56,205 nt of DNA from positions 1 to 56,205 of the forward strand of contig PGYL01000009.1 in NCBI GenBank assembly GCA_002839645.1, in the 5' to 3' direction. The stretch comes from Methanomicrobiales archaeon HGW-Methanomicrobiales-2 (GTDB lineage Archaea; Halobacteriota; Methanomicrobia; Methanomicrobiales; Methanoculleaceae). Both the position numbers and the translations under genes were made by a program. The notes under the pieces are model-generated. The model saw only the letters and a list, made by a program, of their open reading frames with translations, ran no database searches and was not told the origin of the DNA. Below, one piece after another: positions 1-56,205 of this stretch (position 1 is the stretch's first letter; every line of letters starts with the position of its first letter).

Positions 1-290
1 GGTGCGGGTTTTTCAAAAAGAGCCGAGCCTCCTCCCGAAACAAGAAAAAGAATGGTTTGGTACCTTCCTGCTTTTCGTGTGATCTCAAGTATCCTCTCGG
101 TCGCTTTCAATGTGTTGCTGTCAGGGAGCGGGTGTCCTGCTTCAAATATCTCTATCCCGGAAAGGGGGCCTCCTGAATGTCTGTATTTTGTAACGATGGC
201 CCCGCAGACTATCCTTTCTTTCAGCTCTTCAGAGGCTGCTTTTGCCATTGTCCAGGAAGCCTTGCCTATCCCTATCAGGATAATATTATC
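1..290 (-). CDS. glycerate 2-kinase (GckA/MOFRL type) fragment, foreign to the contig
   Basis: Read on the minus strand, this piece continues in frame from the stomatin-like gene at 734 but encodes an unrelated protein. Recognisable motifs are GIGKASWTMAKA, VTKYRHSGGPL, EAGHPLPDSN and LVSGGGSALFE. These match the N-terminal half of the glycerate 2-kinase family, which phosphorylates glycerate with ATP in the cytoplasm. There is no start codon or own N-terminus, and the gene runs off the window edge. Codons are visibly more AT-rich (AAA, ATA, GAA, ACA) than in all neighbouring genes. I infer that this segment was joined to the contig artificially. A real fusion is unlikely because the upstream SPFH domain is cut in mid-helix. 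Confidence 0.72.
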
Positions 291-734
291 CCTGAGGCGG
301 GCGTTGATGACGTCCCGGTTGTAGAGGACCTCGTCGAGCTCCATGTCGCCGATGATCCCCCGCAGGCTCGTCTGCGCCAGCGCCATCGTCGCCGCCCGAT
401 AGTTCATCACCTCGAAGAAAGCCTTCTCGGGGTCGATCACCCGGACGTAGACGATCGCGTCGACGTTCGTCGGGGAGTTGTCCTTCGTGATCACCTCCTG
501 CCGCGGAACGTCCATCACCTCTGTGCGGAGATCGAGTTTCTTGACCACCGTGATCAACGGGACCACCCACCTAAAGCCGGGGTTCATCCTCCCCATGTAC
601 TGCCCGAGACGTATCTGGAGCCCCTGCTCGTAGGGCTGCACGATCACCACGCCACGGGCGAAGATGATGATGATGACGATGATGAGAAAGACCGTAATCA
701 ATCCGGTCCACGGAATCTGTTCTGCAAGAAGCAT
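291..734 (-). CDS. stomatin-like SPFH/band 7 membrane protein, truncated
   Basis: The start ATG is at 734, one base after the NfeD stop. Residues about 8-27 form a single hydrophobic helix (ITVFLIIVIIIFARGVVIV). The SPFH domain follows: QPYEQGLQIRLGQY, NPGFRWVVPLI, DVPRQEVITKDNSPTNVDAIVYVRV and NYRAATMALAQTSLRGIIG. The family forms oligomers at the inner face of the membrane, often with NfeD. The protein matches the family up to NRDVINARLRD (about residue 148) and then switches abruptly to glycerate kinase sequence. The normal continuation of the SPFH domain and its coiled coil is missing. It is adjacent to and co-directional with the NfeD gene, as is common for this pair. Confidence 0.85.
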
Positions 735-735
735 C

Positions 736-1194
736 TTACACAACCTCCTTCACGACGACGTGCACCCCTTCGGAGCGCACGACGATAATCTTTCTCCCAG
801 CCGGGATGCTCCCGGACTCGGAACGCGCGCTCCACTCCATGCTCCCGAGCCGCACCTTCCCCGCGAGCGTCTCCGGATCGACCGGCACGATCACCGTCCC
901 CTCGAGGCCGATGAGCGAGTCCCGGGAGAGGGTCGTCGGGGGTCCCCGACCGGGCGTGAGACGGCCGTAGAGCCAGACAGTGACCGAGGCCGCAACGATT
1001 GCCGCAAGAACCCCGACGATGAGGCCGGCGGGAGAACTGAGGATATCGACGCCGAGGAGGAGGAGAACCCCGAGGATGATCAGGACTGTCGCAGGGACAG
1101 CGATGAAGAACCCGGGCTGGTAGACCTCCACCAGGAGCAGTATCGCCCCGAGCACGATCAGCACCCAGCCGAGAGCGATCCCCTCTGCAAGCAT
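736..1194 (-). CDS. NfeD family membrane protein
   Basis: This 152-residue protein has an N-terminal helix (ALGWVLIVLGAILLLVEV), two more hydrophobic segments to about residue 80, and a C-terminal OB-fold-like domain (IGLEGTVIVPVDPETLAGKVRLGSMEWSA split over residues 95-125). That is the short NfeD1b arrangement without the ClpP-like protease domain. NfeD proteins partner with SPFH/stomatin proteins in membrane quality control. The stomatin gene follows after one base, so the two are probably cotranscribed. Length and domain order are normal for the family. Confidence 0.88.
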   Translation of the reverse strand: MLAEGIALGWVLIVLGAILLLVEVYQPGFFIAVPATVLIILGVLLLLGVDILSSPAGLIVGVLAAIVAASVTVWLYGRLTPGRGPPTTLSRDSLIGLEGTVIVPVDPETLAGKVRLGSMEWSARSESGSIPAGRKIIVVRSEGVHVVVKEVV

Positions 1195-1241
1195 AGAACC
1201 TGAGTCAGCTTTCGGCTATAAAAGCCTGCTGAAGGACGATT

Positions 1242-1853
1242 TCACCCGAGATCCATCACCGGCGTGATCCGCGGCGGCACGGTCCGCTCGACCACGATCG
1301 GGACGCCGCCGGGCGGGATGATACTGATCCGGAACGATTCGCCAGGCGCAAGCGATCGTGCGGGGTAGACAAGCAGGTCGAACTGCTCCCCCGGTTCGAG
1401 GAGGGAGTCGTCGTCCGCCTGCTGGAACGGGACCGTGTGCGCCATTCGGACAATAGTCCAATTCCCGGGCTGTGCTGGCGTCTCTGCAGTCCTCCCGAGG
1501 CGTTCGGTCCCGTCCGGAGTGGTGACCACGACCGCGATCCGGCTCATATCGACGCTCCCCATATCGCCGATAAAGAGGCGGACGCTGCAGGCGACCGACC
1601 CCATTCTCGATCGGTCGGGCCGGGCGCACCAGAGGTCGGTGCCGCCGACACTCCCGTTTGCGAGTGCATACCCATAGACGTCACCGGAGACAACCAGACA
1701 TCCCCCGGTCTCGCCGAGGGCCGAGTAGACGAGGCCTGCCGGAGGACCGGCGGGAGCGGGAAGGGCGGGGACTGCAAGCATGGCAAGCAGGACCGTCACG
1801 ACGCCGAGGATCGCCCCCTCGAGCACCGTGAAACCGCCTTCCTCCTGATTCAT
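1242..1853 (-). CDS. archaeal type IV pilin/archaellin-like N-terminal domain protein
   Basis: The ATG at 1853 is preceded by a GAGG-type ribosome site and gives 203 residues. The N-terminus MNQEEGGFTVLEGAILGVV resembles a class III (prepilin-peptidase-type) signal: a short polar leader, then a hydrophobic helix to about residue 28. The rest is a beta-rich extracellular domain with two cysteines (TGGCLVV and LWCARP) and no recognised catalytic motif. It ends with IPPGGVPIVVERTVPPRITPV, a pattern seen in archaeal flagellin-like secreted proteins. An open frame extends further upstream to 1997 but overlaps the PAP2 gene and has no pilin-like start. The role in adhesion or surface structure is inferred. 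Confidence 0.7.
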   Translation of the reverse strand: MNQEEGGFTVLEGAILGVVTVLLAMLAVPALPAPAGPPAGLVYSALGETGGCLVVSGDVYGYALANGSVGGTDLWCARPDRSRMGSVACSVRLFIGDMGSVDMSRIAVVVTTPDGTERLGRTAETPAQPGNWTIVRMAHTVPFQQADDDSLLEPGEQFDLLVYPARSLAPGESFRISIIPPGGVPIVVERTVPPRITPVMDLG

Positions 1854-1890
1854 ACAGGATCCTCGCCTGCCGCGGATATATATTCCTGCC

Positions 1891-2859
1891 CTACGCCCCG
1901 TCCAGGTTGTACCGGGCAAAGACTGCCGGGGCACCGAACGAAACCCAGGCGCCGGCGGCGGCGGCCCGGAGGTACTGGCAGAGGTAGATGGCGGCATCGG
2001 GGTCAGGCGGGACGAGGAGCCCGAGCCCGAACCAGATCGCCCCGGTCACGGCGATCCCGAAGATATAGCGGAGCAGGCGGACCGACCCCTTCCCGATGAC
2101 GCACATGCTTCCCCGGTGGTGCTCTGCCGCCGCGCCGGCCGCGAACCCGAAGAAGAGCCCTGAGGCCGTGACAGCGTCCCGGAGGAAGAGCGGATGGATA
2201 GGCTCCCCCGACCTCTCAAGCGCCCCCGCCGCCCAGGACGCCGGGACCTCCCAGTCCCCGAGGGCCGCGAGGGCGGCAAACGAGGCCAGCGCCAGGGCGA
2301 GGGAACCTGCGAACGCGACGAGTATCTGCCGGGAGAGCGGGAGGGCGGCGACCCGGCGGCCCACCGGCTCCTCGAGAGCCAGGAACCCGAGAAGGACGAC
2401 GGCGCCGATCGCCCAGCCCGCGATGACGTCGGTCGGGAAGTGGACACCGAGAACGACCCTTGAGGCGCCGATGAGGAAGATCAGAGCGACCGCAAAGACA
2501 GAGAACCACCAGCGCCGGGCATCGACGGCGATCAGCCCCCAGAGCGCCATCGACCCTTGAGCATGCGCCGACGGCAGCCCGAACGACGGGTAACTCCCGA
2601 GTGCCCTGACCTCCGGGCTGACCCAGTAGGGGCGGGGGAGGTGGAACACGACTTTGAGGGCCTCGTTGAGCCCGCCCGAGATCCCCATGAGGAGCCCAAG
2701 ACGGAGCCCGAGGCGCGGGTCCCAGCACCAGTAGAGGATCGGGATGACGAGCAGGTAGAACTCCGGCTGCCCGAGGAATGAGAAGAACTGCATCGGGACC
2801 GCGAGCCACGCCGCCTGATCCTGGAGGGCCTGGATGAGCACGATCTGGAAGTCGGTCAT
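1891..2859 (-). CDS. PAP2 superfamily membrane phosphatase
   Basis: This 322-residue polytopic protein carries the three PAP2 motifs: K-x6-RP (KVVFHLPRP), PSAH (GLPSAHAQGS) and SR-x5-H-x3-D (ASRVVLGVHFPTDVIAG). The first and third supply the phosphate-binding Arg/Lys residues and the second and third the catalytic histidines. The family removes phosphate from lipid or isoprenyl phosphates and diphosphates at the membrane. About nine hydrophobic segments are visible, and those after the catalytic core form an extra C-terminal membrane region. The gene overlaps the upstream MarC gene by 4 bases (ATGA), so the two are translationally coupled. The substrate cannot be told from the sequence. Confidence 0.85.
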   Translation of the reverse strand: MTDFQIVLIQALQDQAAWLAVPMQFFSFLGQPEFYLLVIPILYWCWDPRLGLRLGLLMGISGGLNEALKVVFHLPRPYWVSPEVRALGSYPSFGLPSAHAQGSMALWGLIAVDARRWWFSVFAVALIFLIGASRVVLGVHFPTDVIAGWAIGAVVLLGFLALEEPVGRRVAALPLSRQILVAFAGSLALALASFAALAALGDWEVPASWAAGALERSGEPIHPLFLRDAVTASGLFFGFAAGAAAEHHRGSMCVIGKGSVRLLRYIFGIAVTGAIWFGLGLLVPPDPDAAIYLCQYLRAAAAGAWVSFGAPAVFARYNLDGA

Positions 2860-3509
2860 ATCACCCCGGAAAGGTCAAGGTTCGCGAGGAACTGGGGCAT
2901 TGCCGCCGCGATCCCGTTGATGATGAACTGGATGGCTATCGCGAGCACAATGATCGCCATCAGTTTCGGGACGACCCGCAGCCCTCCTTCCCCGATGAGA
3001 GAGAAGATCCGGGGCCCATAGAGCATTCCGACATAGGAGATGCCGAGGGCTACGATAATCCCGAGGAAGACGGCAACGAGACCATAGAGGCCTTCCGGCC
3101 CCGAGGCGAGCAGGATCACCGTCGTGATCGTCCCCGGGCCGCACGAGAGCGGAAAGGCCAGCGGGACGACGGCGATATGCTCGTTCGCTGACGAGTATAT
3201 CTCGCCCTTTGTCCCGAGCATCCCGGTCGCCACGCTGACGAGCAGGATGCCGCCGGCTATCTGGAACGCCGGGACGGTTATGTTGAAGATCGTAAAGATC
3301 AGCTGCCCGGTGAGAGCAAAGAAGGCGAGAACGATGAAGGCAATCTCCATAGAGGTCCGAATGACCCTCGTGCGTTCGCTTCCGCTCATCCCCTCGGTGA
3401 GCGCCGTGTAGACGGCGACCGTGGAGGCCGGGTTCATCACCGCGACGATCGACGCGACCGAGACCAGGGCAAACCCCACAAACGTCGCAATCTCCGTTAT
3501 CAGGTCCAT
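2856..3509 (-). CDS. MarC family integral membrane protein
   Basis: This 217-residue protein has about six transmembrane helices and features typical of MarC/UPF0056: AVMNPASTVAVYTAL in helix 1-2, a central FQIAGGILLVSVATGML, and PLSCGPGTITTVILLAS. The family resembles LysE-like transporters, but no substrate is established. The start ATG at 3509 lies 58 bases downstream of the 3' end of the next minus-strand gene. Its stop overlaps the PAP2 start by 4 bases. Confidence 0.85.
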   Translation of the reverse strand: MDLITEIATFVGFALVSVASIVAVMNPASTVAVYTALTEGMSGSERTRVIRTSMEIAFIVLAFFALTGQLIFTIFNITVPAFQIAGGILLVSVATGMLGTKGEIYSSANEHIAVVPLAFPLSCGPGTITTVILLASGPEGLYGLVAVFLGIIVALGISYVGMLYGPRIFSLIGEGGLRVVPKLMAIIVLAIAIQFIINGIAAAMPQFLANLDLSGVI

Positions 3510-3567
3510 ACCTGATCACCACGCCACGCGACCATGACAGCATATGCACCCCGGTTCCATAGGTATC

Positions 3568-4749
3568 TTACGGTTGTTCGGCCGCTTCGGGAACGTGGAT
3601 CGCGGGGAACGCGTCGAGGAGTTCCCGCGTTAGTTCGGCCCCGAGCGACGGCTGGACGGACTCGAGCCAGAGGAAGAACCCGGCCATGTGAGGCGTCCGC
3701 CGGCTCTCGAACTTGAACCCACCCGCCCGATTGGGCACCATCTTGAGGTACTCCTTCTTGTTCCGCGTCCGGAGATAGATGATCGGCCGGTATTCCGGGA
3801 TGTTCACCGCCAGGATGACCTTTGAGAACTGCTTCTGGATTGTATCCGGGTCGTAGGTCTTCCCCTTGACGCGGATGGGATACCGGGCGTCGAGCATCCT
3901 GAGGGCGGAGGGGTAGAGCCCCCCAAAGAGGACTTTCTTCACGATCGGCGGGATCTCGTCCGGCGTCCCGAGCTCCCCGATGCCTCGCCGGGAGGTGACG
4001 GAGGCGATGATGCTCTGCATCCGCTCATCGTGCAGTTTTTTGTAGTCAAACGGCCGCCGCGGGGGAATATCGGTGATCGAGACCAGTTTCGTGTGCCGGA
4101 CCTGGTGGGTCAGGCTCCCCTTCAGGTCCCGGGGACGGATCAGTGACTTCAACTCCTCGCAGGTGGGGGTGGTGAGGAGAGCGTTGTCGGGCTCCCGCAG
4201 AAGGCGGCGGACGACGGCTGTCCGGGATATGTCGACCGAGGAGATGAGAAGGAACGGCACGGTCGGCTGTCCGTAGAGGTAGCCGAAGAGTTGTTTCTTG
4301 TAGCGGATCTCCGCCTCGAACTCTTTTAAGTCAGCAGGAGAGGTGATGATCTCGCCAAACGTCAGCGCCCCGGTATGGTCGACGAGCATCATATCGACTT
4401 CGGCGAGATCCTGGCCGTTGCCACGGACCTTGATATCCCCGATGTTCGAGTAGAAGAGCCCGTTCTGACCAAGTTGCGCGCGCCGGACCTTTCCAGGCCC
4501 GTCTGCCCCCCGGGCCACGACAGAGCGGATGAGGTCGGTCCGGAGCGAGAGGTCGAGGACCATCTCGTAGACGATTGCCTCAAACCACCGCCCTTCGGCG
4601 GTCCGCATCTCGGGGATATCCTCGGAGAAGAGCTTTTTTCGGTCCGCGGGGCGCAGGTGGCGCAGCGCTCTCATAATGATCGCCCGCGTCGGCTTAAGCG
4701 AGCTGAAGTTTTTGTCGAGCCACGTAATCATCTGTAACATTCGTTTCAC
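3568..4749 (-). CDS. conserved archaeal hypothetical protein, possible nuclease-like fold
   Basis: I do not recognise this 393-residue soluble protein as a named family. The N-terminus has basic helices (NFSSLKPTRAIIMRALRHL). A central segment, around residues 105-155, reads GDIKVRGNGQDLAEVDMMLVD followed by GALTFGEIITSPADLKEFE. The spacing of an acidic strand and a second acidic residue recalls a PD-(D/E)XK nuclease core, but the expected E-x-K is E-I-I, so an active nuclease is doubtful. There is no signal peptide or membrane segment. The gene stands alone between MarC and the ABC operon. The start could be this ATG or the internal ATGs a few codons in. Confidence 0.6.
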   Translation of the reverse strand: MKRMLQMITWLDKNFSSLKPTRAIIMRALRHLRPADRKKLFSEDIPEMRTAEGRWFEAIVYEMVLDLSLRTDLIRSVVARGADGPGKVRRAQLGQNGLFYSNIGDIKVRGNGQDLAEVDMMLVDHTGALTFGEIITSPADLKEFEAEIRYKKQLFGYLYGQPTVPFLLISSVDISRTAVVRRLLREPDNALLTTPTCEELKSLIRPRDLKGSLTHQVRHTKLVSITDIPPRRPFDYKKLHDERMQSIIASVTSRRGIGELGTPDEIPPIVKKVLFGGLYPSALRMLDARYPIRVKGKTYDPDTIQKQFSKVILAVNIPEYRPIIYLRTRNKKEYLKMVPNRAGGFKFESRRTPHMAGFFLWLESVQPSLGAELTRELLDAFPAIHVPEAAEQP

Positions 4750-5091
4750 ACAACTGGGGTATTGCTATCGTATTGAGGACCGGATGGGGGTCAGAGCACT
4801 CCCTGACAGGGAAGTCTATCATCCTACAAGTGCTCATAGAGTTTCCGGTCTCCGGGACTATGAAATTACGCATGGTTTCATCACGGGGAGAGGCATCACC
4901 ATGATCGCTCTTACGGCCTGCTCTCAGGAGGAGAAGCACCCGGGGTTCACATCCCGGACCGGGCGCGGCGATCCAGAGCTCGTGGCAAACGGCAGCGTTC
5001 CGGAAGTGCCCCGAACAGAACCTTCCTGACCGCCTCAGCGACATTGCCGGCACGGTGATCGTTACCCTCCGGGACCGTGCCAAGAAGACCG
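4750..5091. other. intergenic region without a recognised gene
   Basis: No open frame here looks like a protein on either strand. An 8-bp inverted repeat (GGCACGGT at 5049-5056, ACCGTGCC at 5074-5081) lies just past the stop of the minus-strand ABC permease and could act as a 3' hairpin. The rest probably contains the promoter of the minus-strand gene at 4749. Confidence 0.4.
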
Positions 5092-6285
5092 TCACTCGTA
5101 GCGGAGTGCCTCGATGGGATTCAGGCGCGCCGCTTTCCATGCCGGGTAGAAGCCTGCCAGGATGCTCGTTACCGTCCCGAACGCCATGCCGAAGACGACG
5201 TAGCCGATCACCACGGAGATAGGGACACCGGCTCCTCCCGATACGGCGAAGCCCGTGAAGAACTCCGCTACGGTGGCGCTGACATAGTAACCGACGGTTA
5301 TGCTGATGATGCCGCCGACGAGGCTTCCTGCGATCCCGAGGATCAGACTCTCGTAGAGAAACATAACGAGCACCTCCTGTCGCCGCGCCCCGATGCTCCG
5401 CATCAGCCCGATCTCTCCCGTCCTCTCCGTGACCGATATGATCATGACGTTCAAGATGCTCACGCTGGCAACGAGGAGGGATACGGCGCCTATGCCGAGG
5501 AGGAAGATGTTGATGGCGTCGAAGGTCTCGTAGTAGATCTCCAGGATCTCGCGCGAGTCTAAAACGTCCACGACCTCTTTTCTGCGGTTTATCTGCTGGT
5601 CGATAGCGGCCTTCACCCCCTCGATCTCCGAGAGATCGCTGACCTTCACGACGACCCGGCTGTAGTCCTGATCCCCATGCCGCTCCGTATACCAGTCTTC
5701 CGTGACGATGAGGGCATAGTCGGGGTTGATGTCGATGCCCATCCCCCGCTCCGCCGCGATCCCCACGACCCGGACGCTCTCGCCGCCGACATCGATGCGG
5801 CTCCCCGGATGCAGGTCGAGTTCGTCGGCAAGGAGCGAGCCCACCATCACCCCCGAAGACCTTCCCTGGGGGTAGATCCCGGCTTCCTCCTGCAGCAGGA
5901 AGGGGATATCGTCTGCAGGTACGACGTACATCGTCACGTAGCCCCCCGTATCCCGAACCTGCAGCCGCTCCGTAGCCAGGATCATGGGGATGACGCGGTG
6001 CTGCCCGGCTGCCTTCTCTATCAGCCCCAGGTTTCTCCCGGAGATGCGCGCGGGAAGGGTGTTTCTGGGGTCGAACGGATCGCCGCTCGATGCCGCCAGA
6101 TGCGGGGTGACGAGTACGGTGTCGCTCACGTCCGATATCAGCCCGCCGACGAGCGCCGATAGGCTGCTCCCCATGATGCCGAGAGAGGCGATGGCTATCA
6201 CGCCGATGATGATGCCGACCGTTGCAAGGACCGAGCGGACTTTGTGGCGCTTGAGGTTCCGCACCGCGAGATCGAGGAAGATCAT
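5092..6285 (-). CDS. MacB/FtsX-type ABC transporter permease
   Basis: This 397-residue protein has an N-terminal transmembrane helix (VRSVLATVGIIIGVIAIASLGIMG split over residues 16-40), a long extracytoplasmic MacB-like domain to about residue 270, and three C-terminal FtsX helices with NVMIISVTERTGEIGLMRSIGARR between them. This is the topology of permeases that drive export or surface remodelling. It is the last gene of the operon (surface protein, ATPase, permease, permease) and closely resembles its neighbour at 6302, so the two probably arose by duplication and may form a heterodimer. Confidence 0.88.
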   Translation of the reverse strand: MIFLDLAVRNLKRHKVRSVLATVGIIIGVIAIASLGIMGSSLSALVGGLISDVSDTVLVTPHLAASSGDPFDPRNTLPARISGRNLGLIEKAAGQHRVIPMILATERLQVRDTGGYVTMYVVPADDIPFLLQEEAGIYPQGRSSGVMVGSLLADELDLHPGSRIDVGGESVRVVGIAAERGMGIDINPDYALIVTEDWYTERHGDQDYSRVVVKVSDLSEIEGVKAAIDQQINRRKEVVDVLDSREILEIYYETFDAINIFLLGIGAVSLLVASVSILNVMIISVTERTGEIGLMRSIGARRQEVLVMFLYESLILGIAGSLVGGIISITVGYYVSATVAEFFTGFAVSGGAGVPISVVIGYVVFGMAFGTVTSILAGFYPAWKAARLNPIEALRYE

Positions 6286-6301
6286 GCTCCATCACACCTC
6301 T

Positions 6302-7504
6302 TCATTTCTTCCGCATCGCATCGACCGGGGCCAGCTGCGAGGCAATCCAGGCCGGGTAAAACCCTGCGGCGATGCTGGTTCCGATGCCGAACGCCATCCC
6401 GAAGACGATGAACCCGACCGCGGTCTGGTCGAAGACCGTGAAGTTCTCGCCGAAGGTCGTCCCGGCCGTGAAGACCTCGACCGCGGCGAGGCTGATCAGG
6501 TAGCCGGAGGCGGCGCTCGCGATGCCGCCGATGACGCTTCCGATGAGCCCGAGGATTATCGCCTCGTAGAGGAACATCCGGAGGACCTCACGCCTGAGGG
6601 CGCCGAGGCTGCGCATGACGCCGATCTCCCGGATGCGCTCGGTCACCGAGATGTACATGACGTTTAAGATGTTGACGGCGGCGACGATGAGGGATATCCC
6701 CCCGATCCCGAGAAGGAACACCGTAATCTGCTGGTAGATCTCCTCGTATTGCCGGAGCATGTCGCGCGAGTCGAATACATCCACATTCTCCTCGCGCCGG
6801 TTGATCCGATCCTCGATCGCCTCCTTCACCGCGTCGATCTGCTCCACATCGCCGACCCGGACGATGACCAGCGGGTAGGCGTCGTTGGTCCCAAAGTGGC
6901 TCTCGTACCAGCCGTCGGTGACGACGATCGCATAATCCGGGTTGATGTCGGCGGCAAACCCGCGCTCTGCAAGCACGCCGGCCACCCGGATGCTCTCGTT
7001 CCCGATCGTGAGCCTCGAACCCGGGCTTATGCCGTACTCCGCGGCAAGGTAGGTCCCGACAAGCGCGCCCGCCTGGTTCTGCCGGAGATACTGCCCCTCT
7101 TCAAGATCGAGCAGGATGGGGATATCGTCCGATGCAAGCCCGATGATCCGGGTATACCCGCTCTCGCCGCGGCCGAACTCCACCTCGTCCGCTCCCTGGA
7201 GCACCGGGATTGTGCGATGCGGGGTTGCCGCCCGCCGGATCTCCTCGACCTCGCGGGCGGGGATGGCGGCGTCCACCGCCGTCCGTGGATCTCCGGCAAA
7301 GGTCTCGCCGATCGCGGTGTGCGGCGTGATCACGATGGTGTCGCCGACATCGGTGATGATGTTCGCGACGAGGAGGTTGATGCTGTTGCCCATGATGCCG
7401 AGGGATGCGATCGCGATCACCCCGATGACGATCCCGATGATCGAGAGCGCCGAGCGTATCCAGTGCCTCCGGAGATTCCTGACCGCGAACGAGAAGAACA
7501 TCAC
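6302..7504 (-). CDS. MacB/FtsX-type ABC transporter permease
   Basis: This 400-residue protein has the same plan as the next gene: RSALSIIGIVIGVIAIASLG at the N-terminal helix, a large external domain, and FtsX helices at about 275-390 with NVMYISVTERIREIGVMRSLGA. The gene overlaps the ATPase gene by 4 bases (7501-7504) and is followed after 16 bases by its paralogue. Such permeases couple cytoplasmic ATP hydrolysis to movement of the external domains. The substrate is unknown. Confidence 0.9.
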   Translation of the reverse strand: MMFFSFAVRNLRRHWIRSALSIIGIVIGVIAIASLGIMGNSINLLVANIITDVGDTIVITPHTAIGETFAGDPRTAVDAAIPAREVEEIRRAATPHRTIPVLQGADEVEFGRGESGYTRIIGLASDDIPILLDLEEGQYLRQNQAGALVGTYLAAEYGISPGSRLTIGNESIRVAGVLAERGFAADINPDYAIVVTDGWYESHFGTNDAYPLVIVRVGDVEQIDAVKEAIEDRINRREENVDVFDSRDMLRQYEEIYQQITVFLLGIGGISLIVAAVNILNVMYISVTERIREIGVMRSLGALRREVLRMFLYEAIILGLIGSVIGGIASAASGYLISLAAVEVFTAGTTFGENFTVFDQTAVGFIVFGMAFGIGTSIAAGFYPAWIASQLAPVDAMRKK

Positions 7505-8175
7505 GCCAGTCTCCCGTCCACGATCCGGATCGTGCGGCGGGCATACCCGGCGATGCGGGGGTCGTGGGTGACCATGACGATCGTCTTGCCCTCCCGGTTC
7601 TCCGCCGCGAGGAGGTCCATGATCGCGGTCCCGGTCTTCGTGTCAAGGTTGCCGGTCGGCTCGTCGCAGAGGAGGAGGTCGGGGTCGTTCACGAGCGCAC
7701 GGGCGATCGCGACGCGCTGCTGCTCGCCCCCCGAGAGCTCGCCCGGCCTGTGAGAGAAGAGGGCATCGTCGAGGTGCATCGCCCGCATGACCTCGATTGC
7801 ACGCCGTCGGCTCTCTTCGCGGCCGGTGGTGAGGACGATGGGGAACTCGACGTTCTCAATCGCTGAGAGCAGCGGAATGAGATTGAACTGCTGGAACACA
7901 AACCCGATGCGGTCCCGCCGGAGCCGGGTGAGGTCGTCGTCGCTCATCCGGGAGATCTCCTGCCCGGAGAGGTAGATCTTCCCGGCGGTCGGGACGTCGA
8001 GGCACCCCATCATGTTTAAGAGCGTCGACTTCCCGGAGCCTGAAGGCCCCATCACGGCGATGAATTCGCCCGGCTCGACGGTGAGGGAGACGTGGTCGAG
8101 CGCCACGACGTCGCCTGCCGGGAGGGGATAGACCTTGGTGACGTCCTCGAACAGGAGGATGGGATCGCCGCTCAT
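7501..8175 (-). CDS. ABC transporter ATP-binding protein, LolD/MacB type
   Basis: This 224-residue nucleotide-binding subunit has Walker A GPSGSGKST (about residues 40-48), Q-loop FQQFNLIPLL, signature LSGGEQQRVAIARAL, Walker B LLLCDEPTGNLD and the switch histidine in VMVTHDPRIAGYA. The FNLIPLLSAIENVEFP region is typical of the MacB/LolD class that works with FtsX-like permeases. It overlaps the upstream surface protein gene and the downstream permease gene by 4 bases each, so the operon is tightly coupled. Confidence 0.95.
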   Translation of the reverse strand: MSGDPILLFEDVTKVYPLPAGDVVALDHVSLTVEPGEFIAVMGPSGSGKSTLLNMMGCLDVPTAGKIYLSGQEISRMSDDDLTRLRRDRIGFVFQQFNLIPLLSAIENVEFPIVLTTGREESRRRAIEVMRAMHLDDALFSHRPGELSGGEQQRVAIARALVNDPDLLLCDEPTGNLDTKTGTAIMDLLAAENREGKTIVMVTHDPRIAGYARRTIRIVDGRLA

Positions 8176-9308
8176 CGCCGCCGTCTCCGAATGTACCAGA
8201 AGATCACCAGGCCGGCGGCGACGATCAGCACCACGGCGACGGCGGCCGGGACCGCTATCCCCCCATCCCCTTCCTCCTCCCCGGTGCGGTTCTCAAGCGA
8301 GATCGGCCGTGTGGCAGTGTAGAGGTTGCCGTCGTCGTCCCGGTACTCGATGACGAGCGGGATAGCGGTCACGCCCGTGTCGGTCTGAAACGTCACCTCG
8401 AACGTTGAGATGTCGTCGGGGTCGAGGGTCCCGACAACGTAGACCCGGAACGGATCGATAGGCGTTGCCGGCGCACCGGCGGTGACAAGTACCGACCGCG
8501 CGGACTCGAGGCCCGCGTTCATGACGTCGCCCGTAACCCGGTAGCCCCCGGCGGTGGGCGCGACCTCGACGTTGGTGATGACCGGGTCTGCCCGCTGTTT
8601 ATCCTCGCCGAACGCAACCGGCAGCACCAGGTCGCTGGTGTGGGTGTTGATACCGTTACGCCAGACCACCCGGAAGGTGGCGTTCGTCTCCACGTTGGGT
8701 GTCAGGTTGAAGAGGACGGTCGCAGCACCGTCAGGGGCAAGAGCCCCGACAAACGCCCCGGTCGGGGTGACGGTAAAGCCCTCGCCGAGCGGCGCCACCT
8801 GGACACCGGAGGCGGCGTTCGGGCGGGGGTTCCCGACCCGGACGGTGATGGCGGCCGTCCGTCCTTCGGAGAAAGCGTCCGGCCTCCCGGCCACCGATGC
8901 CTGGAGCACCGTGCCGTCGACCCGGACGGGGACCGGGTGGCTGAGGGTCCCGTTCTCCCGGAGATCAAGGGAGAAGCGGGGGTAGTAGGTCCCGTCGGGA
9001 GCATCCGCCCGGACGGGGAAGGTGAACGTACGGTTGAGGCCCGCCCCGATATCTCCGACCGAAGGGTAGGGATCGCTTGCCGGGAGCACACCGTCCTCGT
9101 AGAGGCGGGCCCCGCCGAGCGGGACGGTCGAAGGACCGGTATTCTGCACGACGACCATGATGGTCCCCTCATCGCCCGGCATCAGGACCGCCGGGTCGAC
9201 CGTGGTGGATGTCACCGTCACGTCTCCCGGGGCCGCGGCCGCGGGGGAGACGAAGAGGCATACCAGGATGAGCAGGGCCGCAACGGACCCGGGATGATCG
9301 GTTCCCAC
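8172..9308 (-). CDS. secreted COG1361-like (S-layer type) protein with C-terminal anchor
   Basis: Translation appears to start at GTG 9308, since no better ATG precedes the signal peptide. The N-terminus has a Sec-type hydrophobic core (SVAALLILVCLFVSPAAAAPG). Repeated beta-sandwich domains follow, with the pattern PGDEGTIMVVVQNTGPSTV. The C-terminus has one transmembrane helix and a basic tail (VVLIVAAGLVIFWYIRRRRR). Its 3' end overlaps the ATPase start by 4 bases. Its place at the head of a MacB-type operon suggests that it is the external adaptor of the transporter, as MacA is in bacteria. That is inference, because the sequence is not MacA-like. Confidence 0.75.
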   Translation of the reverse strand: MGTDHPGSVAALLILVCLFVSPAAAAPGDVTVTSTTVDPAVLMPGDEGTIMVVVQNTGPSTVPLGGARLYEDGVLPASDPYPSVGDIGAGLNRTFTFPVRADAPDGTYYPRFSLDLRENGTLSHPVPVRVDGTVLQASVAGRPDAFSEGRTAAITVRVGNPRPNAASGVQVAPLGEGFTVTPTGAFVGALAPDGAATVLFNLTPNVETNATFRVVWRNGINTHTSDLVLPVAFGEDKQRADPVITNVEVAPTAGGYRVTGDVMNAGLESARSVLVTAGAPATPIDPFRVYVVGTLDPDDISTFEVTFQTDTGVTAIPLVIEYRDDDGNLYTATRPISLENRTGEEEGDGGIAVPAAVAVVLIVAAGLVIFWYIRRRRR

Positions 9309-9429
9309 ACGGGAGAATGGAGAGAACCTCTACTTCAACGTTGCTCCCGGAGGCCGGCATAAAACCTTTGACGGCAGAGAGCGATAACTCTTGAGACAAC
9401 CGTCGCCCCGCCGGGGATTTGAGGAGAAT

Positions 9430-11004
9430 ATGGGACAGAACAATATCGTTATCATCGGTCACAGGCAGCCCGACACCGACAGCATCTGCAGCGTCATCGG
9501 CTACGCCGAGCTCCGCAACCACGCTGAGCCCGGCAAGTATATCCCCGCCCGGTGCGGGGAGGTGAGCCCGGAGACACGGTTTGCGCTCGAGACGTTCAGC
9601 GCGGAGGCACCGGTCTATGTAGCAAGCGTCGAGCCCAGCGTATCGGATATACCGCTCGATACCCGGAGCGCACGACAGGACGTCCCGACGATCGACGTCG
9701 CCGCCCTGATGGACACCTACGACATGCGGAACATGCCGATCACGGACGGGGACGAGACTCTGGTCGGTCTCGTCAGCGAGTACGGTCTCGCCCGGGCCTA
9801 CGTCCGGAAGAACCCGCGGGAGCAGCTCTCCCTCATCCCGATGCCGCTTGAGACCCTCGCCCGCATCCTCGACGCCCGGACGGTCGTACCGGCGCGCGAG
9901 ACACTCGGGGAAGGCCGGGTCTACACCGTCATCGACGCCCTGCACGTCACCCTCTCCCGGATGACGCCGGAAGACATCGCGATCGTCGGGGACAATGAAC
10001 CGGCCCAGCTCGCCCTGATATCGGCGGGGGGGGCCGCCGCCCGGATGCGGGGGGCCTCGGTGCTCGCGACGACGCTCGACGCCTTCAGCGCCGGCAAGAT
10101 GATCAGTCTCTCTCTCCCCGCGAGCATGATCATGGAGACCGACGTCCCGACGGTGCGGATGGAGGACTCGCTTGAGTACGCGAAAGGGGTCGTCTCGAAC
10201 TCCAAGTTCAGGACGGCCTGCGTCGTCGGGGAAGGGCGGCAGCACATCGGGCTCATATCCCGGACGACACTGATGCAGGACGTCCAGAAAGCGGTGATCC
10301 TGCTCGACCACAACGAGTACTCGCAGGCCGTGGACGGGATCGAACAGGCGGATATCCTCGAGATCATCGATCACCACCGCCTCGGCGCAATCTCCACCTT
10401 AAAGCCGGTGAAGTTCCTCAACGATCCCGTGGGATCGACCTCGACGATCGTGGCGAACAAGTTCATCGAGGCCTGCATTGAGCCCACGCCGTCGACCGCC
10501 GGCCTCCTCCTCGCGGGGATCCTCTCGGACACAATGGTGATGAAACTCTCGACGACCACACCCGCGGATATCCGGGCAGCGGAGTACCTCGCGGCGATCG
10601 CAGGGGTCGACCCGGCCGAGTTCGGCCCGGAACTGATCCAGAAGGGCATGGACCTCGATAGCCTCCCGAAGGAAGAACTTCTCACACGGGACATGAAGCG
10701 CTACAACCTCTTCGGCCGGAGCATCATGGTCTCGCAGGTGATGACGTCGTCGTTTGCATTCGCAGAGACCCACGCCGAAGAGATCCGGGCTGAACTCGAC
10801 CGCCTGCGGACGACGATGGGGGTCGACTGCTTCTTCGCCCTCTTTACGAACGTCTTTAGTAACGCAAGCGACCTCTTCGCTGCCGGGGACGAAGCCTGTA
10901 TCACCAAACTGGACCTGCGGGACCAGCCAGTCCGGCTTGAGGGTGTCATGTCCCGAAAAAAAGATTTCATCCCGAAATTCGGGCAGATGTTCCGGCAGCT
11001 TTAG
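9430..11004 (+). CDS. ppaC: family II manganese-dependent inorganic pyrophosphatase with CBS/DRTGG insert
   Basis: The ATG at 9430 with GAGGAG four bases before it is preferred over the upstream in-frame TTG at 9391. The protein has 524 residues. The N-terminal DHH domain shows GHRQPDTDSICS; a CBS motif (DVPTIDVAALMDTYDMRNMP) and a DRTGG-like segment follow. After the insert come LLDHNEYSQ and IIDHHRLG, the metal-binding Asp/His motifs, and a DHHA2 domain at the C-terminus. It hydrolyses pyrophosphate to phosphate in the cytoplasm. The CBS/DRTGG insert in family members binds adenine nucleotides and regulates activity. It is transcribed divergently from the ABC operon. Confidence 0.93.
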   Translation: MGQNNIVIIGHRQPDTDSICSVIGYAELRNHAEPGKYIPARCGEVSPETRFALETFSAEAPVYVASVEPSVSDIPLDTRSARQDVPTIDVAALMDTYDMRNMPITDGDETLVGLVSEYGLARAYVRKNPREQLSLIPMPLETLARILDARTVVPARETLGEGRVYTVIDALHVTLSRMTPEDIAIVGDNEPAQLALISAGGAAARMRGASVLATTLDAFSAGKMISLSLPASMIMETDVPTVRMEDSLEYAKGVVSNSKFRTACVVGEGRQHIGLISRTTLMQDVQKAVILLDHNEYSQAVDGIEQADILEIIDHHRLGAISTLKPVKFLNDPVGSTSTIVANKFIEACIEPTPSTAGLLLAGILSDTMVMKLSTTTPADIRAAEYLAAIAGVDPAEFGPELIQKGMDLDSLPKEELLTRDMKRYNLFGRSIMVSQVMTSSFAFAETHAEEIRAELDRLRTTMGVDCFFALFTNVFSNASDLFAAGDEACITKLDLRDQPVRLEGVMSRKKDFIPKFGQMFRQL

Positions 11005-11019
11005 AGCCGCCGGGACGGT

Positions 11020-12339
11020 TCATTCTTTCTTCTTGAGCATCCCGGAAGCGTAGCGGGCGAGAACGTAGACGCCGTCGGTCGACGGGTGAACCTCGACGAT
11101 ATCGTCGAAGTCGTCGACGGTGATGCCCCGCTTCATCAGGTAGCCAAGGTAGGAGAGGAGGGTAGACGCTCCGGGGACAGCGGCGGCGGCCCCAAGGAGC
11201 CGGCCGCTCCCGGGATCGACCCGGACCTGTGCAAGTCCCGCCCAGCCCCCGGCCACGTCCCAGAACGAGCCGGGGCCTGCCGGGGCGGGGGCCGAGAGAG
11301 TGACGCCCCCGTCGGTGCCGGCCGTGGCAAAGGCATAGTCGTAGCGGAGGCTCATCGCCTGGGGGATGCCCGTATAATCCATGACGGTCGTGTGACCGAG
11401 GATGTTCTCGGCCGCCACCACGCCCTCCCGGCGGGCTGCAGGGGTGAGGTAGGGCGGGCCGATGACGTCGCCGGCGGCGTAGACCCCCTCTACACTCGTG
11501 CGCATCCGCCGGTCCACGACGACTGCGCCGTCCGGGCCCTTGCGAAGACCCTGCAATGACTCCGACCGGGGAACGAGCCCGGTGGCGAGGAGGACCGTAT
11601 CGGCCGACAGTTCCTCGCCGCCGGCAAGAAGGACCGACCGGACCCTCCCATCGCCCTCAATGCCTGCGATATCGGTCTGTTCGCGGATGCCGACCCCCGC
11701 AAGGTCGCGCAGCGCGGCGGAGCGCATCTTCGGATCGAGGTCCCCGAGCAGTTCGTGCCGGGCAACGATCTCGACCTCGGAGCCGAACGCCCGGAATACG
11801 TGGGCGAACTCTGCCGCCACCACCCCGCCGCCGACGATGACCATGCGGCGCGGGAGGTCGGGCATTGCGGGAAGGGTCTGGTAGGTGTAGACGCCTAAAA
11901 GATCGGTGCCGGGGATCGTGGGGACGGCCGCCCGCGAACCGGTGGCTGCGAGAACCGCGTCGGCCCGGACCTCCTCGTCATCGATATAGACCCGGTTGCC
12001 TTCCAGGCGGCCAACGGCTCCGTAGATGACTTCGACCCCCGCCCGGCGGGTCTCGGCGTCGAGGACCGAGGCGAGTTTCTCCTGGATCTCGCAGACCCGT
12101 CGCCGGAGCGCCGGATAGGAGACGGCCGGAACCGAGTCGAGGATCCCGAGATCCTTCTGGGTCCGGGCGTACTCGACGACCCGGGCGACGTCGTTCAAGG
12201 CACAGATTGTCATGCACCGCTCGTGGAGGCACTGCCCACCGATGCTGCGCTGCTCTATGAGCCGGACCTCCGCCCCGGCCTGTGCGAGGTGCATCGCCCC
12301 AAGCCTTCCCGCGGGCCCGCCGCCGATGACGACGATCAT
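11020..12339 (-). CDS. dihydrolipoamide dehydrogenase-like FAD disulfide oxidoreductase
   Basis: This 439-residue protein has an FAD-binding motif (VIGGGPAGRLGAMHLAQAG), a redox pair C-x4-C in GGQCLHERCM, an NAD(P)-binding motif (VIVGGGVVAAEFAHVF) and the second FAD motif (GVYAAGDVIGPPYLT). The C-terminal dimerisation domain contains FDDIVEVHPS in place of the usual HAHPTLSE-like motif, so the catalytic His is retained (VHPS). The family transfers electrons between NAD(P)H and a disulfide. No 2-oxoacid dehydrogenase genes are nearby, so a lipoamide substrate is not indicated. It lies six bases downstream of the next minus-strand gene. Confidence 0.85.
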   Translation of the reverse strand: MIVVIGGGPAGRLGAMHLAQAGAEVRLIEQRSIGGQCLHERCMTICALNDVARVVEYARTQKDLGILDSVPAVSYPALRRRVCEIQEKLASVLDAETRRAGVEVIYGAVGRLEGNRVYIDDEEVRADAVLAATGSRAAVPTIPGTDLLGVYTYQTLPAMPDLPRRMVIVGGGVVAAEFAHVFRAFGSEVEIVARHELLGDLDPKMRSAALRDLAGVGIREQTDIAGIEGDGRVRSVLLAGGEELSADTVLLATGLVPRSESLQGLRKGPDGAVVVDRRMRTSVEGVYAAGDVIGPPYLTPAARREGVVAAENILGHTTVMDYTGIPQAMSLRYDYAFATAGTDGGVTLSAPAPAGPGSFWDVAGGWAGLAQVRVDPGSGRLLGAAAAVPGASTLLSYLGYLMKRGITVDDFDDIVEVHPSTDGVYVLARYASGMLKKKE

Positions 12340-12345
12340 GGTTAC

Positions 12346-13311
12346 CTACAGCAGTTCGACGCCCTCGTCCATCGGCATCGAGAGAACCTCACCGGTGAAG
12401 CCGTTGACCTCGACGATCTTGCTCCCGCCCCGGACCTGCCAGACCGGCACGTAGACGGTCTCGAGGTCGACCTTGATATTGCTCCGGTCGGGTTTGAGGG
12501 TCTTTTCCTCGTAGAAGATGGCGTCGCCCTTCTCGAAGCGGAACCGCACCCGCTGGGTGAGCCGTTCGACGACATCACGCACGAGCTGCTCCTCCACGTC
12601 CTCCCGCACGAGCCGTGAGGGCACGATCTCGGAGCCGAACGGGACCGGGCCGCGCTCGACGGTGCCGGGGTCGATCTCCATCTTGATGCCGTTGATGGCA
12701 TTGACTGCTCCGGCTCCTTCGGCGTCGAAGGAGACCAGCCGGTCCTTCACCTCGCGCTCGCCGGTGCTCACGTAGTGATAACTCCAGTACGGGATGAACC
12801 GGCACTTCGCCGATCCATGCAGACCGGCGATGCCGCAGGCGCGCTTTTCAGCGACCATTACCGGAAGGTGGGGCAACTCCGGCCCCGCTTCCGTCTCTTC
12901 CTCCACTGCCGCGGGGGCGGCCTTTTCCTGCTCGCGCCGGAGCGCCGGGGCCGGGCAGCCAAAGTCAAGGACCAGGCTCTGCCCGAGCACATCGGCAAGC
13001 GCGGCCCTGCCGGCGTAACGGGCGAACTCATCGCTGCCCCACCGGATGCAGTCCTCCGTCTGCACCGCCGGATCGAGGGCGAAGAGTAATTTCCTGCAGA
13101 CCCGATTGTCATCGCCGGTGCGCAGGCGGTAAGTCATCGAATCGAAGTTCTCAATCGTCTCCGGGTCGTCCGAGCAGAGCACCACCAGGGTGTCTTCACT
13201 CCCGATTGCGGAGAGATCCAGCGGATCGCCGACCTCCTCGACGTCGTAGGAGGCCGCTATCAGGATCCGCTTCAGCACGTTCCGGGCTTTTTCCCGAGTC
13301 CCACTCTCCAT
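12346..13311 (-). CDS. conserved hypothetical protein of methanogens
   Basis: This 321-residue soluble protein is not recognised as a named family. The N-terminal 110 residues look like a mixed alpha/beta domain (ILIAASYDVEEVGD, DTLVVLCSDDPETIENF). A low-complexity Glu/Ala linker follows around 125-145. The C-terminal half contains HLPVMVAEKRACGIAGLHGSAKCRFIPYWSYHY in pieces, then a beta-rich region ending VYVPVWQVRGGSKIVEVNGFTGEV, which resembles a PepSY-like strand repeat. Four cysteines are conserved-looking, with two in ACGIAGLHGSAKC. It is probably cotranscribed with the downstream flavoprotein, so a redox partnership is possible but unproven. Confidence 0.6.
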   Translation of the reverse strand: MESGTREKARNVLKRILIAASYDVEEVGDPLDLSAIGSEDTLVVLCSDDPETIENFDSMTYRLRTGDDNRVCRKLLFALDPAVQTEDCIRWGSDEFARYAGRAALADVLGQSLVLDFGCPAPALRREQEKAAPAAVEEETEAGPELPHLPVMVAEKRACGIAGLHGSAKCRFIPYWSYHYVSTGEREVKDRLVSFDAEGAGAVNAINGIKMEIDPGTVERGPVPFGSEIVPSRLVREDVEEQLVRDVVERLTQRVRFRFEKGDAIFYEEKTLKPDRSNIKVDLETVYVPVWQVRGGSKIVEVNGFTGEVLSMPMDEGVELL

Positions 13312-13567
13312 TCACCGTACAATACCACAGGGAGGTAGAACAAGTTTTGCATCCGTGGTCGACCGGGGGGCAGGTTCCGGGAGTTTGCCGGGTTGGGAGG
13401 TGGGACTGCGCATTGTCCCGGGCGGAGCGAAAAACGGATGACGGCAGGGTGCGAGCCGCAACCGGCGAAACCCGGGTTGAATCTGGACACCCAAAACCTC
13501 CTGCCGGGCGAATCTGCCAGACTCCAAAGGCAACACATTTTTCCCCTGCCGTGCGAGAGATCTGACA

Positions 13568-14314
13568 ATGCATGTCCCCCTGAAGTTCACCAATCACCGT
13601 ATCGAGGAGTACGCGCTCAGGGTGACCTACCGCCCGGAGGAGGACGCCGGGAAGATCATCTACAACCTCTCGCTCATCGAGAGCCACGACCTCGAATTCG
13701 CGCTCTCCATCATCAAAGAGGCCCATAAAACAGGTATCACCATCAGCGACAGGATCCTGCTCGCCGGGCCGGGGGAGCAGGTCGACGGCTACATCGTGCC
13801 GGACGGCAGGCACGCAATCTGCACGATGTGCAGCATCACGTTCGACGCTCTCCTCCTCCGGCGCGGCATCCCGCTCAACCCGATCGGAGGTGGGATCGTC
13901 GAGGTCGACGGGAGGGTCGCGCAACGGTTCACGAGCATGATCCTCTACCGCGACACCACGCTCGATCCCCTCGAGGTCCTGATCTCCCAGGAGGCCACAT
14001 CGATCCTCGACGTCATGCGCCACGGGAACGGCAACATCCTCGCGAACATCCGGGAGTGCCACATGGAGGCCGAACCGCTTATGGGAACGGTGCTCGACGA
14101 ACTTTCGGCCATCGGGTTCTCCGGGATCCTTGATGTCGGCGCCCCGAACGTCCCCCTTCTCGGGGTCCCGGTGAGTCCGCAGTATGTGGGAGTGGCGATG
14201 GTCGGGGGCACGAACGCGCTCGCCGCCGTCAGGGAGACGGGACGGGCGGTGGTGACCCGGGCACTTAAAGGGCTGATCGATATCCGGGAGATGGGTTATC
14301 TGGAGGACTACTGA
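13568..14314 (+). CDS. NrpR regulatory-domain protein (NrpRII-like, no DNA-binding domain)
   Basis: This 248-residue protein consists of the NrpR/DUF128 domain only. Motifs seen are DRILLAGPGEQVDGYIVPDG, CTMCSITFDALLLRRGIPLNPIGGG, and PQYVGVAMVGGTNALAAVRETG. In methanogens NrpR represses nitrogen-fixation and ammonium-assimilation genes and senses 2-oxoglutarate. Some lineages split the protein into a DNA-binding NrpRI and a domain-only NrpRII that acts through NrpRI. There is no winged-helix segment before the domain here and the 5' region is non-coding, so this is the domain-only type. Its 3' end overlaps the convergent TrmB gene by 7 bases. Confidence 0.85.
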   Translation: MHVPLKFTNHRIEEYALRVTYRPEEDAGKIIYNLSLIESHDLEFALSIIKEAHKTGITISDRILLAGPGEQVDGYIVPDGRHAICTMCSITFDALLLRRGIPLNPIGGGIVEVDGRVAQRFTSMILYRDTTLDPLEVLISQEATSILDVMRHGNGNILANIRECHMEAEPLMGTVLDELSAIGFSGILDVGAPNVPLLGVPVSPQYVGVAMVGGTNALAAVRETGRAVVTRALKGLIDIREMGYLEDY

Positions 14315-15099
14315 GCGGCGGTCCTCGCCCATTCCGTGACGCTGGTAATGTGCCGCCTGACAAACAGGACGAGCCCCGCAGACTCCGAGTAAAGGGCCGA
14401 AGGTTGCTCGCCACCCGACCCCACCCAGAGCAGCGCACGGGCGTCATCCACCAGAAAGACTCCGGAGCTCTCATACGGCAGCAGTTTACCGGGGGGGGAA
14501 CGAGTCTCGCGCAGCGTCGCGAGGGGAAGGACATGGATCCCGAACCGGGAGGGCCGCTCGCCCTCCCAGCAGTCGGTGACGATATCGACCGACACGGAGT
14601 CGGGAACGGCTTCGAGCAGCGTGAGCACGCTCTCCGGGAGGAGATCCCATGTTGCCAGCACCTCCACGCTCCGTTCCGCGCTCCGGAACATATCGGCAAG
14701 GCGGGTCCTGATGTTCTCCTCCCCGTAGATTGTCCAGACCTGTTCCTGATTGCCCCGGCCTTCCGGCCTCTTCTCCCGGTAGAGTGCGTCGAGGGCCGCC
14801 CGGGCACTTTCCGCGTCGGTCTCGATCCGGCGCATCAGGTTCTCGACGCCCCGGTCGGGAGGGACCGCGTCGAACCGTTTGGGCGTGATGTACGAGACGC
14901 TGACCAGTTCCTTCTGTACAAGCCGGTCGAGAACCGGGTAGACGGACGCGCGCGGTACGCCGGAGATCTCGTGGATCTCCGTCGCAGTCGCACCGGCCAC
15001 CCTGAGGAGCCCTATATAGACAAGGGCTTCATATTTTGTGAGTCCCAGTGATTTAAGAGATTCAAGGAGGTTATTTGGAATATCCCGGGGAGCAGTCAT
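14308..15099 (-). CDS. TrmB family transcriptional regulator
   Basis: This 263-residue protein has an N-terminal winged helix (LTKYEALVYIGLLRVAGATA, then ASVYPVLDRLVQKELVSV) and a C-terminal effector-binding region that begins QVWTIYGEENIRTRLADMF. TrmB-like proteins regulate sugar and surface-related genes in archaea. The gene is divergent from the surface-protein/phosphoglucose isomerase pair at 15164, and a perfect palindrome lies between the two starts, so it probably controls that pair and itself. It is distinct from the second TrmB gene at 40718. Confidence 0.88.
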   Translation of the reverse strand: MTAPRDIPNNLLESLKSLGLTKYEALVYIGLLRVAGATATEIHEISGVPRASVYPVLDRLVQKELVSVSYITPKRFDAVPPDRGVENLMRRIETDAESARAALDALYREKRPEGRGNQEQVWTIYGEENIRTRLADMFRSAERSVEVLATWDLLPESVLTLLEAVPDSVSVDIVTDCWEGERPSRFGIHVLPLATLRETRSPPGKLLPYESSGVFLVDDARALLWVGSGGEQPSALYSESAGLVLFVRRHITSVTEWARTAAQ

Positions 15100-15133
15100 G
15101 CCATCACGTATATATACCGTTCAGCGATAAATG

Positions 15134-15154
15134 TTGTTGTTACTATAACAACAA
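15134..15154. promoter_or_regulatory. operator-like palindrome between TrmB gene and surface-protein operon
   Basis: Two 9-base arms, TTGTTGTTA (15134-15142) and TAACAACAA (15146-15154), flank a 3-base centre. A TATA-like run is about 25 bases upstream (around 15106-15114). The palindrome therefore covers the likely transcription start and the leader of the gene at 15164, where a bound regulator would block transcription. The adjacent divergent TrmB gene is the obvious candidate ligand. Confidence 0.65.
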
Positions 15155-15163
15155 GGTGAAGAG

Positions 15164-16447
15164 ATGCGTTGGCAATATGTAACGGTACTGATGCTCCTGC
15201 TGGCCCTCCTGGTTGTGCCGGGGTCGGCGGCAGGCACCAAGTATCTCTATGGAAATCCCGAATTATCGGCAACAATCGCCGGCACCAATCAGTTCGCACC
15301 GGGTGCCGAGACCCAACTCGCGGTTATCATATCCAATAGCGGCCTGAATACGTTCAAGATGGTCGGCTCGACGATCACCACCCCCGACGACCAGCCGAAC
15401 ACCGCGAAACTGGTTACCGTGGCGCTCAAAGGCACCGACACGCCGTTTACCATCAAAACGGACCCCCAGTTCCTGAGCGACATTGTTGGCGGCGCCTCCC
15501 GGACCGCCACCTTCGACGTGAAGGTGGCAGATTCTGCGGAGCCGGGCACCTACGTGCTGCCGCTTGAGGTGACCTACACCTACCTGCAGGATGCTGAAGA
15601 CTACGGGGATGCCCTCCGCTACAACTACCAGAAGAAGACCCTGACCCTGCCGCTGACCGTGCGGGTCACGCCCGACCTCCGCGTCGAGGTCCTGGACGTA
15701 CGGTCCGAGTCGCTGAACGTCGGCACGGAAGGCTATGTCTACATGACCTTACAGAACATCGGGCACGACACGGCAAACAAGGCCGTTGCGAAGGTCACGA
15801 GAGATGACAACAGCCCCCTCATCCCCACCGACGGCAGCGCCTACATCGGGACGTTTGAACCGGGAGAGACGGTGGACGTGAAGTTCAAGGTCTCGGTTGC
15901 CAACAGCGCCGAACCTCAGTCGTATCCGCTGGACGTCGCGGTCGCTTACGAGGACTATGAAGGGAAGACGGTGACCTCCCGGTCGGCGACGATCGGACTC
16001 CCGGTCGGCGGCAAGATCGCCTTTGAGGTCGTCTCGCCAACGTCGACGCTCTACCTGGGCAGCAAGAGCGTCCTTGAAGTCGTGTATCGGAACGCCGGAG
16101 CAGCGACGGTCTATAACGCCCAGGCCCGGATCAGCGCCGTCAACCCCTTCACCAGCAGCGACGATACCGCCTTCCTCGGCGACCTCGCTCCCGGCGAGAC
16201 AGCGACGGCACGGTTCGAGATGAACGTCGACGGCGAGGGCACCGAGAAGGAGTACGGGATCGACTCCGAGATCCGCTACCGCGACGACCTCGACAACAGC
16301 AAGATCTCGGATACCATGAAGGTAAAGGTCGCGCTCGAGAAGAGTCAGGGCACTTTCTTCACCAACCCGGTCTTCCTCGTCGTCCTTGCAGCCGTTATCA
16401 TCGGAGCAGGGTATTATATATTCGTGTACCGTAAGAAAAGAGGATGA
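15164..16447 (+). CDS. secreted COG1361-like surface protein with C-terminal membrane anchor
   Basis: This 427-residue protein begins with a Sec signal peptide (VTVLMLLLALLVVPGSAAG). About three beta-sandwich repeats follow, marked by LNVGTEGYVYMTLQNIGHDTA, FEPGETVDVKFKVSVANSAEP and LAPGETATARFEMNVDGEGTE, all cut here to short pieces of the repeats. A C-terminal helix FLVVLAAVIIGAGYYIFVY and basic tail anchor it in the membrane with the bulk outside. It is the same class as the protein at 8172. The start follows an AGGTGA ribosome site. It overlaps the phosphoglucose isomerase gene by 4 bases. Confidence 0.82.
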   Translation: MRWQYVTVLMLLLALLVVPGSAAGTKYLYGNPELSATIAGTNQFAPGAETQLAVIISNSGLNTFKMVGSTITTPDDQPNTAKLVTVALKGTDTPFTIKTDPQFLSDIVGGASRTATFDVKVADSAEPGTYVLPLEVTYTYLQDAEDYGDALRYNYQKKTLTLPLTVRVTPDLRVEVLDVRSESLNVGTEGYVYMTLQNIGHDTANKAVAKVTRDDNSPLIPTDGSAYIGTFEPGETVDVKFKVSVANSAEPQSYPLDVAVAYEDYEGKTVTSRSATIGLPVGGKIAFEVVSPTSTLYLGSKSVLEVVYRNAGAATVYNAQARISAVNPFTSSDDTAFLGDLAPGETATARFEMNVDGEGTEKEYGIDSEIRYRDDLDNSKISDTMKVKVALEKSQGTFFTNPVFLVVLAAVIIGAGYYIFVYRKKRG

Positions 16448-17166
16448 ACGGTTACTGGGACGGCCCTAAACCAGAGCCGCAGGTAAGGACAATCGAGGAG
16501 ATGCGGGAGGTTCTCGCAGATCCCGGTTGCACCTCCGATCAGCCCCTCTATTTTATGTATCGCGACCTGGCCCGGAGCGAGAGCGACCGGAACTGGCTCC
16601 GGCAGCACCACATCCGCTACGACATCACCGCTATTCCTTCCCGGACCCTCTGCGGAGAGTACGTCAAGACAAAGGGGCACTACCACACCGTTAACCCGGC
16701 AGGGATGCTCTACCCGGAGATCTACGAGGTGCTCGAGGGGACGGGGCACTACCTCCTCCAGACCCAGAACGCCGACGACGTGGTGATGATCGAGGGCACC
16801 GCCGGCGACAAGATCCTGATCCCGCCGGGGTACGGCCACGTGACCATCAACCCGGCCAGGGAGGATCTCGTGATGGCAAATCTCGTCTCGTCGGAGTTCG
16901 CGAGCAACTACGGCCCTTACGCAGACCTGCAGGGCGCCGCCTACTACGAGATGGAGGGCGGGGCGCTGGTGAAGAACCCCCACTACCGCGACGCCACGCC
17001 GGTGCGCTACTGCAACCCGGTGGAGGTCCCGGACCTCGGGATCGAGAAAGAGGTCGGGCTCTACGATCTGATCGGGCGGCCGCGGTCGGTTGCGTTCTTG
17101 AACCACCCCGAGCAGTTCATGGAGATCTTCGCCGACGTGACCGGCGGATGTCTGGTGATGAGATAG
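16444..17166 (+). CDS. pgi: archaeal cupin-type glucose-6-phosphate isomerase
   Basis: This 240-residue protein carries the cupin signature of archaeal PGI: TKGHYHTVNPAGMLYPEIYE, VLEGTGHYLLQ and PPGYGHVTINP. The histidines and glutamate bind the catalytic metal that interconverts glucose-6-phosphate and fructose-6-phosphate. It belongs to gluconeogenesis in methanogens. The start ATG overlaps the stop of the surface protein gene (ATGA), so expression is coupled to that gene and probably to the TrmB regulator. Confidence 0.92.
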   Translation: MNGYWDGPKPEPQVRTIEEMREVLADPGCTSDQPLYFMYRDLARSESDRNWLRQHHIRYDITAIPSRTLCGEYVKTKGHYHTVNPAGMLYPEIYEVLEGTGHYLLQTQNADDVVMIEGTAGDKILIPPGYGHVTINPAREDLVMANLVSSEFASNYGPYADLQGAAYYEMEGGALVKNPHYRDATPVRYCNPVEVPDLGIEKEVGLYDLIGRPRSVAFLNHPEQFMEIFADVTGGCLVMR

Positions 17167-17297
17167 AGGGCAAGACCGCTGTTGAAGAGAGGGTCAAGCG
17201 CCGTTCAACTCTACCACCTGTTGTTCTTTAGAACACCGCAAATCCCATATACGGACTTCCACCAACTATCGCCACCGGTAGATGCACCCAGTCTCTA

Positions 17298-18191
17298 TCA
17301 GGTTCCCTTTCGCATCTCATCCAGGATCTGGCACGTCCGGCAGATCTTCCCGCACGGCTCGCCGCACCGCTCGCAGACTCTGAGCCCTTCGCCGGTAACC
17401 CTCTCCGGCTCCCGGAGGGCCTCGCCCAGGTTCACGAGCGAGTACTTCGTCGCCGGGTGGCGGTAGGCGTAGTCGTCGAGGATGCCCCGGACGTCGCCCC
17501 GAAGAGCGTCCCCCGCATAAGGGCAGCCCGCAAGGTCGAACCCCTCGACGTGGAGGAAGGCATAGAGCGCCACCTCGCGCTCCGGTATATACATGAACGG
17601 CTTGATCCGGGGAACCATCCTCTCCGCCTCCCGCACGGGGCGGGTGAGCCGCTCCGCGTCCCCCCGGAGGGCGTTCATCAGCACCGACTGGGCCTCGTCG
17701 TCCAGGTTGAACCCGTAGGCGAACTTCGTGACGCCCTCCTCGCGGGCGATCCGGTTCATCAGCGCCCGCCGGAGCACCCCGCAGCAGGAGCAGGAGAGAT
17801 TCGTCCCTTTCCGCGCCACGATCTCATCGAGCGTGAGCCCATACGCCTCCGCAAATGTGGCCGTCACCCAGGGGACGCCGATAGTGTCGGCGATCGCCCG
17901 GGCCAGACCCGGATCGCGGTAGCCCCCGATCCCCTCGTCCACGGTTATCGCCATCAGCCGGACGTCCCGGCGCTCATGAAGGAGCCGGTGGAGGAAGAAG
18001 AGGACGGCGCTCGAGTCCTTGCTCCCCGAGAGCGCCACCGCCACCGTATCCCCCGACTCGATCCAGCGGTGCTCCCGGATCGCCCGCTTCGCCTTTGCCT
18101 CAAAATCGCGGTTGAAGTGCTGCTCGCAGAGGTGCAGCCCTGAGTATCGCTGGTAGATGACCGCGTCGCGGCGGCACTTGCTGCACTGCAT
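17298..18191 (-). CDS. ncsA: tRNA 2-thiolation protein NcsA/Ctu1-like (TIGR00269 type)
   Basis: This 297-residue PP-loop ATPase begins with a zinc-finger-like CSKCRRD and LCEQHF. The ATP-binding loop is ALSGSKDSSAVLFF, the central catalytic Cys cluster is LSCSCCGVLRR, and a second zinc knuckle is at the end (VCERCGEPCGKICRTCQ). The family adenylates U34 of tRNA and inserts sulfur with the help of ubiquitin-like sulfur carriers such as SAMP/MoaD proteins. A MoaD-type carrier gene occurs at 49576, but far away. The gene is divergent from rio2. Confidence 0.9.
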   Translation of the reverse strand: MQCSKCRRDAVIYQRYSGLHLCEQHFNRDFEAKAKRAIREHRWIESGDTVAVALSGSKDSSAVLFFLHRLLHERRDVRLMAITVDEGIGGYRDPGLARAIADTIGVPWVTATFAEAYGLTLDEIVARKGTNLSCSCCGVLRRALMNRIAREEGVTKFAYGFNLDDEAQSVLMNALRGDAERLTRPVREAERMVPRIKPFMYIPEREVALYAFLHVEGFDLAGCPYAGDALRGDVRGILDDYAYRHPATKYSLVNLGEALREPERVTGEGLRVCERCGEPCGKICRTCQILDEMRKGT

Positions 18192-18240
18192 GCGTTCTCG
18201 ATCATCCTTTTATCACCGAGCACCATAAATGGTGTAGAAG

Positions 18241-19098
18241 ATGCCTGTTCCTGCAGAATTCGTGCGATCCCTGCACGCCTACGAACTCCGGATCCTGCTC
18301 GCCCTCGAACGCCTCATGCGGCGGTACCAGTGGGTGCCGCTCGATGTGCTCAAGTCGGCCACCAAACTCTCGGAGTCCGAACTCTCCTACCGGATTGGCA
18401 GGCTGATGACCATGAATATGGTCAGGTACGAGAAAGTCCCCTACGAGGGCTACGCCCTCGTCTTCAACGGCTACGACAGCCTGGCCCTCCACACCCTCAC
18501 CCGCCGGGGCAGCATCCAGGCGCTCGGGACCCTGATCGGTGTCGGGAAAGAGTCGGAGGTCTACGAGGCGATGGGACTCGGGGTCGTGGTGCTGAAGTTC
18601 CACCGGGTCGGGCAGCGGTCGTTCCAGTCGGCCCGCGTCAAGCGGGGCTACATGCCGGAAACCGGCCACTGCCCCTGGCTCTTCGCTTCGAGCAACTCGG
18701 CGAAGATGGAGTACGACGCCCTAAAAATCCTCCATCCTGCCGTCTCGGTACCGCTTCCCATAGACCAGAACCGGCATGTCGTGGCGATGTCGTACGTCCC
18801 CGGGATCAACCTCTCGCGGGCGACCGTCGCGGAGCCGGAGATGATCCTCGATGAGATCCTCGATAACGTCCGGGAGGCCTACCGCCTCGGCATCGTCCAC
18901 GGCGACTTAAGCGAGTTCAACATCATGGTCGACGAGAAGCAGTGCTGGCTGATCGACTGGCCCCAATGGGTGGAGACCGCTCACCCGAACGCCGGCGAGA
19001 CCCTCGCGCGCGATATCGAGAACATCCTCCAGTACTTCAAACGGAAATACGCCCTCGTATACCCCTTCGACGAAGCACTGGCAAGGGTGGTGGAGTGA
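18241..19098 (+). CDS. rio2: RIO2-type serine protein kinase
   Basis: This 285-residue protein has the RIO2-specific N-terminal winged helix (residues 1-90, with LLALERLMRRYQWVPLDVLK). The kinase core has a P-loop equivalent (LIGVGKESEVYEA), VVLKFHRVG with the ATP-contacting Lys, the catalytic loop IVHGDLSEFNIMV and the metal-binding LIDWPQWV. It acts in maturation of the small ribosomal subunit. It overlaps the DUF460 gene by 4 bases (GTGA), and thiL follows, so the three form one operon. Confidence 0.94.
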   Translation: MPVPAEFVRSLHAYELRILLALERLMRRYQWVPLDVLKSATKLSESELSYRIGRLMTMNMVRYEKVPYEGYALVFNGYDSLALHTLTRRGSIQALGTLIGVGKESEVYEAMGLGVVVLKFHRVGQRSFQSARVKRGYMPETGHCPWLFASSNSAKMEYDALKILHPAVSVPLPIDQNRHVVAMSYVPGINLSRATVAEPEMILDEILDNVREAYRLGIVHGDLSEFNIMVDEKQCWLIDWPQWVETAHPNAGETLARDIENILQYFKRKYALVYPFDEALARVVE

Positions 19099-21053
19099 GG
19101 GAATTCGGGATCGACATCATCAAAGGCTCGGTTCGTTCCCGTACCCGACGGCCCGTCTACGCCCTCGCCCGGGTTGAAGACGGCGAAATAACGGGTGTCG
19201 AGGAGGTCACGGGGTTCCGGCTCCAGCGCCTCCTCGCCGCCGAGCAGCCCGACATTCTCGCGGTGGACAGCCTCCAGGAGATCGCTGCGGACCAGCGCGA
19301 ACTCTACGCATTCCTGCAGGCGCTCCCGCCTGCAACAAAACTCGTCCAGGTGACCGGCGGCGAGAAGAAAGAGAGTCTCGCGAAAGTCGCCGCCCGTTAC
19401 AACATCAGTTTCAACAAATCCGACCCATACGCCGAGGCCCGGACCACCGCCCGGGTGGCCTCCCTCGGGGCAGGCGTCGAGGTGATCGCTTTTGAGAACA
19501 CCACCGATATCGTGGTGAGCAGGCATCGCTCGCCGGGTCGGGGCGGGTGGAGCCAGAACCGCTACGCCCGTAAGATCCACGGCGGGGTGTTACAGAAGGC
19601 CCGGGAGATCGAGGCACGGCTCCGGGGCGCCGGTCTCGACTACGAGAAGAAGGAGACGAAGGCCTTCGGGGGTTTCTCGCGGGTCACCTTCCGGGTCGTC
19701 GCTCCCCGCGACATGGTCCCGGTCCACTCCTCCCGGGGCGCCGACGTCCAGGTCCGGGTGGCGGGCAGACAACTCGACCGTATCCGGTTCGAACCGCTCT
19801 CCAGTCGCCCCCGCTACCTGATCGTCGGGCTTGACCCGGGAACGACCACCGGCATCGCCGCCGTGGACCTCGACGGCAACCTGGTCCTCCTCTCGAGTTC
19901 CCGGCAGATGACGATGTCCGACATCGTCGAGGAACTCTACCGCGCGGGAAAACCGCTCATCATCGCCTCCGACGTCCACCAGATGCCCTACTCGGTCGAG
20001 AAGATCCGCCGGGCGTTCAACGCCATTCCCTACACACCGAAGCAGTCGCTCTCGGTGGAAACGAAGTACGACCTGACCGCCGCGTTCTCCTACACGAACG
20101 ACCACGAGCGCGATGCTCTCTCGGCGGCGCTGGACGCGTACCGGAGCCTCCAGAACAAGTTCCGGAATATCACGAAGAGAGTGCAGCCCGGGTTCGACCT
20201 CGATGAGGTGCGGGCGCGGGTGCTCCGGGGCCAGCCGCTCGATACAGTCCTCGCGGACCTGCAGGGGGTCCCGGCGGCACCCAGGCCGGCCGAACCCGTG
20301 GCGGTTGCCCCGGAGCGGCCAATCGAGGACGAGCGGGTGATGGCGCTCGACGGGATGGTCAAGCGGCTCCGGAGTTACGTCCAGGAACTGCAGGAGGAAC
20401 TCCGGGAGCACGACCGGGAGATGGAGCGGCTGCGGCAGAGCCTGCGGCGGGCACGTTCCGCGACCGAGCGGAAAGTCCGGCGGGACGCGGAACTGGCGAC
20501 GAAGGACGCGACCATCGAGAGCCTGCGCGAGCAGCTCCGGGGCGAACGGCGGCGGTCCCGGCGGCTGAAGAAACGCCTGGAGCGGATAGAGACCGTCGCG
20601 AAGATAGAGGTCTCCGAGGACTACACCCCGCTCAAGGTGCTCGATTCCCTCACCCGGGAGGGGGTGCGGAGCCTCCAGGAGGGGATCGGCATCGCCGAAG
20701 GAGACATCCTCTACGTCCCCCGGGCCCACGGCTGGGGACGGGGCGTGGTGAAAGACCTTGCGGGGACGGGGGTGCGGGCGCTGGTGATCGGCGGGGGGCC
20801 ACAGGAGCCTCCCGACCCGCACCTGGTCCGGGTCGCCCGGGAGGCCGGTCTCCCCCTCCTCCCCGCGGATACCGTGAAGCCGGATATCCGGGGCAGGACC
20901 GGGGCCGCAAGGACCCGGGCCATTGAGGAGGCCATCGGGGAATGGGAGGAGGAGCAGAAGGAGTACCGGCGCGAGCAGGAGGCCGAGCGGGTCGAGTACC
21001 TCTTCAAGGAATACCGGAGCGAGCGGGAGAAGGAGGTGCGTCGCGGTGGATGA
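19095..21053 (+). CDS. DUF460 domain protein (archaeal, RNase H-like plus coiled coil)
   Basis: I chose the GTG at 19095 because it overlaps the rio2 stop and gives the family N-terminus VREFGIDIIKGSVRSR. An open frame extends further upstream but lies inside rio2. The protein has 652 residues. Residues about 240-300 contain an RNase H-fold strand (YLIVGLDPGTTTGIAAVDLDG). A long Arg/Glu-rich coiled coil spans about 415-510, and the C-terminal end is again charged. The family is archaea-wide but has no proven function. Linkage to rio2 suggests ribosome or RNA metabolism. It ends 8 bases inside thiL. Confidence 0.85.
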   Translation: MREFGIDIIKGSVRSRTRRPVYALARVEDGEITGVEEVTGFRLQRLLAAEQPDILAVDSLQEIAADQRELYAFLQALPPATKLVQVTGGEKKESLAKVAARYNISFNKSDPYAEARTTARVASLGAGVEVIAFENTTDIVVSRHRSPGRGGWSQNRYARKIHGGVLQKAREIEARLRGAGLDYEKKETKAFGGFSRVTFRVVAPRDMVPVHSSRGADVQVRVAGRQLDRIRFEPLSSRPRYLIVGLDPGTTTGIAAVDLDGNLVLLSSSRQMTMSDIVEELYRAGKPLIIASDVHQMPYSVEKIRRAFNAIPYTPKQSLSVETKYDLTAAFSYTNDHERDALSAALDAYRSLQNKFRNITKRVQPGFDLDEVRARVLRGQPLDTVLADLQGVPAAPRPAEPVAVAPERPIEDERVMALDGMVKRLRSYVQELQEELREHDREMERLRQSLRRARSATERKVRRDAELATKDATIESLREQLRGERRRSRRLKKRLERIETVAKIEVSEDYTPLKVLDSLTREGVRSLQEGIGIAEGDILYVPRAHGWGRGVVKDLAGTGVRALVIGGGPQEPPDPHLVRVAREAGLPLLPADTVKPDIRGRTGAARTRAIEEAIGEWEEEQKEYRREQEAERVEYLFKEYRSEREKEVRRGG

Positions 21054-21912
21054 ACGGAGCCTGCACCGGCTGATCGGGACAGTCATCGCCCCGGAACGGC
21101 TCGAGGACGACTGCGCCGTCATTCCCTGCGGCGATCTCGCGATGGTCGCGAGCACCGATATGCTCCACGAGACCACCGACTTTCCGGCCGGAATGACCGA
21201 TTGGCAGGTGGGCTGGATGGCGGTGGCGGTCACGCTCTCGGACATCGCGAGCATGGGCGCGGCGCCGGGGCAGGTGCTCCTCGCGGTCGGCCTCGATCGG
21301 CCACAACGTCTCCAGGGGATCATGGAGGGCGCCCGGGACTGCTGCATAGCCTTCGGCGCCGAGCTCGTGGGCGGGGACCTTGACGCCCACCGGGAACTGA
21401 CGATCGTGAGCACCGGCCTCGGGACTGTCGAACCGGAACACCTCGCTCGAAGGCGGGGGGCGCGGCCGGGCGACGTCATCGCAGTCACCGGGCCGCTCGG
21501 GGAGGCACAGGCAGCCTTAAACGGCTATGACCGGCACACGAAGGAACTCCTGGAGCCCCGGCCCCGCGTGAAGGAGGGGCAGGCGCTCGGGCGGGCCGGG
21601 GTCTCGGCGATGATGGACATCTCCGACGGCCTTGCCCTCTCCCTCCATGACCTTCTCGCAGTGAACGACTGCGGCTTCTCGATCGATACCGCCCTTCTCC
21701 CGCTCCCGGCCGGCGTGCCGGAGGGCGAGGGGCGGGCACTCGCACTCTACGGCGGAGGGGACTTCGAACTCCTCTTCTGCATCCCCCCCGCCGCCCTCCC
21801 GGTCCCGGGGGTCGCGGCGCATCTCATCGGCGAGGTCATAGTGGAGCGGGCGGTCCTCGCGGACGGAGAACCGCTCGAACGCCGGGGCTACCTGCACGAG
21901 TGGAAGGGCTAA
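21046..21912 (+). CDS. thiL: thiamine-monophosphate kinase
   Basis: The GTG at 21046 is preceded by GGAGGTG at the right spacing and gives VDERSLHRLIG, 288 residues. Motifs of the AIR-synthase/ThiL fold are DDCAVIPCGDLAMVASTDM, MAVAVTLSDIASMGAAPGQ, GDVIAVTGPLGEAQAAL and MMDISDGLALSLHDL. The enzyme phosphorylates thiamine monophosphate to the cofactor thiamine diphosphate. It overlaps the end of the DUF460 gene and meets the convergent membrane-protease gene with a 4-base overlap. Confidence 0.9.
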   Translation: MDERSLHRLIGTVIAPERLEDDCAVIPCGDLAMVASTDMLHETTDFPAGMTDWQVGWMAVAVTLSDIASMGAAPGQVLLAVGLDRPQRLQGIMEGARDCCIAFGAELVGGDLDAHRELTIVSTGLGTVEPEHLARRRGARPGDVIAVTGPLGEAQAALNGYDRHTKELLEPRPRVKEGQALGRAGVSAMMDISDGLALSLHDLLAVNDCGFSIDTALLPLPAGVPEGEGRALALYGGGDFELLFCIPPAALPVPGVAAHLIGEVIVERAVLADGEPLERRGYLHEWKG

Positions 21913-22694
21913 GAGGCGGCCCTTACCCCCATCCGCCGCCACTCCCACAGGATATACGCGAGCCCGATGACCGCAAAGACGAATACCACCGCCTCGGTCA
22001 CCAGGATCCCCCGGGTCTCTGCAAGGTAGACGGCGGCGGCGTCCACGGCGGCGTGCCAGAGGATAGCGAGGAGAAGAAGCCCTTTTTTGTCGTAGACGAC
22101 GGCGGCAAGCACCATCAGCGACCATGCGATGTGCAGGGTGATCGTCATCATCCGCTCGGCGAGCCCGGGGAGGAGGTCGAGCGGCGTGAGAGCCAGGAGA
22201 GCATCGACCTGTGCCTGGACGGCAGGATCGTCGGGGAGGGGGACCAGCCCCCCGTCACCGGTGAGGGCTATATAAGAGAGCATGCTGGTGAGCACGAGGA
22301 GTGCAACGATCATACTCTCGACGCCGCCCCACCCGGTCCCGAAGAGGAGGCCGTTCTCGCGGGTGAGCGGGATATCCTGCCGCCGGAAGATGTAGCGGTA
22401 GACGAGGTAGCGGCCGACCTCCTCAAAGAGGCCGGCCATGAGGCCGAGGTAGACGGCGAGGACCGCGAGGGCCGTGGTTGCCCCGAACGGCAGGACGGCA
22501 AGGTAGAGCGGGGTCTGTGTCACGATGACGAGCGGCGCGTGGACGACCTGCACGACGATGAAAAAGAGAGCGCCGAGGGCGAAGACCCGCCACGAGAGGT
22601 CGAACCTTTTGACGAGCCAGTAGCCGAGCGCGAGCGGCACGATGATCTCAAGCAGGGCGACGACGGCGAACGTGGCGACAACGAGCGGGTCCAT
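21909..22694 (-). CDS. YhfC-like glutamic-type intramembrane protease family
   Basis: This 261-residue protein has about seven transmembrane helices. The motif GLFEEVGRYLVYRYIF carries the Glu-Glu-x3-Arg seen in CPBP/YhfC intramembrane proteases. Later helices contribute GGVESMIVALLVL and ITLHIAWSL, plus ILWHAAVDAAAV with a further His. These are the expected catalytic and support positions. The family cuts within membranes or has lost activity in some members, and the substrate is unknown. The gene is transcribed toward thiL and is divergent from the acyltransferase at 22764. Confidence 0.75.
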   Translation of the reverse strand: MDPLVVATFAVVALLEIIVPLALGYWLVKRFDLSWRVFALGALFFIVVQVVHAPLVIVTQTPLYLAVLPFGATTALAVLAVYLGLMAGLFEEVGRYLVYRYIFRRQDIPLTRENGLLFGTGWGGVESMIVALLVLTSMLSYIALTGDGGLVPLPDDPAVQAQVDALLALTPLDLLPGLAERMMTITLHIAWSLMVLAAVVYDKKGLLLLAILWHAAVDAAAVYLAETRGILVTEAVVFVFAVIGLAYILWEWRRMGVRAAS

Positions 22695-22763
22695 AGGGAA
22701 GAGTATTTTGACTAATTATTTAAGAATTGTCAATGAATAAGTGAGGAAAGGATCCCGATCGCT

Positions 22764-23891
22764 ATGAATACAGAGCACCCTGGAGCGACCCCGGAAGGCG
22801 GGGGCATTTCCAGCCATACAGGCAAGGGCTCCGGGGCCCGGTTCTCGAACAACTTCGATTTTCTGCGGTTCGCCGCGGCGGCGGTGATCGTCGTCACGCA
22901 CGCCTACGCGCTCAGGCTCGGCTACGTAGGGGTGGGGATGTACGATCCGGTCATACTCATCGGGCAGGCAGCGCTTGCCGGCCTCTTGGTCACCAGCGGC
23001 TACCTCATCACAGCGAGCTGGGATTCCACCGCATCGCCGCTCCGGTTCGCCTGGAAGCGGTTCCTCCGGGTCGTTCCGGCCCTTGTCCTCGCGATCCTCA
23101 TCACGCTCTTCGTCATCGGGCCGCTGATGACGTCGCTTCCGCCGGGAGCGTACTTCGGCGCCATCTTCTCTCCGGCAGGGCTCGCCACCGCCCCATTCTT
23201 TGAGGACGGGTCGGCGATAGGCCTCTTCCAGGCGAACCCGTGGACCTACGTCAACGGCTCGCTCTGGACGATACCCGTCGAGATCGCGATGTATGGAGTC
23301 ATCGGGCTCCTCGGGATAGCCGGGTTGCTGTGGCGGAGATCTGCCCTCCTCGGCGTCATGGGAATAAACATCCTCCTCTGGATCGCCTGGTTCGACGACC
23401 CCCGGATGGCGAAGATCCGGTTCACCCTCTACTTCCTGATCGGGGCCTACCTCTACCTGCACCGGGAGCGCATCGCCTACCGGCCGGTCATCGCCGGGGC
23501 GCTGCTCCTGCTGCTCGGGGTCTCGGCCCTGACGCCATACCTGACCGTCGCCGGGGTGATCGCCATTCCCTACCTCGTCATTTACGCTGCGCACCTTCCG
23601 GTCCCGTTCCTGAACGAATTCGGGAGGCCGGGGGACTTCTCCTACGGCATCTACATCTACCACTACCCGGTCCAGCAGGTGTTGATCCAGGCCACGGCGA
23701 ACACGCTCCTCCTCCCGGCACTCTGTGGGCTCTCGTTTCTGGTGGCGTTCCCCCTGGCGTTCCTCTCCTGGCACATCGTCGAGAAGCGGGCGCTGGCGGC
23801 AAAGAACTTCGGCACCGCCGACCTGCGGCGGGTGCTCGGGCTGCCGTCCCTGCCCGAGCCCCTCACCGGGCCTGAGGCTGCCCGGAAGTGA
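22764..23891 (+). CDS. acyltransferase 3 (OafA/YrhL-like) membrane protein
   Basis: This 375-residue protein has about ten transmembrane helices. The family signature is at the start: FDFLRFAAAAVIVVTHAYAL, with a conserved His in helix 1. Helix 2 contains LAGLLVTSGYLITASWDS and is followed by RFAWKRFLRVVPALVLAI. The family O-acylates sugars on surface glycans or lipids. The start ATG follows GGAAAGGATC some distance upstream, and the N-terminal 25 residues are polar and probably cytoplasmic. The 3' end overlaps the convergent redox-protein gene by 29 bases. Confidence 0.85.
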   Translation: MNTEHPGATPEGGGISSHTGKGSGARFSNNFDFLRFAAAAVIVVTHAYALRLGYVGVGMYDPVILIGQAALAGLLVTSGYLITASWDSTASPLRFAWKRFLRVVPALVLAILITLFVIGPLMTSLPPGAYFGAIFSPAGLATAPFFEDGSAIGLFQANPWTYVNGSLWTIPVEIAMYGVIGLLGIAGLLWRRSALLGVMGINILLWIAWFDDPRMAKIRFTLYFLIGAYLYLHRERIAYRPVIAGALLLLLGVSALTPYLTVAGVIAIPYLVIYAAHLPVPFLNEFGRPGDFSYGIYIYHYPVQQVLIQATANTLLLPALCGLSFLVAFPLAFLSWHIVEKRALAAKNFGTADLRRVLGLPSLPEPLTGPEAARK

Positions 23892-24333
23892 CGGACGCGA
23901 GGATCTCTTCGAGGATATCGACCGCGTCCCGGACATAGAGGGGGCAGAGGGTCCGGGTGAGGTTCTGCTTACGGGCCCGGTCGAGTCCCTCCCCGGTTGA
24001 GAGGTCGCAGCCGAGGAGTTCGCTGCAGGAGACGGTGCCACGTTTGAGGGTGAACCGGGTGATGAACTCCCGGGTGAGCCCATACGTCCACTCCCTCGCC
24101 TCCTTCTCGTCGGCACCGGTGCTCCCGACCAAGAGCCCGATGGCGAGAACCCCGCCCGAAACCGCTCCGCACGTGCCCCCGGTACGACCTGCCCCGGCAC
24201 CGAACCCCGTGGCCGCACAGAGGACGACCTCTTCAGGCACCCCGGCATCACCCGCGAAGACCGAGCTGACCGCCTGTGCACAGTTGTAACCCTGCATGAA
24301 GCGGGAGACCGCCTCTTTTGCCCTATCGCCCAT
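23863..24333 (-). CDS. C_GCAxxG_C_C family redox-type protein
   Basis: The ATG at 24333 has a good AGGTGA site five bases before it. The longer frame to 24387 lacks one. The 156-residue protein has the ordered cysteines of the family: YNCAQAVSSVF, VVLCAATGFGAGAGRTGGTCGAVSGG (in two parts, with CGAVSGG as the GCAxxG-like core), VSCSELLGCDLS and RTLCPLYVRDAVDILEEIL. The family is proposed to be redox-active or to bind metal, and its members are often found in anaerobes next to transporters or oxidoreductases. No partner gene is obvious here. Confidence 0.82.
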   Translation of the reverse strand: MGDRAKEAVSRFMQGYNCAQAVSSVFAGDAGVPEEVVLCAATGFGAGAGRTGGTCGAVSGGVLAIGLLVGSTGADEKEAREWTYGLTREFITRFTLKRGTVSCSELLGCDLSTGEGLDRARKQNLTRTLCPLYVRDAVDILEEILASVTSGQPQAR

Positions 24334-24468
24334 CCAATTCACCTGGAGGTTGATTGCGCTCCTGACGGCTTCAATTTTCCGCGGCATGGCACGGTGCTGG
24401 AAGAGTTTAAGAACCCGCCCGAGAAAATAGACGTATTTCGGTAAGACTCTCCGACGGAGCGGTTAGCC

Positions 24469-25641
24469 ATGAAAAGAACAGCACTGATCATCGCCCTGAT
24501 TATCGCTCTGGTTCCAGCGGCTACCGGGGCGGAGGCCTCCTTCTACGGTGTACCGACGGGAAGCATAGTCAACGACGTTGCGATCACCGCAGACGGCCGA
24601 TATCTGGTCGCAGGGACGGAGGGGGGGAACATCGTCTGCCTGCAGCGGGACGGCACCGTCCCCTGGAACGTGAGCGCCCCCGGTGCGGTGACCGCGGTTG
24701 CCGTCGCGGACGCCGGGGGTTACGTCGCCGCCGGAACCGGGAGGGGCGACGTACTCCTCTTCGACGGGAGTGGCGGCCGATACTGGACGAAGAGCGTCGC
24801 AGGACCCGTCCGCGACCTTGCCTTCGCGGGTGACGGTCAGTCGCTCGCGGTGGCGGGCGATCGCGTCGTCCTCTTCAACAACCTCGGGAATGAGGACTGG
24901 GACCGTGCCGTGCAACCGGGCGCCCGCTCCAGCAGCACAAAACCGTACTTCACGTCCGTCGCTTTCACCAGCGACGGCAAATACATCGTCACCGGCACCA
25001 GCAACGGCGCCATCCTCTTCATGAACCGGCAGGGGAACCTGATCTGGGAGGGACTCGCCCGCGGCGCCGTCACCGCTGTCGACGTCTCCCGTGACGGGTC
25101 GGTCGTCGCCGCCGGGAGCCGGGACCGCGCCCTCCAGATTTACGGCAGGCCAGGAGGGGTCCCCTGGGCGATGCCCACCGGAGCGCCGATCCTCACGATT
25201 GCCCTCTCCGGGGACGGACGGTTCGTGGTCGTCGGCAAGGAGGGTGGCGACGTGGAGTGCTACCGGCCGAGCGACGCCCTTCTCTGGACGAACAGGACCG
25301 GAAGCGACATCCTCACCGTGGGCATATCCCGACGAGGCGAGGCCGTCGCGGCCGGAACCGCCAATGGGACCGTCCGCCTCTGGAGCAACACCGGAGATGC
25401 GCGCTGGTCGTTTGACGCCGGTACCCCCGTCGGGGCGGTCGCCCTCTCGGACGGCGGCGATTACCTCGCCGCGGGTGCGGGTGAGCGGGCCTTCATCTTC
25501 AAGACGGCCGATGTGCCGGTGACGGCGGCGACGGAAGAGACGGGGGATGACGCCACGGCGGAGCCGACCCGGGCCGGAGGAGCGAGTGTGTTCCTCGGGC
25601 TCCTCGCCGTTGCGGTCGCGGGTCTTCTCCTGCGTCGGTGA
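24469..25641 (+). CDS. secreted beta-propeller (PQQ/WD40-like repeat) protein
   Basis: This 390-residue protein has a Sec signal peptide (TALIIALIIALVPAATGAEA) and then about seven repeats of the form D-A-I-T-x-D-G-x-Y-L-V-A-G-T, for example VAITADGRYLVAGTEGGNIV and VAFTSDGKYIVTGTSNGAIL. The repeats form a beta-propeller outside the cell. After a Thr/Glu-rich linker, the C-terminus is a hydrophobic helix with an Arg end (GASVFLGLLAVAVAGLLLRR). This resembles an archaeosortase sorting tail without a clear PGF motif. Ligand and role are unknown. Confidence 0.8.
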   Translation: MKRTALIIALIIALVPAATGAEASFYGVPTGSIVNDVAITADGRYLVAGTEGGNIVCLQRDGTVPWNVSAPGAVTAVAVADAGGYVAAGTGRGDVLLFDGSGGRYWTKSVAGPVRDLAFAGDGQSLAVAGDRVVLFNNLGNEDWDRAVQPGARSSSTKPYFTSVAFTSDGKYIVTGTSNGAILFMNRQGNLIWEGLARGAVTAVDVSRDGSVVAAGSRDRALQIYGRPGGVPWAMPTGAPILTIALSGDGRFVVVGKEGGDVECYRPSDALLWTNRTGSDILTVGISRRGEAVAAGTANGTVRLWSNTGDARWSFDAGTPVGAVALSDGGDYLAAGAGERAFIFKTADVPVTAATEETGDDATAEPTRAGGASVFLGLLAVAVAGLLLRR

Positions 25642-26166
25642 TCCGGGGGGCAGGCTCTACCTCCACCGGCTGAGCCGGAGGGGAGTACCGTCTAGTTCAC
25701 CGATGCCGACGGGCGGGTGATTGCAACCCTCGATATCGCGGAGGTGACGGAGCCGGGCACGATCACTGCTGCGGTGAACGCGACTCCATCCAATCCCGGT
25801 ATCGATCGGCGCTGGCAGTTCGATGCGGGCGACGCCAACGTCAGCGGCGAACTGGCCCTCTACTACAGGAACGACGTCGAGTCGTGCTGCTTCCCGATGG
25901 AGAACCGGTTCGTCAGCGACGCGGCGGTCAGGGACGGCAACTATTCACAGTGGGATCTGGAGATCGTTTGGGAGGACGAATCCGGAGAACTGACGACGCT
26001 CGAAACCCGCATCAACCCGTACTCGAACAAAGTGTCCGCAGACGTCTCCCTGCGGTCGTCCATGAACTCAGGAGGGATTCAGTGGATAATGTGTGAAAAA
26101 TTCGGTAAGAATACAGGGAAAGGAAGATCCTCCGAAATGGAAGAAGGTCGAAGAGGGGCGGATTGA
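25642..26166 (+). pseudogene. decayed secreted-protein C-terminal fragment with in-frame TAG
   Basis: In the frame of the propeller gene, but after its TGA, the sequence reads PPPAEPEGSTV, then TAG at 25693, then FTDADGRVIATLDIAEVTEPG and about 120 further residues. The part downstream could start at GTG 25717. It looks like the end of an extracellular protein (beta-rich, with VESCCFPMENRFVSD). There is no signal peptide and no ribosome site, and the C-terminal 25 residues are highly charged and unlike the rest. I read it as a remnant and not a working gene. I do not recognise the parent family. Confidence 0.45.
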
Positions 26167-26365
26167 TTAATGTTGCTGCTTGGTCCGGGTCTCACCGCGC
26201 CGCCGCACGTGGGGCCGATGTTCCCTTCAGACCCGAGACTCCGCGCTGTATGGCATTCCAGAGGAGTGTGTGGAAGGGGTAGTGGCCGCAGCGCTGACAT
26301 GAAGAAAGGTTACGATTCAATTGCAGCCTTAAACCGCGGGAAGAGCCCAAAAACAGCCTCATTGA

Positions 26366-27079
26366 TTATCCGGCTTTAAATAGTTCTTTTTTCAGCCATA
26401 TTAGGAGTCCAACAGAGAAGATTGCTATAGATATCCCGAAAAGTGCATCGCAAAAGGTAATATCTACTATACATCTCTTTACTCCAGCCAAATAAACTCC
26501 GAAGAACAGCGCCCCTAGCCCACCTAGCGCATACATCTTCCATGTAGTCTGAATATCCTCTTCTTTCTGATGCGTGTCATGGGGATCCTCTTCAGCGCAA
26601 CCATTTTTTGCCTCAAGGAAGTCTCCGCGTTGAAGTCCATATGTTGTAATGAATTTTACTAATTCAAACAAAGAGCAGACCATATAGATAAACAAAGATA
26701 CTGAAAATACCATTAACGTAGGATCATAGAAGACGAAACGCAACAGTAACGAGATCATTAGAACAAGTAATGGGATATACAAATTCCATTGAAAAACAGT
26801 CAGTATGTTGTCAAATTCCTTAATCCGTTTCCATGCTAGTATGAATTCTTTATCTGTGAAGGACACAACGATTGCTAGTCCCGCTAATACAATAGAAAAG
26901 AACGTCGCGGAGATTGTTGTAAATACTCCTAGTATGGGGTCCGCAACCTCAGCATCTATATTCCAAGAACTAAGATATCCAATTATGAAAAATGACGCTA
27001 GTGCAACATAGGTATCACTAGAGAAGAGTATTCTAACTCCTATCTGATGGAACCTCCCTCGGAAACTTCTGTCACACAT
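26366..27079 (-). CDS. AT-rich membrane protein of unknown function
   Basis: This 237-residue protein has about five hydrophobic segments: VALASFFIIGYLSSW, ILGVFTTISATFFSIVLAGL, LYIPLLVLMISLLLRFVF, VSLFIYMVCSLFELVKFI, and a C-terminal pair around LGALFFGVYLAGV and LFGISIAIFSVGLLIWL. A charged loop (residues about 155-180, EEDPHDTHQKEED) faces one side. Codons are far more AT-rich than in all genes to its left, which suggests recent acquisition. It is followed 159 bases upstream by another AT-rich gene on the same strand. I recognise no family. Confidence 0.6.
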   Translation of the reverse strand: MCDRSFRGRFHQIGVRILFSSDTYVALASFFIIGYLSSWNIDAEVADPILGVFTTISATFFSIVLAGLAIVVSFTDKEFILAWKRIKEFDNILTVFQWNLYIPLLVLMISLLLRFVFYDPTLMVFSVSLFIYMVCSLFELVKFITTYGLQRGDFLEAKNGCAEEDPHDTHQKEEDIQTTWKMYALGGLGALFFGVYLAGVKRCIVDITFCDALFGISIAIFSVGLLIWLKKELFKAG

Positions 27080-27238
27080 TGCCTTGCCAGTTTCTAATTG
27101 AAATGCTCAAATACCATCCTGAATGGGGCTGGTTCTCGAAACTATCTCCCCATATCGGAAAGTGTCATTACCATTACTTAGCAGGTCCCTGATTTAAGGC
27201 CTCTTCTCTTTGTCCGTTGATTTTGACATGCTAGCCAC

Positions 27239-28126
27239 TCACCTTGGAATGAAATCTTTTAGAATATTTATTACTGAAGAGATTATGTTCTTCAAACGTA
27301 CAATATTCTCCCCATCATTTTTGTCTAATTCGGCCTTCTCCTTTACAGGAAGGTTATAGGAGTTTATGACCTCTTCTTTCTGAAGTCCATCAGATTTTTC
27401 CTTTAGGCCAGTAACTTTTGCACTTCCATAGCCCTCTTCAGCCAAGGCCAATCCACTATTTAGCAAACCATCCTCTCCTTTTAGGTCAAGCCCGCTTCCA
27501 GAACTTGCTTCGATCGTAATCCTAGTTGCGTGCAAATTTCTGATTAATGCATCCATCTTTGTGGAAGAAGGAGTCATATCAGGGTTTGTAGGGACCAAAC
27601 TCAGTTTTACCGAGGTGATTACTGATAATTCGTTAATTCTCTTTGTAATTTTCCTTTTATCAGTAATCAGGTTCAATTTCATCATCTCTGAACCATAAAT
27701 GCCATTATAGACCCCAGAAATGATCCAGAGTGGAGCTTTTTCACCCACATTTCTCTTTGACTCATAGGCGAATACATGGTTTCGAAGATCGATGAGGAAA
27801 TTACATACAAATGCCTCTCGTTGGTATTCTGGTTTAAAGTCTTTCGTTACATTGTCCGCTATTGATGCAATATGTCCTTTGCACTTTGCTATTCGGCCAT
27901 AGATATAGTCCTCCCCCTCTTGTACTCCCCCAAACTTCCATTCTACGTTCTTTTTACTTATTTTCGACTTTCCAGGGCCGACGAGGTGCTTTAATATATC
28001 TGTATCCCAAGAAATTACCTTTAATAAGCGCTTCTTTTCTTGTTCTAATTTGTTTCCTTCCTCAAAGAAGTCATCAAGTGTAGGGCTGAAGGTTATTCGG
28101 GCGAAAAGGAGATTACTAGACATCAT
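27239..28126 (-). CDS. AT-rich soluble protein of unknown function
   Basis: This 295-residue protein is cytoplasmic-looking, with no signal or membrane helix. The N-terminal 130 residues contain VEWKFGGVQEGEDYIYGRIA and FVCNFLIDLRNHVFAYESKR, a strand pattern that reminds me of phage-defence-associated hypothetical families, though I cannot name one with confidence. The middle has Lys-rich helices, and a motif ITIEASSGSGLDL occurs at about 205. Base composition matches the membrane protein gene downstream, so the two were probably acquired together and may form one unit of soluble sensor and membrane effector. That pairing is inference. Confidence 0.55.
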   Translation of the reverse strand: MMSSNLLFARITFSPTLDDFFEEGNKLEQEKKRLLKVISWDTDILKHLVGPGKSKISKKNVEWKFGGVQEGEDYIYGRIAKCKGHIASIADNVTKDFKPEYQREAFVCNFLIDLRNHVFAYESKRNVGEKAPLWIISGVYNGIYGSEMMKLNLITDKRKITKRINELSVITSVKLSLVPTNPDMTPSSTKMDALIRNLHATRITIEASSGSGLDLKGEDGLLNSGLALAEEGYGSAKVTGLKEKSDGLQKEEVINSYNLPVKEKAELDKNDGENIVRLKNIISSVINILKDFIPR

Positions 28127-28447
28127 TGAGGGTGATGCATAGGCACATATATGCCTTCCTTTTTAAACGAATCGCACTGGTGCTTATTCTCTACATAATT
28201 TGCCCTCAGCGGATTGCATAAGCTTATGTTTGTTACTTTAGAGATCTGATTCTTCGTGGGTAGATCACCCCCGGTCTTAAATGTACAGTATCAACTAAGC
28301 CCCGGCCCGGTGTGCCGCGCCTCTTGAGGGAGAAGAAGCACTAGACCTCTTCAGCCCCTGCGGAGGTGCGCGGCCTCTGTTCCTCCCTTTCACGTTGACC
28401 CCTCACGTATGACCCCCTCTCTGGGAAGTTAGGTTATCCGAAACAGT
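28127..28447. other. intergenic region without a recognised gene
   Basis: The first half is AT-rich and probably contains the promoter of the minus-strand gene at 28126. The second half, from about 28290, is GC-rich again and has no coding frame that looks real. A short inverted repeat (GAGG and CCTC around 28362-28376) is too weak to call an RNA. Confidence 0.35.
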
Positions 28448-28663
28448 ATGAACAGATACACAACTGTCATGACAGTAGAAAGGAGAAGAGAATTATGGCG
28501 CGGAAAGGAAAAGGGGAAAAAATACGAGCGTAAGCGGAAAAGGTATACGTTCACCCTATCGGATAAGGCACACGAATCTTTGAGAAACAGGGTTCCAAAT
28601 GCGCCCCAGTTCATAGAAGAACTGATAAAAAGAGCGGAAACGAGATTTAGCCCACGATTGTGA
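28448..28663 (+). CDS. small basic protein, probable ribbon-helix-helix DNA-binding type
   Basis: This 71-residue protein is very rich in Arg and Lys in its first half. Its second half reads YTFTLSDKAHESLRNRVPNA then PQFIEELIKRA. That is one beta strand followed by two helices, the layout of CopG-like ribbon-helix-helix proteins. It lies directly beside the duplicated tRNA-Ala end and may be a regulator belonging to an integrated element. It stops 18 bases before the att-like repeat. Start codon ATG 28448; a later ATG at codon 8 is also possible. Confidence 0.55.
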   Translation: MNRYTTVMTVERRRELWRGKEKGKKYERKRKRYTFTLSDKAHESLRNRVPNAPQFIEELIKRAETRFSPRL

Positions 28664-28681
28664 CGAACTCCCCAATCGAAG

Positions 28682-28713
28682 TGGACCCGGCGGGATTTGA
28701 ACCCGCGGCCTCT
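28682..28713 (-). repeat. 32-bp direct copy of the tRNA-Ala 3' end (attachment-site scar)
   Basis: This stretch is identical over 32 bases to 28821-28852, the last 32 bases of the intact tRNA-Ala gene, including the whole T-arm and 3' acceptor strand. The identity stops sharply at both ends. Such a duplication is what tyrosine integrases leave when they insert an element into a tRNA 3' end. Between the copies lie 107 bases with two hairpins (AAGGGGC/GCCCCTT and GGCGA/TCGCC) but no gene. Confidence 0.75.
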
Positions 28714-28820
28714 CTGTCCCAACCGAAGGGGCTCCGCCCCTTTCGAAACCCCCGGCGATCTACGGTCGCCTAGGAACATATGAAAAATTCATACAAAAAT
28801 GAAGTCACGAAACAGATGAA

Positions 28821-28892
28821 TGGACCCGGCGGGATTTGAACCCGCGGCCTCTACGTTGCGAACGTAGCGATCTACCCCTGATCTACGAGCCC
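28821..28892 (-). tRNA. tRNA-Ala (anticodon CGC)
   Basis: This 72-base cloverleaf lies on the minus strand. The acceptor stem is GGGCTCG with CGGGTCC, including the G3-T70 pair that identifies alanine tRNA, and the discriminator is A. The anticodon stem CTACG/CGTAG encloses loop TTCGCAA, giving CGC, which reads GCG. The T-arm is GCGGG-TTCAAAT-CCCGC. No CCA is encoded and there is no intron. Its 3' end is duplicated at 28682-28713. Confidence 0.95.
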
Positions 28893-28904
28893 AAAGATAG
28901 GAGA

Positions 28905-29918
28905 TCAGAGTATGATCTCGATATCTAGTTTTTCTGCCAGTTCCTTATATCTGTTCCTGATCGTGACCTCGGTTACGCCGGCAACCTCGGCGACCTCGCG
29001 CTGGGTCCGCCGCTCTCCGCCGAGGATCGACGAGATGTAAATGGCGGCCGCAGCGACGCCCGTCGGGCCTCTGCCGCTCGTAAGTTCGCGCTCGCCGGCC
29101 TGCCGGAGGATCTCGACCGCCCTGCTCTGGACCTCACCCTTCAGGTTCAGGCCGGAGCAGAAGCGCGGTACATAATCGATCGGGGACGTCGGCAGGAGCT
29201 TCAAACCGAGCTCGCGGGAGATGAACCGGTAGGTGCGCCCGATCTCTTTCCTCGATACCCGGGATACCTCTGCGATCTCATCGAGCGTCCGGGGCACACT
29301 GCACTGACGGCATGCCGCATACAGCGCCGCTGCCGCGACCCCCTCAATGCTCCGGCCGCGGATCAGATTCTTGTCCACAGCGTCGCGGTAGACCACTGCC
29401 GCGGTCTCGCGCACGTTCCGGGGCAGGCCAAGCGCAGACGCCATCCGGTCCAGTTCCGAGAGCGCGAACGCCAGGTTCCGCTCGGTCGCGTTCGAGACCC
29501 GGATACGCCGCTGCCACTTCCGGAGCCGGTAGAGCTGGGCGCGGTTCTTGCTCGAGATCGCACGGCCGTAGGAGTCACGGTTCCTCCAGTCGATCATCGT
29601 CGAGAGACCCTTGTCGTGGATCGTGAACGTCATCGGCGCACCGACACGGGAGCGCTTCATGCGCTGGTCGTGGTCGAACGCACGCCACTCGGGGCCGCGG
29701 TCAATGAACTCCTCGTCAAGGACGAGACCGCAGTTCTGGCAGACGAGTTCGGCGCGCTCGTAGTCGTGGACAAGCTGGCGGCTGCCGCACTCAGGACAGA
29801 CGGATTGAACACTCTCCTCAGTGCGCTTCTTCTCCGTCTCTTTGACTTTCTGCTCCCCTCTCTTCTTCAGGGCCTCACGCTGCAACTGCAGCTGCTTTAA
29901 TTTTTCAACTTCTGCCAT
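28905..29918 (-). CDS. tfb: transcription initiation factor TFB
   Basis: This 337-residue protein has an N-terminal basic coiled extension, the zinc ribbon [20 protein letters not shown] with CQNCG (residues about 41-62), the B-finger region [20 protein letters not shown], and two cyclin folds (about 130-225 and 230-325). The last helix-turn-helix, [20 protein letters not shown], contacts the BRE. TFB recruits RNA polymerase to the TBP-TATA complex. It lies between gar1 and tRNA-Ala. Confidence 0.97.
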
Positions 29919-29929
29919 TGATTATACAC

Positions 29930-30154
29930 CTATTTTGCAAAGATTTTCTCGCCAACCTGTACGGAACAGCCATTGTAGCAGAGGACTACGGCATAGGGAG
30001 ATGATATATTCCCAAAGATGTCAACTACCTTCCCTACGAGCTTTAACCGGCGATCCACGGCCTCACCGTAGAGGCGGGGCAACTGTGCGGCATCACATCG
30101 CAAGATTAACAAGCGATTGCCGCAAACACTTACAGAACGTCCGATTAACCGCAA
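29930..30154 (-). CDS. gar1: H/ACA RNA-protein complex component Gar1
   Basis: This 74-residue protein has the Gar1 core: GRSVSVCGNRLLILRC, then EAVDRRLKLVGKVVDIFG and NISSPYAVVLC. Gar1 is the small beta-barrel subunit of the H/ACA guide RNP that makes pseudouridine in rRNA with Cbf5 and Nop10. The frame begins at TTG 30154 and no better start is visible, since the core motifs begin almost at once. It lies 11 bases upstream of tfb, a common archaeal pairing. Confidence 0.85.
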   Translation of the reverse strand: MRLIGRSVSVCGNRLLILRCDAAQLPRLYGEAVDRRLKLVGKVVDIFGNISSPYAVVLCYNGCSVQVGEKIFAK

Positions 30155-30256
30155 ACTGCAACCTCTAGGGGATACTATAGTTGGAAGTATTTAGTAACAC
30201 ATATATATTGACCGTTAGGGTATAAAAACATTTTGCTAAAATATAAATACCCCATC

Positions 30257-30910
30257 TCACTTCTGCAGAAGCCGATTTATATCGAGGGAGAGAATTTCCC
30301 GGGATTCCGCCTCTGTCAGCCCGGCGCCGAGCGCGACCGCCCACCGTGCCTCCTTAGACATCAGATCGGACGGTGCATGCGTATCGGAATCGACCACAAG
30401 CCGACAGCCAGCCTCCCGGGCCACCCGCACCACATGACCGTTGGTGCGGTTATGCCCGCCCCTTGAGGTGATCTCGAGCACAATCCCGCGCTCCGCAGCT
30501 GCGCGGGCATCCTCGGCCGCTATGAGCCCCGGATGGGCGAGCACGTCTACGTAATCACACGTGCAGGCGGCGCGGTTGGTTCCGGGAGCGACCGGCTCCA
30601 CCACCGTCTCGCCGTGGACTACGACGATATCGGCACCGAGCCGTTTTGCGTCGCGCGCAAGTGCCGGGATCAGGGACGGCGGAACATGGGTGAGTTCCAC
30701 CCCGACAAGCAGGCCCACATCGTAACACCGCGCCGAATCCCGGACCTCGGCGACCGACTCCACCAGGTGCGCGAGGTTGGAGGCGTCCGCGTGATCGGTG
30801 ATGGCGAGGGTGTCGTAACCGAGCACGGCGGCCCGACGGACCAGCTCCGTCGGGAGGAGTTCACCGTCGGAGAAGAGGGTGTGGGTGTGCAGGTCGTACA
30901 TCACCGTCAC
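30257..30910 (-). CDS. PHP-domain phosphoesterase, histidinol-phosphatase-like
   Basis: This 217-residue protein has the four PHP metal motifs: YDLHTHTLFSDGEL, LAITDHADASNL, LLVGVELTHVP with VVHGETVVEP and LAHPGLI, and VVDSDTHAP. These bind two or three metal ions. The family includes histidinol phosphatase and DNA-polymerase-associated phosphoesterases, and the exact substrate is not determined here. It overlaps srp19 by 4 bases (30907-30910), so the two are coupled. Confidence 0.85.
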   Translation of the reverse strand: MTVMYDLHTHTLFSDGELLPTELVRRAAVLGYDTLAITDHADASNLAHLVESVAEVRDSARCYDVGLLVGVELTHVPPSLIPALARDAKRLGADIVVVHGETVVEPVAPGTNRAACTCDYVDVLAHPGLIAAEDARAAAERGIVLEITSRGGHNRTNGHVVRVAREAGCRLVVDSDTHAPSDLMSKEARWAVALGAGLTEAESREILSLDINRLLQK

Positions 30911-31179
30911 TTCCGCCCGGCAAGACTACCGGCAACCTTCCGGATCAGATCTCCCTTGCTCCCTTCCCATTCTGCCACGATCCGGCCTTCGTGCTCGGCC
31001 CACCGGGCGGGGTGGTGGTGCTCTTCCACCCGGTGCGGGACCTTCATCTTCCGCAGGACAGCCTCGATGGCAGTGAGTTCCGGCGACTTCACGCCAAGGT
31101 TCCTCGGGACGCGACGCCCCTCCCGCCGTTGTAGCGTGACGTCAAAATAACAGGGATACAGGATGCGCTCAACGCTCAT
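30907..31179 (-). CDS. srp19: signal recognition particle 19 kDa protein
   Basis: This 90-residue protein shows ILYPCYFDVTLQRREGRRVP and LGVKSPELTAIEAVLRKM, the RNA-binding core of SRP19, followed by a basic C-terminal tail. SRP19 binds 7S RNA and prepares it for SRP54 loading. The gene is divergent from hypB, from which its start is 55 bases away, and it overlaps the PHP gene. Confidence 0.93.
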   Translation of the reverse strand: MSVERILYPCYFDVTLQRREGRRVPRNLGVKSPELTAIEAVLRKMKVPHRVEEHHHPARWAEHEGRIVAEWEGSKGDLIRKVAGSLAGRK

Positions 31180-31203
31180 TGTCGTATGGTTTGGGTGGTT
31201 AAC

Positions 31204-31210
31204 CTATAAA
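31204..31210 (+). promoter_or_regulatory. TATA box of hypB
   Basis: CTATAAA lies 24-31 bases before the ATG at 31235, so transcription would begin about at that codon. This supports a nearly leaderless hypB mRNA and argues against the upstream ATG at 31217. The reverse strand also reads TTTATAG and may serve srp19. Confidence 0.55.
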
Positions 31211-31234
31211 CAGATCATGATCACAGTATATACC

Positions 31235-31882
31235 ATGCACCATATCGACGTCCACGTGGAGAAGGACATCTACGACGTCAACAACCGCATTGCAGACGCC
31301 AACGCGAACCACCTCAAGGACCACGGCATCCGGGCGTTCGACCTCCTCGGCGCCATCGGGTCCGGGAAGACCGCCCTGATCGAGCGCATTGTGCCGCTGC
31401 TTCAGGGGCGGGGGCTCCGCGCGGGCGCCATCGCCGGGGATGTCTATGGCGACGATGATTTCAAGCGGATCGTCGCCCTCAACGTCCCGGCCTACAACGC
31501 GAACACCGGGAAGGAGTGCCACCTCGACGCTCACCTGGTGGAGCATGCCATCGAGCACCTGCCGCTCGATGAGATCGACGTTCTCTTCATCGAGAACGTC
31601 GGCAACATGGTCTGCCCGACCGATTTCCGGCTGGGCGCCGAGAAACGGATCGTTGTCGTCAGTTCGACGGAAGGCGACGATGTGGTGAACAAACACCCGA
31701 TGATGTTTCGCAGCAGCAATATCGGCGTCATCAACAAGGTCGACCTCGCTCCATTCGTCGGTGCCAACCTCGACCGGATGGAGCAGGATATGCACCGCTA
31801 CAACCCGGGGATGCAGGTCATCCGGACGAACATGAAGACCGGAGAGGGGCTTGGGGATCTGCTGGACGCGATCCTCGCCTGA
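31235..31882 (+). CDS. hypB: hydrogenase nickel incorporation GTPase HypB
   Basis: The ATG at 31235 (MHHIDVHVEKDIYDVN) is chosen because a TATA box sits just upstream, giving 215 residues. Motifs are the P-loop LLGAIGSGKTALIERI, GDVYGDDDFKR, ECHLDAHLVEHAIEHL with metal-binding Cys and His, FIENVGNMVCPTDF, and NKVDLAPFV. HypB inserts nickel into NiFe hydrogenase precursors with HypA. No hypA or hydrogenase gene is adjacent. No His-rich nickel-storage tail is present. Confidence 0.94.
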   Translation: MHHIDVHVEKDIYDVNNRIADANANHLKDHGIRAFDLLGAIGSGKTALIERIVPLLQGRGLRAGAIAGDVYGDDDFKRIVALNVPAYNANTGKECHLDAHLVEHAIEHLPLDEIDVLFIENVGNMVCPTDFRLGAEKRIVVVSSTEGDDVVNKHPMMFRSSNIGVINKVDLAPFVGANLDRMEQDMHRYNPGMQVIRTNMKTGEGLGDLLDAILA

Positions 31883-31988
31883 TCAGCAGGGTTAAATATC
31901 CCGGTATCGAATAGTTATAGCACTTTAACGAGAGATTGCTATCCCACGACGGGTATCGCGTCCTCAACAGAGTATTTTCGGTGGTCAT

Positions 31989-32366
31989 ATGCAGTGGCAA
32001 GGAAGATCAGTAAGAAAGCCATCGGGTGGACGCTACCACACCTCCCAGGGCAAGAAGAGATCGGAGATCGGAAGAGCTCCGGCAGAGACGCACATCGGTG
32101 AAGAACGCAAGAAGATTGTCCGCACCTTCGGGGGCAACCTGAAGGTCCGGGCACTCAGGGTAGACTACGCGACGGTCGCGAACCCCGCAACCGGCGAGAC
32201 CCACAAGGCGAAGATCGAGACGGTCGAAGCAAACAGCGCCAACCCCAACTACGTCAGGCGGAACCTCCTGACCAAGGGCGCTATCATCAAGACCGATCTC
32301 GGGCGCGCACGGATTGTCAGCAGACCGGGCCAGGACGGCGTCGTCAACGCCGTTCTGCTCGCATAG
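31989..32366 (+). CDS. rps8e: 30S ribosomal protein S8e
   Basis: This 125-residue protein reads MQWQGRSVRKPSGGRYHTS, then KKRSEIGRAPAETHIGEER, then RRNLLTKGAIIKTDLGRARI, and ends GVVNAVLLA, as is typical for archaeal S8e. TATA-like TTAAATAT at 31892-31899 and TTATAG closer in probably form its promoter. The gene stands as a single transcription unit after hypB. Confidence 0.97.
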   Translation: MQWQGRSVRKPSGGRYHTSQGKKRSEIGRAPAETHIGEERKKIVRTFGGNLKVRALRVDYATVANPATGETHKAKIETVEANSANPNYVRRNLLTKGAIIKTDLGRARIVSRPGQDGVVNAVLLA

Positions 32367-32378
32367 GATACCCTTTTT

Positions 32379-32716
32379 TTACGACCGGATGTAGTACCAG
32401 CCCCCCGCCTGCTTAACGATCAGTTCCACGATAGCGGACCCAACAACCTCCCCGTAGCCGGGGAAGTCCTTCTCCGACAGACTCCGTGAACGGAGCGTAT
32501 CTTCATAGACGACGAAGCGGACGCCGTGACCCGCGAGCAGGCCCATGAGGTCAGTGTTCGGGCCGCCGGCACGGAGTCCCTCCACCCCGTCGGCGTGGAC
32601 CACCATCTCGACCTCGACCCCTTCAAGGTCGGTGACAAGGTTTTTCGCGCTCCTCAGGGCCAGGCCCGCCTTCTCGTGCTCGTCCAGATGGATGACGACC
32701 TGCGGAGAGGGATCAT
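32379..32716 (-). pseudogene. DsrE-like small protein gene with a frameshift near its start
   Basis: The frame that ends at 32379 encodes VVIHLDEHEKAGLALRSAKN, then VVHADGVEGLRAGGPNTDLM and FVVYEDTLRSRSLSEKDF, a full DsrE-type domain that binds or transfers sulfur. In this frame no start codon exists before a TGA about 16 codons upstream of the first ATG (32606). The ATG at 32716, which overlaps the stop of the metallophosphatase gene as a normal ATGA junction, is in another frame and gives only about 20 residues. One extra base near 32705 would join them. It is either a sequencing error or a recent inactivating frameshift. Confidence 0.7.
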
Positions 32717-34152
32717 ATCGCCGTCACGCTCCCGCGGAGGTCGGCGTTGACGGGCCCTCTCGAAAGGTAGCGTTCGAGTGCCTCGATCGCCCGGATATCG
32801 AGGTTCTCCCGGTTCTTCCCGTAGGCAGGCGGCACGCCCTGGCCGGTGACGAACGCTGCATGGTAGACCGCGTCCGGGTCAAGCCTTCTCCCGCCCACAA
32901 AAAACTCCTGGATCCGCAGGCCTGGCGGATTCTCGATCCTGCAGTAGAGGGTGACCCCCATACAGCGCTTCACGTAGCCGCCCATCTGGCCGTAGGGGTC
33001 CCGTGAAAAGGTCCGCTCCAGGTTCTCCTCCATCATCGCCCGGAGTTCCCGGCCCGTGATCTCGACCGTCGAGACCGGGGGGTTCACCGGGATGATGTTC
33101 CAGAGGTCATTTGCCGTGAGGGGGCCCGGCGGCACCGGAGCGCCGTAGCGCCAGCCGTTCGAGAATGCCATCCGGGCACCCGTGACGTCGATGAGCGCCT
33201 GCAGGAGGAAGTTGTCCATCGTGGCCTCGATGACCGTGTTCCGGTTGAGGCCTATCCGGGTCTCCCCGACAACCCGGGAGAGACGCTCGCGGTGCGGGTC
33301 CATGACCTTCCCGACCATCTCTTCGACACCGGGATCGGGCCGGATCTCTTCCCCGATGACGATGAGTTCGTGGTCGAACCGTTTCACCCGCCGGTTCTCG
33401 ACCGTAAGGTCGAGCCGCCCGATGAAGGAGCCGTGGCAGCCGGACTGGATGATGACGGTGTCGTTGACGACCGCGGGTTCGAAGAGCCGGTTGTGGGTGT
33501 GCCCCGAGAGGAGGACGTCGATCCCGTCCACCTCCCGGGCGAGTTTCACCTCCTGGGGAAAGCCGAGGTGCGAGATCGCCACGACGAGATCCACCCCCTC
33601 GTCGTCGCGAAGGTGGGCGATGTGTCCCGGGAGTTCCTCGTTACCCAGGGAGAAGTGGATACCTTTCGAGAAGGAATCCGGCATCACCTTGTCGACGATC
33701 GTGGCGGCGATGCCGATGACGCCCACCTGCAGCCCCTCGGTCTCGCAGACCGTGTACGGGGGGAAGACGAGGCTTCCGGTCGCGTCGTCGTAGCAGTTGT
33801 CGGCAAGGACCGGGTAGTCGAGCCTCCCGGCCACCTTCCGGAACTGCTCCGGGCCGTAGGCGAACTCCCAGTGGGAGGTCATGGCATCGAACCCGAGGGC
33901 GTTTAAGACCGGAACGAGCGCCTCGCCTTCCGACTGGACGGCAGGGTAGGTTCCGTGGATGGTGTCGCCGCAGTCAAATGCGAGCACCTGGTCCGGGTGC
34001 GCATCGCGGGTCTCTTCAAAGAGCGCGGCTATCCGGGAATACCCCCCCGCCGTCCGGTACCCTGGCGGCCCGGCGGCGTAGAAGAGTTCCTGGTGCGGCT
34101 CCAGATACCCGTGCGAGTCGTTCATCTGCAGGAGCGTAAGATGGTCCGTCAT
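32713..34152 (-). CDS. 5'-nucleotidase/metallophosphatase, SoxB-like
   Basis: This 479-residue protein has a calcineurin-like metallophosphatase domain at 1-270: LLQMNDSHGYLEP, LAFDCGDTIHGTY, MTSHWEFAYGPEQ in place of the usual GNHE motif, VAISHLGFPQE and VLLSGHTHNRLF. The C-terminal nucleotidase domain starts about 310 (MDNFLLQALIDVTGARMAFSN). The HWEF sequence is what I recall from SoxB, the thiosulfohydrolase of sulfur oxidisers. It has no signal peptide. The downstream DsrE-like gene strengthens a sulfur link, though the substrate is not established. Confidence 0.8.
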   Translation of the reverse strand: MTDHLTLLQMNDSHGYLEPHQELFYAAGPPGYRTAGGYSRIAALFEETRDAHPDQVLAFDCGDTIHGTYPAVQSEGEALVPVLNALGFDAMTSHWEFAYGPEQFRKVAGRLDYPVLADNCYDDATGSLVFPPYTVCETEGLQVGVIGIAATIVDKVMPDSFSKGIHFSLGNEELPGHIAHLRDDEGVDLVVAISHLGFPQEVKLAREVDGIDVLLSGHTHNRLFEPAVVNDTVIIQSGCHGSFIGRLDLTVENRRVKRFDHELIVIGEEIRPDPGVEEMVGKVMDPHRERLSRVVGETRIGLNRNTVIEATMDNFLLQALIDVTGARMAFSNGWRYGAPVPPGPLTANDLWNIIPVNPPVSTVEITGRELRAMMEENLERTFSRDPYGQMGGYVKRCMGVTLYCRIENPPGLRIQEFFVGGRRLDPDAVYHAAFVTGQGVPPAYGKNRENLDIRAIEALERYLSRGPVNADLRGSVTAI

Positions 34153-34242
34153 ATGGGTGCAGGGAGGGAGAGGTGTGCCAAAAACTTTTGTGTCTCCAGC
34201 GGATCACATCCTTTTTACGTTCCGCAGACCTCAATTCTAGTG

Positions 34243-34665
34243 ATGCGCAGGATATACCATCGTTTCCCCCAATCCATCGACCTCGATTTCGAACTCGTCC
34301 GGCCGTTCCGGGAGGTCCTTGCCTGCATAGTCAGGATGCACGACACCCATACGACCGTTCGGGGGGCCGACGGCCTCGTCAAGGAGCGGACCCTGATCCA
34401 GGTCGCGGACGGGCGGACCCAGTTCCTGGACCTCGCTGCCCTGGCACCGCTCCCCGAGAAAGTCACCGAGATGGCGGACTTTCGGGTCGATCTGCAGAGG
34501 ACGCTCCTTACCCCGGATAAACGGCTGCCAGTCTCGGAGAACGTCTTTTTTCTCCGGGTCGTCGACAAGGGTCCGGTGACGGAGTGCTACGTCGCCAAGG
34601 AGAGCCGTCTTGGGGATCTGGATGCGATGGACCTGCGAAGAATGCTCAAGGGTGCCTGCGAGTGA
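34243..34665 (+). CDS. conserved hypothetical protein, partner of DUF2240 gene
   Basis: The ATG at 34243 (MRRIYHRFPQSIDLDFELV) gives 140 residues. A GTG directly before it is also possible. The longer open frame upstream lies over the metallophosphatase gene and is not coding. The protein is a small mixed alpha/beta domain without membrane segments, and I do not recognise its family. It overlaps the DUF2240 gene by 4 bases (GTGA), so the two products are probably made together. Confidence 0.6.
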   Translation: MRRIYHRFPQSIDLDFELVRPFREVLACIVRMHDTHTTVRGADGLVKERTLIQVADGRTQFLDLAALAPLPEKVTEMADFRVDLQRTLLTPDKRLPVSENVFFLRVVDKGPVTECYVAKESRLGDLDAMDLRRMLKGACE

Positions 34666-35129
34666 GCGTCAAGATTGCGGTTGCCGCACCGTTCAAACAC
34701 ATGCGTAAAGATCGGCTGCAGAGGAGCGAGTTCGTCTTCTACATCGCCATCGACCGGAAGTGGATGAATAAGGAGCAGGCGAACCAGCTCCTGGACCGGG
34801 CGAGGTCGGAGGGGCTCATCGAGGTGGACGGGGGATCTATCCGGCCGCTCTTTGACGTCGCGGAAGTCTCGATACCACTCGGGTTCAAGCCCACCTCCGA
34901 TGTCCTCGCAGTGGCGGAGAGCCCCTACGAAGAGTTGATCGGGCGAATCACCGCCGCAACCGAAAAACCGCCGCAGGAGGTCGTCGCCGAGCTCCACCGG
35001 GTCGTCACCGACCACTTCGATGGCAACCTCCGGGTCGAGGCGGCGGTGGTCATCCTCGCGAGGAAATACGGGGTGGCGTTCGAGGACAAACTGCCTGCGC
35101 TGGAACGATCGGTCGCAAAGAAGAGATAA
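34662..35129 (+). CDS. DUF2240 family archaeal protein
   Basis: The GTG at 34662 overlaps the previous stop and begins VSVKIAVAAPFKHMRKD, the usual start of this archaeal family. The 155 residues include DRKWMNKEQANQLLDRARSE, a winged-helix-like segment, and VSIPLGFKPTSDVLAVAESP. A C-terminal helical region (FDGNLRVEAAVVILARKYGV) follows. Function is unknown. The wing-like fold suggests nucleic acid binding. Confidence 0.72.
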   Translation: MSVKIAVAAPFKHMRKDRLQRSEFVFYIAIDRKWMNKEQANQLLDRARSEGLIEVDGGSIRPLFDVAEVSIPLGFKPTSDVLAVAESPYEELIGRITAATEKPPQEVVAELHRVVTDHFDGNLRVEAAVVILARKYGVAFEDKLPALERSVAKKR

Positions 35130-35164
35130 ACCTCAATCTTTTTTTCTGCCACACAGGAGCAATT

Positions 35165-35400
35165 CACGCCTGCCGCTCGCCGACCTCTTTCAATGAGCCG
35201 GTCCATCCACGCGGGGATCCGCACATCGGTACCGGGTCGGGACGCAGGGTTTGGTATCGATGACGGGGCTGCCGTCGACAGCGTCGAGCCCCGATAACTT
35301 CGAGAACGTTCGTCCGCCGCGCATGCAACGCAACAACGGTCGCGATTACGGGGTTGGGACGGGCGGGGCTGCAGATCGAGAAGACCTCGGGGTATGAATG
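35165..35400 (-). pseudogene. decayed TrmO/TsaA-like tRNA methyltransferase remnant
   Basis: Three reading frames each hold a consecutive part of one protein. The first reads YPEVFSICSPARPNPVIATV then RRTNVLEVIG (around 35396-35290). The second reads GLDAVDGSPVIDTKPCVPTR. The third reads VRIPAWMDRLIERGRRAAGV. Together they give the C-terminal two thirds of TrmO/TsaA, the S-adenosylmethionine-dependent enzyme that methylates t6A37 in tRNA. Its typical RSP-RPNP and GLDAVDGTPVLDIKP motifs are recognisable. At least two frameshifts separate the parts, and the N-terminus is missing near the rps6e end. Confidence 0.7.
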
Positions 35401-35464
35401 CAGGGTGGATCGTCCCGGAGCTCCTCCAGGAAAAACAGATCTCGATAAAAAGATGGGTGCTGAT

Positions 35465-35863
35465 TTATTCAGCCGCCGCCTCGGGCTGGCTGAAGTATTC
35501 GGCTAAGGGTTTTGCACCGCTCGTCTTCACGGCGGCGTTAATCTGGACGAAATCGGCGCTGATCTCGTTGCCCCGCACCGACTTTCTGCGGCGCTCCCCG
35601 TCCATGACCGGGTGGAACCCGACGCCCTCAGAGAGAAGAAGCCTCCTCCGTGCGGGTCCGGGAAGGTCGCGGCGTGCCGGGATTCCGGTCTTGTCCGTGC
35701 CACCGGTGATCTTGATCGTGTAGCCAGTAAGGCCCAGGACGCCCCCGTCGATCTCTTCACCGATGCGCTTGCCGATGAGCGCTCCTGCCGCGGGGCCGGT
35801 CGCATCAACCTTATATGAGCGCCCGGTTTCTGGTTCTGATAGTATAATTTTGAAATCTACCAT
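35465..35863 (-). CDS. rps6e: 30S ribosomal protein S6e
   Basis: This 132-residue protein reads MVDFKIILSEPETGRSYKV, then ALIGKRIGEEIDGGVLGL and GYTIKITGGTDKTGIPARRD, as in archaeal S6e. The C-terminus is acidic and Ala-rich, and somewhat variable between species. It lies downstream of infB on the same strand with 119 bases between, a common archaeal pairing. Confidence 0.96.
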   Translation of the reverse strand: MVDFKIILSEPETGRSYKVDATGPAAGALIGKRIGEEIDGGVLGLTGYTIKITGGTDKTGIPARRDLPGPARRRLLLSEGVGFHPVMDGERRRKSVRGNEISADFVQINAAVKTSGAKPLAEYFSQPEAAAE

Positions 35864-35982
35864 GTTAACGACTCCTTCGAAAGTACCTATACAATTTGAG
35901 AATATGGTATTAAAAGTCTACCTTTACGGGGCTGAAGAGGGGTGATAGCCGGGAGAGGCCCCGCGCCCGGGAGCAGGGCAGT

Positions 35983-37764
35983 TCACTTCCCCCAGAAGGG
36001 GTCCTGCCGCCGCCTGAGGATGGTGAACTCCTCGAGGGTCTCCCGCAGGCTCGGGCTTAAGTGGCTGATCATCTCCCGCTCGATCACCTTCACGTGCCGC
36101 TCCGGTATGTCCACGTAGAGGTCGTCGTCGACGTTTATCTGACGGCCGACCGTCGGCCCCTCGATGGAGATCGCCACCTCCTTGCCTGCCTCCGCTTCCT
36201 GGACAGTCTCGTTCTTCGCCTGGATCTGCTTGATGCGGCCCACCTTCTTGCCGTTCGGGAGGGCCAGGTCGACACCGCTCTGGAGTTTCCCCCCGAGGAT
36301 CCGGACGCCGACCACTGCCGGGTTGCTCTGCCGGAAGACGCAGTTCGGGAGGATCCTTATCTTCGCGGGCATGACCAGTTTCTCGAACTGCTGCCGCTCG
36401 AGTTCCTGCTTCTTCGCCTCGCGCCATTCGACGTAGTCGTCGAGGAGCTGGTAGATGACCCCCCCCTCGAACATGCTGACATGGGACATCGAAGTGTCCG
36501 CCAGGGTGTCGACCGCGTCCGGCAGGACCGGAGTGTTGAAGGCGATGATCGCGCTGTGGAGGGGATCTTTGATCGTCCCCGCCTCGATGATGTCGTGACG
36601 GGTGACCGGCCCGACCGTGGCCCGCATCACCTGGATCTGGTGGCCCTCGAGTTCTTTGGAGAGCGCTTCGAGGGCGCCGATGGTGTCTGCCCTGATGATG
36701 ACCCCGATCTCGGAGAGGTTCACCTGGATGTCCTGGACCTCGTGGCGGACCCGCTCGATCATCTCGTCCCGGTTCCCACCCCGGATGACCCGGAGAGGGG
36801 AACCCGCGATGACCCCGTCGAGTTTCGGGGCGGCGACCTTGATACCCGCAGCGGCGGTGACGGACTTGACCCGCTCGAACCGCTCCTCGATCAGGATCTC
36901 GCTCATGGGGCGGGGCTTTAAGAGAGAACGCACTTTGGTCTCGATGATCTGGTCGTTCCCTGCGACGACGATCTCGTCCCCGACCTTGAGGGTGCCGTCA
37001 TAGAGGATCACGTCGAGCGTCAGCCCGAGCCCCCGCTCCTCCTTCACCTCGAGCACCGTGCCGGCGCCGGGGCCGTCGGCGCTGACCTTGAGGTTCTCGG
37101 TCATGTAACGCTGGGCGAGCCCGATCAGCACCATGAGAATGTCGGGAAGGCCCTCGCCGGTGATGGCGCTCGTCGGCACGATGCAGATGTTCCGCGCAAA
37201 GTCCGAGACCCGGTCGAACCGCTCGGAGCTGAACCCGAGGTCGGAGAGTTTGCCGACGAGTTCGTAGACCTTCGTCTCGACCATGCCCTGGACGCGCTCG
37301 TTCTGCTGCGAAAACGTCTTCTTGAACGGCTGGCCCTTCTGCACGCGCCATCCGTGGATGCGGTCGACTTTGTTCGCCGCGATGACGAACGGGGTCTTAT
37401 AGTTGCGCAGGATCTGGAGCGCCTCGATCGTCTGGGGGCGGAAGCCCTCGTTGATATCCACTACGACGATCGCCATATCGGCAAGCGCCCCGCCGCGCGC
37501 ACGCAGCGTGGTGAAGGCGTGGTGCCCGGGGGTGTCGATGAAGAGGAGGCCCGGAACGTTGACGCTAATCTGGCTCAAGGCTCCGCCCATACGGGTGATC
37601 GCGTCGATGGGGACGAGCGTGGCACCGATGTGCTGCGTAATCGCGCCCTCCTCGGTGGATACCACGGACGAGCCCCGGATCCTGTCCAGGAGCGATGTCT
37701 TACCGTGGTCTACGTGGCCCATCACGCAGACGATGGGTGTCCTGATCGTTGATTGCTTTGCCAT
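35983..37764 (-). CDS. infB: translation initiation factor aIF5B/IF-2
   Basis: The ATG at 37764 (MAKQSTIRTPIVCVMGHVDHGKT) has a GGTGAT site just before it, so the longer frame to 37842 is not used. The 593 residues include G1 GHVDHGKTS, G2 with the TQHIGAT switch, G3 DTPGHHAF and G4 NKVD, then domains II-IV. This is the archaeal/eukaryotic IF5B that joins ribosomal subunits and directs Met-tRNA. No intein interrupts the GTPase domain. Confidence 0.96.
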   Translation of the reverse strand: MAKQSTIRTPIVCVMGHVDHGKTSLLDRIRGSSVVSTEEGAITQHIGATLVPIDAITRMGGALSQISVNVPGLLFIDTPGHHAFTTLRARGGALADMAIVVVDINEGFRPQTIEALQILRNYKTPFVIAANKVDRIHGWRVQKGQPFKKTFSQQNERVQGMVETKVYELVGKLSDLGFSSERFDRVSDFARNICIVPTSAITGEGLPDILMVLIGLAQRYMTENLKVSADGPGAGTVLEVKEERGLGLTLDVILYDGTLKVGDEIVVAGNDQIIETKVRSLLKPRPMSEILIEERFERVKSVTAAAGIKVAAPKLDGVIAGSPLRVIRGGNRDEMIERVRHEVQDIQVNLSEIGVIIRADTIGALEALSKELEGHQIQVMRATVGPVTRHDIIEAGTIKDPLHSAIIAFNTPVLPDAVDTLADTSMSHVSMFEGGVIYQLLDDYVEWREAKKQELERQQFEKLVMPAKIRILPNCVFRQSNPAVVGVRILGGKLQSGVDLALPNGKKVGRIKQIQAKNETVQEAEAGKEVAISIEGPTVGRQINVDDDLYVDIPERHVKVIEREMISHLSPSLRETLEEFTILRRRQDPFWGK

Positions 37765-38123
37765 GATAATCACCTTCCGGTATATGAAGTCTGGACGAAT
37801 AAACCCAAAAAACCTGGAATATTGACCATTTTGCCGAATCACGCCAGAGTCTGGGCGATCCCCCTACCCCGGGGCTTCGCTCGGCGCCCGGAACACTGGT
37901 ACGTTATAGAACATGGAGTCTATTAATAATTCACCCCGTTGCCTACCACGTCCGGCCGGACGCGATCGAATTCGGCAGCGTGGCGGCCGGATGCCCGTTG
38001 AAAGACGGGATTGCCGGCGATCCCGGTCTGACGTGCATCCATGGTTCACCGGGCGGCATGGAACACGGGCGCAGTGGAGAGATACCTTAATCAAATCCAA
38101 CTTCCAACTATTATGAGCGCCTT
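37765..38123. other. intergenic region carrying promoters of infB and tRNA-His
   Basis: No frame looks like a real protein. The left part should contain the infB promoter on the minus strand. The right part, with TTAATCAAAT about 30 bases before tRNA-His, is the likely tRNA promoter. A GC-rich stretch with several CCGG and GGCGCC-like runs lies between. Confidence 0.4.
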
Positions 38124-38196
38124 GCCAGGGTGGGGTAGTTGGTTATCCTAAGGGACTGTGGATCCCTCGACCCGGGTTCGAATCTCGGCCCTGGCC
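38124..38196 (+). tRNA. tRNA-His (anticodon GTG)
   Basis: This 73-base cloverleaf has acceptor GCCAGGG with CCCTGGC and discriminator C73, as expected for histidine. The anticodon loop CTGTGGA in the stem AGGGA/TCCCT gives GTG. The T-arm is CCGGG-TTCGAAT-CTCGG. No intron and no encoded CCA are present. The base before G1 is T, so the extra G-1 of histidine tRNA would have to be added after transcription if this alignment is right. An integrase remnant follows 79 bases downstream. Confidence 0.95.
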
Positions 38197-38274
38197 TTCT
38201 CATTTCAACTCCGATTTTATCAAATCGTTAAACCACCCATTCCCGACCTCGTTTTCATGAAAGAAGCGCTCGCA

Positions 38275-38520
38275 ATGCCACCCCGGGCACCCCGGCCGTT
38301 CCAGCCCGTCAAACCGGAGTCTCGCCGACGCATCGGTCCGGTGTGCTATCGCCGAGAAACGGCTCACCGAAGACGATGCCGCATTCATCCGGGAATATAT
38401 CGCCGGGACGCGGGCATCCGGCGGCATCGGCCCCTGCAGAACAACACCGTTGCGAACCTCTACCGGGGGCCCATGCCACCATCTCCATGGCCTCAACCCA
38501 GAGATAGTCAAGAACCCCCG
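38275..38520 (+). pseudogene. tyrosine recombinase N-terminal remnant downstream of tRNA-His
   Basis: The ATG at 38275 begins MPPRAPRPFQPVKPESRRR in one frame. After a shift, the next frame reads AIAEKRLTEDDAAFIREYIA then GTRASGGIG, and the first frame resumes with NNTVANLYRG. The three parts align in order with the SAM-like core-binding N-terminal domain of methanogen phage-type integrases, as I remember them (AIAEGRLTEDDKALI..., TIADLYAGI). No catalytic domain remains. Its place next to a tRNA gene fits an old integrated element that decayed. The family call is from recalled patterns, so it is moderate. Confidence 0.6.
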
Positions 38521-38564
38521 ATCCTGAGAGTCTCCCTTCAGCGCGGGGTGGTCACCCATACAAC

Positions 38565-38987
38565 CTACGCGATCCGCTTTCCTGCTGCCCCGAACCGGGG
38601 AGTCTGGTCGTAGATCTCTTCGACCGTGAGGACAACCGCCGCCATCCTTTCCGTGCGAGCCGCGAACTCCTTACTGTGTCCGATCCAGACGCTCCTGTCA
38701 AGCGCCGCCGTTACATCGTCATCCCTGTGGATCGCCACCCCTCCCTTCACCTGGTACGCGGTAAACGGCGGGGCCCATTCCCAGGCACAGAGCGACGCAA
38801 CAGGATGCCGCGTGAGGTTCTCGTAGGTCTGCATGAAATAAAGCTCGCCCCAGACGATGGTCTCGGGATCCCTGACCATCACCGATCTTGCGGCAACATT
38901 GGGCATCCCATCGGCTCCGATGGTCGCGACGGGAACCGAATGCCAGTCTTTCAGGAGTTTAACGAGGGTATCGGGCATCACTACCAT
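38565..38987 (-). CDS. pyridoxamine 5'-phosphate oxidase-like flavin-binding protein
   Basis: This 140-residue protein has the split-barrel pattern: HSVPVATIGADGMPNVAARS, IVWGELYFMQTYENLTRHP, VASLCAWEWAPPFTAYQVKG. Small members of this family bind FMN or F420 and act as oxidoreductases or stress proteins. It starts at ATG 38987 after a GGTGTGATG site. A second Met at codon 4 is possible. Its 5' side faces a cluster of palindromes at 39001-39056. Confidence 0.8.
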   Translation of the reverse strand: MVVMPDTLVKLLKDWHSVPVATIGADGMPNVAARSVMVRDPETIVWGELYFMQTYENLTRHPVASLCAWEWAPPFTAYQVKGGVAIHRDDDVTAALDRSVWIGHSKEFAARTERMAAVVLTVEEIYDQTPRFGAAGKRIA

Positions 38988-39000
38988 GGATCATCACACC

Positions 39001-39056
39001 GGGAACAACTGCGTCCTGACATTGTCAGGACTCTGAGCAGTCCCGGGACTGTTCCC
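39001..39056. promoter_or_regulatory. nested palindrome cluster upstream of the flavin-binding gene
   Basis: Three symmetrical elements are nested here. GTCCTGACA (39013-39021) and TGTCAGGAC (39023-39031) form a perfect 19-base palindrome. CAGTCCCGGGACTG (39038-39051) is a perfect 14-base palindrome. GGGAACA (39001-39007) pairs with TGTTCCC (39050-39056) around part of both. They begin 14 bases before the ATG of the minus-strand gene, so they could be an operator or a structured leader. Confidence 0.5.
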
Positions 39057-39084
39057 CGGGCATGCTCATAGGTGTTCCGGTGCA

Positions 39085-39310
39085 GTACATAGCGCCGTGC
39101 AAGACCGCACCGTTGCCGGGGTTGCCGAAGCACTGCGGGAGTAAACCATACGCATGGTTTTTCACCAGATCCACGCTTGCTTCGCCAGGTTATCGTAGTC
39201 AAGGGGCCAATCGGGACGCCGGAGCACCGTGCAGAACTCAAGAGAGAGCGCATCAAAGAGATCCGGCTCTGAGGTGCGGGGGCGCTCCGGTCCGCTACAC
39301 GGCAGACGCA
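39085..39310 (-). pseudogene. possible decayed coding sequence, family unknown
   Basis: On the minus strand one frame reads SEPDLFDALSLEFCTVLRRP then DWPLDYDNLAKQAWIW to a stop, and another continues KNHAYGLLPQCFGNPGNGAV then LHGAMYCTGTPMSMP. Both pieces look protein-like and adjoin, as if a single gene had suffered a frameshift. I do not recognise the family. The stretch has no promoter or ribosome site that I can see. Confidence 0.3.
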
Positions 39311-39373
39311 TGACTTCGAAGAGACTCGTCGTCAACGTCAGGCATAACTATCCGGGGCGCCATAACCCACTCC

Positions 39374-40678
39374 ATGGACAGAGAGAGCATCAGCATACTC
39401 ATCCTGGCATCACTCGTCGTGCTCGGCTGCATCGTTGCCGGGTGCACCGATATGCCGCAAACGACATCCGGGCAGCCGGCTCCCCCCGCCGATCAGGAGA
39501 CACCGGGCCCGGCTGGAGAAGGCATCGGCAACGTCTCGGCGGGGAACAACAGGTTCGCGGCCGACCTCTACCGGCAGATTGCAGGCGACCCGACGTATGC
39601 GGGTAAAAACATCTTCTTCTCGCCCTACAGCATCTCTTCGGCCCTCGCGATCACCTACGAGGGCGCCCGCGGCACGACCGCCGACGAGATCGGGTCGGTG
39701 CTCCACCTTCCGGAGAACGAAACCCTCCAGAGATCCGGGTTTGCCGGGCTCGATGCCGCCCTGAACAACGGGGACGAGAACTACACCCTCCGCACCGCAA
39801 ACGCCCTCTGGGCGGAGGAGACCTACCCGTTCCTCCCGGCGTATGTCGATGCGGCCAGTCGGTGGTACTCGGCAAACGTCACGAACCTCGACTTCGCCAA
39901 CGACGCCGAAGCGTCGCGGCAGACGATCAACCGCTGGGTGGAGGAGAGAACCGAAGATAAGATCCGCGACCTCCTCCCCGGCGGTTCGATCGATTCCATG
40001 ACCCGGCTCGTGATCACGAACGCGATCTACTTCAAGGGAACCTGGGTCAAGCAGTTCGATCCCGCCGAGACGACCGAAGAGGAGTTCCGGGTCTCCCCGG
40101 GCGAGGCGGTGCGGGTCGAGATGATGCACCGGACAGATGAAGACGCCATATACGGCTACGCGGAGACCGGGTCTCTCCAGATGCTCAGGATGCCGTATGC
40201 GCACGGGAACGGAACCGAACTCTCGATGCTCGTCCTCCTCCCGAAGGAGGAGAATCTGACAGCGGCGGAGGAGGCGCTGGACCCCGGGACGCTCGCTGAG
40301 ATACAGGATTCACTGACCGACCGGCGCGTCAGGGTCGTCTTCCCGAAGTTCACGCTTGAAGCGGAGTACAGCCTTCCGGGAACCCTTGCAGCGATGGGGA
40401 TGCCGACGGCCTTCTCCGATGCGGCTGATTTTTCCGGGATGGACGGCACACAGGATCTCTTCATCAGCGACGTCGTCCACAAGGCGTTCGTCGACGTAAG
40501 CGAGGAGGGGACCGAGGCCGCGGCGGCGACCGGGGTCGTCATAAACGTGGCGAGCGCGCCCGGCGGGGACACCACGCCCGTCTTCCGGGCCGACCACCCG
40601 TTCGTCTTCCTCATCGTCGAGGAGGATACCGGCACGATCCTCTTTGCAGGAAGGGTCGTTGACCCGGAGAGCGTGTAA
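39374..40678 (+). CDS. serpin, lipoprotein-anchored protease inhibitor
   Basis: This 434-residue protein begins with a lipoprotein signal (ISILILASLVVLGCIVAGC), so Cys after VAG is the likely lipid anchor. The serpin fold follows from about residue 55: NIFFSPYSISSALAITYEGA, LVITNAIYFKGTWVKQFDP, and VVHKAFVDVSEEGTEAAAAT, the inhibitory hinge. Counting from the hinge puts P1-P1' at Ala-Ser in NVASAPGG, which would suit elastase-like proteases. It ends HPFVFLIVEEDTGTILFAGRV. Inhibition of an external protease is inferred from the intact hinge. Confidence 0.93.
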   Translation: MDRESISILILASLVVLGCIVAGCTDMPQTTSGQPAPPADQETPGPAGEGIGNVSAGNNRFAADLYRQIAGDPTYAGKNIFFSPYSISSALAITYEGARGTTADEIGSVLHLPENETLQRSGFAGLDAALNNGDENYTLRTANALWAEETYPFLPAYVDAASRWYSANVTNLDFANDAEASRQTINRWVEERTEDKIRDLLPGGSIDSMTRLVITNAIYFKGTWVKQFDPAETTEEEFRVSPGEAVRVEMMHRTDEDAIYGYAETGSLQMLRMPYAHGNGTELSMLVLLPKEENLTAAEEALDPGTLAEIQDSLTDRRVRVVFPKFTLEAEYSLPGTLAAMGMPTAFSDAADFSGMDGTQDLFISDVVHKAFVDVSEEGTEAAAATGVVINVASAPGGDTTPVFRADHPFVFLIVEEDTGTILFAGRVVDPESV

Positions 40679-40717
40679 GGACGGTTAGAGGAGAGACGGC
40701 GGTAACCGGCTGCCGTC

Positions 40718-41473
40718 TCACGCCTCCGTGAGCCGCTCGACGATCGTCTTCTGCAGGTATCCGATGATCGGCATGTCCGACCCGATCACCGCATACCGCC
40801 CCGACCCCGCGGTGGCGATGGCAAAGAAATCCCGGCCGTCGACCAGGATCGAGCATTCGTCCCTCCGGAGGCCCTCCATCACAGACTCGTTCACCGGCCG
40901 GGAATTCAGGAGCTCGATCACGGTCCCCCTGGCCTCATAAATCGGGAGGTTGATATCGGCACACTCTGCCCTGTTCTGCACGACCACATAGAGATCGATC
41001 TTGCGTTCGAGCGGCTTGATGACCGTGTAATACTTCCGGAGGAACTCGGGGTTGTGGCAGAGGATCACCATGCCCCTTTTCACCCGCCGGAAGAGCGCGG
41101 AGATATGGTTCTCAATCGCCCACCCGCTCCGGAGGATGAAGAACGAGTCCGCAGGAAGGCGCGGTTTGACTGAGAGGCCCTTCAACGCCTCGCGGGTCTC
41201 CTCGAGAGAGCGGATATAGTCTTCTTTGAGCCGGTCGAAGATCACGTCGATGTCGAGCACGTAGTAGGATGCCGGAGAACCCTCTTCTACACCGATGAAC
41301 CCCCGCCGAGCCAGATCGTTTAAGATATCGTAGATTCGCCCTCGGGGGACCCTGCTCGTCTCGTGGATGTCCCGTGCGGTCGCTTTCTGCAGCCCGACAA
41401 GCGTTGAGTAGACACTCGCCTCGTACTCGTTCATCCCGAGGGCGCGGAGCCCGTCGACGATCGCATTCACCAT
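40718..41473 (-). CDS. TrmB family transcriptional regulator (second copy)
   Basis: The ATG at 41473 (MVNAIVDGLRALGMNEYEAS) is preferred. A GTG at 41494 in frame would make the leader palindrome part of the gene. The 251-residue protein has the winged helix MNEYEASVYSTLVGLQKATA then RGRIYDILNDLARRGFIGV and a C-terminal domain with FFILRSGWAIENHISALFRR. It lies between the convergent serpin and the exporter cluster. It may control its own gene and possibly the serpin or exporters. Confidence 0.87.
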   Translation of the reverse strand: MVNAIVDGLRALGMNEYEASVYSTLVGLQKATARDIHETSRVPRGRIYDILNDLARRGFIGVEEGSPASYYVLDIDVIFDRLKEDYIRSLEETREALKGLSVKPRLPADSFFILRSGWAIENHISALFRRVKRGMVILCHNPEFLRKYYTVIKPLERKIDLYVVVQNRAECADINLPIYEARGTVIELLNSRPVNESVMEGLRRDECSILVDGRDFFAIATAGSGRYAVIGSDMPIIGYLQKTIVERLTEA

Positions 41474-41475
41474 TA

Positions 41476-41491
41476 CAACTCTATTGAGTTG
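41476..41491. promoter_or_regulatory. operator-like palindrome in the leader of the second TrmB gene
   Basis: CAACTC (41476-41481) and GAGTTG (41486-41491) flank TATT, directly before the ATG at 41473. The extended half TGAGTTGCAC (41485-41494) recurs exactly at 41874-41883, ahead of the exporter unit. A related GGTTGCAG lies at 44944-44951 before the second unit. This suggests that one regulator binds all three places. Confidence 0.5.
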
Positions 41492-41494
41492 CAC

Positions 41495-41951
41495 CAGACA
41501 TATGGATTGTGGGGGAGAGAGATAGATCAGCGAGAGAACCTCCTCGCACGACCGTCCCCTGCCGGGAGCGTCATGCCGCTCCAGAGAGGACGGATGAGAA
41601 CAGCACGCAGAAGCGATACCACCTGAATCGAGAAGATCGGATACCGTCGCAACATAACCGAAAAATCGGGAGAACCGTCATAATCATGCCCCGACAGGTA
41701 TCCGGCGGACCCGGCGGCAGGCCCGGATCCGGCCTGGCCGCGGTCCGCACGGCACCAGAACGTCCTTCCTATCCCCAACGCTGATCCCGGGCGCACCCCG
41801 CCAGATGACTGAACCCACATAATTCCGCGGGGGGATCCCACCCCGGAATCATAGCACGGGACGAGCCCTCTCCTGAGTTGCACTAAATTCATGATTGTCC
41901 CTTCGAAACAACTACTCCGATAAAATAAACCATTTTATAGCGAGGAAAGAC
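41495..41951. other. intergenic region with promoter of the exporter unit
   Basis: I see no coding frame with protein-like composition. A GC-rich hairpin forms at 41822-41849 (ATTCCG with CGGAAT, inner GGGG with CCCC). The TGAGTTGCAC motif is at 41874-41883. An AT-rich promoter follows (ATAAAATAAACCATTTTATAG, ending at 41940) before the ribosome site GAGGAAAG. Confidence 0.5.
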
Positions 41952-42371
41952 GTGAACTGCACAACAACCTATACTACAGGGTCCCGTCGCGGCCCCGACG
42001 ACCCGGTGTGCCGGAGGCAGGCAGGCCGGAACAGTCCCTGTAAAGAACCAGTTTTTGAGGAGACCGACCAGGTCTGGACCGAGGCCGGGTTTCTCCCGCC
42101 CGAGGATTACCGGCGGTTCGTGGCCCTGCTCCACCGTCTCGCCATGGAAGAAGAGGCCACAGCATCCCTGCTCTCGTCCGTCCTGACGGCAACGGCGGCG
42201 AAGTCAGGGACGGGCCGCGGCTACAGGATCCTTGACCCCGTGAAGCTCCGGCGCACCGCCGGGGAGTACGGGATCGGCTCCGCCGCCGGAGGCGAGACCG
42301 GGATCGCTCACGCCGTGACCCTCGCGATCATCGGTGAGTATGAGGCGAACATGCCGGAGGAGCACGCATGA
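41952..42371 (+). CDS. small accessory protein of the MMPL exporter unit, long form
   Basis: The GTG at 41952 follows GAGGAAAGAC and gives 139 residues. The N-terminal 40 residues contain four Cys-bearing positions (NCTTTY, VCRRQ, SPCKEP). The middle is a helical stretch (PPEDYRRFVALLHRLAMEEE), and the end LAIIGEYEANMPEEHA overlaps the exporter start by ATGA. No signal or membrane helix is present, so it should be cytoplasmic. I do not recognise the family. The coupling to the exporter implies a partner role. Confidence 0.6.
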   Translation: MNCTTTYTTGSRRGPDDPVCRRQAGRNSPCKEPVFEETDQVWTEAGFLPPEDYRRFVALLHRLAMEEEATASLLSSVLTATAAKSGTGRGYRILDPVKLRRTAGEYGIGSAAGGETGIAHAVTLAIIGEYEANMPEEHA

Positions 42372-44629
42372 AAAACCCGTACGAGTGGCTCGCAGACACC
42401 GTCAACAACCACACCTGGACCGTCGCCGGAATCGTGGCAGCCGTCTTCGTCCTGGCATGCTTCGGGCTCACGATGGTGACGATGGAGACCGGCGACGACA
42501 CCTACATCGACAAGGACACCCCCCGCGGTGCGCTCCTCGCTCACTACAAGGATACTTACGGCTCCGACGCGATCATGCTCATCTATGAGGCGGACAGTGT
42601 TCGAAACCCCGAGATCCTCGGGTACATCGACCGTCTCCAGGAAGACCTTCGGAACGAACGCTACGTTGCCGGAGTCTCCGGTGTCGTCGATCTCCTCAAA
42701 CAGGCGAACGGCGGCGCCCTGCCGTCGTCCAGAGCGGAGATCAACGGAATCATCGGGCAGGCCCCGCCGGAGATGGTCGAACGGATGCTGCCCTCGGACC
42801 TGATGACGATCAGCGTCATCGCCCTCGACCCGGGCGTCTCCACGCAGGTCCAGAGGCAGGTCCTCGAAAACATCGGGTCCATCATCGGCATATCGGAACC
42901 CCCGCCGGGCCTCTCGGTCACGGTCTCCGGAAGTCCGGCGTTCTCGAAGGAGATGGGTGAGGCGATGGGGGCGGAGATGGGCACGCTGATCCTTGCGGCC
43001 ATGATCCTTATGACCTTCGCGGTGATGCTCCTCTTCTCCCACGTCCGCTACCGCCTCCTTCCCGTCGGGGTCGTGACCGTCGGGCTCATCCTGACCTTCG
43101 GGCTCATGGGCATCTTCGGGATCCCGGTCAGCATGGTGGTGATTGCGGCGTTCCCGGTGCTTATCGGGGTCGGAATCGACTACGCAATCCAGTTCCAGGC
43201 CCGGTTCGATGAAGAGAGCCAGCACTCCACTCTCCCGGAAGCCGTACGGACCACAATCGTCCACTCGGGCCCTTCAATCCTGATCGCCATGACGGCGACG
43301 GCCCTCGGATTCGTCGCGATGTTCTTCACCCCGGTGCCGATGATAGCCGACTTCGGGAAGGTCTGCGCCATAGGAGTGGCCTCCTGTTATCTTGCGGCGC
43401 TCATCATCGTCCCGGTGTTTGGAATCCTCACGAACTACCGGCCGAAAGAGGCAAAATCTGTCAACTCAGCCTCCGAATCAGGGCATTCTCTCGTCGAGCG
43501 CTATGAGCACCTCATCGGGAAGATGGCCTATGCCATCGCAAAACATCCGCTCCCGGTTCTCCTGATCTTCGGCATGATTGCGGTAGGCGGTTACTACCTC
43601 GACGAGAAGGTCCCCATCAGCGCAGACGAGAAGACCTTCGTTCCCGACAATATGCCCGCCCTTGAGGATATGGAGAAGATCACCCGGACGATGGGGGCAA
43701 CGAGCACCATCCCGGTCGTCGTGACGGCGGACAACGTCCTGAGTTTGGAGACGCTTGCCTGGATCGAGCAGTTCGGGACGTATGAGCAGGAACACAACGA
43801 CAAGATAACCGGCGTGACGAGCATCGCAACCCTGATCCGGGACTACAATGGTGGAGTCCTGCCTAGAACGAGTGCAGAGATCAACGAGGTCATCACCCTG
43901 ATTCCGGAGGCGACCCTGAAGCGTTACCTCAACGGGAACATGGAAGCGGTCCTTGAGTTCTCGACGGTCTCGATGGAGATGGGCGCTCAAAAGTCCTTCA
44001 TCGAGGGGATGAAGAACGATGTGGCGTGGAACGAGCCCCCGGCCGGCGTGACGGTGAGGATCACCGGCACCACGGAGATGTTCGTCGCCCTCATGGACGA
44101 TATCAGCGAGTCCAAGATGTTCATGACCCTGCTTGGGTTCGCCTTCATCCTCACCTTCCTGCTCCTCGTCTACCGGAGAGTCGGCGCCGCATCTCCGCTC
44201 ATCCCGATCGCCTTCGTCGTGGGCTGGTGCGGGGCGATCATGTACCTCCTCGGCCTCGATTACACGCCGCTGACGGCCGTTCTCGGGTCGATGAGCATCG
44301 GCGTGGCCTCAGAGTACACCATCGTGATCATGGAGCGGTGCGAGGAGGAACTCGCCAAAGGCGTAGGATACCTCGACGCCATCCAGCATGGGGTGCAGAA
44401 GATCGGGATGGCCATCACGGTATCCGGGGTGGCGACGATCTCCGGATTTGCGGCGCTCGCCGTATCGAGCTTCAACATCATCAGCAACTTCGGGATCGTG
44501 ACGGTCCTCACCGTCGGGTTCTCGCTCGTAGGTGCGATCGTCGCGCTGCCGGCGGTCCTCTCGCTCATGTACCGCTACGCCGGGAGCTCCCGGGCCCCGA
44601 CCCCGGCAGTGACCGGGATCACGGACTGA
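42368..44629 (+). CDS. RND superfamily exporter, MMPL/HAE3 type (copy 1)
   Basis: This 753-residue protein has twelve transmembrane helices in two halves. The first half has an external domain after helix 1 (GDDTYIDKDTPRGALLAHY), then PVLIGVGIDYAIQFQARFDEE between helices. The second half has GSMSIGVASEYTIVIMERCEE at the equivalent place. These correspond to the proton-relay segments of RND transporters of the HAE3/MMPL group, which export lipids or hydrophobic compounds. The substrate is unknown. The small ORF before it is coupled. Confidence 0.9.
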   Translation: MKNPYEWLADTVNNHTWTVAGIVAAVFVLACFGLTMVTMETGDDTYIDKDTPRGALLAHYKDTYGSDAIMLIYEADSVRNPEILGYIDRLQEDLRNERYVAGVSGVVDLLKQANGGALPSSRAEINGIIGQAPPEMVERMLPSDLMTISVIALDPGVSTQVQRQVLENIGSIIGISEPPPGLSVTVSGSPAFSKEMGEAMGAEMGTLILAAMILMTFAVMLLFSHVRYRLLPVGVVTVGLILTFGLMGIFGIPVSMVVIAAFPVLIGVGIDYAIQFQARFDEESQHSTLPEAVRTTIVHSGPSILIAMTATALGFVAMFFTPVPMIADFGKVCAIGVASCYLAALIIVPVFGILTNYRPKEAKSVNSASESGHSLVERYEHLIGKMAYAIAKHPLPVLLIFGMIAVGGYYLDEKVPISADEKTFVPDNMPALEDMEKITRTMGATSTIPVVVTADNVLSLETLAWIEQFGTYEQEHNDKITGVTSIATLIRDYNGGVLPRTSAEINEVITLIPEATLKRYLNGNMEAVLEFSTVSMEMGAQKSFIEGMKNDVAWNEPPAGVTVRITGTTEMFVALMDDISESKMFMTLLGFAFILTFLLLVYRRVGAASPLIPIAFVVGWCGAIMYLLGLDYTPLTAVLGSMSIGVASEYTIVIMERCEEELAKGVGYLDAIQHGVQKIGMAITVSGVATISGFAALAVSSFNIISNFGIVTVLTVGFSLVGAIVALPAVLSLMYRYAGSSRAPTPAVTGITD

Positions 44630-44739
44630 TACCCCGGTTGTCTGCGCTTCAACCCCGCGAGAAACGCGGGAAGGCCTGCCGTCGGACCCCAAAACCCTTA
44701 TTTTCCTTCCGACGTTGCCGGGAGAGGCTGAGTCTGCCG

Positions 44740-44853
44740 TCAGTACCCGTCAAGGAGCGCGGCGAAGAGCTGCGCCTCTGCCTCTCGCAGGTGCTCGATT
44801 GCGGCGGCCTTGCTGATGCCCCTCTTCTTCGCAAACTGCCGGTTGTTGATCCT
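44740..44853 (-). pseudogene. C-terminal HTH remnant of a Bat/HTH-10-like regulator
   Basis: On the minus strand the last 38 codons of an open frame read INNRQFAKKRGISKAAAIEH then LREAEAQLFAALLDGY and stop. This is a helix-turn-helix with the typical GIS-K-x-E-HLR-xAE-x-L spacing of the HTH_10 domain. The codons before it are antisense to the second copy's promoter and do not look like protein, so only the domain end survives. It marks a recombination breakpoint between the two exporter units. Confidence 0.45.
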
Positions 44854-45017
44854 GTGGGGATGAGAGATCGGTAGGGAAAGCGCAGGCGAGCCGGCAGCAA
44901 AGAACCCCGCACGAGAACCGGGCCGTGATGCCCCTTCCTCCGGGGTTGCAGTAAGTTCATCTCCGGTCCCATAGAAACAGTACCCCAACAGACGAGCCAC
45001 CTATAGCGAGGAGAGAC

Positions 45018-45212
45018 GTGAGCTACATCATTCCCTGTAACACCGGACCCTGCCGGTGCTCCAATGAACGTCGATGCCCCATGCGTCCGGAGCGGTCGTA
45101 CGAGGAACTGTTTTTTAAGGAGACCAACCAGATCCAGGCTGAAATTACCCATGCAGGGACCCTCGCGATCATCGGTGAGTATGAGGCGAACATGCCGGAG
45201 GAATACACATGA
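45018..45212 (+). CDS. small accessory protein of the MMPL exporter unit, short form
   Basis: The GTG at 45018 follows GAGGAGAG and gives 64 residues. The N-terminus has Cys-rich IPCNTGPCRCSNERRC. The end, LAIIGEYEANMPEEYT, is nearly identical to that of the longer paralogue at 41952. The central helical segment of the long form is absent. It overlaps the exporter start by ATGA. The conserved ends suggest that the Cys-rich head and the tail carry the function, or that the tail sequence only serves coupling. Confidence 0.55.
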   Translation: MSYIIPCNTGPCRCSNERRCPMRPERSYEELFFKETNQIQAEITHAGTLAIIGEYEANMPEEYT

Positions 45213-47467
45213 AAAACCCGTACGAGTGGCTCGCCGCCGCCATCAACAACCACACCTGGGCCGTCGCCGGCATCGCCGCCGCTGTCTTCATCCTGGCATG
45301 CTTCGGGCTCTCGATGGTGACGATGCAGACCGGCGACGACACCTACGTCGACAAGACCACCCCCCGCGGCGCGCTCCTCGCCCACTACGCCGACACTTAC
45401 GGCTCCGACGCGATCATGCTCATCTATGAGGCGGACAGCGTCCGGAGCCCCGATGTCCTCAGGTTTATCGACGGTCTCCAGGAAGACCTCAGGAACGAGC
45501 GTTATGTCGCTAGTGTCTCCGGCGTCGTCGATCTCCTCAAACAGGCGAACGACGGCACCCTGCCGTCGTCCAAAGCGGAGATCGACGCCATCATCGGACA
45601 GGCCCCGCCGGAGATGGTTGAGCGGATGCTGCCCTCGGACCTGATGACGATCAGCGTCATCGCCCTCGAGCCGGGCGTCACCATGGAGGCCCAGATGCGG
45701 GTCGTCGAGAACATCCAGTCCGCCGTGGGCACATCGGAGCCGCCGCCGGGCCTCGCGGTCACGGTCTCCGGAAACCCGGCGTTCTCGAAAGAGATGGAGG
45801 AGGAGATGGGAGGGCAGATGGGCATGCTGATCCTTGCGGCCATGCTTCTCATGGTCCTCGCAGTGCTGCTCCTCTTCTCCCACGTTCGCTACAGCCTCCT
45901 CCCCGTCGGGATCGTGGCTGCCGGGGTGATCATGACCTTCGGGTTTATGGGCCTCTTCGGCATTCCCATCAGCATGACGGTGATCGCGGCGTTCCCGGTG
46001 CTCATCGGGATCGGGATCGACTACGCGATCCAGTTCCATGCCCGGTTCGACGAAGAGATCCGGCGCGGCACCATCCCGGAGGCCGTATGGGCCACCGTCA
46101 CCCAGATGGGGCCCTCGGTCCTGATCGCGATGCTGGCGACGGCGCTCGGATTCATCGCGGTGTTTTTTGGCCCGGTGCCGATGATAGCCGACTTTGGGAT
46201 CGTCTGCACCATCGGGGTCGTCTCCTGCTACCTCGCGGCGTTGATCGCCGTCCCGATCGTTGCAATCATCACCCGCTACCGGCCGAAGAAGGAGGTTGCC
46301 GCGTCCGGCACCCCCCCGGGGCAGGGGAACGCTGTCATGGAGCGGTATGACCGGTTCCTCGGCCGGCTGGCCTCTACAGTCGCAAAATACCCGATCCCGG
46401 TCATCCTGCTCTTTACAGTGGTCGCGGCAGGGGGCTTTTACCTCGACGAGAGGGTCCCCATCAGCGCGGACGAGAAGACCTTCGTTCCCGGCGATATGCC
46501 CGCCCTCCTGGATATGGAGAAGCTCACCCGGACCATGGGGTCGACGACCACTATCCCGGTCGTCGTGACCGCGGACGATGTCCGGAGCCCGGAGACACTT
46601 GCGTGGATCGATCGGTTCGGGGTCTACGAGCAGGAGCACAATGACAAGATAAACGGGGTAACGAGCATCGCAACCCTGATCAGGCAATACAATGACGGGG
46701 TGCTGCCCTCGACCAGAGGAGAGATCGACGAGGTCACCGCCCGCATCCCGGAGTCGACCCTGAAGCGCTACCTCAACGGAAACATGGAGGCGGTGCTCGA
46801 GTTCTCGACGGTCGATATGGGGATGAGCGCCGCCCGCGACCTCGTCGGAAGGATGCAGGGCGACGTTGCGTGGAACAACCCCCCCGCCGGCGTGACGGTG
46901 AAGATCACCGGCCAGCTGGAGATGTTTTCCGCGCTCATGGACGACATCGCCGATTCCAAGACCTTCATGACCCTGCTCGGGTTCGCCTTCATCCTCGGGT
47001 TCCTGCTCCTCGTCTACCGGAAGTTCGGGGCCGTCGCACCGGTCATCCCGATCGTCTTCATCGTGGGCTGGAACGGGGCGATCATGTACCTCCTCGGCCT
47101 CGACTACACCCCGCTGACGGCCGTTCTCGGGTCGATGACGATCGGTGTCGCGTCCGAGTACACCATCCTGATCATGGAGCGGTGCGAAGAGGAACTTGCC
47201 CGGGGTATGGAGTTCCTCGACGCCATCCAGACCGCCGTGCAGAAGATCGGGACGGCTATCACGGTCTCGGGGATGACGACGGTCTTCGGGTTCTCGGCGC
47301 TCACCCTCTCGACGTTCAACATCATCAGCAACTTCGGGATCGTGACGGTCATATCCGTCGGGTTCTCGCTCGTGGGCGCGATCGTCGTGATGCCGGCGGT
47401 CCTTGCACTCTTATACCGCTACACCGGGCGCTCCCGTGCCCCTGCGCCGGCCGGGATCGCGGAGTAA
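45209..47467 (+). CDS. RND superfamily exporter, MMPL/HAE3 type (copy 2)
   Basis: This 752-residue protein is a close paralogue of copy 1, similar throughout (for example GIGIDYAIQFHARFDEE, GSMTIGVASEYTILIMERCEE). Differences cluster in the external loops, such as around residues 370-380 after the first half. Twelve helices are expected. It may have diverged in substrate. Confidence 0.9.
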   Translation: MKNPYEWLAAAINNHTWAVAGIAAAVFILACFGLSMVTMQTGDDTYVDKTTPRGALLAHYADTYGSDAIMLIYEADSVRSPDVLRFIDGLQEDLRNERYVASVSGVVDLLKQANDGTLPSSKAEIDAIIGQAPPEMVERMLPSDLMTISVIALEPGVTMEAQMRVVENIQSAVGTSEPPPGLAVTVSGNPAFSKEMEEEMGGQMGMLILAAMLLMVLAVLLLFSHVRYSLLPVGIVAAGVIMTFGFMGLFGIPISMTVIAAFPVLIGIGIDYAIQFHARFDEEIRRGTIPEAVWATVTQMGPSVLIAMLATALGFIAVFFGPVPMIADFGIVCTIGVVSCYLAALIAVPIVAIITRYRPKKEVAASGTPPGQGNAVMERYDRFLGRLASTVAKYPIPVILLFTVVAAGGFYLDERVPISADEKTFVPGDMPALLDMEKLTRTMGSTTTIPVVVTADDVRSPETLAWIDRFGVYEQEHNDKINGVTSIATLIRQYNDGVLPSTRGEIDEVTARIPESTLKRYLNGNMEAVLEFSTVDMGMSAARDLVGRMQGDVAWNNPPAGVTVKITGQLEMFSALMDDIADSKTFMTLLGFAFILGFLLLVYRKFGAVAPVIPIVFIVGWNGAIMYLLGLDYTPLTAVLGSMTIGVASEYTILIMERCEEELARGMEFLDAIQTAVQKIGTAITVSGMTTVFGFSALTLSTFNIISNFGIVTVISVGFSLVGAIVVMPAVLALLYRYTGRSRAPAPAGIAE

Positions 47468-47587
47468 GCCCCAAAGAATCGCCGGTACTACAGGGGCTCC
47501 GTTGCCGGAGTCCCTGCGATCCGGGGAGGCGGCAGGGATATCAAGATTTATATAGTACCTGCCATATCCTTTCCCCGGTGGTATACC

Positions 47588-48286
47588 GTGGCAAATGGAG
47601 ACCTCACGGCGCAAGTTTTGGCGCCATTTGAGCCGGTTGAAGAACTGGCCCGTAACGTCATTCTGTTTCTACCCAACCTCATTGCAGCGATCATCATCCT
47701 GATCATCGGCTGGATCCTCGGACGCATCCTCGGCAGGGTTGTTGCCGAGCTCCTCGACCGGCTCGGTGTCGACGACGCACTCCGGAAGACCTCGGCCGGC
47801 AAGCAGATTGAACGATCCACGATGAACATAAGCCGCCTCTTCGACCTCATCGTCCGCTGGTTCATCTACCTCATCGCGATCCTCACAGCGGTCAGCGTCC
47901 TCCAGATCCCGACCCTGACAGCGGCGGTCGCGGTTATCGTGGCCTACATCCCGAACATCGTCGCGTTCATCCTGATCCTCGTCATCGGGATCATCCTGAT
48001 CGATTGGCTCATGGACATCCTTCAGGGCATGGGGGAGGTACAGAGTATCCAGGGCTTCGGGCTGATCGCGATGCTGCTGCGGGCGTTCCTCTACTTCGTC
48101 GTCGCCATCCTCGCGCTCCAGCAACTCTTGATCGACCTCTCGATCATCTACGTCTTCGTCGTCCCGATCGCATGGGGAGTCGGCCTCGGCCTCGGTGCGG
48201 CGATCGCCATCATCGTCGGACTCGGCATGCGTGACCGGGCGCCGGAACTCATGGACCAGTTGATAGGCAAAGTGAAAAGAGAATAA
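47588..48286 (+). CDS. MscS-like membrane protein with conserved TM-helix repeats
   Basis: The GTG at 47588 starts a 232-residue protein with four or five helices: NLIAAIIILIIGWILGRILG, LIVRWFIYLIAILTAVSVLQ, PNIVAFILILVIGIILIDWL and a C-terminal pair. The pattern matches the conserved TM-helix family related to small-conductance mechanosensitive channels. It lacks the cytoplasmic beta domain of MscS. It may act in osmotic release. The ribosome site GGTGG is just upstream. Confidence 0.78.
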   Translation: MANGDLTAQVLAPFEPVEELARNVILFLPNLIAAIIILIIGWILGRILGRVVAELLDRLGVDDALRKTSAGKQIERSTMNISRLFDLIVRWFIYLIAILTAVSVLQIPTLTAAVAVIVAYIPNIVAFILILVIGIILIDWLMDILQGMGEVQSIQGFGLIAMLLRAFLYFVVAILALQQLLIDLSIIYVFVVPIAWGVGLGLGAAIAIIVGLGMRDRAPELMDQLIGKVKRE

Positions 48287-48302
48287 TCCTTTTTTGGCGG
48301 GC

Positions 48303-49094
48303 TTACAGCCCGCCGTATTTCTGCACGTGCTCTCTGGCACGCCGGTAGCGTGGATCCCGGTCACCGGCGGGAGTGTCCCGGCCGTAGTGCCGCCGGTCCT
48401 CCCCCACCGGGCAGACCTTAATACAGATTCCACAGGGGGAGATGTGGCGCCGGGCGAGGTCGGCGCTGTTTTCGGCGCAGGCCGCCTTATCGGTGAGGCC
48501 CTCGGGGTAGTCCCGCTCGTCGAGCGCGCCCACGGGGCAGGAGTGGACGCAGAGCATGCACCGGGTGCAGAGGTCCTTCTCCAGCAGGGGGTCTTGCGGC
48601 AGGTCCGCGGCGGTGAGAACCGAGCCGAACCGGACACGGGGGCCGTACTCCGGCGTGAGGAGGGTGTTGTTCACGCCGAAGGTCCCGAGCCCCGCGAGGA
48701 GCGCGGCGTGGCGGTGCGAGAAGAAGGCGATGGGGTTCTTTTTGAGCACCTCGATGCTCCCGTAGCCGTCGCGGGGGACGAAGACCGAGGGGTAGCCGCA
48801 GTCGTTGAGGTATGAGGCGAGCCGGTAGGTGTACTGGTCGAGGAGGGTGTTGACGGTCTTATAGAGCTCGTGGTAGTAGATCGATGGGGAGGTCTCGAGC
48901 ACCGGGAGGTGGACCGGGAGGCCGATGACGATCACCGACCGGGCCTCCGGAAAGATCGACTGCGGGTAGAACTCCTCCGGCATCCAGGGGAGGAACGGCG
49001 GGTTTTCCCACCGGTCGGCGCTCGCGACCCCGACGAGCGGGATCTCCATTCGCCGGCACCGGTCGAGGACGGCTGCCTTCAGGTCGTCGTTCAT
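48303..49094 (-). CDS. QueG-like 4Fe-4S protein (epoxyqueuosine reductase-related)
   Basis: The ATG at 49094 (MNDDLKAAVLDRCRRMEIP) gives 263 residues. The N-terminal domain contains ARSVIVIGLPVHLPVLE and HAALLAGLGTFGVNNTLLTP, as in QueG-type cobalamin-dependent reductases. Two ferredoxin-type clusters follow: CTRCMLCVHSCPVGAL and CGICIKVCPVG. It is shorter than bacterial QueG, which has an extra C-terminal repeat region. Many methanogens carry such short forms of unknown substrate. It lies at the 3' side of moaE, 36 bases away, on the same strand. Confidence 0.75.
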   Translation of the reverse strand: MNDDLKAAVLDRCRRMEIPLVGVASADRWENPPFLPWMPEEFYPQSIFPEARSVIVIGLPVHLPVLETSPSIYYHELYKTVNTLLDQYTYRLASYLNDCGYPSVFVPRDGYGSIEVLKKNPIAFFSHRHAALLAGLGTFGVNNTLLTPEYGPRVRFGSVLTAADLPQDPLLEKDLCTRCMLCVHSCPVGALDERDYPEGLTDKAACAENSADLARRHISPCGICIKVCPVGEDRRHYGRDTPAGDRDPRYRRAREHVQKYGGL

Positions 49095-49130
49095 GACTAT
49101 CGAAGATCTGGTGCCCGGCAAGAAAAAGGT

Positions 49131-49562
49131 TCACCCCGGGGGCGGGGAGGACGTCTGGTCCCCGGGCTCGCCCGGTACCCAGCGCTCCTCCCCGTCCCTG
49201 CCGAACTCCTTCTTCCAGATCGGGACGGTCCGCTTGAGCCGGTCGATGATGTACTCGCTGGCAGCGAACGCCTCTTTCCGGTGCCCGGCTCCGACGATGA
49301 CAAGGAGAATAGTCTCGCCGACAAAAAGAGACCCTACGCGGTGGACGATGTCTACCGACTCGATCGGGTACTTCCGCATCGCTTCGTCGCGGATCGTCTC
49401 CAGTTCACGGACCGCGACCTCCTCGTAGACCTCCAGTTCCATCCGCTCCACCCCGTCGTCCCGAACAACGCCGCAGAACGTGACCAGGGCACCCATGCCC
49501 GGCCGCTTCGCCGCCTCGATCATCGTACCGGTGTCGATGACATCACGGGTAATACTGATCAT
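49131..49562 (-). CDS. moaE: molybdopterin synthase catalytic subunit MoaE
   Basis: This 143-residue protein shows ALVTFCGVVRDD, MELEVYEEVAVRELETIRDE, VDIVHRVGSLFVGETILLV and GAGHRKEAFAASEYIIDRLK ending TVPIWKKEF. The Lys in VPIWKKE is the catalytic base region of MoaE. It transfers sulfur from MoaD to precursor Z to make molybdopterin. It lies 13 bases downstream of the moaD gene in the minus-strand sulfur operon. Confidence 0.94.
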   Translation of the reverse strand: MISITRDVIDTGTMIEAAKRPGMGALVTFCGVVRDDGVERMELEVYEEVAVRELETIRDEAMRKYPIESVDIVHRVGSLFVGETILLVIVGAGHRKEAFAASEYIIDRLKRTVPIWKKEFGRDGEERWVPGEPGDQTSSPPPG

Positions 49563-49575
49563 ATCTATAACCCCT

Positions 49576-49848
49576 TTATCCGCCCGCCACCGGCGGGAAG
49601 ATGGCGATCTCGTCGCCTTCGGCGAGCGTGTCGAGGTCGCCTCTCTTCACCCGTTTGCCGTTTCGCATCAGGATGACGTGCGCCTGGAGCGCTCCGCCCT
49701 CGTCGAAGATCGCGGTGCCCCTGTCCCCGGCACGATCCCGGAGCGCGGCGAGAACCGTTGCCATCGTCGCTCCGTCGGGGACCTCGATCGGGAGGTCGCT
49801 CCCGAGGATCTCCCGGAAGCGGGCGAATGCCTTCACCCGGACCTTCAT
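49576..49848 (-). CDS. moaD: MoaD-type ubiquitin-like sulfur carrier
   Basis: The ATG at 49848 begins MKVRVKAFARFREILGSD and gives 90 residues. The beta-grasp fold ends in FPPVAGG, with the diglycine that MoeB adenylates and loads with sulfur. An upstream in-frame ATG would overlap the moeB gene and is not needed. It provides sulfur to MoaE, and in archaea such carriers can also serve tRNA thiolation. Confidence 0.93.
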   Translation of the reverse strand: MKVRVKAFARFREILGSDLPIEVPDGATMATVLAALRDRAGDRGTAIFDEGGALQAHVILMRNGKRVKRGDLDTLAEGDEIAIFPPVAGG

Positions 49849-49850
49849 GA

Positions 49851-50579
49851 TCACACCTCCCCGCCGCAGGCAGGGCACCCCGGCCGTTGCTCTACGGTAA
49901 ATGTCTCGAGCGTCGCCGAGAGGCCGTCCCAGAGGAGGAGCCGGTTCAACAGGGGGTCACCGGTCCCGGTGATGTACTTGATCGCTTCGTTGGCCTGGAT
50001 GAGGCCGATGATCCCCGGCGTCGTCCCGACGACCGGGAAGACCTCGGCAGGCGGGGCCTCCGGGAAGATGCATTCGAGACAGGCCGTCCGACCGGGGACG
50101 ATCGTCGTCGCCTGACCGTCGAACCCCCGGATAGCGCCGTGCAGCAGGGGAACGCCGGCACGGAGCGCCTCCCGGTTCAGGAGGTAGCGGGTCGGGAAGT
50201 TGTCCATCGCGTCCACGATCAGGTCGGCACCGGCGACCAGGTCCCGGACGTTCGTCTCATCGATGGTCACTGCAAGGGCCTCGATCTGGATATCGGGGTT
50301 TGCTTCCCGGAGTTTCGCTTCCGCGGACCCGGCCTTCGGCGTGCCGAGATCCCGCTCCCAATGGAGGACCTGACGGTTCAGGTTGGTCCGGTCCACGGTA
50401 TCCCTGTCCACAAGACGGATCTCCCCGACACCGGCGACGGCGAGGTAGAGGGCGACAGGACAGCCGAGACCCCCCGCCCCGGCGATGAAGACCTTCGCAT
50501 CTTTCAGCCGCTCCTGCCCCTCCTCGCCGAAGAGGAGAATCTGCCGGGCGTAACGCTCCCGTTCCCGTTGAAGGAGCAT
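49851..50579 (-). CDS. moeB: MoeB/ThiF-type adenylyltransferase
   Basis: The ATG at 50579 gives 242 residues starting MLLQRERERYARQILLFG. The nucleotide-binding motif is VFIAGAGGLGCPVALYLA, and the Arg-rich NLNRQVLHW is present. The catalytic loop is GRTACLECIFPEAPP, and zinc ligands are at CLEC and CPACGG. The enzyme adenylates the C-terminal Gly of MoaD. A long in-frame extension upstream lies in the nifU gene and is not coding. Confidence 0.92.
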   Translation of the reverse strand: MLLQRERERYARQILLFGEEGQERLKDAKVFIAGAGGLGCPVALYLAVAGVGEIRLVDRDTVDRTNLNRQVLHWERDLGTPKAGSAEAKLREANPDIQIEALAVTIDETNVRDLVAGADLIVDAMDNFPTRYLLNREALRAGVPLLHGAIRGFDGQATTIVPGRTACLECIFPEAPPAEVFPVVGTTPGIIGLIQANEAIKYITGTGDPLLNRLLLWDGLSATLETFTVEQRPGCPACGGEV

Positions 50580-50583
50580 GCCG

Positions 50584-50973
50584 TTATCCTCCGTTTGCTG
50601 TCGGCATCCCGTGCCGTGCCCGATAGTCGTCGATCGCCTTGTGGATCCCCTCTTCGGCGAGGACCGAGCAGTGGAGTTTCTGGGGGGGCAGCCCCTCCAG
50701 CGCCTCGACAACCGCCCGGTTGGTGACCGCCCACGCCTCGTCAAGGGTCTTACCCCTGATGAGCTCGGTGGCCATCGAACTCGACGCGATGGCGGCGGCG
50801 CAGCCGAAGGTCTTGAATTTTGCATCCACGATCCTGTTCTCTTCGATCCGGAGGGTTATCCGCATGATGTCGCCGCAGGTCGGGTTTCCGACCTCGCCGG
50901 CGCCGTCCGCATCCGGGATCTCCCCCATGTTCCGGGGGTTCATGAAATGGTCCATGACCTGTTCGCTGTACAT
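50584..50973 (-). CDS. nifU: NifU/IscU-type Fe-S scaffold protein
   Basis: The ATG at 50973 (MYSEQVMDHFMNPRNMGEI) has GTGATCC just before it. A GTG at 50982, overlapping the nifS stop, is an alternative. The 129 residues hold the three scaffold cysteines: NPTCGDIMRI, KTFGCAAAIASSS and LHCSVLAEEGI, and the Asp in NPTCGD that favours cluster release. It accepts sulfur from NifS and builds Fe-S clusters. It sits between nifS and moeB. Confidence 0.94.
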   Translation of the reverse strand: MYSEQVMDHFMNPRNMGEIPDADGAGEVGNPTCGDIMRITLRIEENRIVDAKFKTFGCAAAIASSSMATELIRGKTLDEAWAVTNRAVVEALEGLPPQKLHCSVLAEEGIHKAIDDYRARHGMPTANGG

Positions 50974-50978
50974 AAGGA

Positions 50979-52163
50979 TCACGCGTATCGTTCGGGACTG
51001 AGCGGCGACATCTTCCGCAGGCGCTCGATCACCCGGGGAAGGACAGAAAGAACGTAGTCGACGTCCTCCTCCGTGTTCCGGGGGCCGAGGGTGAGCCGGA
51101 GCGAGCCGTGGGCATGCTCGGGCGGGAGGCCGCAGGCGGTGAGGACATGCGAGGGTTCGAGCGACGCCGAGGTGCAGGCGCTTCCCGTCGACGCCGCGAT
51201 CCCGAGCGCGTCCAGCATGAGGAGGATCGACTCCCCCTCGACGTAGCGGAAGGCGACGTTGACGTTGTTTGCCAGCCGCTCGCTCGGGTGGCCGTTTAAC
51301 CGGGTATCGGGGATGGTCTCCAGGAGCCCCTGGATCAGCCGATCTCGCATCGCGGCGAGCCGGGGGGCTTTCTGCGGCATCTCGGCGGTCGCAAGTTCGA
51401 TCGCGCGCCCCAGACCCACGATCCCGGGAACATTCTCGGTCCCGGCCCGGCGGCCCCGCTCCTGCGCCCCGCCGTCCATGAACGTCCCGATCCGGGTTCC
51501 CCGTCGGACATACAGCGCCCCCGTCCCCTTCGGCCCGCCGAACTTGTGGGCGGAGAGCGCGAGGAGGTCGATCCCCATACTATCCACATCGATCGGTATC
51601 GCCCCGATCGCCTGGACTGCATCGGTATGCAACGGGACGCCGCGGTCGTGGGCGACCTTCGCGATCGCTGCCACGGGCTGGATCGTGCCGATCTCGTTGT
51701 TCGCGGCCATCACCGAGACGAGGATGGTCTTATCCGTGATCGCCTCCTCGACTGCCGCCGGATCGACCCTGCCGAACTCGTCGACCGGGAGATAGGTGAC
51801 CCGGTAGCCCTGCTTCTCGAGCGCCCGGCAGGCATGGAGGACAGCATGGTGCTCGATTGAGGAGGTGACGATATGGTCGCCCTTCTTTTTGTTCGCCGCC
51901 GCGACCCCCTTGATCGCCCAGTTGTCGGCCTCGGTCCCGCCGGAGGTGAAGAAGATCTCCTCCGGCCGGGCCCCGATCGCCGTCGCTACCTGTCCCCGCG
52001 CCTTCTCCAGCGTCACCCGCGCCTCGCGGGCGAGGGCGTAGATCGAGGACGGGTTCCCGAACCGCTCCGAGAAGCAGGGGAGCATCTCTTCGACGACCTC
52101 CGGCCGCACAGGCGTCGTCGCCGCATGGTCCATGTAGACCGGGCGCGATCTGCGGTCAGTCAT
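50979..52163 (-). CDS. nifS: cysteine desulfurase NifS
   Basis: The ATG at 52163 ([20 protein letters not shown]) gives 394 residues. PLP-binding lysine is in [13 protein letters not shown], and the catalytic cysteine is in [15 protein letters not shown]. This is the group I type with the SSGSACTS-like loop that pairs with NifU/IscU. It takes sulfur from cysteine to a persulfide. It heads the operon with nifU, moeB, moaD and moaE. A perfect palindrome lies 56 bases before its start. Confidence 0.95.
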
Positions 52164-52218
52164 GCTGTTCACACCGCATCCCGGTCCTGCGCAAAGGTAT
52201 TTGTTCTCCGAAGTCAAA

Positions 52219-52234
52219 GTTAACAATTGTTAAC
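52219..52234. promoter_or_regulatory. perfect 16-bp palindrome between the two sulfur operons
   Basis: GTTAACAATTGTTAAC is fully symmetrical and stands between nifS (start 52163, minus) and the HTH gene (start 52279, plus). An ACAAATAC box for nifS is at about 52196-52203, and TTAAAAG for the HTH gene is at 52262-52268. A dimeric regulator here could affect both promoters. The adjacent HTH protein is the obvious candidate. Confidence 0.65.
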
Positions 52235-52278
52235 ATCAACGTTAGATTTGCTCCGGAACCATTAAAAGTTGTGGTATA

Positions 52279-52602
52279 ATGAAACTCCCCTGCCAGTTGA
52301 TTGTATGGAACGTGTTGCCCGCAATCCGTGCTGCGATCGCTGAAGAACTGAATGCCATAGGCGTCTCCCAGCTGGAGGCCGCCCGCCTCCTCGATATGAC
52401 GCCGTCGGCGATCTCCCAGTACCGCACCGGGAAGCGGGGATACCGGATCGTCTTTGAGGGCGAGGTGAAGGAGTCGCTCAACCGGCTTGCACACGACCTC
52501 AAGGCGGACCGGGTGGATGACCTCGCCTCCCGGATATGTGAGATCTGCGCGCAGATCCGCGAAGAGAGCCAATCGGGAGGCTCGTGTGCCAGGGAAACGT
52601 AA
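52279..52602 (+). CDS. HTH transcriptional regulator with four cysteines
   Basis: This 107-residue protein begins MKLPCQLIVWNVLPAIRAAI. A helix-turn-helix runs through VSQLEAARLLDMTPSAISQY, and the C-terminal part has ICEIC (Cys87, Cys90) and Cys103, besides Cys5. Families of this type (COG2522-like) are common in methanogens without known ligands. Four cysteines could bind an Fe-S cluster or sense redox state or sulfur. It is the first gene of the larE-csd-fdhD operon and is divergent from nifS, so control of both sets is likely. Confidence 0.8.
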   Translation: MKLPCQLIVWNVLPAIRAAIAEELNAIGVSQLEAARLLDMTPSAISQYRTGKRGYRIVFEGEVKESLNRLAHDLKADRVDDLASRICEICAQIREESQSGGSCARET

Positions 52603-52615
52603 GGAGGAATCGCCG

Positions 52616-53413
52616 TTGGAATCCAGGGGCGTCAGGGAGGAAGTGATCGAGGCTCTCAGAGGAGGACCGGTGCTGGTCGCCTTCTCCGGCGGCGTCGACA
52701 GTTCGCTCCTCGCCGCCCTGGCAGTCCGCGCGCTCGGAAAGGAACGGGTCCGGTGCGTCCTCCTGGACTCGCCGCTCGTGCCCCGGCGGGCGGTGGAGGA
52801 GGCAAAAGAGACCGCCGCCCGACTGGACCTCCCCCTGGAGATCGTGGCGTCCCCGATCCTCCGGGACGATGCGTTCCGGGCGAACCGGCCTGATAGGTGC
52901 TACACCTGCAAGAAGGCGTCCTCACGCCTGCTGAAGGAGGTGGCCCGGCGGGAGGGGGTCACCACGATCGCCGATGGGACGAACCTCTCCGACCTCGATA
53001 CCTACCGACCGGGGCTCGCCGCAAGCGACGAGGAAGGAGTCTGCCACCCCCTTGCCAGGGCAGGTGCAACCAAGGACGACATCCGCAGGATCGCACGCGA
53101 GTGCGGGCTTCCGTTCTGGAGCAAGCCATCGGCAGCCTGTCTTGCGACCCGCCTCCCCTACGGGAGCGAGATCACGGAAGAGGCGCTCGCCCGTATCGAG
53201 GCGGCCGAGGAGGTCCTGCAGGACCGGGGATTCTCTCAGGTGCGGGTCCGCCTGCACGGCGACGTCGCCCGGATCGAGGTGTCCCCCGAAGAACTGGAAC
53301 GGCTCTTTAGGATGCGGGATGAAGTGGTGGCGGCGCTCCACGAGATCGGCTTTGCCTACGTTGCCCTGGACCTTGCCGGGTACCGGAGCGGGAGCATGGA
53401 CGAGGTGCTATGA
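52616..53413 (+). CDS. larE: LarE-type ATP-dependent sulfur transferase
   Basis: I prefer the TTG at 52616, which follows AAGGAGG at eight bases. A GTG at 52586 lies inside the HTH gene and has a weaker site. The 265 residues show the PP-loop VAFSGGVDSSLLA, CYTCKK, and WSKPSAACLATRLPYG, where Cys175 is at the place of the sacrificial cysteine of LarE. LarE proteins add sulfur to a cofactor, as in the nickel pincer of lactate racemase. No larB, larC or larA gene is nearby, so another acceptor is likely. Confidence 0.88.
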   Translation: MESRGVREEVIEALRGGPVLVAFSGGVDSSLLAALAVRALGKERVRCVLLDSPLVPRRAVEEAKETAARLDLPLEIVASPILRDDAFRANRPDRCYTCKKASSRLLKEVARREGVTTIADGTNLSDLDTYRPGLAASDEEGVCHPLARAGATKDDIRRIARECGLPFWSKPSAACLATRLPYGSEITEEALARIEAAEEVLQDRGFSQVRVRLHGDVARIEVSPEELERLFRMRDEVVAALHEIGFAYVALDLAGYRSGSMDEVL

Positions 53414-54594
53414 AGATCGAGGACTGTAGAGCCGATTTCCCGATCACCCGGGACCTCATCTACCTGGACAGTGCCGCAACATCGCTCACCCCAACGCCCG
53501 TGGTCGAGGCGATGGTCGAATACGACCTTCGCTACCGGGCGAACGTCGGGAGGGGCGTCCACCGGCTCGCCGCCGTCGCCACCCACCGCTACCGGGATGC
53601 CCGCGACGCCATAAAGTCGTTCGTCGGCGGGGATGGGGGCACCCTTGCTGTCACCCGGAACACCACCGAGGCGATCGGTATGGTCGCCGCCGGTCTCGCC
53701 TGGCAGAAAGGGGACCGGGTGGTGACGACACTGCTCGAACATCACTCAAACCTCCTCCCCTGGCTCCGGCTCAGGGAGCGGGGGGTCGCGGTGGATATCG
53801 TCCGGCCGGACGCCGGGGGCAGCCTCGACCTCGCCGACCTTGAGGCGGCCATCCGCGACGATACCCGGCTCGTCGCCGTCACCCATGCGTCGAATGTCCT
53901 CGGCACCGTCCTCCCCGTCCACGAGATTGCCGGGATATGCCGGGACCGGGGTGCCCGGCTCCTCGTCGACGGCGCCCAGTCGGTCCCGCACATTCCGGTC
54001 GACGTTGCCGGTATCGGATGCGACTACTTCTGCTTCTCCGGCCACAAGATGCTCGGGCCGACCGGGACGGGCGGGATCTGGATGCGCCGGCCGGACCTCG
54101 AACCGCTCTTCGTCGGAGGCGGTTCGATCGAGAGCGCAACGGCCGACGGCTACACCCTCGCTCGCGGCGAAGAGCGCTACGAGGCGGGAACGCCGCCGAT
54201 CGCCGGCACCATCGGGCTTGCACGGGCGGCGGCCTACCTCCGGGAGATCGGGATGGGCGCGGTCCGGCGGCACGAGGAGCGGCTGGCCATCCGGCTGATC
54301 GACGGGCTCGCGGCGCTCGACGGCGTTACGGTCGTGGGGGCGGATACGCCCGGTGATCGGATCGGCGTCGTCTCGTTCGCGGTCGAGGGGATGCACCCGC
54401 ACGAGGTGGCGCAGGTCCTCGACGAGGCATCCGCCGTCCTGGTCCGGTCGGGGCACCACTGCTGCCAGCCGCTGATGGAGCACCTCGGCCTCCCGGACGG
54501 GACGGTGCGGGCGAGCACCTATATCTACACCACCAGGGACGAGATCGAGACGATGATAGCCACCGTCGAAGAACTATCCCGGAGGGTGATCTGA
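53410..54594 (+). CDS. SufS/Csd-type cysteine desulfurase
   Basis: This 394-residue protein has MKIEDCRADFPITRDLIYLD at the start, the PLP-binding lysine in FCFSGHKMLGPTGTG, and VLVRSGHHCCQPLMEHLG with the catalytic cysteine in the shorter group II loop. It differs from NifS at 50979, which has the long loop. It overlaps larE by 4 bases (ATGA), and fdhD overlaps its stop by 1 base. It may feed sulfur to LarE or FdhD. Confidence 0.92.
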   Translation: MKIEDCRADFPITRDLIYLDSAATSLTPTPVVEAMVEYDLRYRANVGRGVHRLAAVATHRYRDARDAIKSFVGGDGGTLAVTRNTTEAIGMVAAGLAWQKGDRVVTTLLEHHSNLLPWLRLRERGVAVDIVRPDAGGSLDLADLEAAIRDDTRLVAVTHASNVLGTVLPVHEIAGICRDRGARLLVDGAQSVPHIPVDVAGIGCDYFCFSGHKMLGPTGTGGIWMRRPDLEPLFVGGGSIESATADGYTLARGEERYEAGTPPIAGTIGLARAAAYLREIGMGAVRRHEERLAIRLIDGLAALDGVTVVGADTPGDRIGVVSFAVEGMHPHEVAQVLDEASAVLVRSGHHCCQPLMEHLGLPDGTVRASTYIYTTRDEIETMIATVEELSRRVI

Positions 54595-55373
54595 TGCTCT
54601 ACCGGGAACTGCCGATCATCAAAGTCGACGACGAGACGTTCGCCCCCGCGACCCACCCCGTCGTCGAGGAGATGCCCCTCTCCGTGACCGTCAACGGGCG
54701 CCACACCCTCACCGCCATGACGAGCCCGGCGATGCTCCGGGAGTTCGTCGTCGGGTATCTCTACACGGAGCGAATCGTCAAGGATCTTCAGGAGATCGAG
54801 TCGATCCGGATCGAGGGGAATACCGCGAGCGTCCTCACAAAGAACCCGTACTCCATCCTGACCTCCCACAAGACCGTCCTCTCCGGGTGCGGCGGGAGCA
54901 CCTCGTTCCTCGATGCCGGACGGCTCCCCGCGATCCGGTCCGACCTCACCCTCCCGGCCGGGGCAATCCGGGCGGCGACGAAGGAGACACTCGACTCGGA
55001 TCTGCACCGGATCACCGGTGGCATCCACCTCGTCGGGCTCTTCGACGGAGAGGGGAAGGCAATACGGATCGCCGAGGATATCGGCCGGCACAACGCGCTC
55101 GACCGGGTCATCGGCCACGGCCTCCTTGCCGGGATCGACTTTTCATGGACGTTTGCCGTCAGCTCCGGCCGGATCTCCTCTGAGATGGTCAGGAAGTGCC
55201 TGGTGGCAAACATCCCGGTGATCGTCTCGCGGGGAGCGACGACCACCACCGCCGTCGAGGCCGCAGAGGCGGGAGGGCTCACGATCATCGGGTTCGTCCG
55301 GAGCAAAAAGATGAATATCTATACAAGATGGGAGCGGGTCCGCGGCGCTTCGCAGGCGACCGGCAGCGAGTGA
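54594..55373 (+). CDS. fdhD: formate dehydrogenase accessory sulfurtransferase FdhD
   Basis: This 259-residue protein shows PLSVTVNGRHTLTAMTSPAM, REFVVGYLYTERIV, LSGCGGSTSF with Cys99, IAEDIGRHNALDRVIGHGLL and SSGRISSEMVRKCL, as in FdhD. FdhD carries sulfur from a cysteine desulfurase to the molybdenum or tungsten cofactor of formate dehydrogenase. In E. coli the site is C-x2-C, while here one Cys remains in that motif. It completes the plus-strand sulfur operon. Confidence 0.93.
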   Translation: MLYRELPIIKVDDETFAPATHPVVEEMPLSVTVNGRHTLTAMTSPAMLREFVVGYLYTERIVKDLQEIESIRIEGNTASVLTKNPYSILTSHKTVLSGCGGSTSFLDAGRLPAIRSDLTLPAGAIRAATKETLDSDLHRITGGIHLVGLFDGEGKAIRIAEDIGRHNALDRVIGHGLLAGIDFSWTFAVSSGRISSEMVRKCLVANIPVIVSRGATTTTAVEAAEAGGLTIIGFVRSKKMNIYTRWERVRGASQATGSE

Positions 55374-55441
55374 CCGAATGGGCAGCACCCACCAGATATC
55401 AGGGGTATTCGGGGATTAGAGCGACCCCGAAGAATGCCTGC

Positions 55442-55981
55442 TCAATGGGAATGGCCGCCACCGCCCCCTTCATGCTCTCCGCCGCCTTTCACATACTGGT
55501 AGAGATGGTGGGCGTAGACCACGAAATCGATGAACGCCTGCACATACGCGCGACCTGCTGCGACGTCGTCCGGGCCATAATTCTTCTTCTCAATGACAGC
55601 GTGAAAGCGGTGCTGCAGGTCTTCTCTCGCCGTATCAAGGACAAAACCGATGACCTCGCCGGCGTCACCGGTTTCTATCGCCTTCTCTGCGCGGGGGACC
55701 ACAGGCCCCTCATCAAGGCCTGCCGGCTTCAATCCGGTATAGGGCGCTCCCTCGCCTGCCCGGTGGAGCCTGATCGCGGTCTCGAAGAACCAGTCGTCGG
55801 CAAGGTTCTTTGCCTCCTCACCGAGCTTCCGAACCTTCATCGTCCGCTCGAATGCGTCGACCAGTTCTCTCTCCGATTCCTTCGAAACCCAGATGAGAAC
55901 GTAATTCACATTCCCCCTCTCCAGAGCCGTCTCTGCTGCTCTGACCACAGGGCCGTCCCGTGTATCACAGTGTGGTGGCAT
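55442..55981 (-). CDS. DUF6448-like His-rich protein
   Basis: The ATG at 55981 with GGAGGT eight bases before it gives 179 residues, starting MPPHCDTRDGPVVRAAETAL. A longer frame to 56170 has no site. The protein has two helical halves with similar starts (DGPVVRAAETALERGNVNYV and EGPVVPRAEKAIETGDAGEV), so it may be an internal duplication. The tail ends GGGEHEGGGGGHSH, a likely metal-binding end. There is no signal peptide. Function is unknown. Confidence 0.75.
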   Translation of the reverse strand: MPPHCDTRDGPVVRAAETALERGNVNYVLIWVSKESERELVDAFERTMKVRKLGEEAKNLADDWFFETAIRLHRAGEGAPYTGLKPAGLDEGPVVPRAEKAIETGDAGEVIGFVLDTAREDLQHRFHAVIEKKNYGPDDVAAGRAYVQAFIDFVVYAHHLYQYVKGGGEHEGGGGGHSH

Positions 55982-56205
55982 CCATATACCTCCGTTAATC
56001 GGTTCGCTTAGATCTTGCGCAGCAATAAGGCTTCTCCCGCTGCTCGATTCGCCAGCAGGCGGGCCGGGAGGTATGCATCTCACCGGACTTCCGGAGCCTG
56101 ATATATGGGCTTTGTTGAAACCCCGCCTGCTGGCTCCAGATGGTCGCAATCCAGAGGCATTCCAAGGCACGGCTTCCCACAGGGCTGCACACCTGGGCGG
56201 TGCTC
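55982..56205. repeat. edge region with a 13-bp inverted repeat
   Basis: GCCAGCAGGCGGG (56051-56063) is matched by CCCGCCTGCTGGC (56122-56134), with 58 bases between. The sequence GGGCTTTGTTGAAACCC (56107-56123) next to the right arm recalls the end of an insertion sequence, but I cannot assign one. No gene is visible. Confidence 0.4.

Follow-up and report, generated by a model that had tools for sequence, protein, structure and literature searches.

Results

A TrmB gene and two small gene/exporter pairs in one window

The window, i.e. the whole 56,205-nucleotide stretch of DNA that was analysed (contig PGYL01000009.1 of Methanomicrobiales archaeon HGW-Methanomicrobiales-2, whose closest named relatives are Methanoculleus), contains a gene for a TrmB-family regulator located upstream of, and divergent from, a small gene that is followed by an exporter gene and, in tandem, by a second pair of the same kind. 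The features referred to below are, in order of position:

40718..41494, minus strand: TrmB-family regulator, 258 aa (Pfam TrmB PF01978, E 3e-20)
41486..41503, plus strand: GTTGCA-type element, candidate operator, overlapping the TrmB start; 3 mismatches to GRGTTGCASYARRTTCAT
41875..41892, plus strand: GTTGCA-type element, candidate operator, some 60-75 bases 5' of small gene A
41952..42371, plus strand: small gene A, 139 aa, full length, assigned by profile as a permuted CO dehydrogenase (CODH) fragment (GTG start at 41952, TGA at 42369-42371); order of parts: variable N-terminal part, segment B, segment A
42057..42359, plus strand: conserved core of small protein A (A3 profile, E 1.9e-29)
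42368..44629, plus strand: exporter A, HAE3 (MMPL/RND), 753 aa (TIGR00921, 500.3 bits; A clade of the tree)
44943..44960, plus strand: GTTGCA-type element, candidate operator, before small gene B; 0 mismatches to GRGTTGCASYARRTTCAT
45018..45212, plus strand: small gene B, short form, 64 aa (GTG start at 45018; same form in locus L010)
45209..47467, plus strand: exporter B, HAE3 (MMPL/RND), 752 aa (TIGR00921, 514.9 bits; B clade of the tree)

With its ATG at 42368, exporter A forms an ATGA overlap with small ORF A, and the same overlap is found in pair B. The tandem exporters are 74% identical and both score above the curated cutoff of TIGR00921 (351.9 bits); the TrmB domain of the regulator reaches 72.3 bits against a Pfam gathering score of 25.6. 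A duplicated exporter, each copy with a GTG-started small ORF and an ATGA overlap, had been reported in a preliminary description of this DNA, and the coordinates agree with it. Its statement that the short form retains head and tail only also holds; most of the CODH-like core is gone from small ORF B. A Shine-Dalgarno-like GAGGAAAG/GAGGAGAG is situated 5' of each GTG, with a similar stretch in the Methanoculleus relatives.

In single-protein scans of the window proteins, small protein A was assigned to no family in Pfam or NCBIfam; small protein B had none in NCBIfam and a COB_C match at chance level only in Pfam. A search of small protein A among phage records gave no match.

The small protein corresponds to a CO dehydrogenase segment in permuted order

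When a profile of 18 small-protein members was compared with the PDB, CODH chains were matched with a best E of 1.1e-9 (4.2e-11 for the wider family). Segment A (profile positions 86-129) aligned with CODH residues 117-160 and segment B (positions 40-78) with residues 181-220; in CODH, the two segments stand in the opposite order to that in the small protein. Matches of the 18 members themselves to Prismane and TIGR01702 were weak (best 0.0045 and 0.024, respectively).

The order of the segments was evaluated with native and swapped profiles, four of the 64 core rows being dropped as fragments for the swapped-order test (L125, L133, L143, L146). The native-order profile of 60 members matched 14 of 14 archaeal CODHs, in two separate pieces only and with 17-37 bits. 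The swapped-order profile produced a single continuous match of 53-69 bits in the same 14, against 25-37 bits for the best native piece, and a scan of the cut point along the profile had its maximum near the natural segment boundary. Controls stayed low, with at most 3.3 bits for 20 column-shuffled profiles and 0.6 bits for the reversed profile. Against PDB chains, too, the swapped profile matched without a break (39.7 bits for 6t7j, 40.6 for 6elq). For alignment A3, 24 rows of the redundancy-reduced list of 33 were kept; A4 comprises 20 swapped rows of 28.

The N-terminal domain of a CODH, residues 1-235, is given as mostly alpha-helical in the description of the enzyme in PMC9311411. The structure model obtained for the small protein, which is of middling confidence (pLDDT 72.6, pTM 0.63; the first 30 residues mostly below pLDDT 50), has five helices. 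With this model, the 39 Foldseek matches all had an E of 0.001 or more, one of them being a CODH chain (rank 15, E 8.2), and the best Z in the VIA fold search was 3.0. Both aligners follow chain order.

The profile and order-swap matches identify the small protein as a circularly permuted fragment of the N-terminal helical domain of Ni-CO dehydrogenase, which stands on its own and lacks the metal-cluster machinery. The 'unknown family' of the preliminary description is replaced by this assignment. The idea that the window genome has no CODH of its own was rejected, because a 692-aa CODH-like ORF is present (wider profile; Prismane E 5e-132).

Small proteins with the segments in CODH order exist as well. 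Four of them (L147-L150, 111-112 aa) match the swapped profile as one domain with 47-59 bits; the gene in L149 adjoins a TetR-like gene as judged by Pfam, and the neighbours in L147, L148 and L150 are alike by position and length only. In L198, L199 and L201, 96-aa ORFs with a trace of segment A followed by segment B (in L201 inside a longer open frame) lie directly 5' of exporters from another HAE3 clade, and in L151 a 92-aa ORF with segment B only precedes an exporter. The exporters of these last four loci form one clade with support 100. This would be a natural circular permutation of which both orders survive as small proteins within one archaeal order.

Distribution of the small protein

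Among 79 loci collected via exporter relatives, full-length small ORFs were present 5' of the exporter in Methanoculleus, and divergent small ORFs, down to 26% identity, in other Methanomicrobiales. The preliminary description had proposed a search for the small ORF in other genomes, with its absence as the outcome that would speak against it; the ORF was found and is conserved across the order.

A profile search of the order gave matches in 135 of 232 genomes (137 with the wider profile), small proteins and full CODHs being mixed in these counts. The permuted small protein occurs in at least 59 of the 232 genomes by our own count among the matches listed that cover most of the model, and, among the matches listed, in families f1, f4 and f5 only. 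The genome set labelled 'class' has the same number of genomes (232) and the same handles as the order set. In the phylum search (392 genomes), those of the matches listed that extend over most of the model were all within the order of the window; outside the order, nearly all listed matches were in ORFs of at least 500 aa, as expected for CODH.

The small gene is accompanied by a TrmB gene and an exporter gene

Gene context was read at 65 loci with the permuted form, L111 being left out as the same place as L112. A TrmB homolog was located within about 1.6 kb upstream in 57 of them (in one case on the same strand), and all four upstream regulators examined at other loci carry the TrmB DNA-binding domain. 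An HAE3 exporter lay directly downstream in 60 of the 65, including a fragment in L138. Coupling to the exporter, as claimed previously, is borne out by the adjoining gene, but that account is incomplete, as the link to TrmB is equally tight. Of the 29 genus loci, 28 have a gap of -4 between small gene and exporter; the remaining one, L099, differs, the exporter alignment beginning inside the gene. Outside the genus, the gap is -4 in four loci and 6-103 bases in the remaining exporter loci, L138 apart.

At five of the 65 loci (L128, L139, L140, L146, L202), the small gene has TrmB beside it without an adjacent exporter. One of the genes after the small gene in L140 encodes a substrate-binding protein (SBP_bac_11, 9e-58), and a protein of this type is seen by eye in L146. 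In G123 and G121 (loci L139 and L202), the small gene is beside TrmB, and a neighbouring-clade exporter is about 20 kb away on the same contig.

Seen from the exporters with at least 1.4 kb of upstream sequence, TrmB accompanied 26 of the 31 that have the permuted small gene and 6 of the 53 that have none, related rows in both groups not being independent; it was present in none of the four exporters with other small ORFs (CODH-order group). Altogether, 63 of the 102 exporters compared had no small companion, so the small protein is not a general partner of HAE3 exporters. The earlier notion of an exporter partner thus stands for a conserved, selected companion (59 of 65 loci plus one fragment), but not for HAE3 exporters in general.

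Selection on the small protein, its cysteines and its ending

According to simple counting on 15 genus sequences, dN/dS of the small protein was 0.37 in the N-terminal stretch and about 0.30 in the core, similar to the 0.28 of the exporter (14 sequences). Because the ORF has relatives across the order and its core dN/dS is like that of the exporter, it is more than a chance reading frame. The core retains the CODH-like pattern down to about 20-30% identity among members. A weak match in L070 (E 0.1) fell in part of a different ORF, DNA-binding-like by eye, and was taken as chance.

The N-terminal cysteines vary within Methanoculleus: among 15 sequences, by our own count, Cys3 is present in 14, Cys7 in 11 and Cys12 in 6. 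Outside the genus, the Cys-containing stretch is missing or different, and no Cys occurs in the invariant or nearly invariant columns of alignments A2 and A3. Judged from these alignments, the Cys motif is not a family trait of the small protein, and the 'Cys-bearing' label of the preliminary description is to be dropped as a defining property.

The common ending that had been noted there is real, as small ORFs A and B both terminate with LAIIGEYEANMPEE plus two residues, but it is not special. The exact run at the ends of the two ORFs is 45 bases long, and the exporters share internal runs of 44 and 47 bases; furthermore, conservation in the small protein is lowest at its final residues, where dN/dS exceeds 1 in 15 Methanoculleus sequences. 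A special conserved motif at the end was ruled out on these grounds.

The exporter pair and the short form

For the exporter tree, 145 exporters were reduced to 102 rows by leaving out four with too little upstream sequence and by reducing near-copies. The rows carrying the permuted form (35) and those of the CODH-order group (four) all fall within a part comprising 61 rows, and the remaining 41 rows are without a small gene; the 61/41 split is weakly supported (50). The permuted label requires 9 changes on the tree, and losses or transfers are therefore frequent. The B exporters of the window and of L010 were labelled 'none', since the short form is below the threshold.

One clade with support 100 unites exporter A of the window with those of L007, L010 and L026, and the B exporters group with those of single-copy species (14 rows, support 99). 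From this topology, the duplication that gave the tandem exporter pair is old. Among the four species seen with such a pair (window, L007, L010, L015), none had a full-length small ORF 5' of exporter B: the short form is present in the window and L010, the ORF is degraded in L007 and broken in L015. In front of exporter A, an intact small ORF is present in L007 and L010 as well as in the window; the L015 contig begins inside exporter A. Between the short forms of the window and L010, dN/dS was 0.36 (13.5 synonymous and 19.5 non-synonymous changes), which hints at coding constraint on the short form; the short form as a pure relic was ruled out on this value from the one pair available. A value of 0.93 for exporter A, obtained from sequences that had not been aligned, was disregarded.

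A shared GTTGCA element

At up to 3 mismatches, GRGTTGCASYARRTTCAT has three sites in the 56 kb, all within the module; three sites were reached in none of 100 shuffles (mean 0.33), the pattern itself being drawn from two of its three window sites. Among the 28 of 29 examined genus loci with TrmB in reach, a GTTGCA site between TrmB and the small gene was counted by us in 25. Half of these genus loci (14 of 28) have a like site positioned as in the window at the start of TrmB, frequently in the form of the palindrome GTTGCAAC. As inferred from the motif, the shared GTTGCA element probably places the TrmB gene itself and both small-gene/exporter operons under the control of TrmB.

Discussion

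The adaptor reading and its alternatives

The reading that we prefer, with a probability of roughly 0.5, is that the module serves TrmB-controlled export, with the CODH-derived small cytosolic protein as an adaptor for exporter, regulator or both. The small protein has no conserved metal ligands and would be soluble, helical and, as far as can be judged, cytosolic. It would bind the cytosolic side of the exporter and/or TrmB, and export and expression would thereby answer to the same cargo or state. In the tandem species, the intact protein encoded before exporter A may serve both exporters, the copy before exporter B having shrunk or broken. A soluble adaptor for both is favoured because small genes occur beside TrmB at loci where no exporter adjoins, and beside the exporter at loci without TrmB. 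A mirror-tree distance comparison (23 loci, the core of L133 being fragmentary) gave partial correlations of 0.16 and 0.19, with no separation between exporter and regulator. The reading is weakened by the 63 of 102 exporters that manage without the small gene and by the 5 of 65 loci where no exporter adjoins it, two of which carry genes for ABC-type binding proteins in that place. Since the enzyme fragment is kept together with an exporter and a gene switch, its recruitment for a new job in export or control is suggested.

That the small protein is a subunit or gate of the exporter only, the nearness of TrmB merely reflecting operon control, appears rather unlikely to us. Such a dedicated part would accord with the overlapping genes of the genus, the adjoining exporter in 60 of 65 loci (one a fragment), the five exporter loci that have the small gene without TrmB, and the second, CODH-order small gene that precedes another exporter clade, again without TrmB. 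However, five loci keep the small gene and TrmB with no adjacent exporter, the CODH-order relatives beside TetR regulators have no exporter either, and exporters without the small gene are mostly without TrmB too.

In the opposite arrangement, the divergent HTH regulator would have the small protein as its co-regulator or ligand sensor, and nothing would link the small protein to the exporter except the controlled operon that holds both. This is consistent with the TrmB homologs at 57 of the 65 loci, with loci where the small gene has TrmB alone beside it or precedes a gene for a substrate-binding protein, with the CODH-order form adjoining TetR and with candidate operators common to the module. 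It is nevertheless unlikely, given that the small gene is beside an exporter without TrmB in 5 of 31 cases, that TrmB is likewise missing near four exporters preceded by small genes of the CODH-order group, and that L014 and L016 retain TrmB and exporter with no intact small gene detected. A mere leader for translational coupling, whose protein itself does little, would explain the ATGA overlap and the second copy of the window, which still overlaps its exporter without most of the core, but it is very improbable in view of the core, which is under purifying selection and keeps its CODH-like pattern at about 20-30% identity, and of the overlap, which most of the other genera lack (gaps of 6-103 bases).

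If the adaptor reading is true, a helical piece of an ancient metalloenzyme was detached, permuted and recruited by an exporter and a regulator in several methanogen families. The archaeal HAE3 exporters would then gain a genetic handle, namely a regulator, a candidate operator and a soluble partner, for testing substrate and control.

Comparison with known systems

In the literature searched, no description of the module of small protein, TrmB and exporter was found, in agreement with the earlier statement that such a partner of HAE3 exporters is not known to have been described. The survey of CODH diversity and gene context in PMC6344411 reports putative metal transporters and transcription factors clustered with full CODH genes; stand-alone CODH fragments are not mentioned in the gene-context account of that survey.

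Compared with CooS (PF03063 Prismane/TIGR01702), CODH residues of about 117-160 and 181-220 match nearly the whole core of the small protein, but the segment order is reversed. In addition, the core has about 105 residues against about 630-670 in the enzyme, without the catalytic middle and C-terminal domains and without conserved Fe-S cluster cysteines. Both exporters of the window resemble the known HAE3 exporters (TIGR00921) in scoring far above the curated cutoff, but differ in being coupled to a small partner gene that is missing from 63 of the 102 compared. Unlike the TrmB/TrmBL1 sugar sensors, the TrmB of the window is far under the NCBIfam cutoffs (68.4 of 650 bits for NF047390, 45.6 of 600 for NF040851).

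GlnK is a small soluble protein which reports the state of its transporter, AmtB. By analogy, it is possible, though doubtful, that the permuted CODH fragment is a soluble messenger physically linking the HAE3 exporter to TrmB in a GlnK-like circuit, its CODH-order sister doing likewise with another exporter clade and TetR. While a sequence relation between GlnK and the small protein is not expected, the two would be alike in the way they work, each as a small cytosolic protein whose gene shares an operon with that of a transporter and which is tied to the regulation of that transporter.

Arrangement of the small gene at other loci

Outside the genus of the organism studied here, a further tandem HAE3 exporter pair was found (locus L141), in which a single small gene precedes the first exporter. 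At L143, which is the same place as L029, the small ORF has no linker between the two segments of the Ni-CO dehydrogenase (CODH) N-terminal helical domain, and segment B joins part of segment A directly. At L140 and L146, TrmB and the permuted small gene (segment B before segment A) are followed by genes for ABC-type substrate-binding proteins instead of an exporter; at L140 these genes also include a permease, as judged by eye.

Small proteins in CODH order (segment A before segment B, 94-112 aa) were present at L147-L150 and L200. A TetR-family regulator adjoins the small gene at L149 and L200, with an SBP_bac_11 binding-protein gene also nearby at L149 and a CODH-like ORF at L200. A second HAE3 exporter clade (L198, L199, L201 and L151) has its own small ORF upstream, which shows either CODH order or segment B only. 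Full-size CODH-like protein is encoded in the window's genome as well (L197 on contig C30; 692-aa ORF, Prismane E 5e-132).

Genes flanking the TrmB-exporter module

Two window genes flank the module:

39374-40678 (+), 434-aa ORF, serpin-like with a lipoprotein signal (judged by eye)
47588-48286 (+), 232-aa membrane protein immediately 3' of the exporter pair

To our knowledge, a serpin with a lipoprotein signal is unusual for archaea. Judged by eye, the 232-aa protein is similar to the portion of a small-conductance mechanosensitive channel that lies in the membrane.
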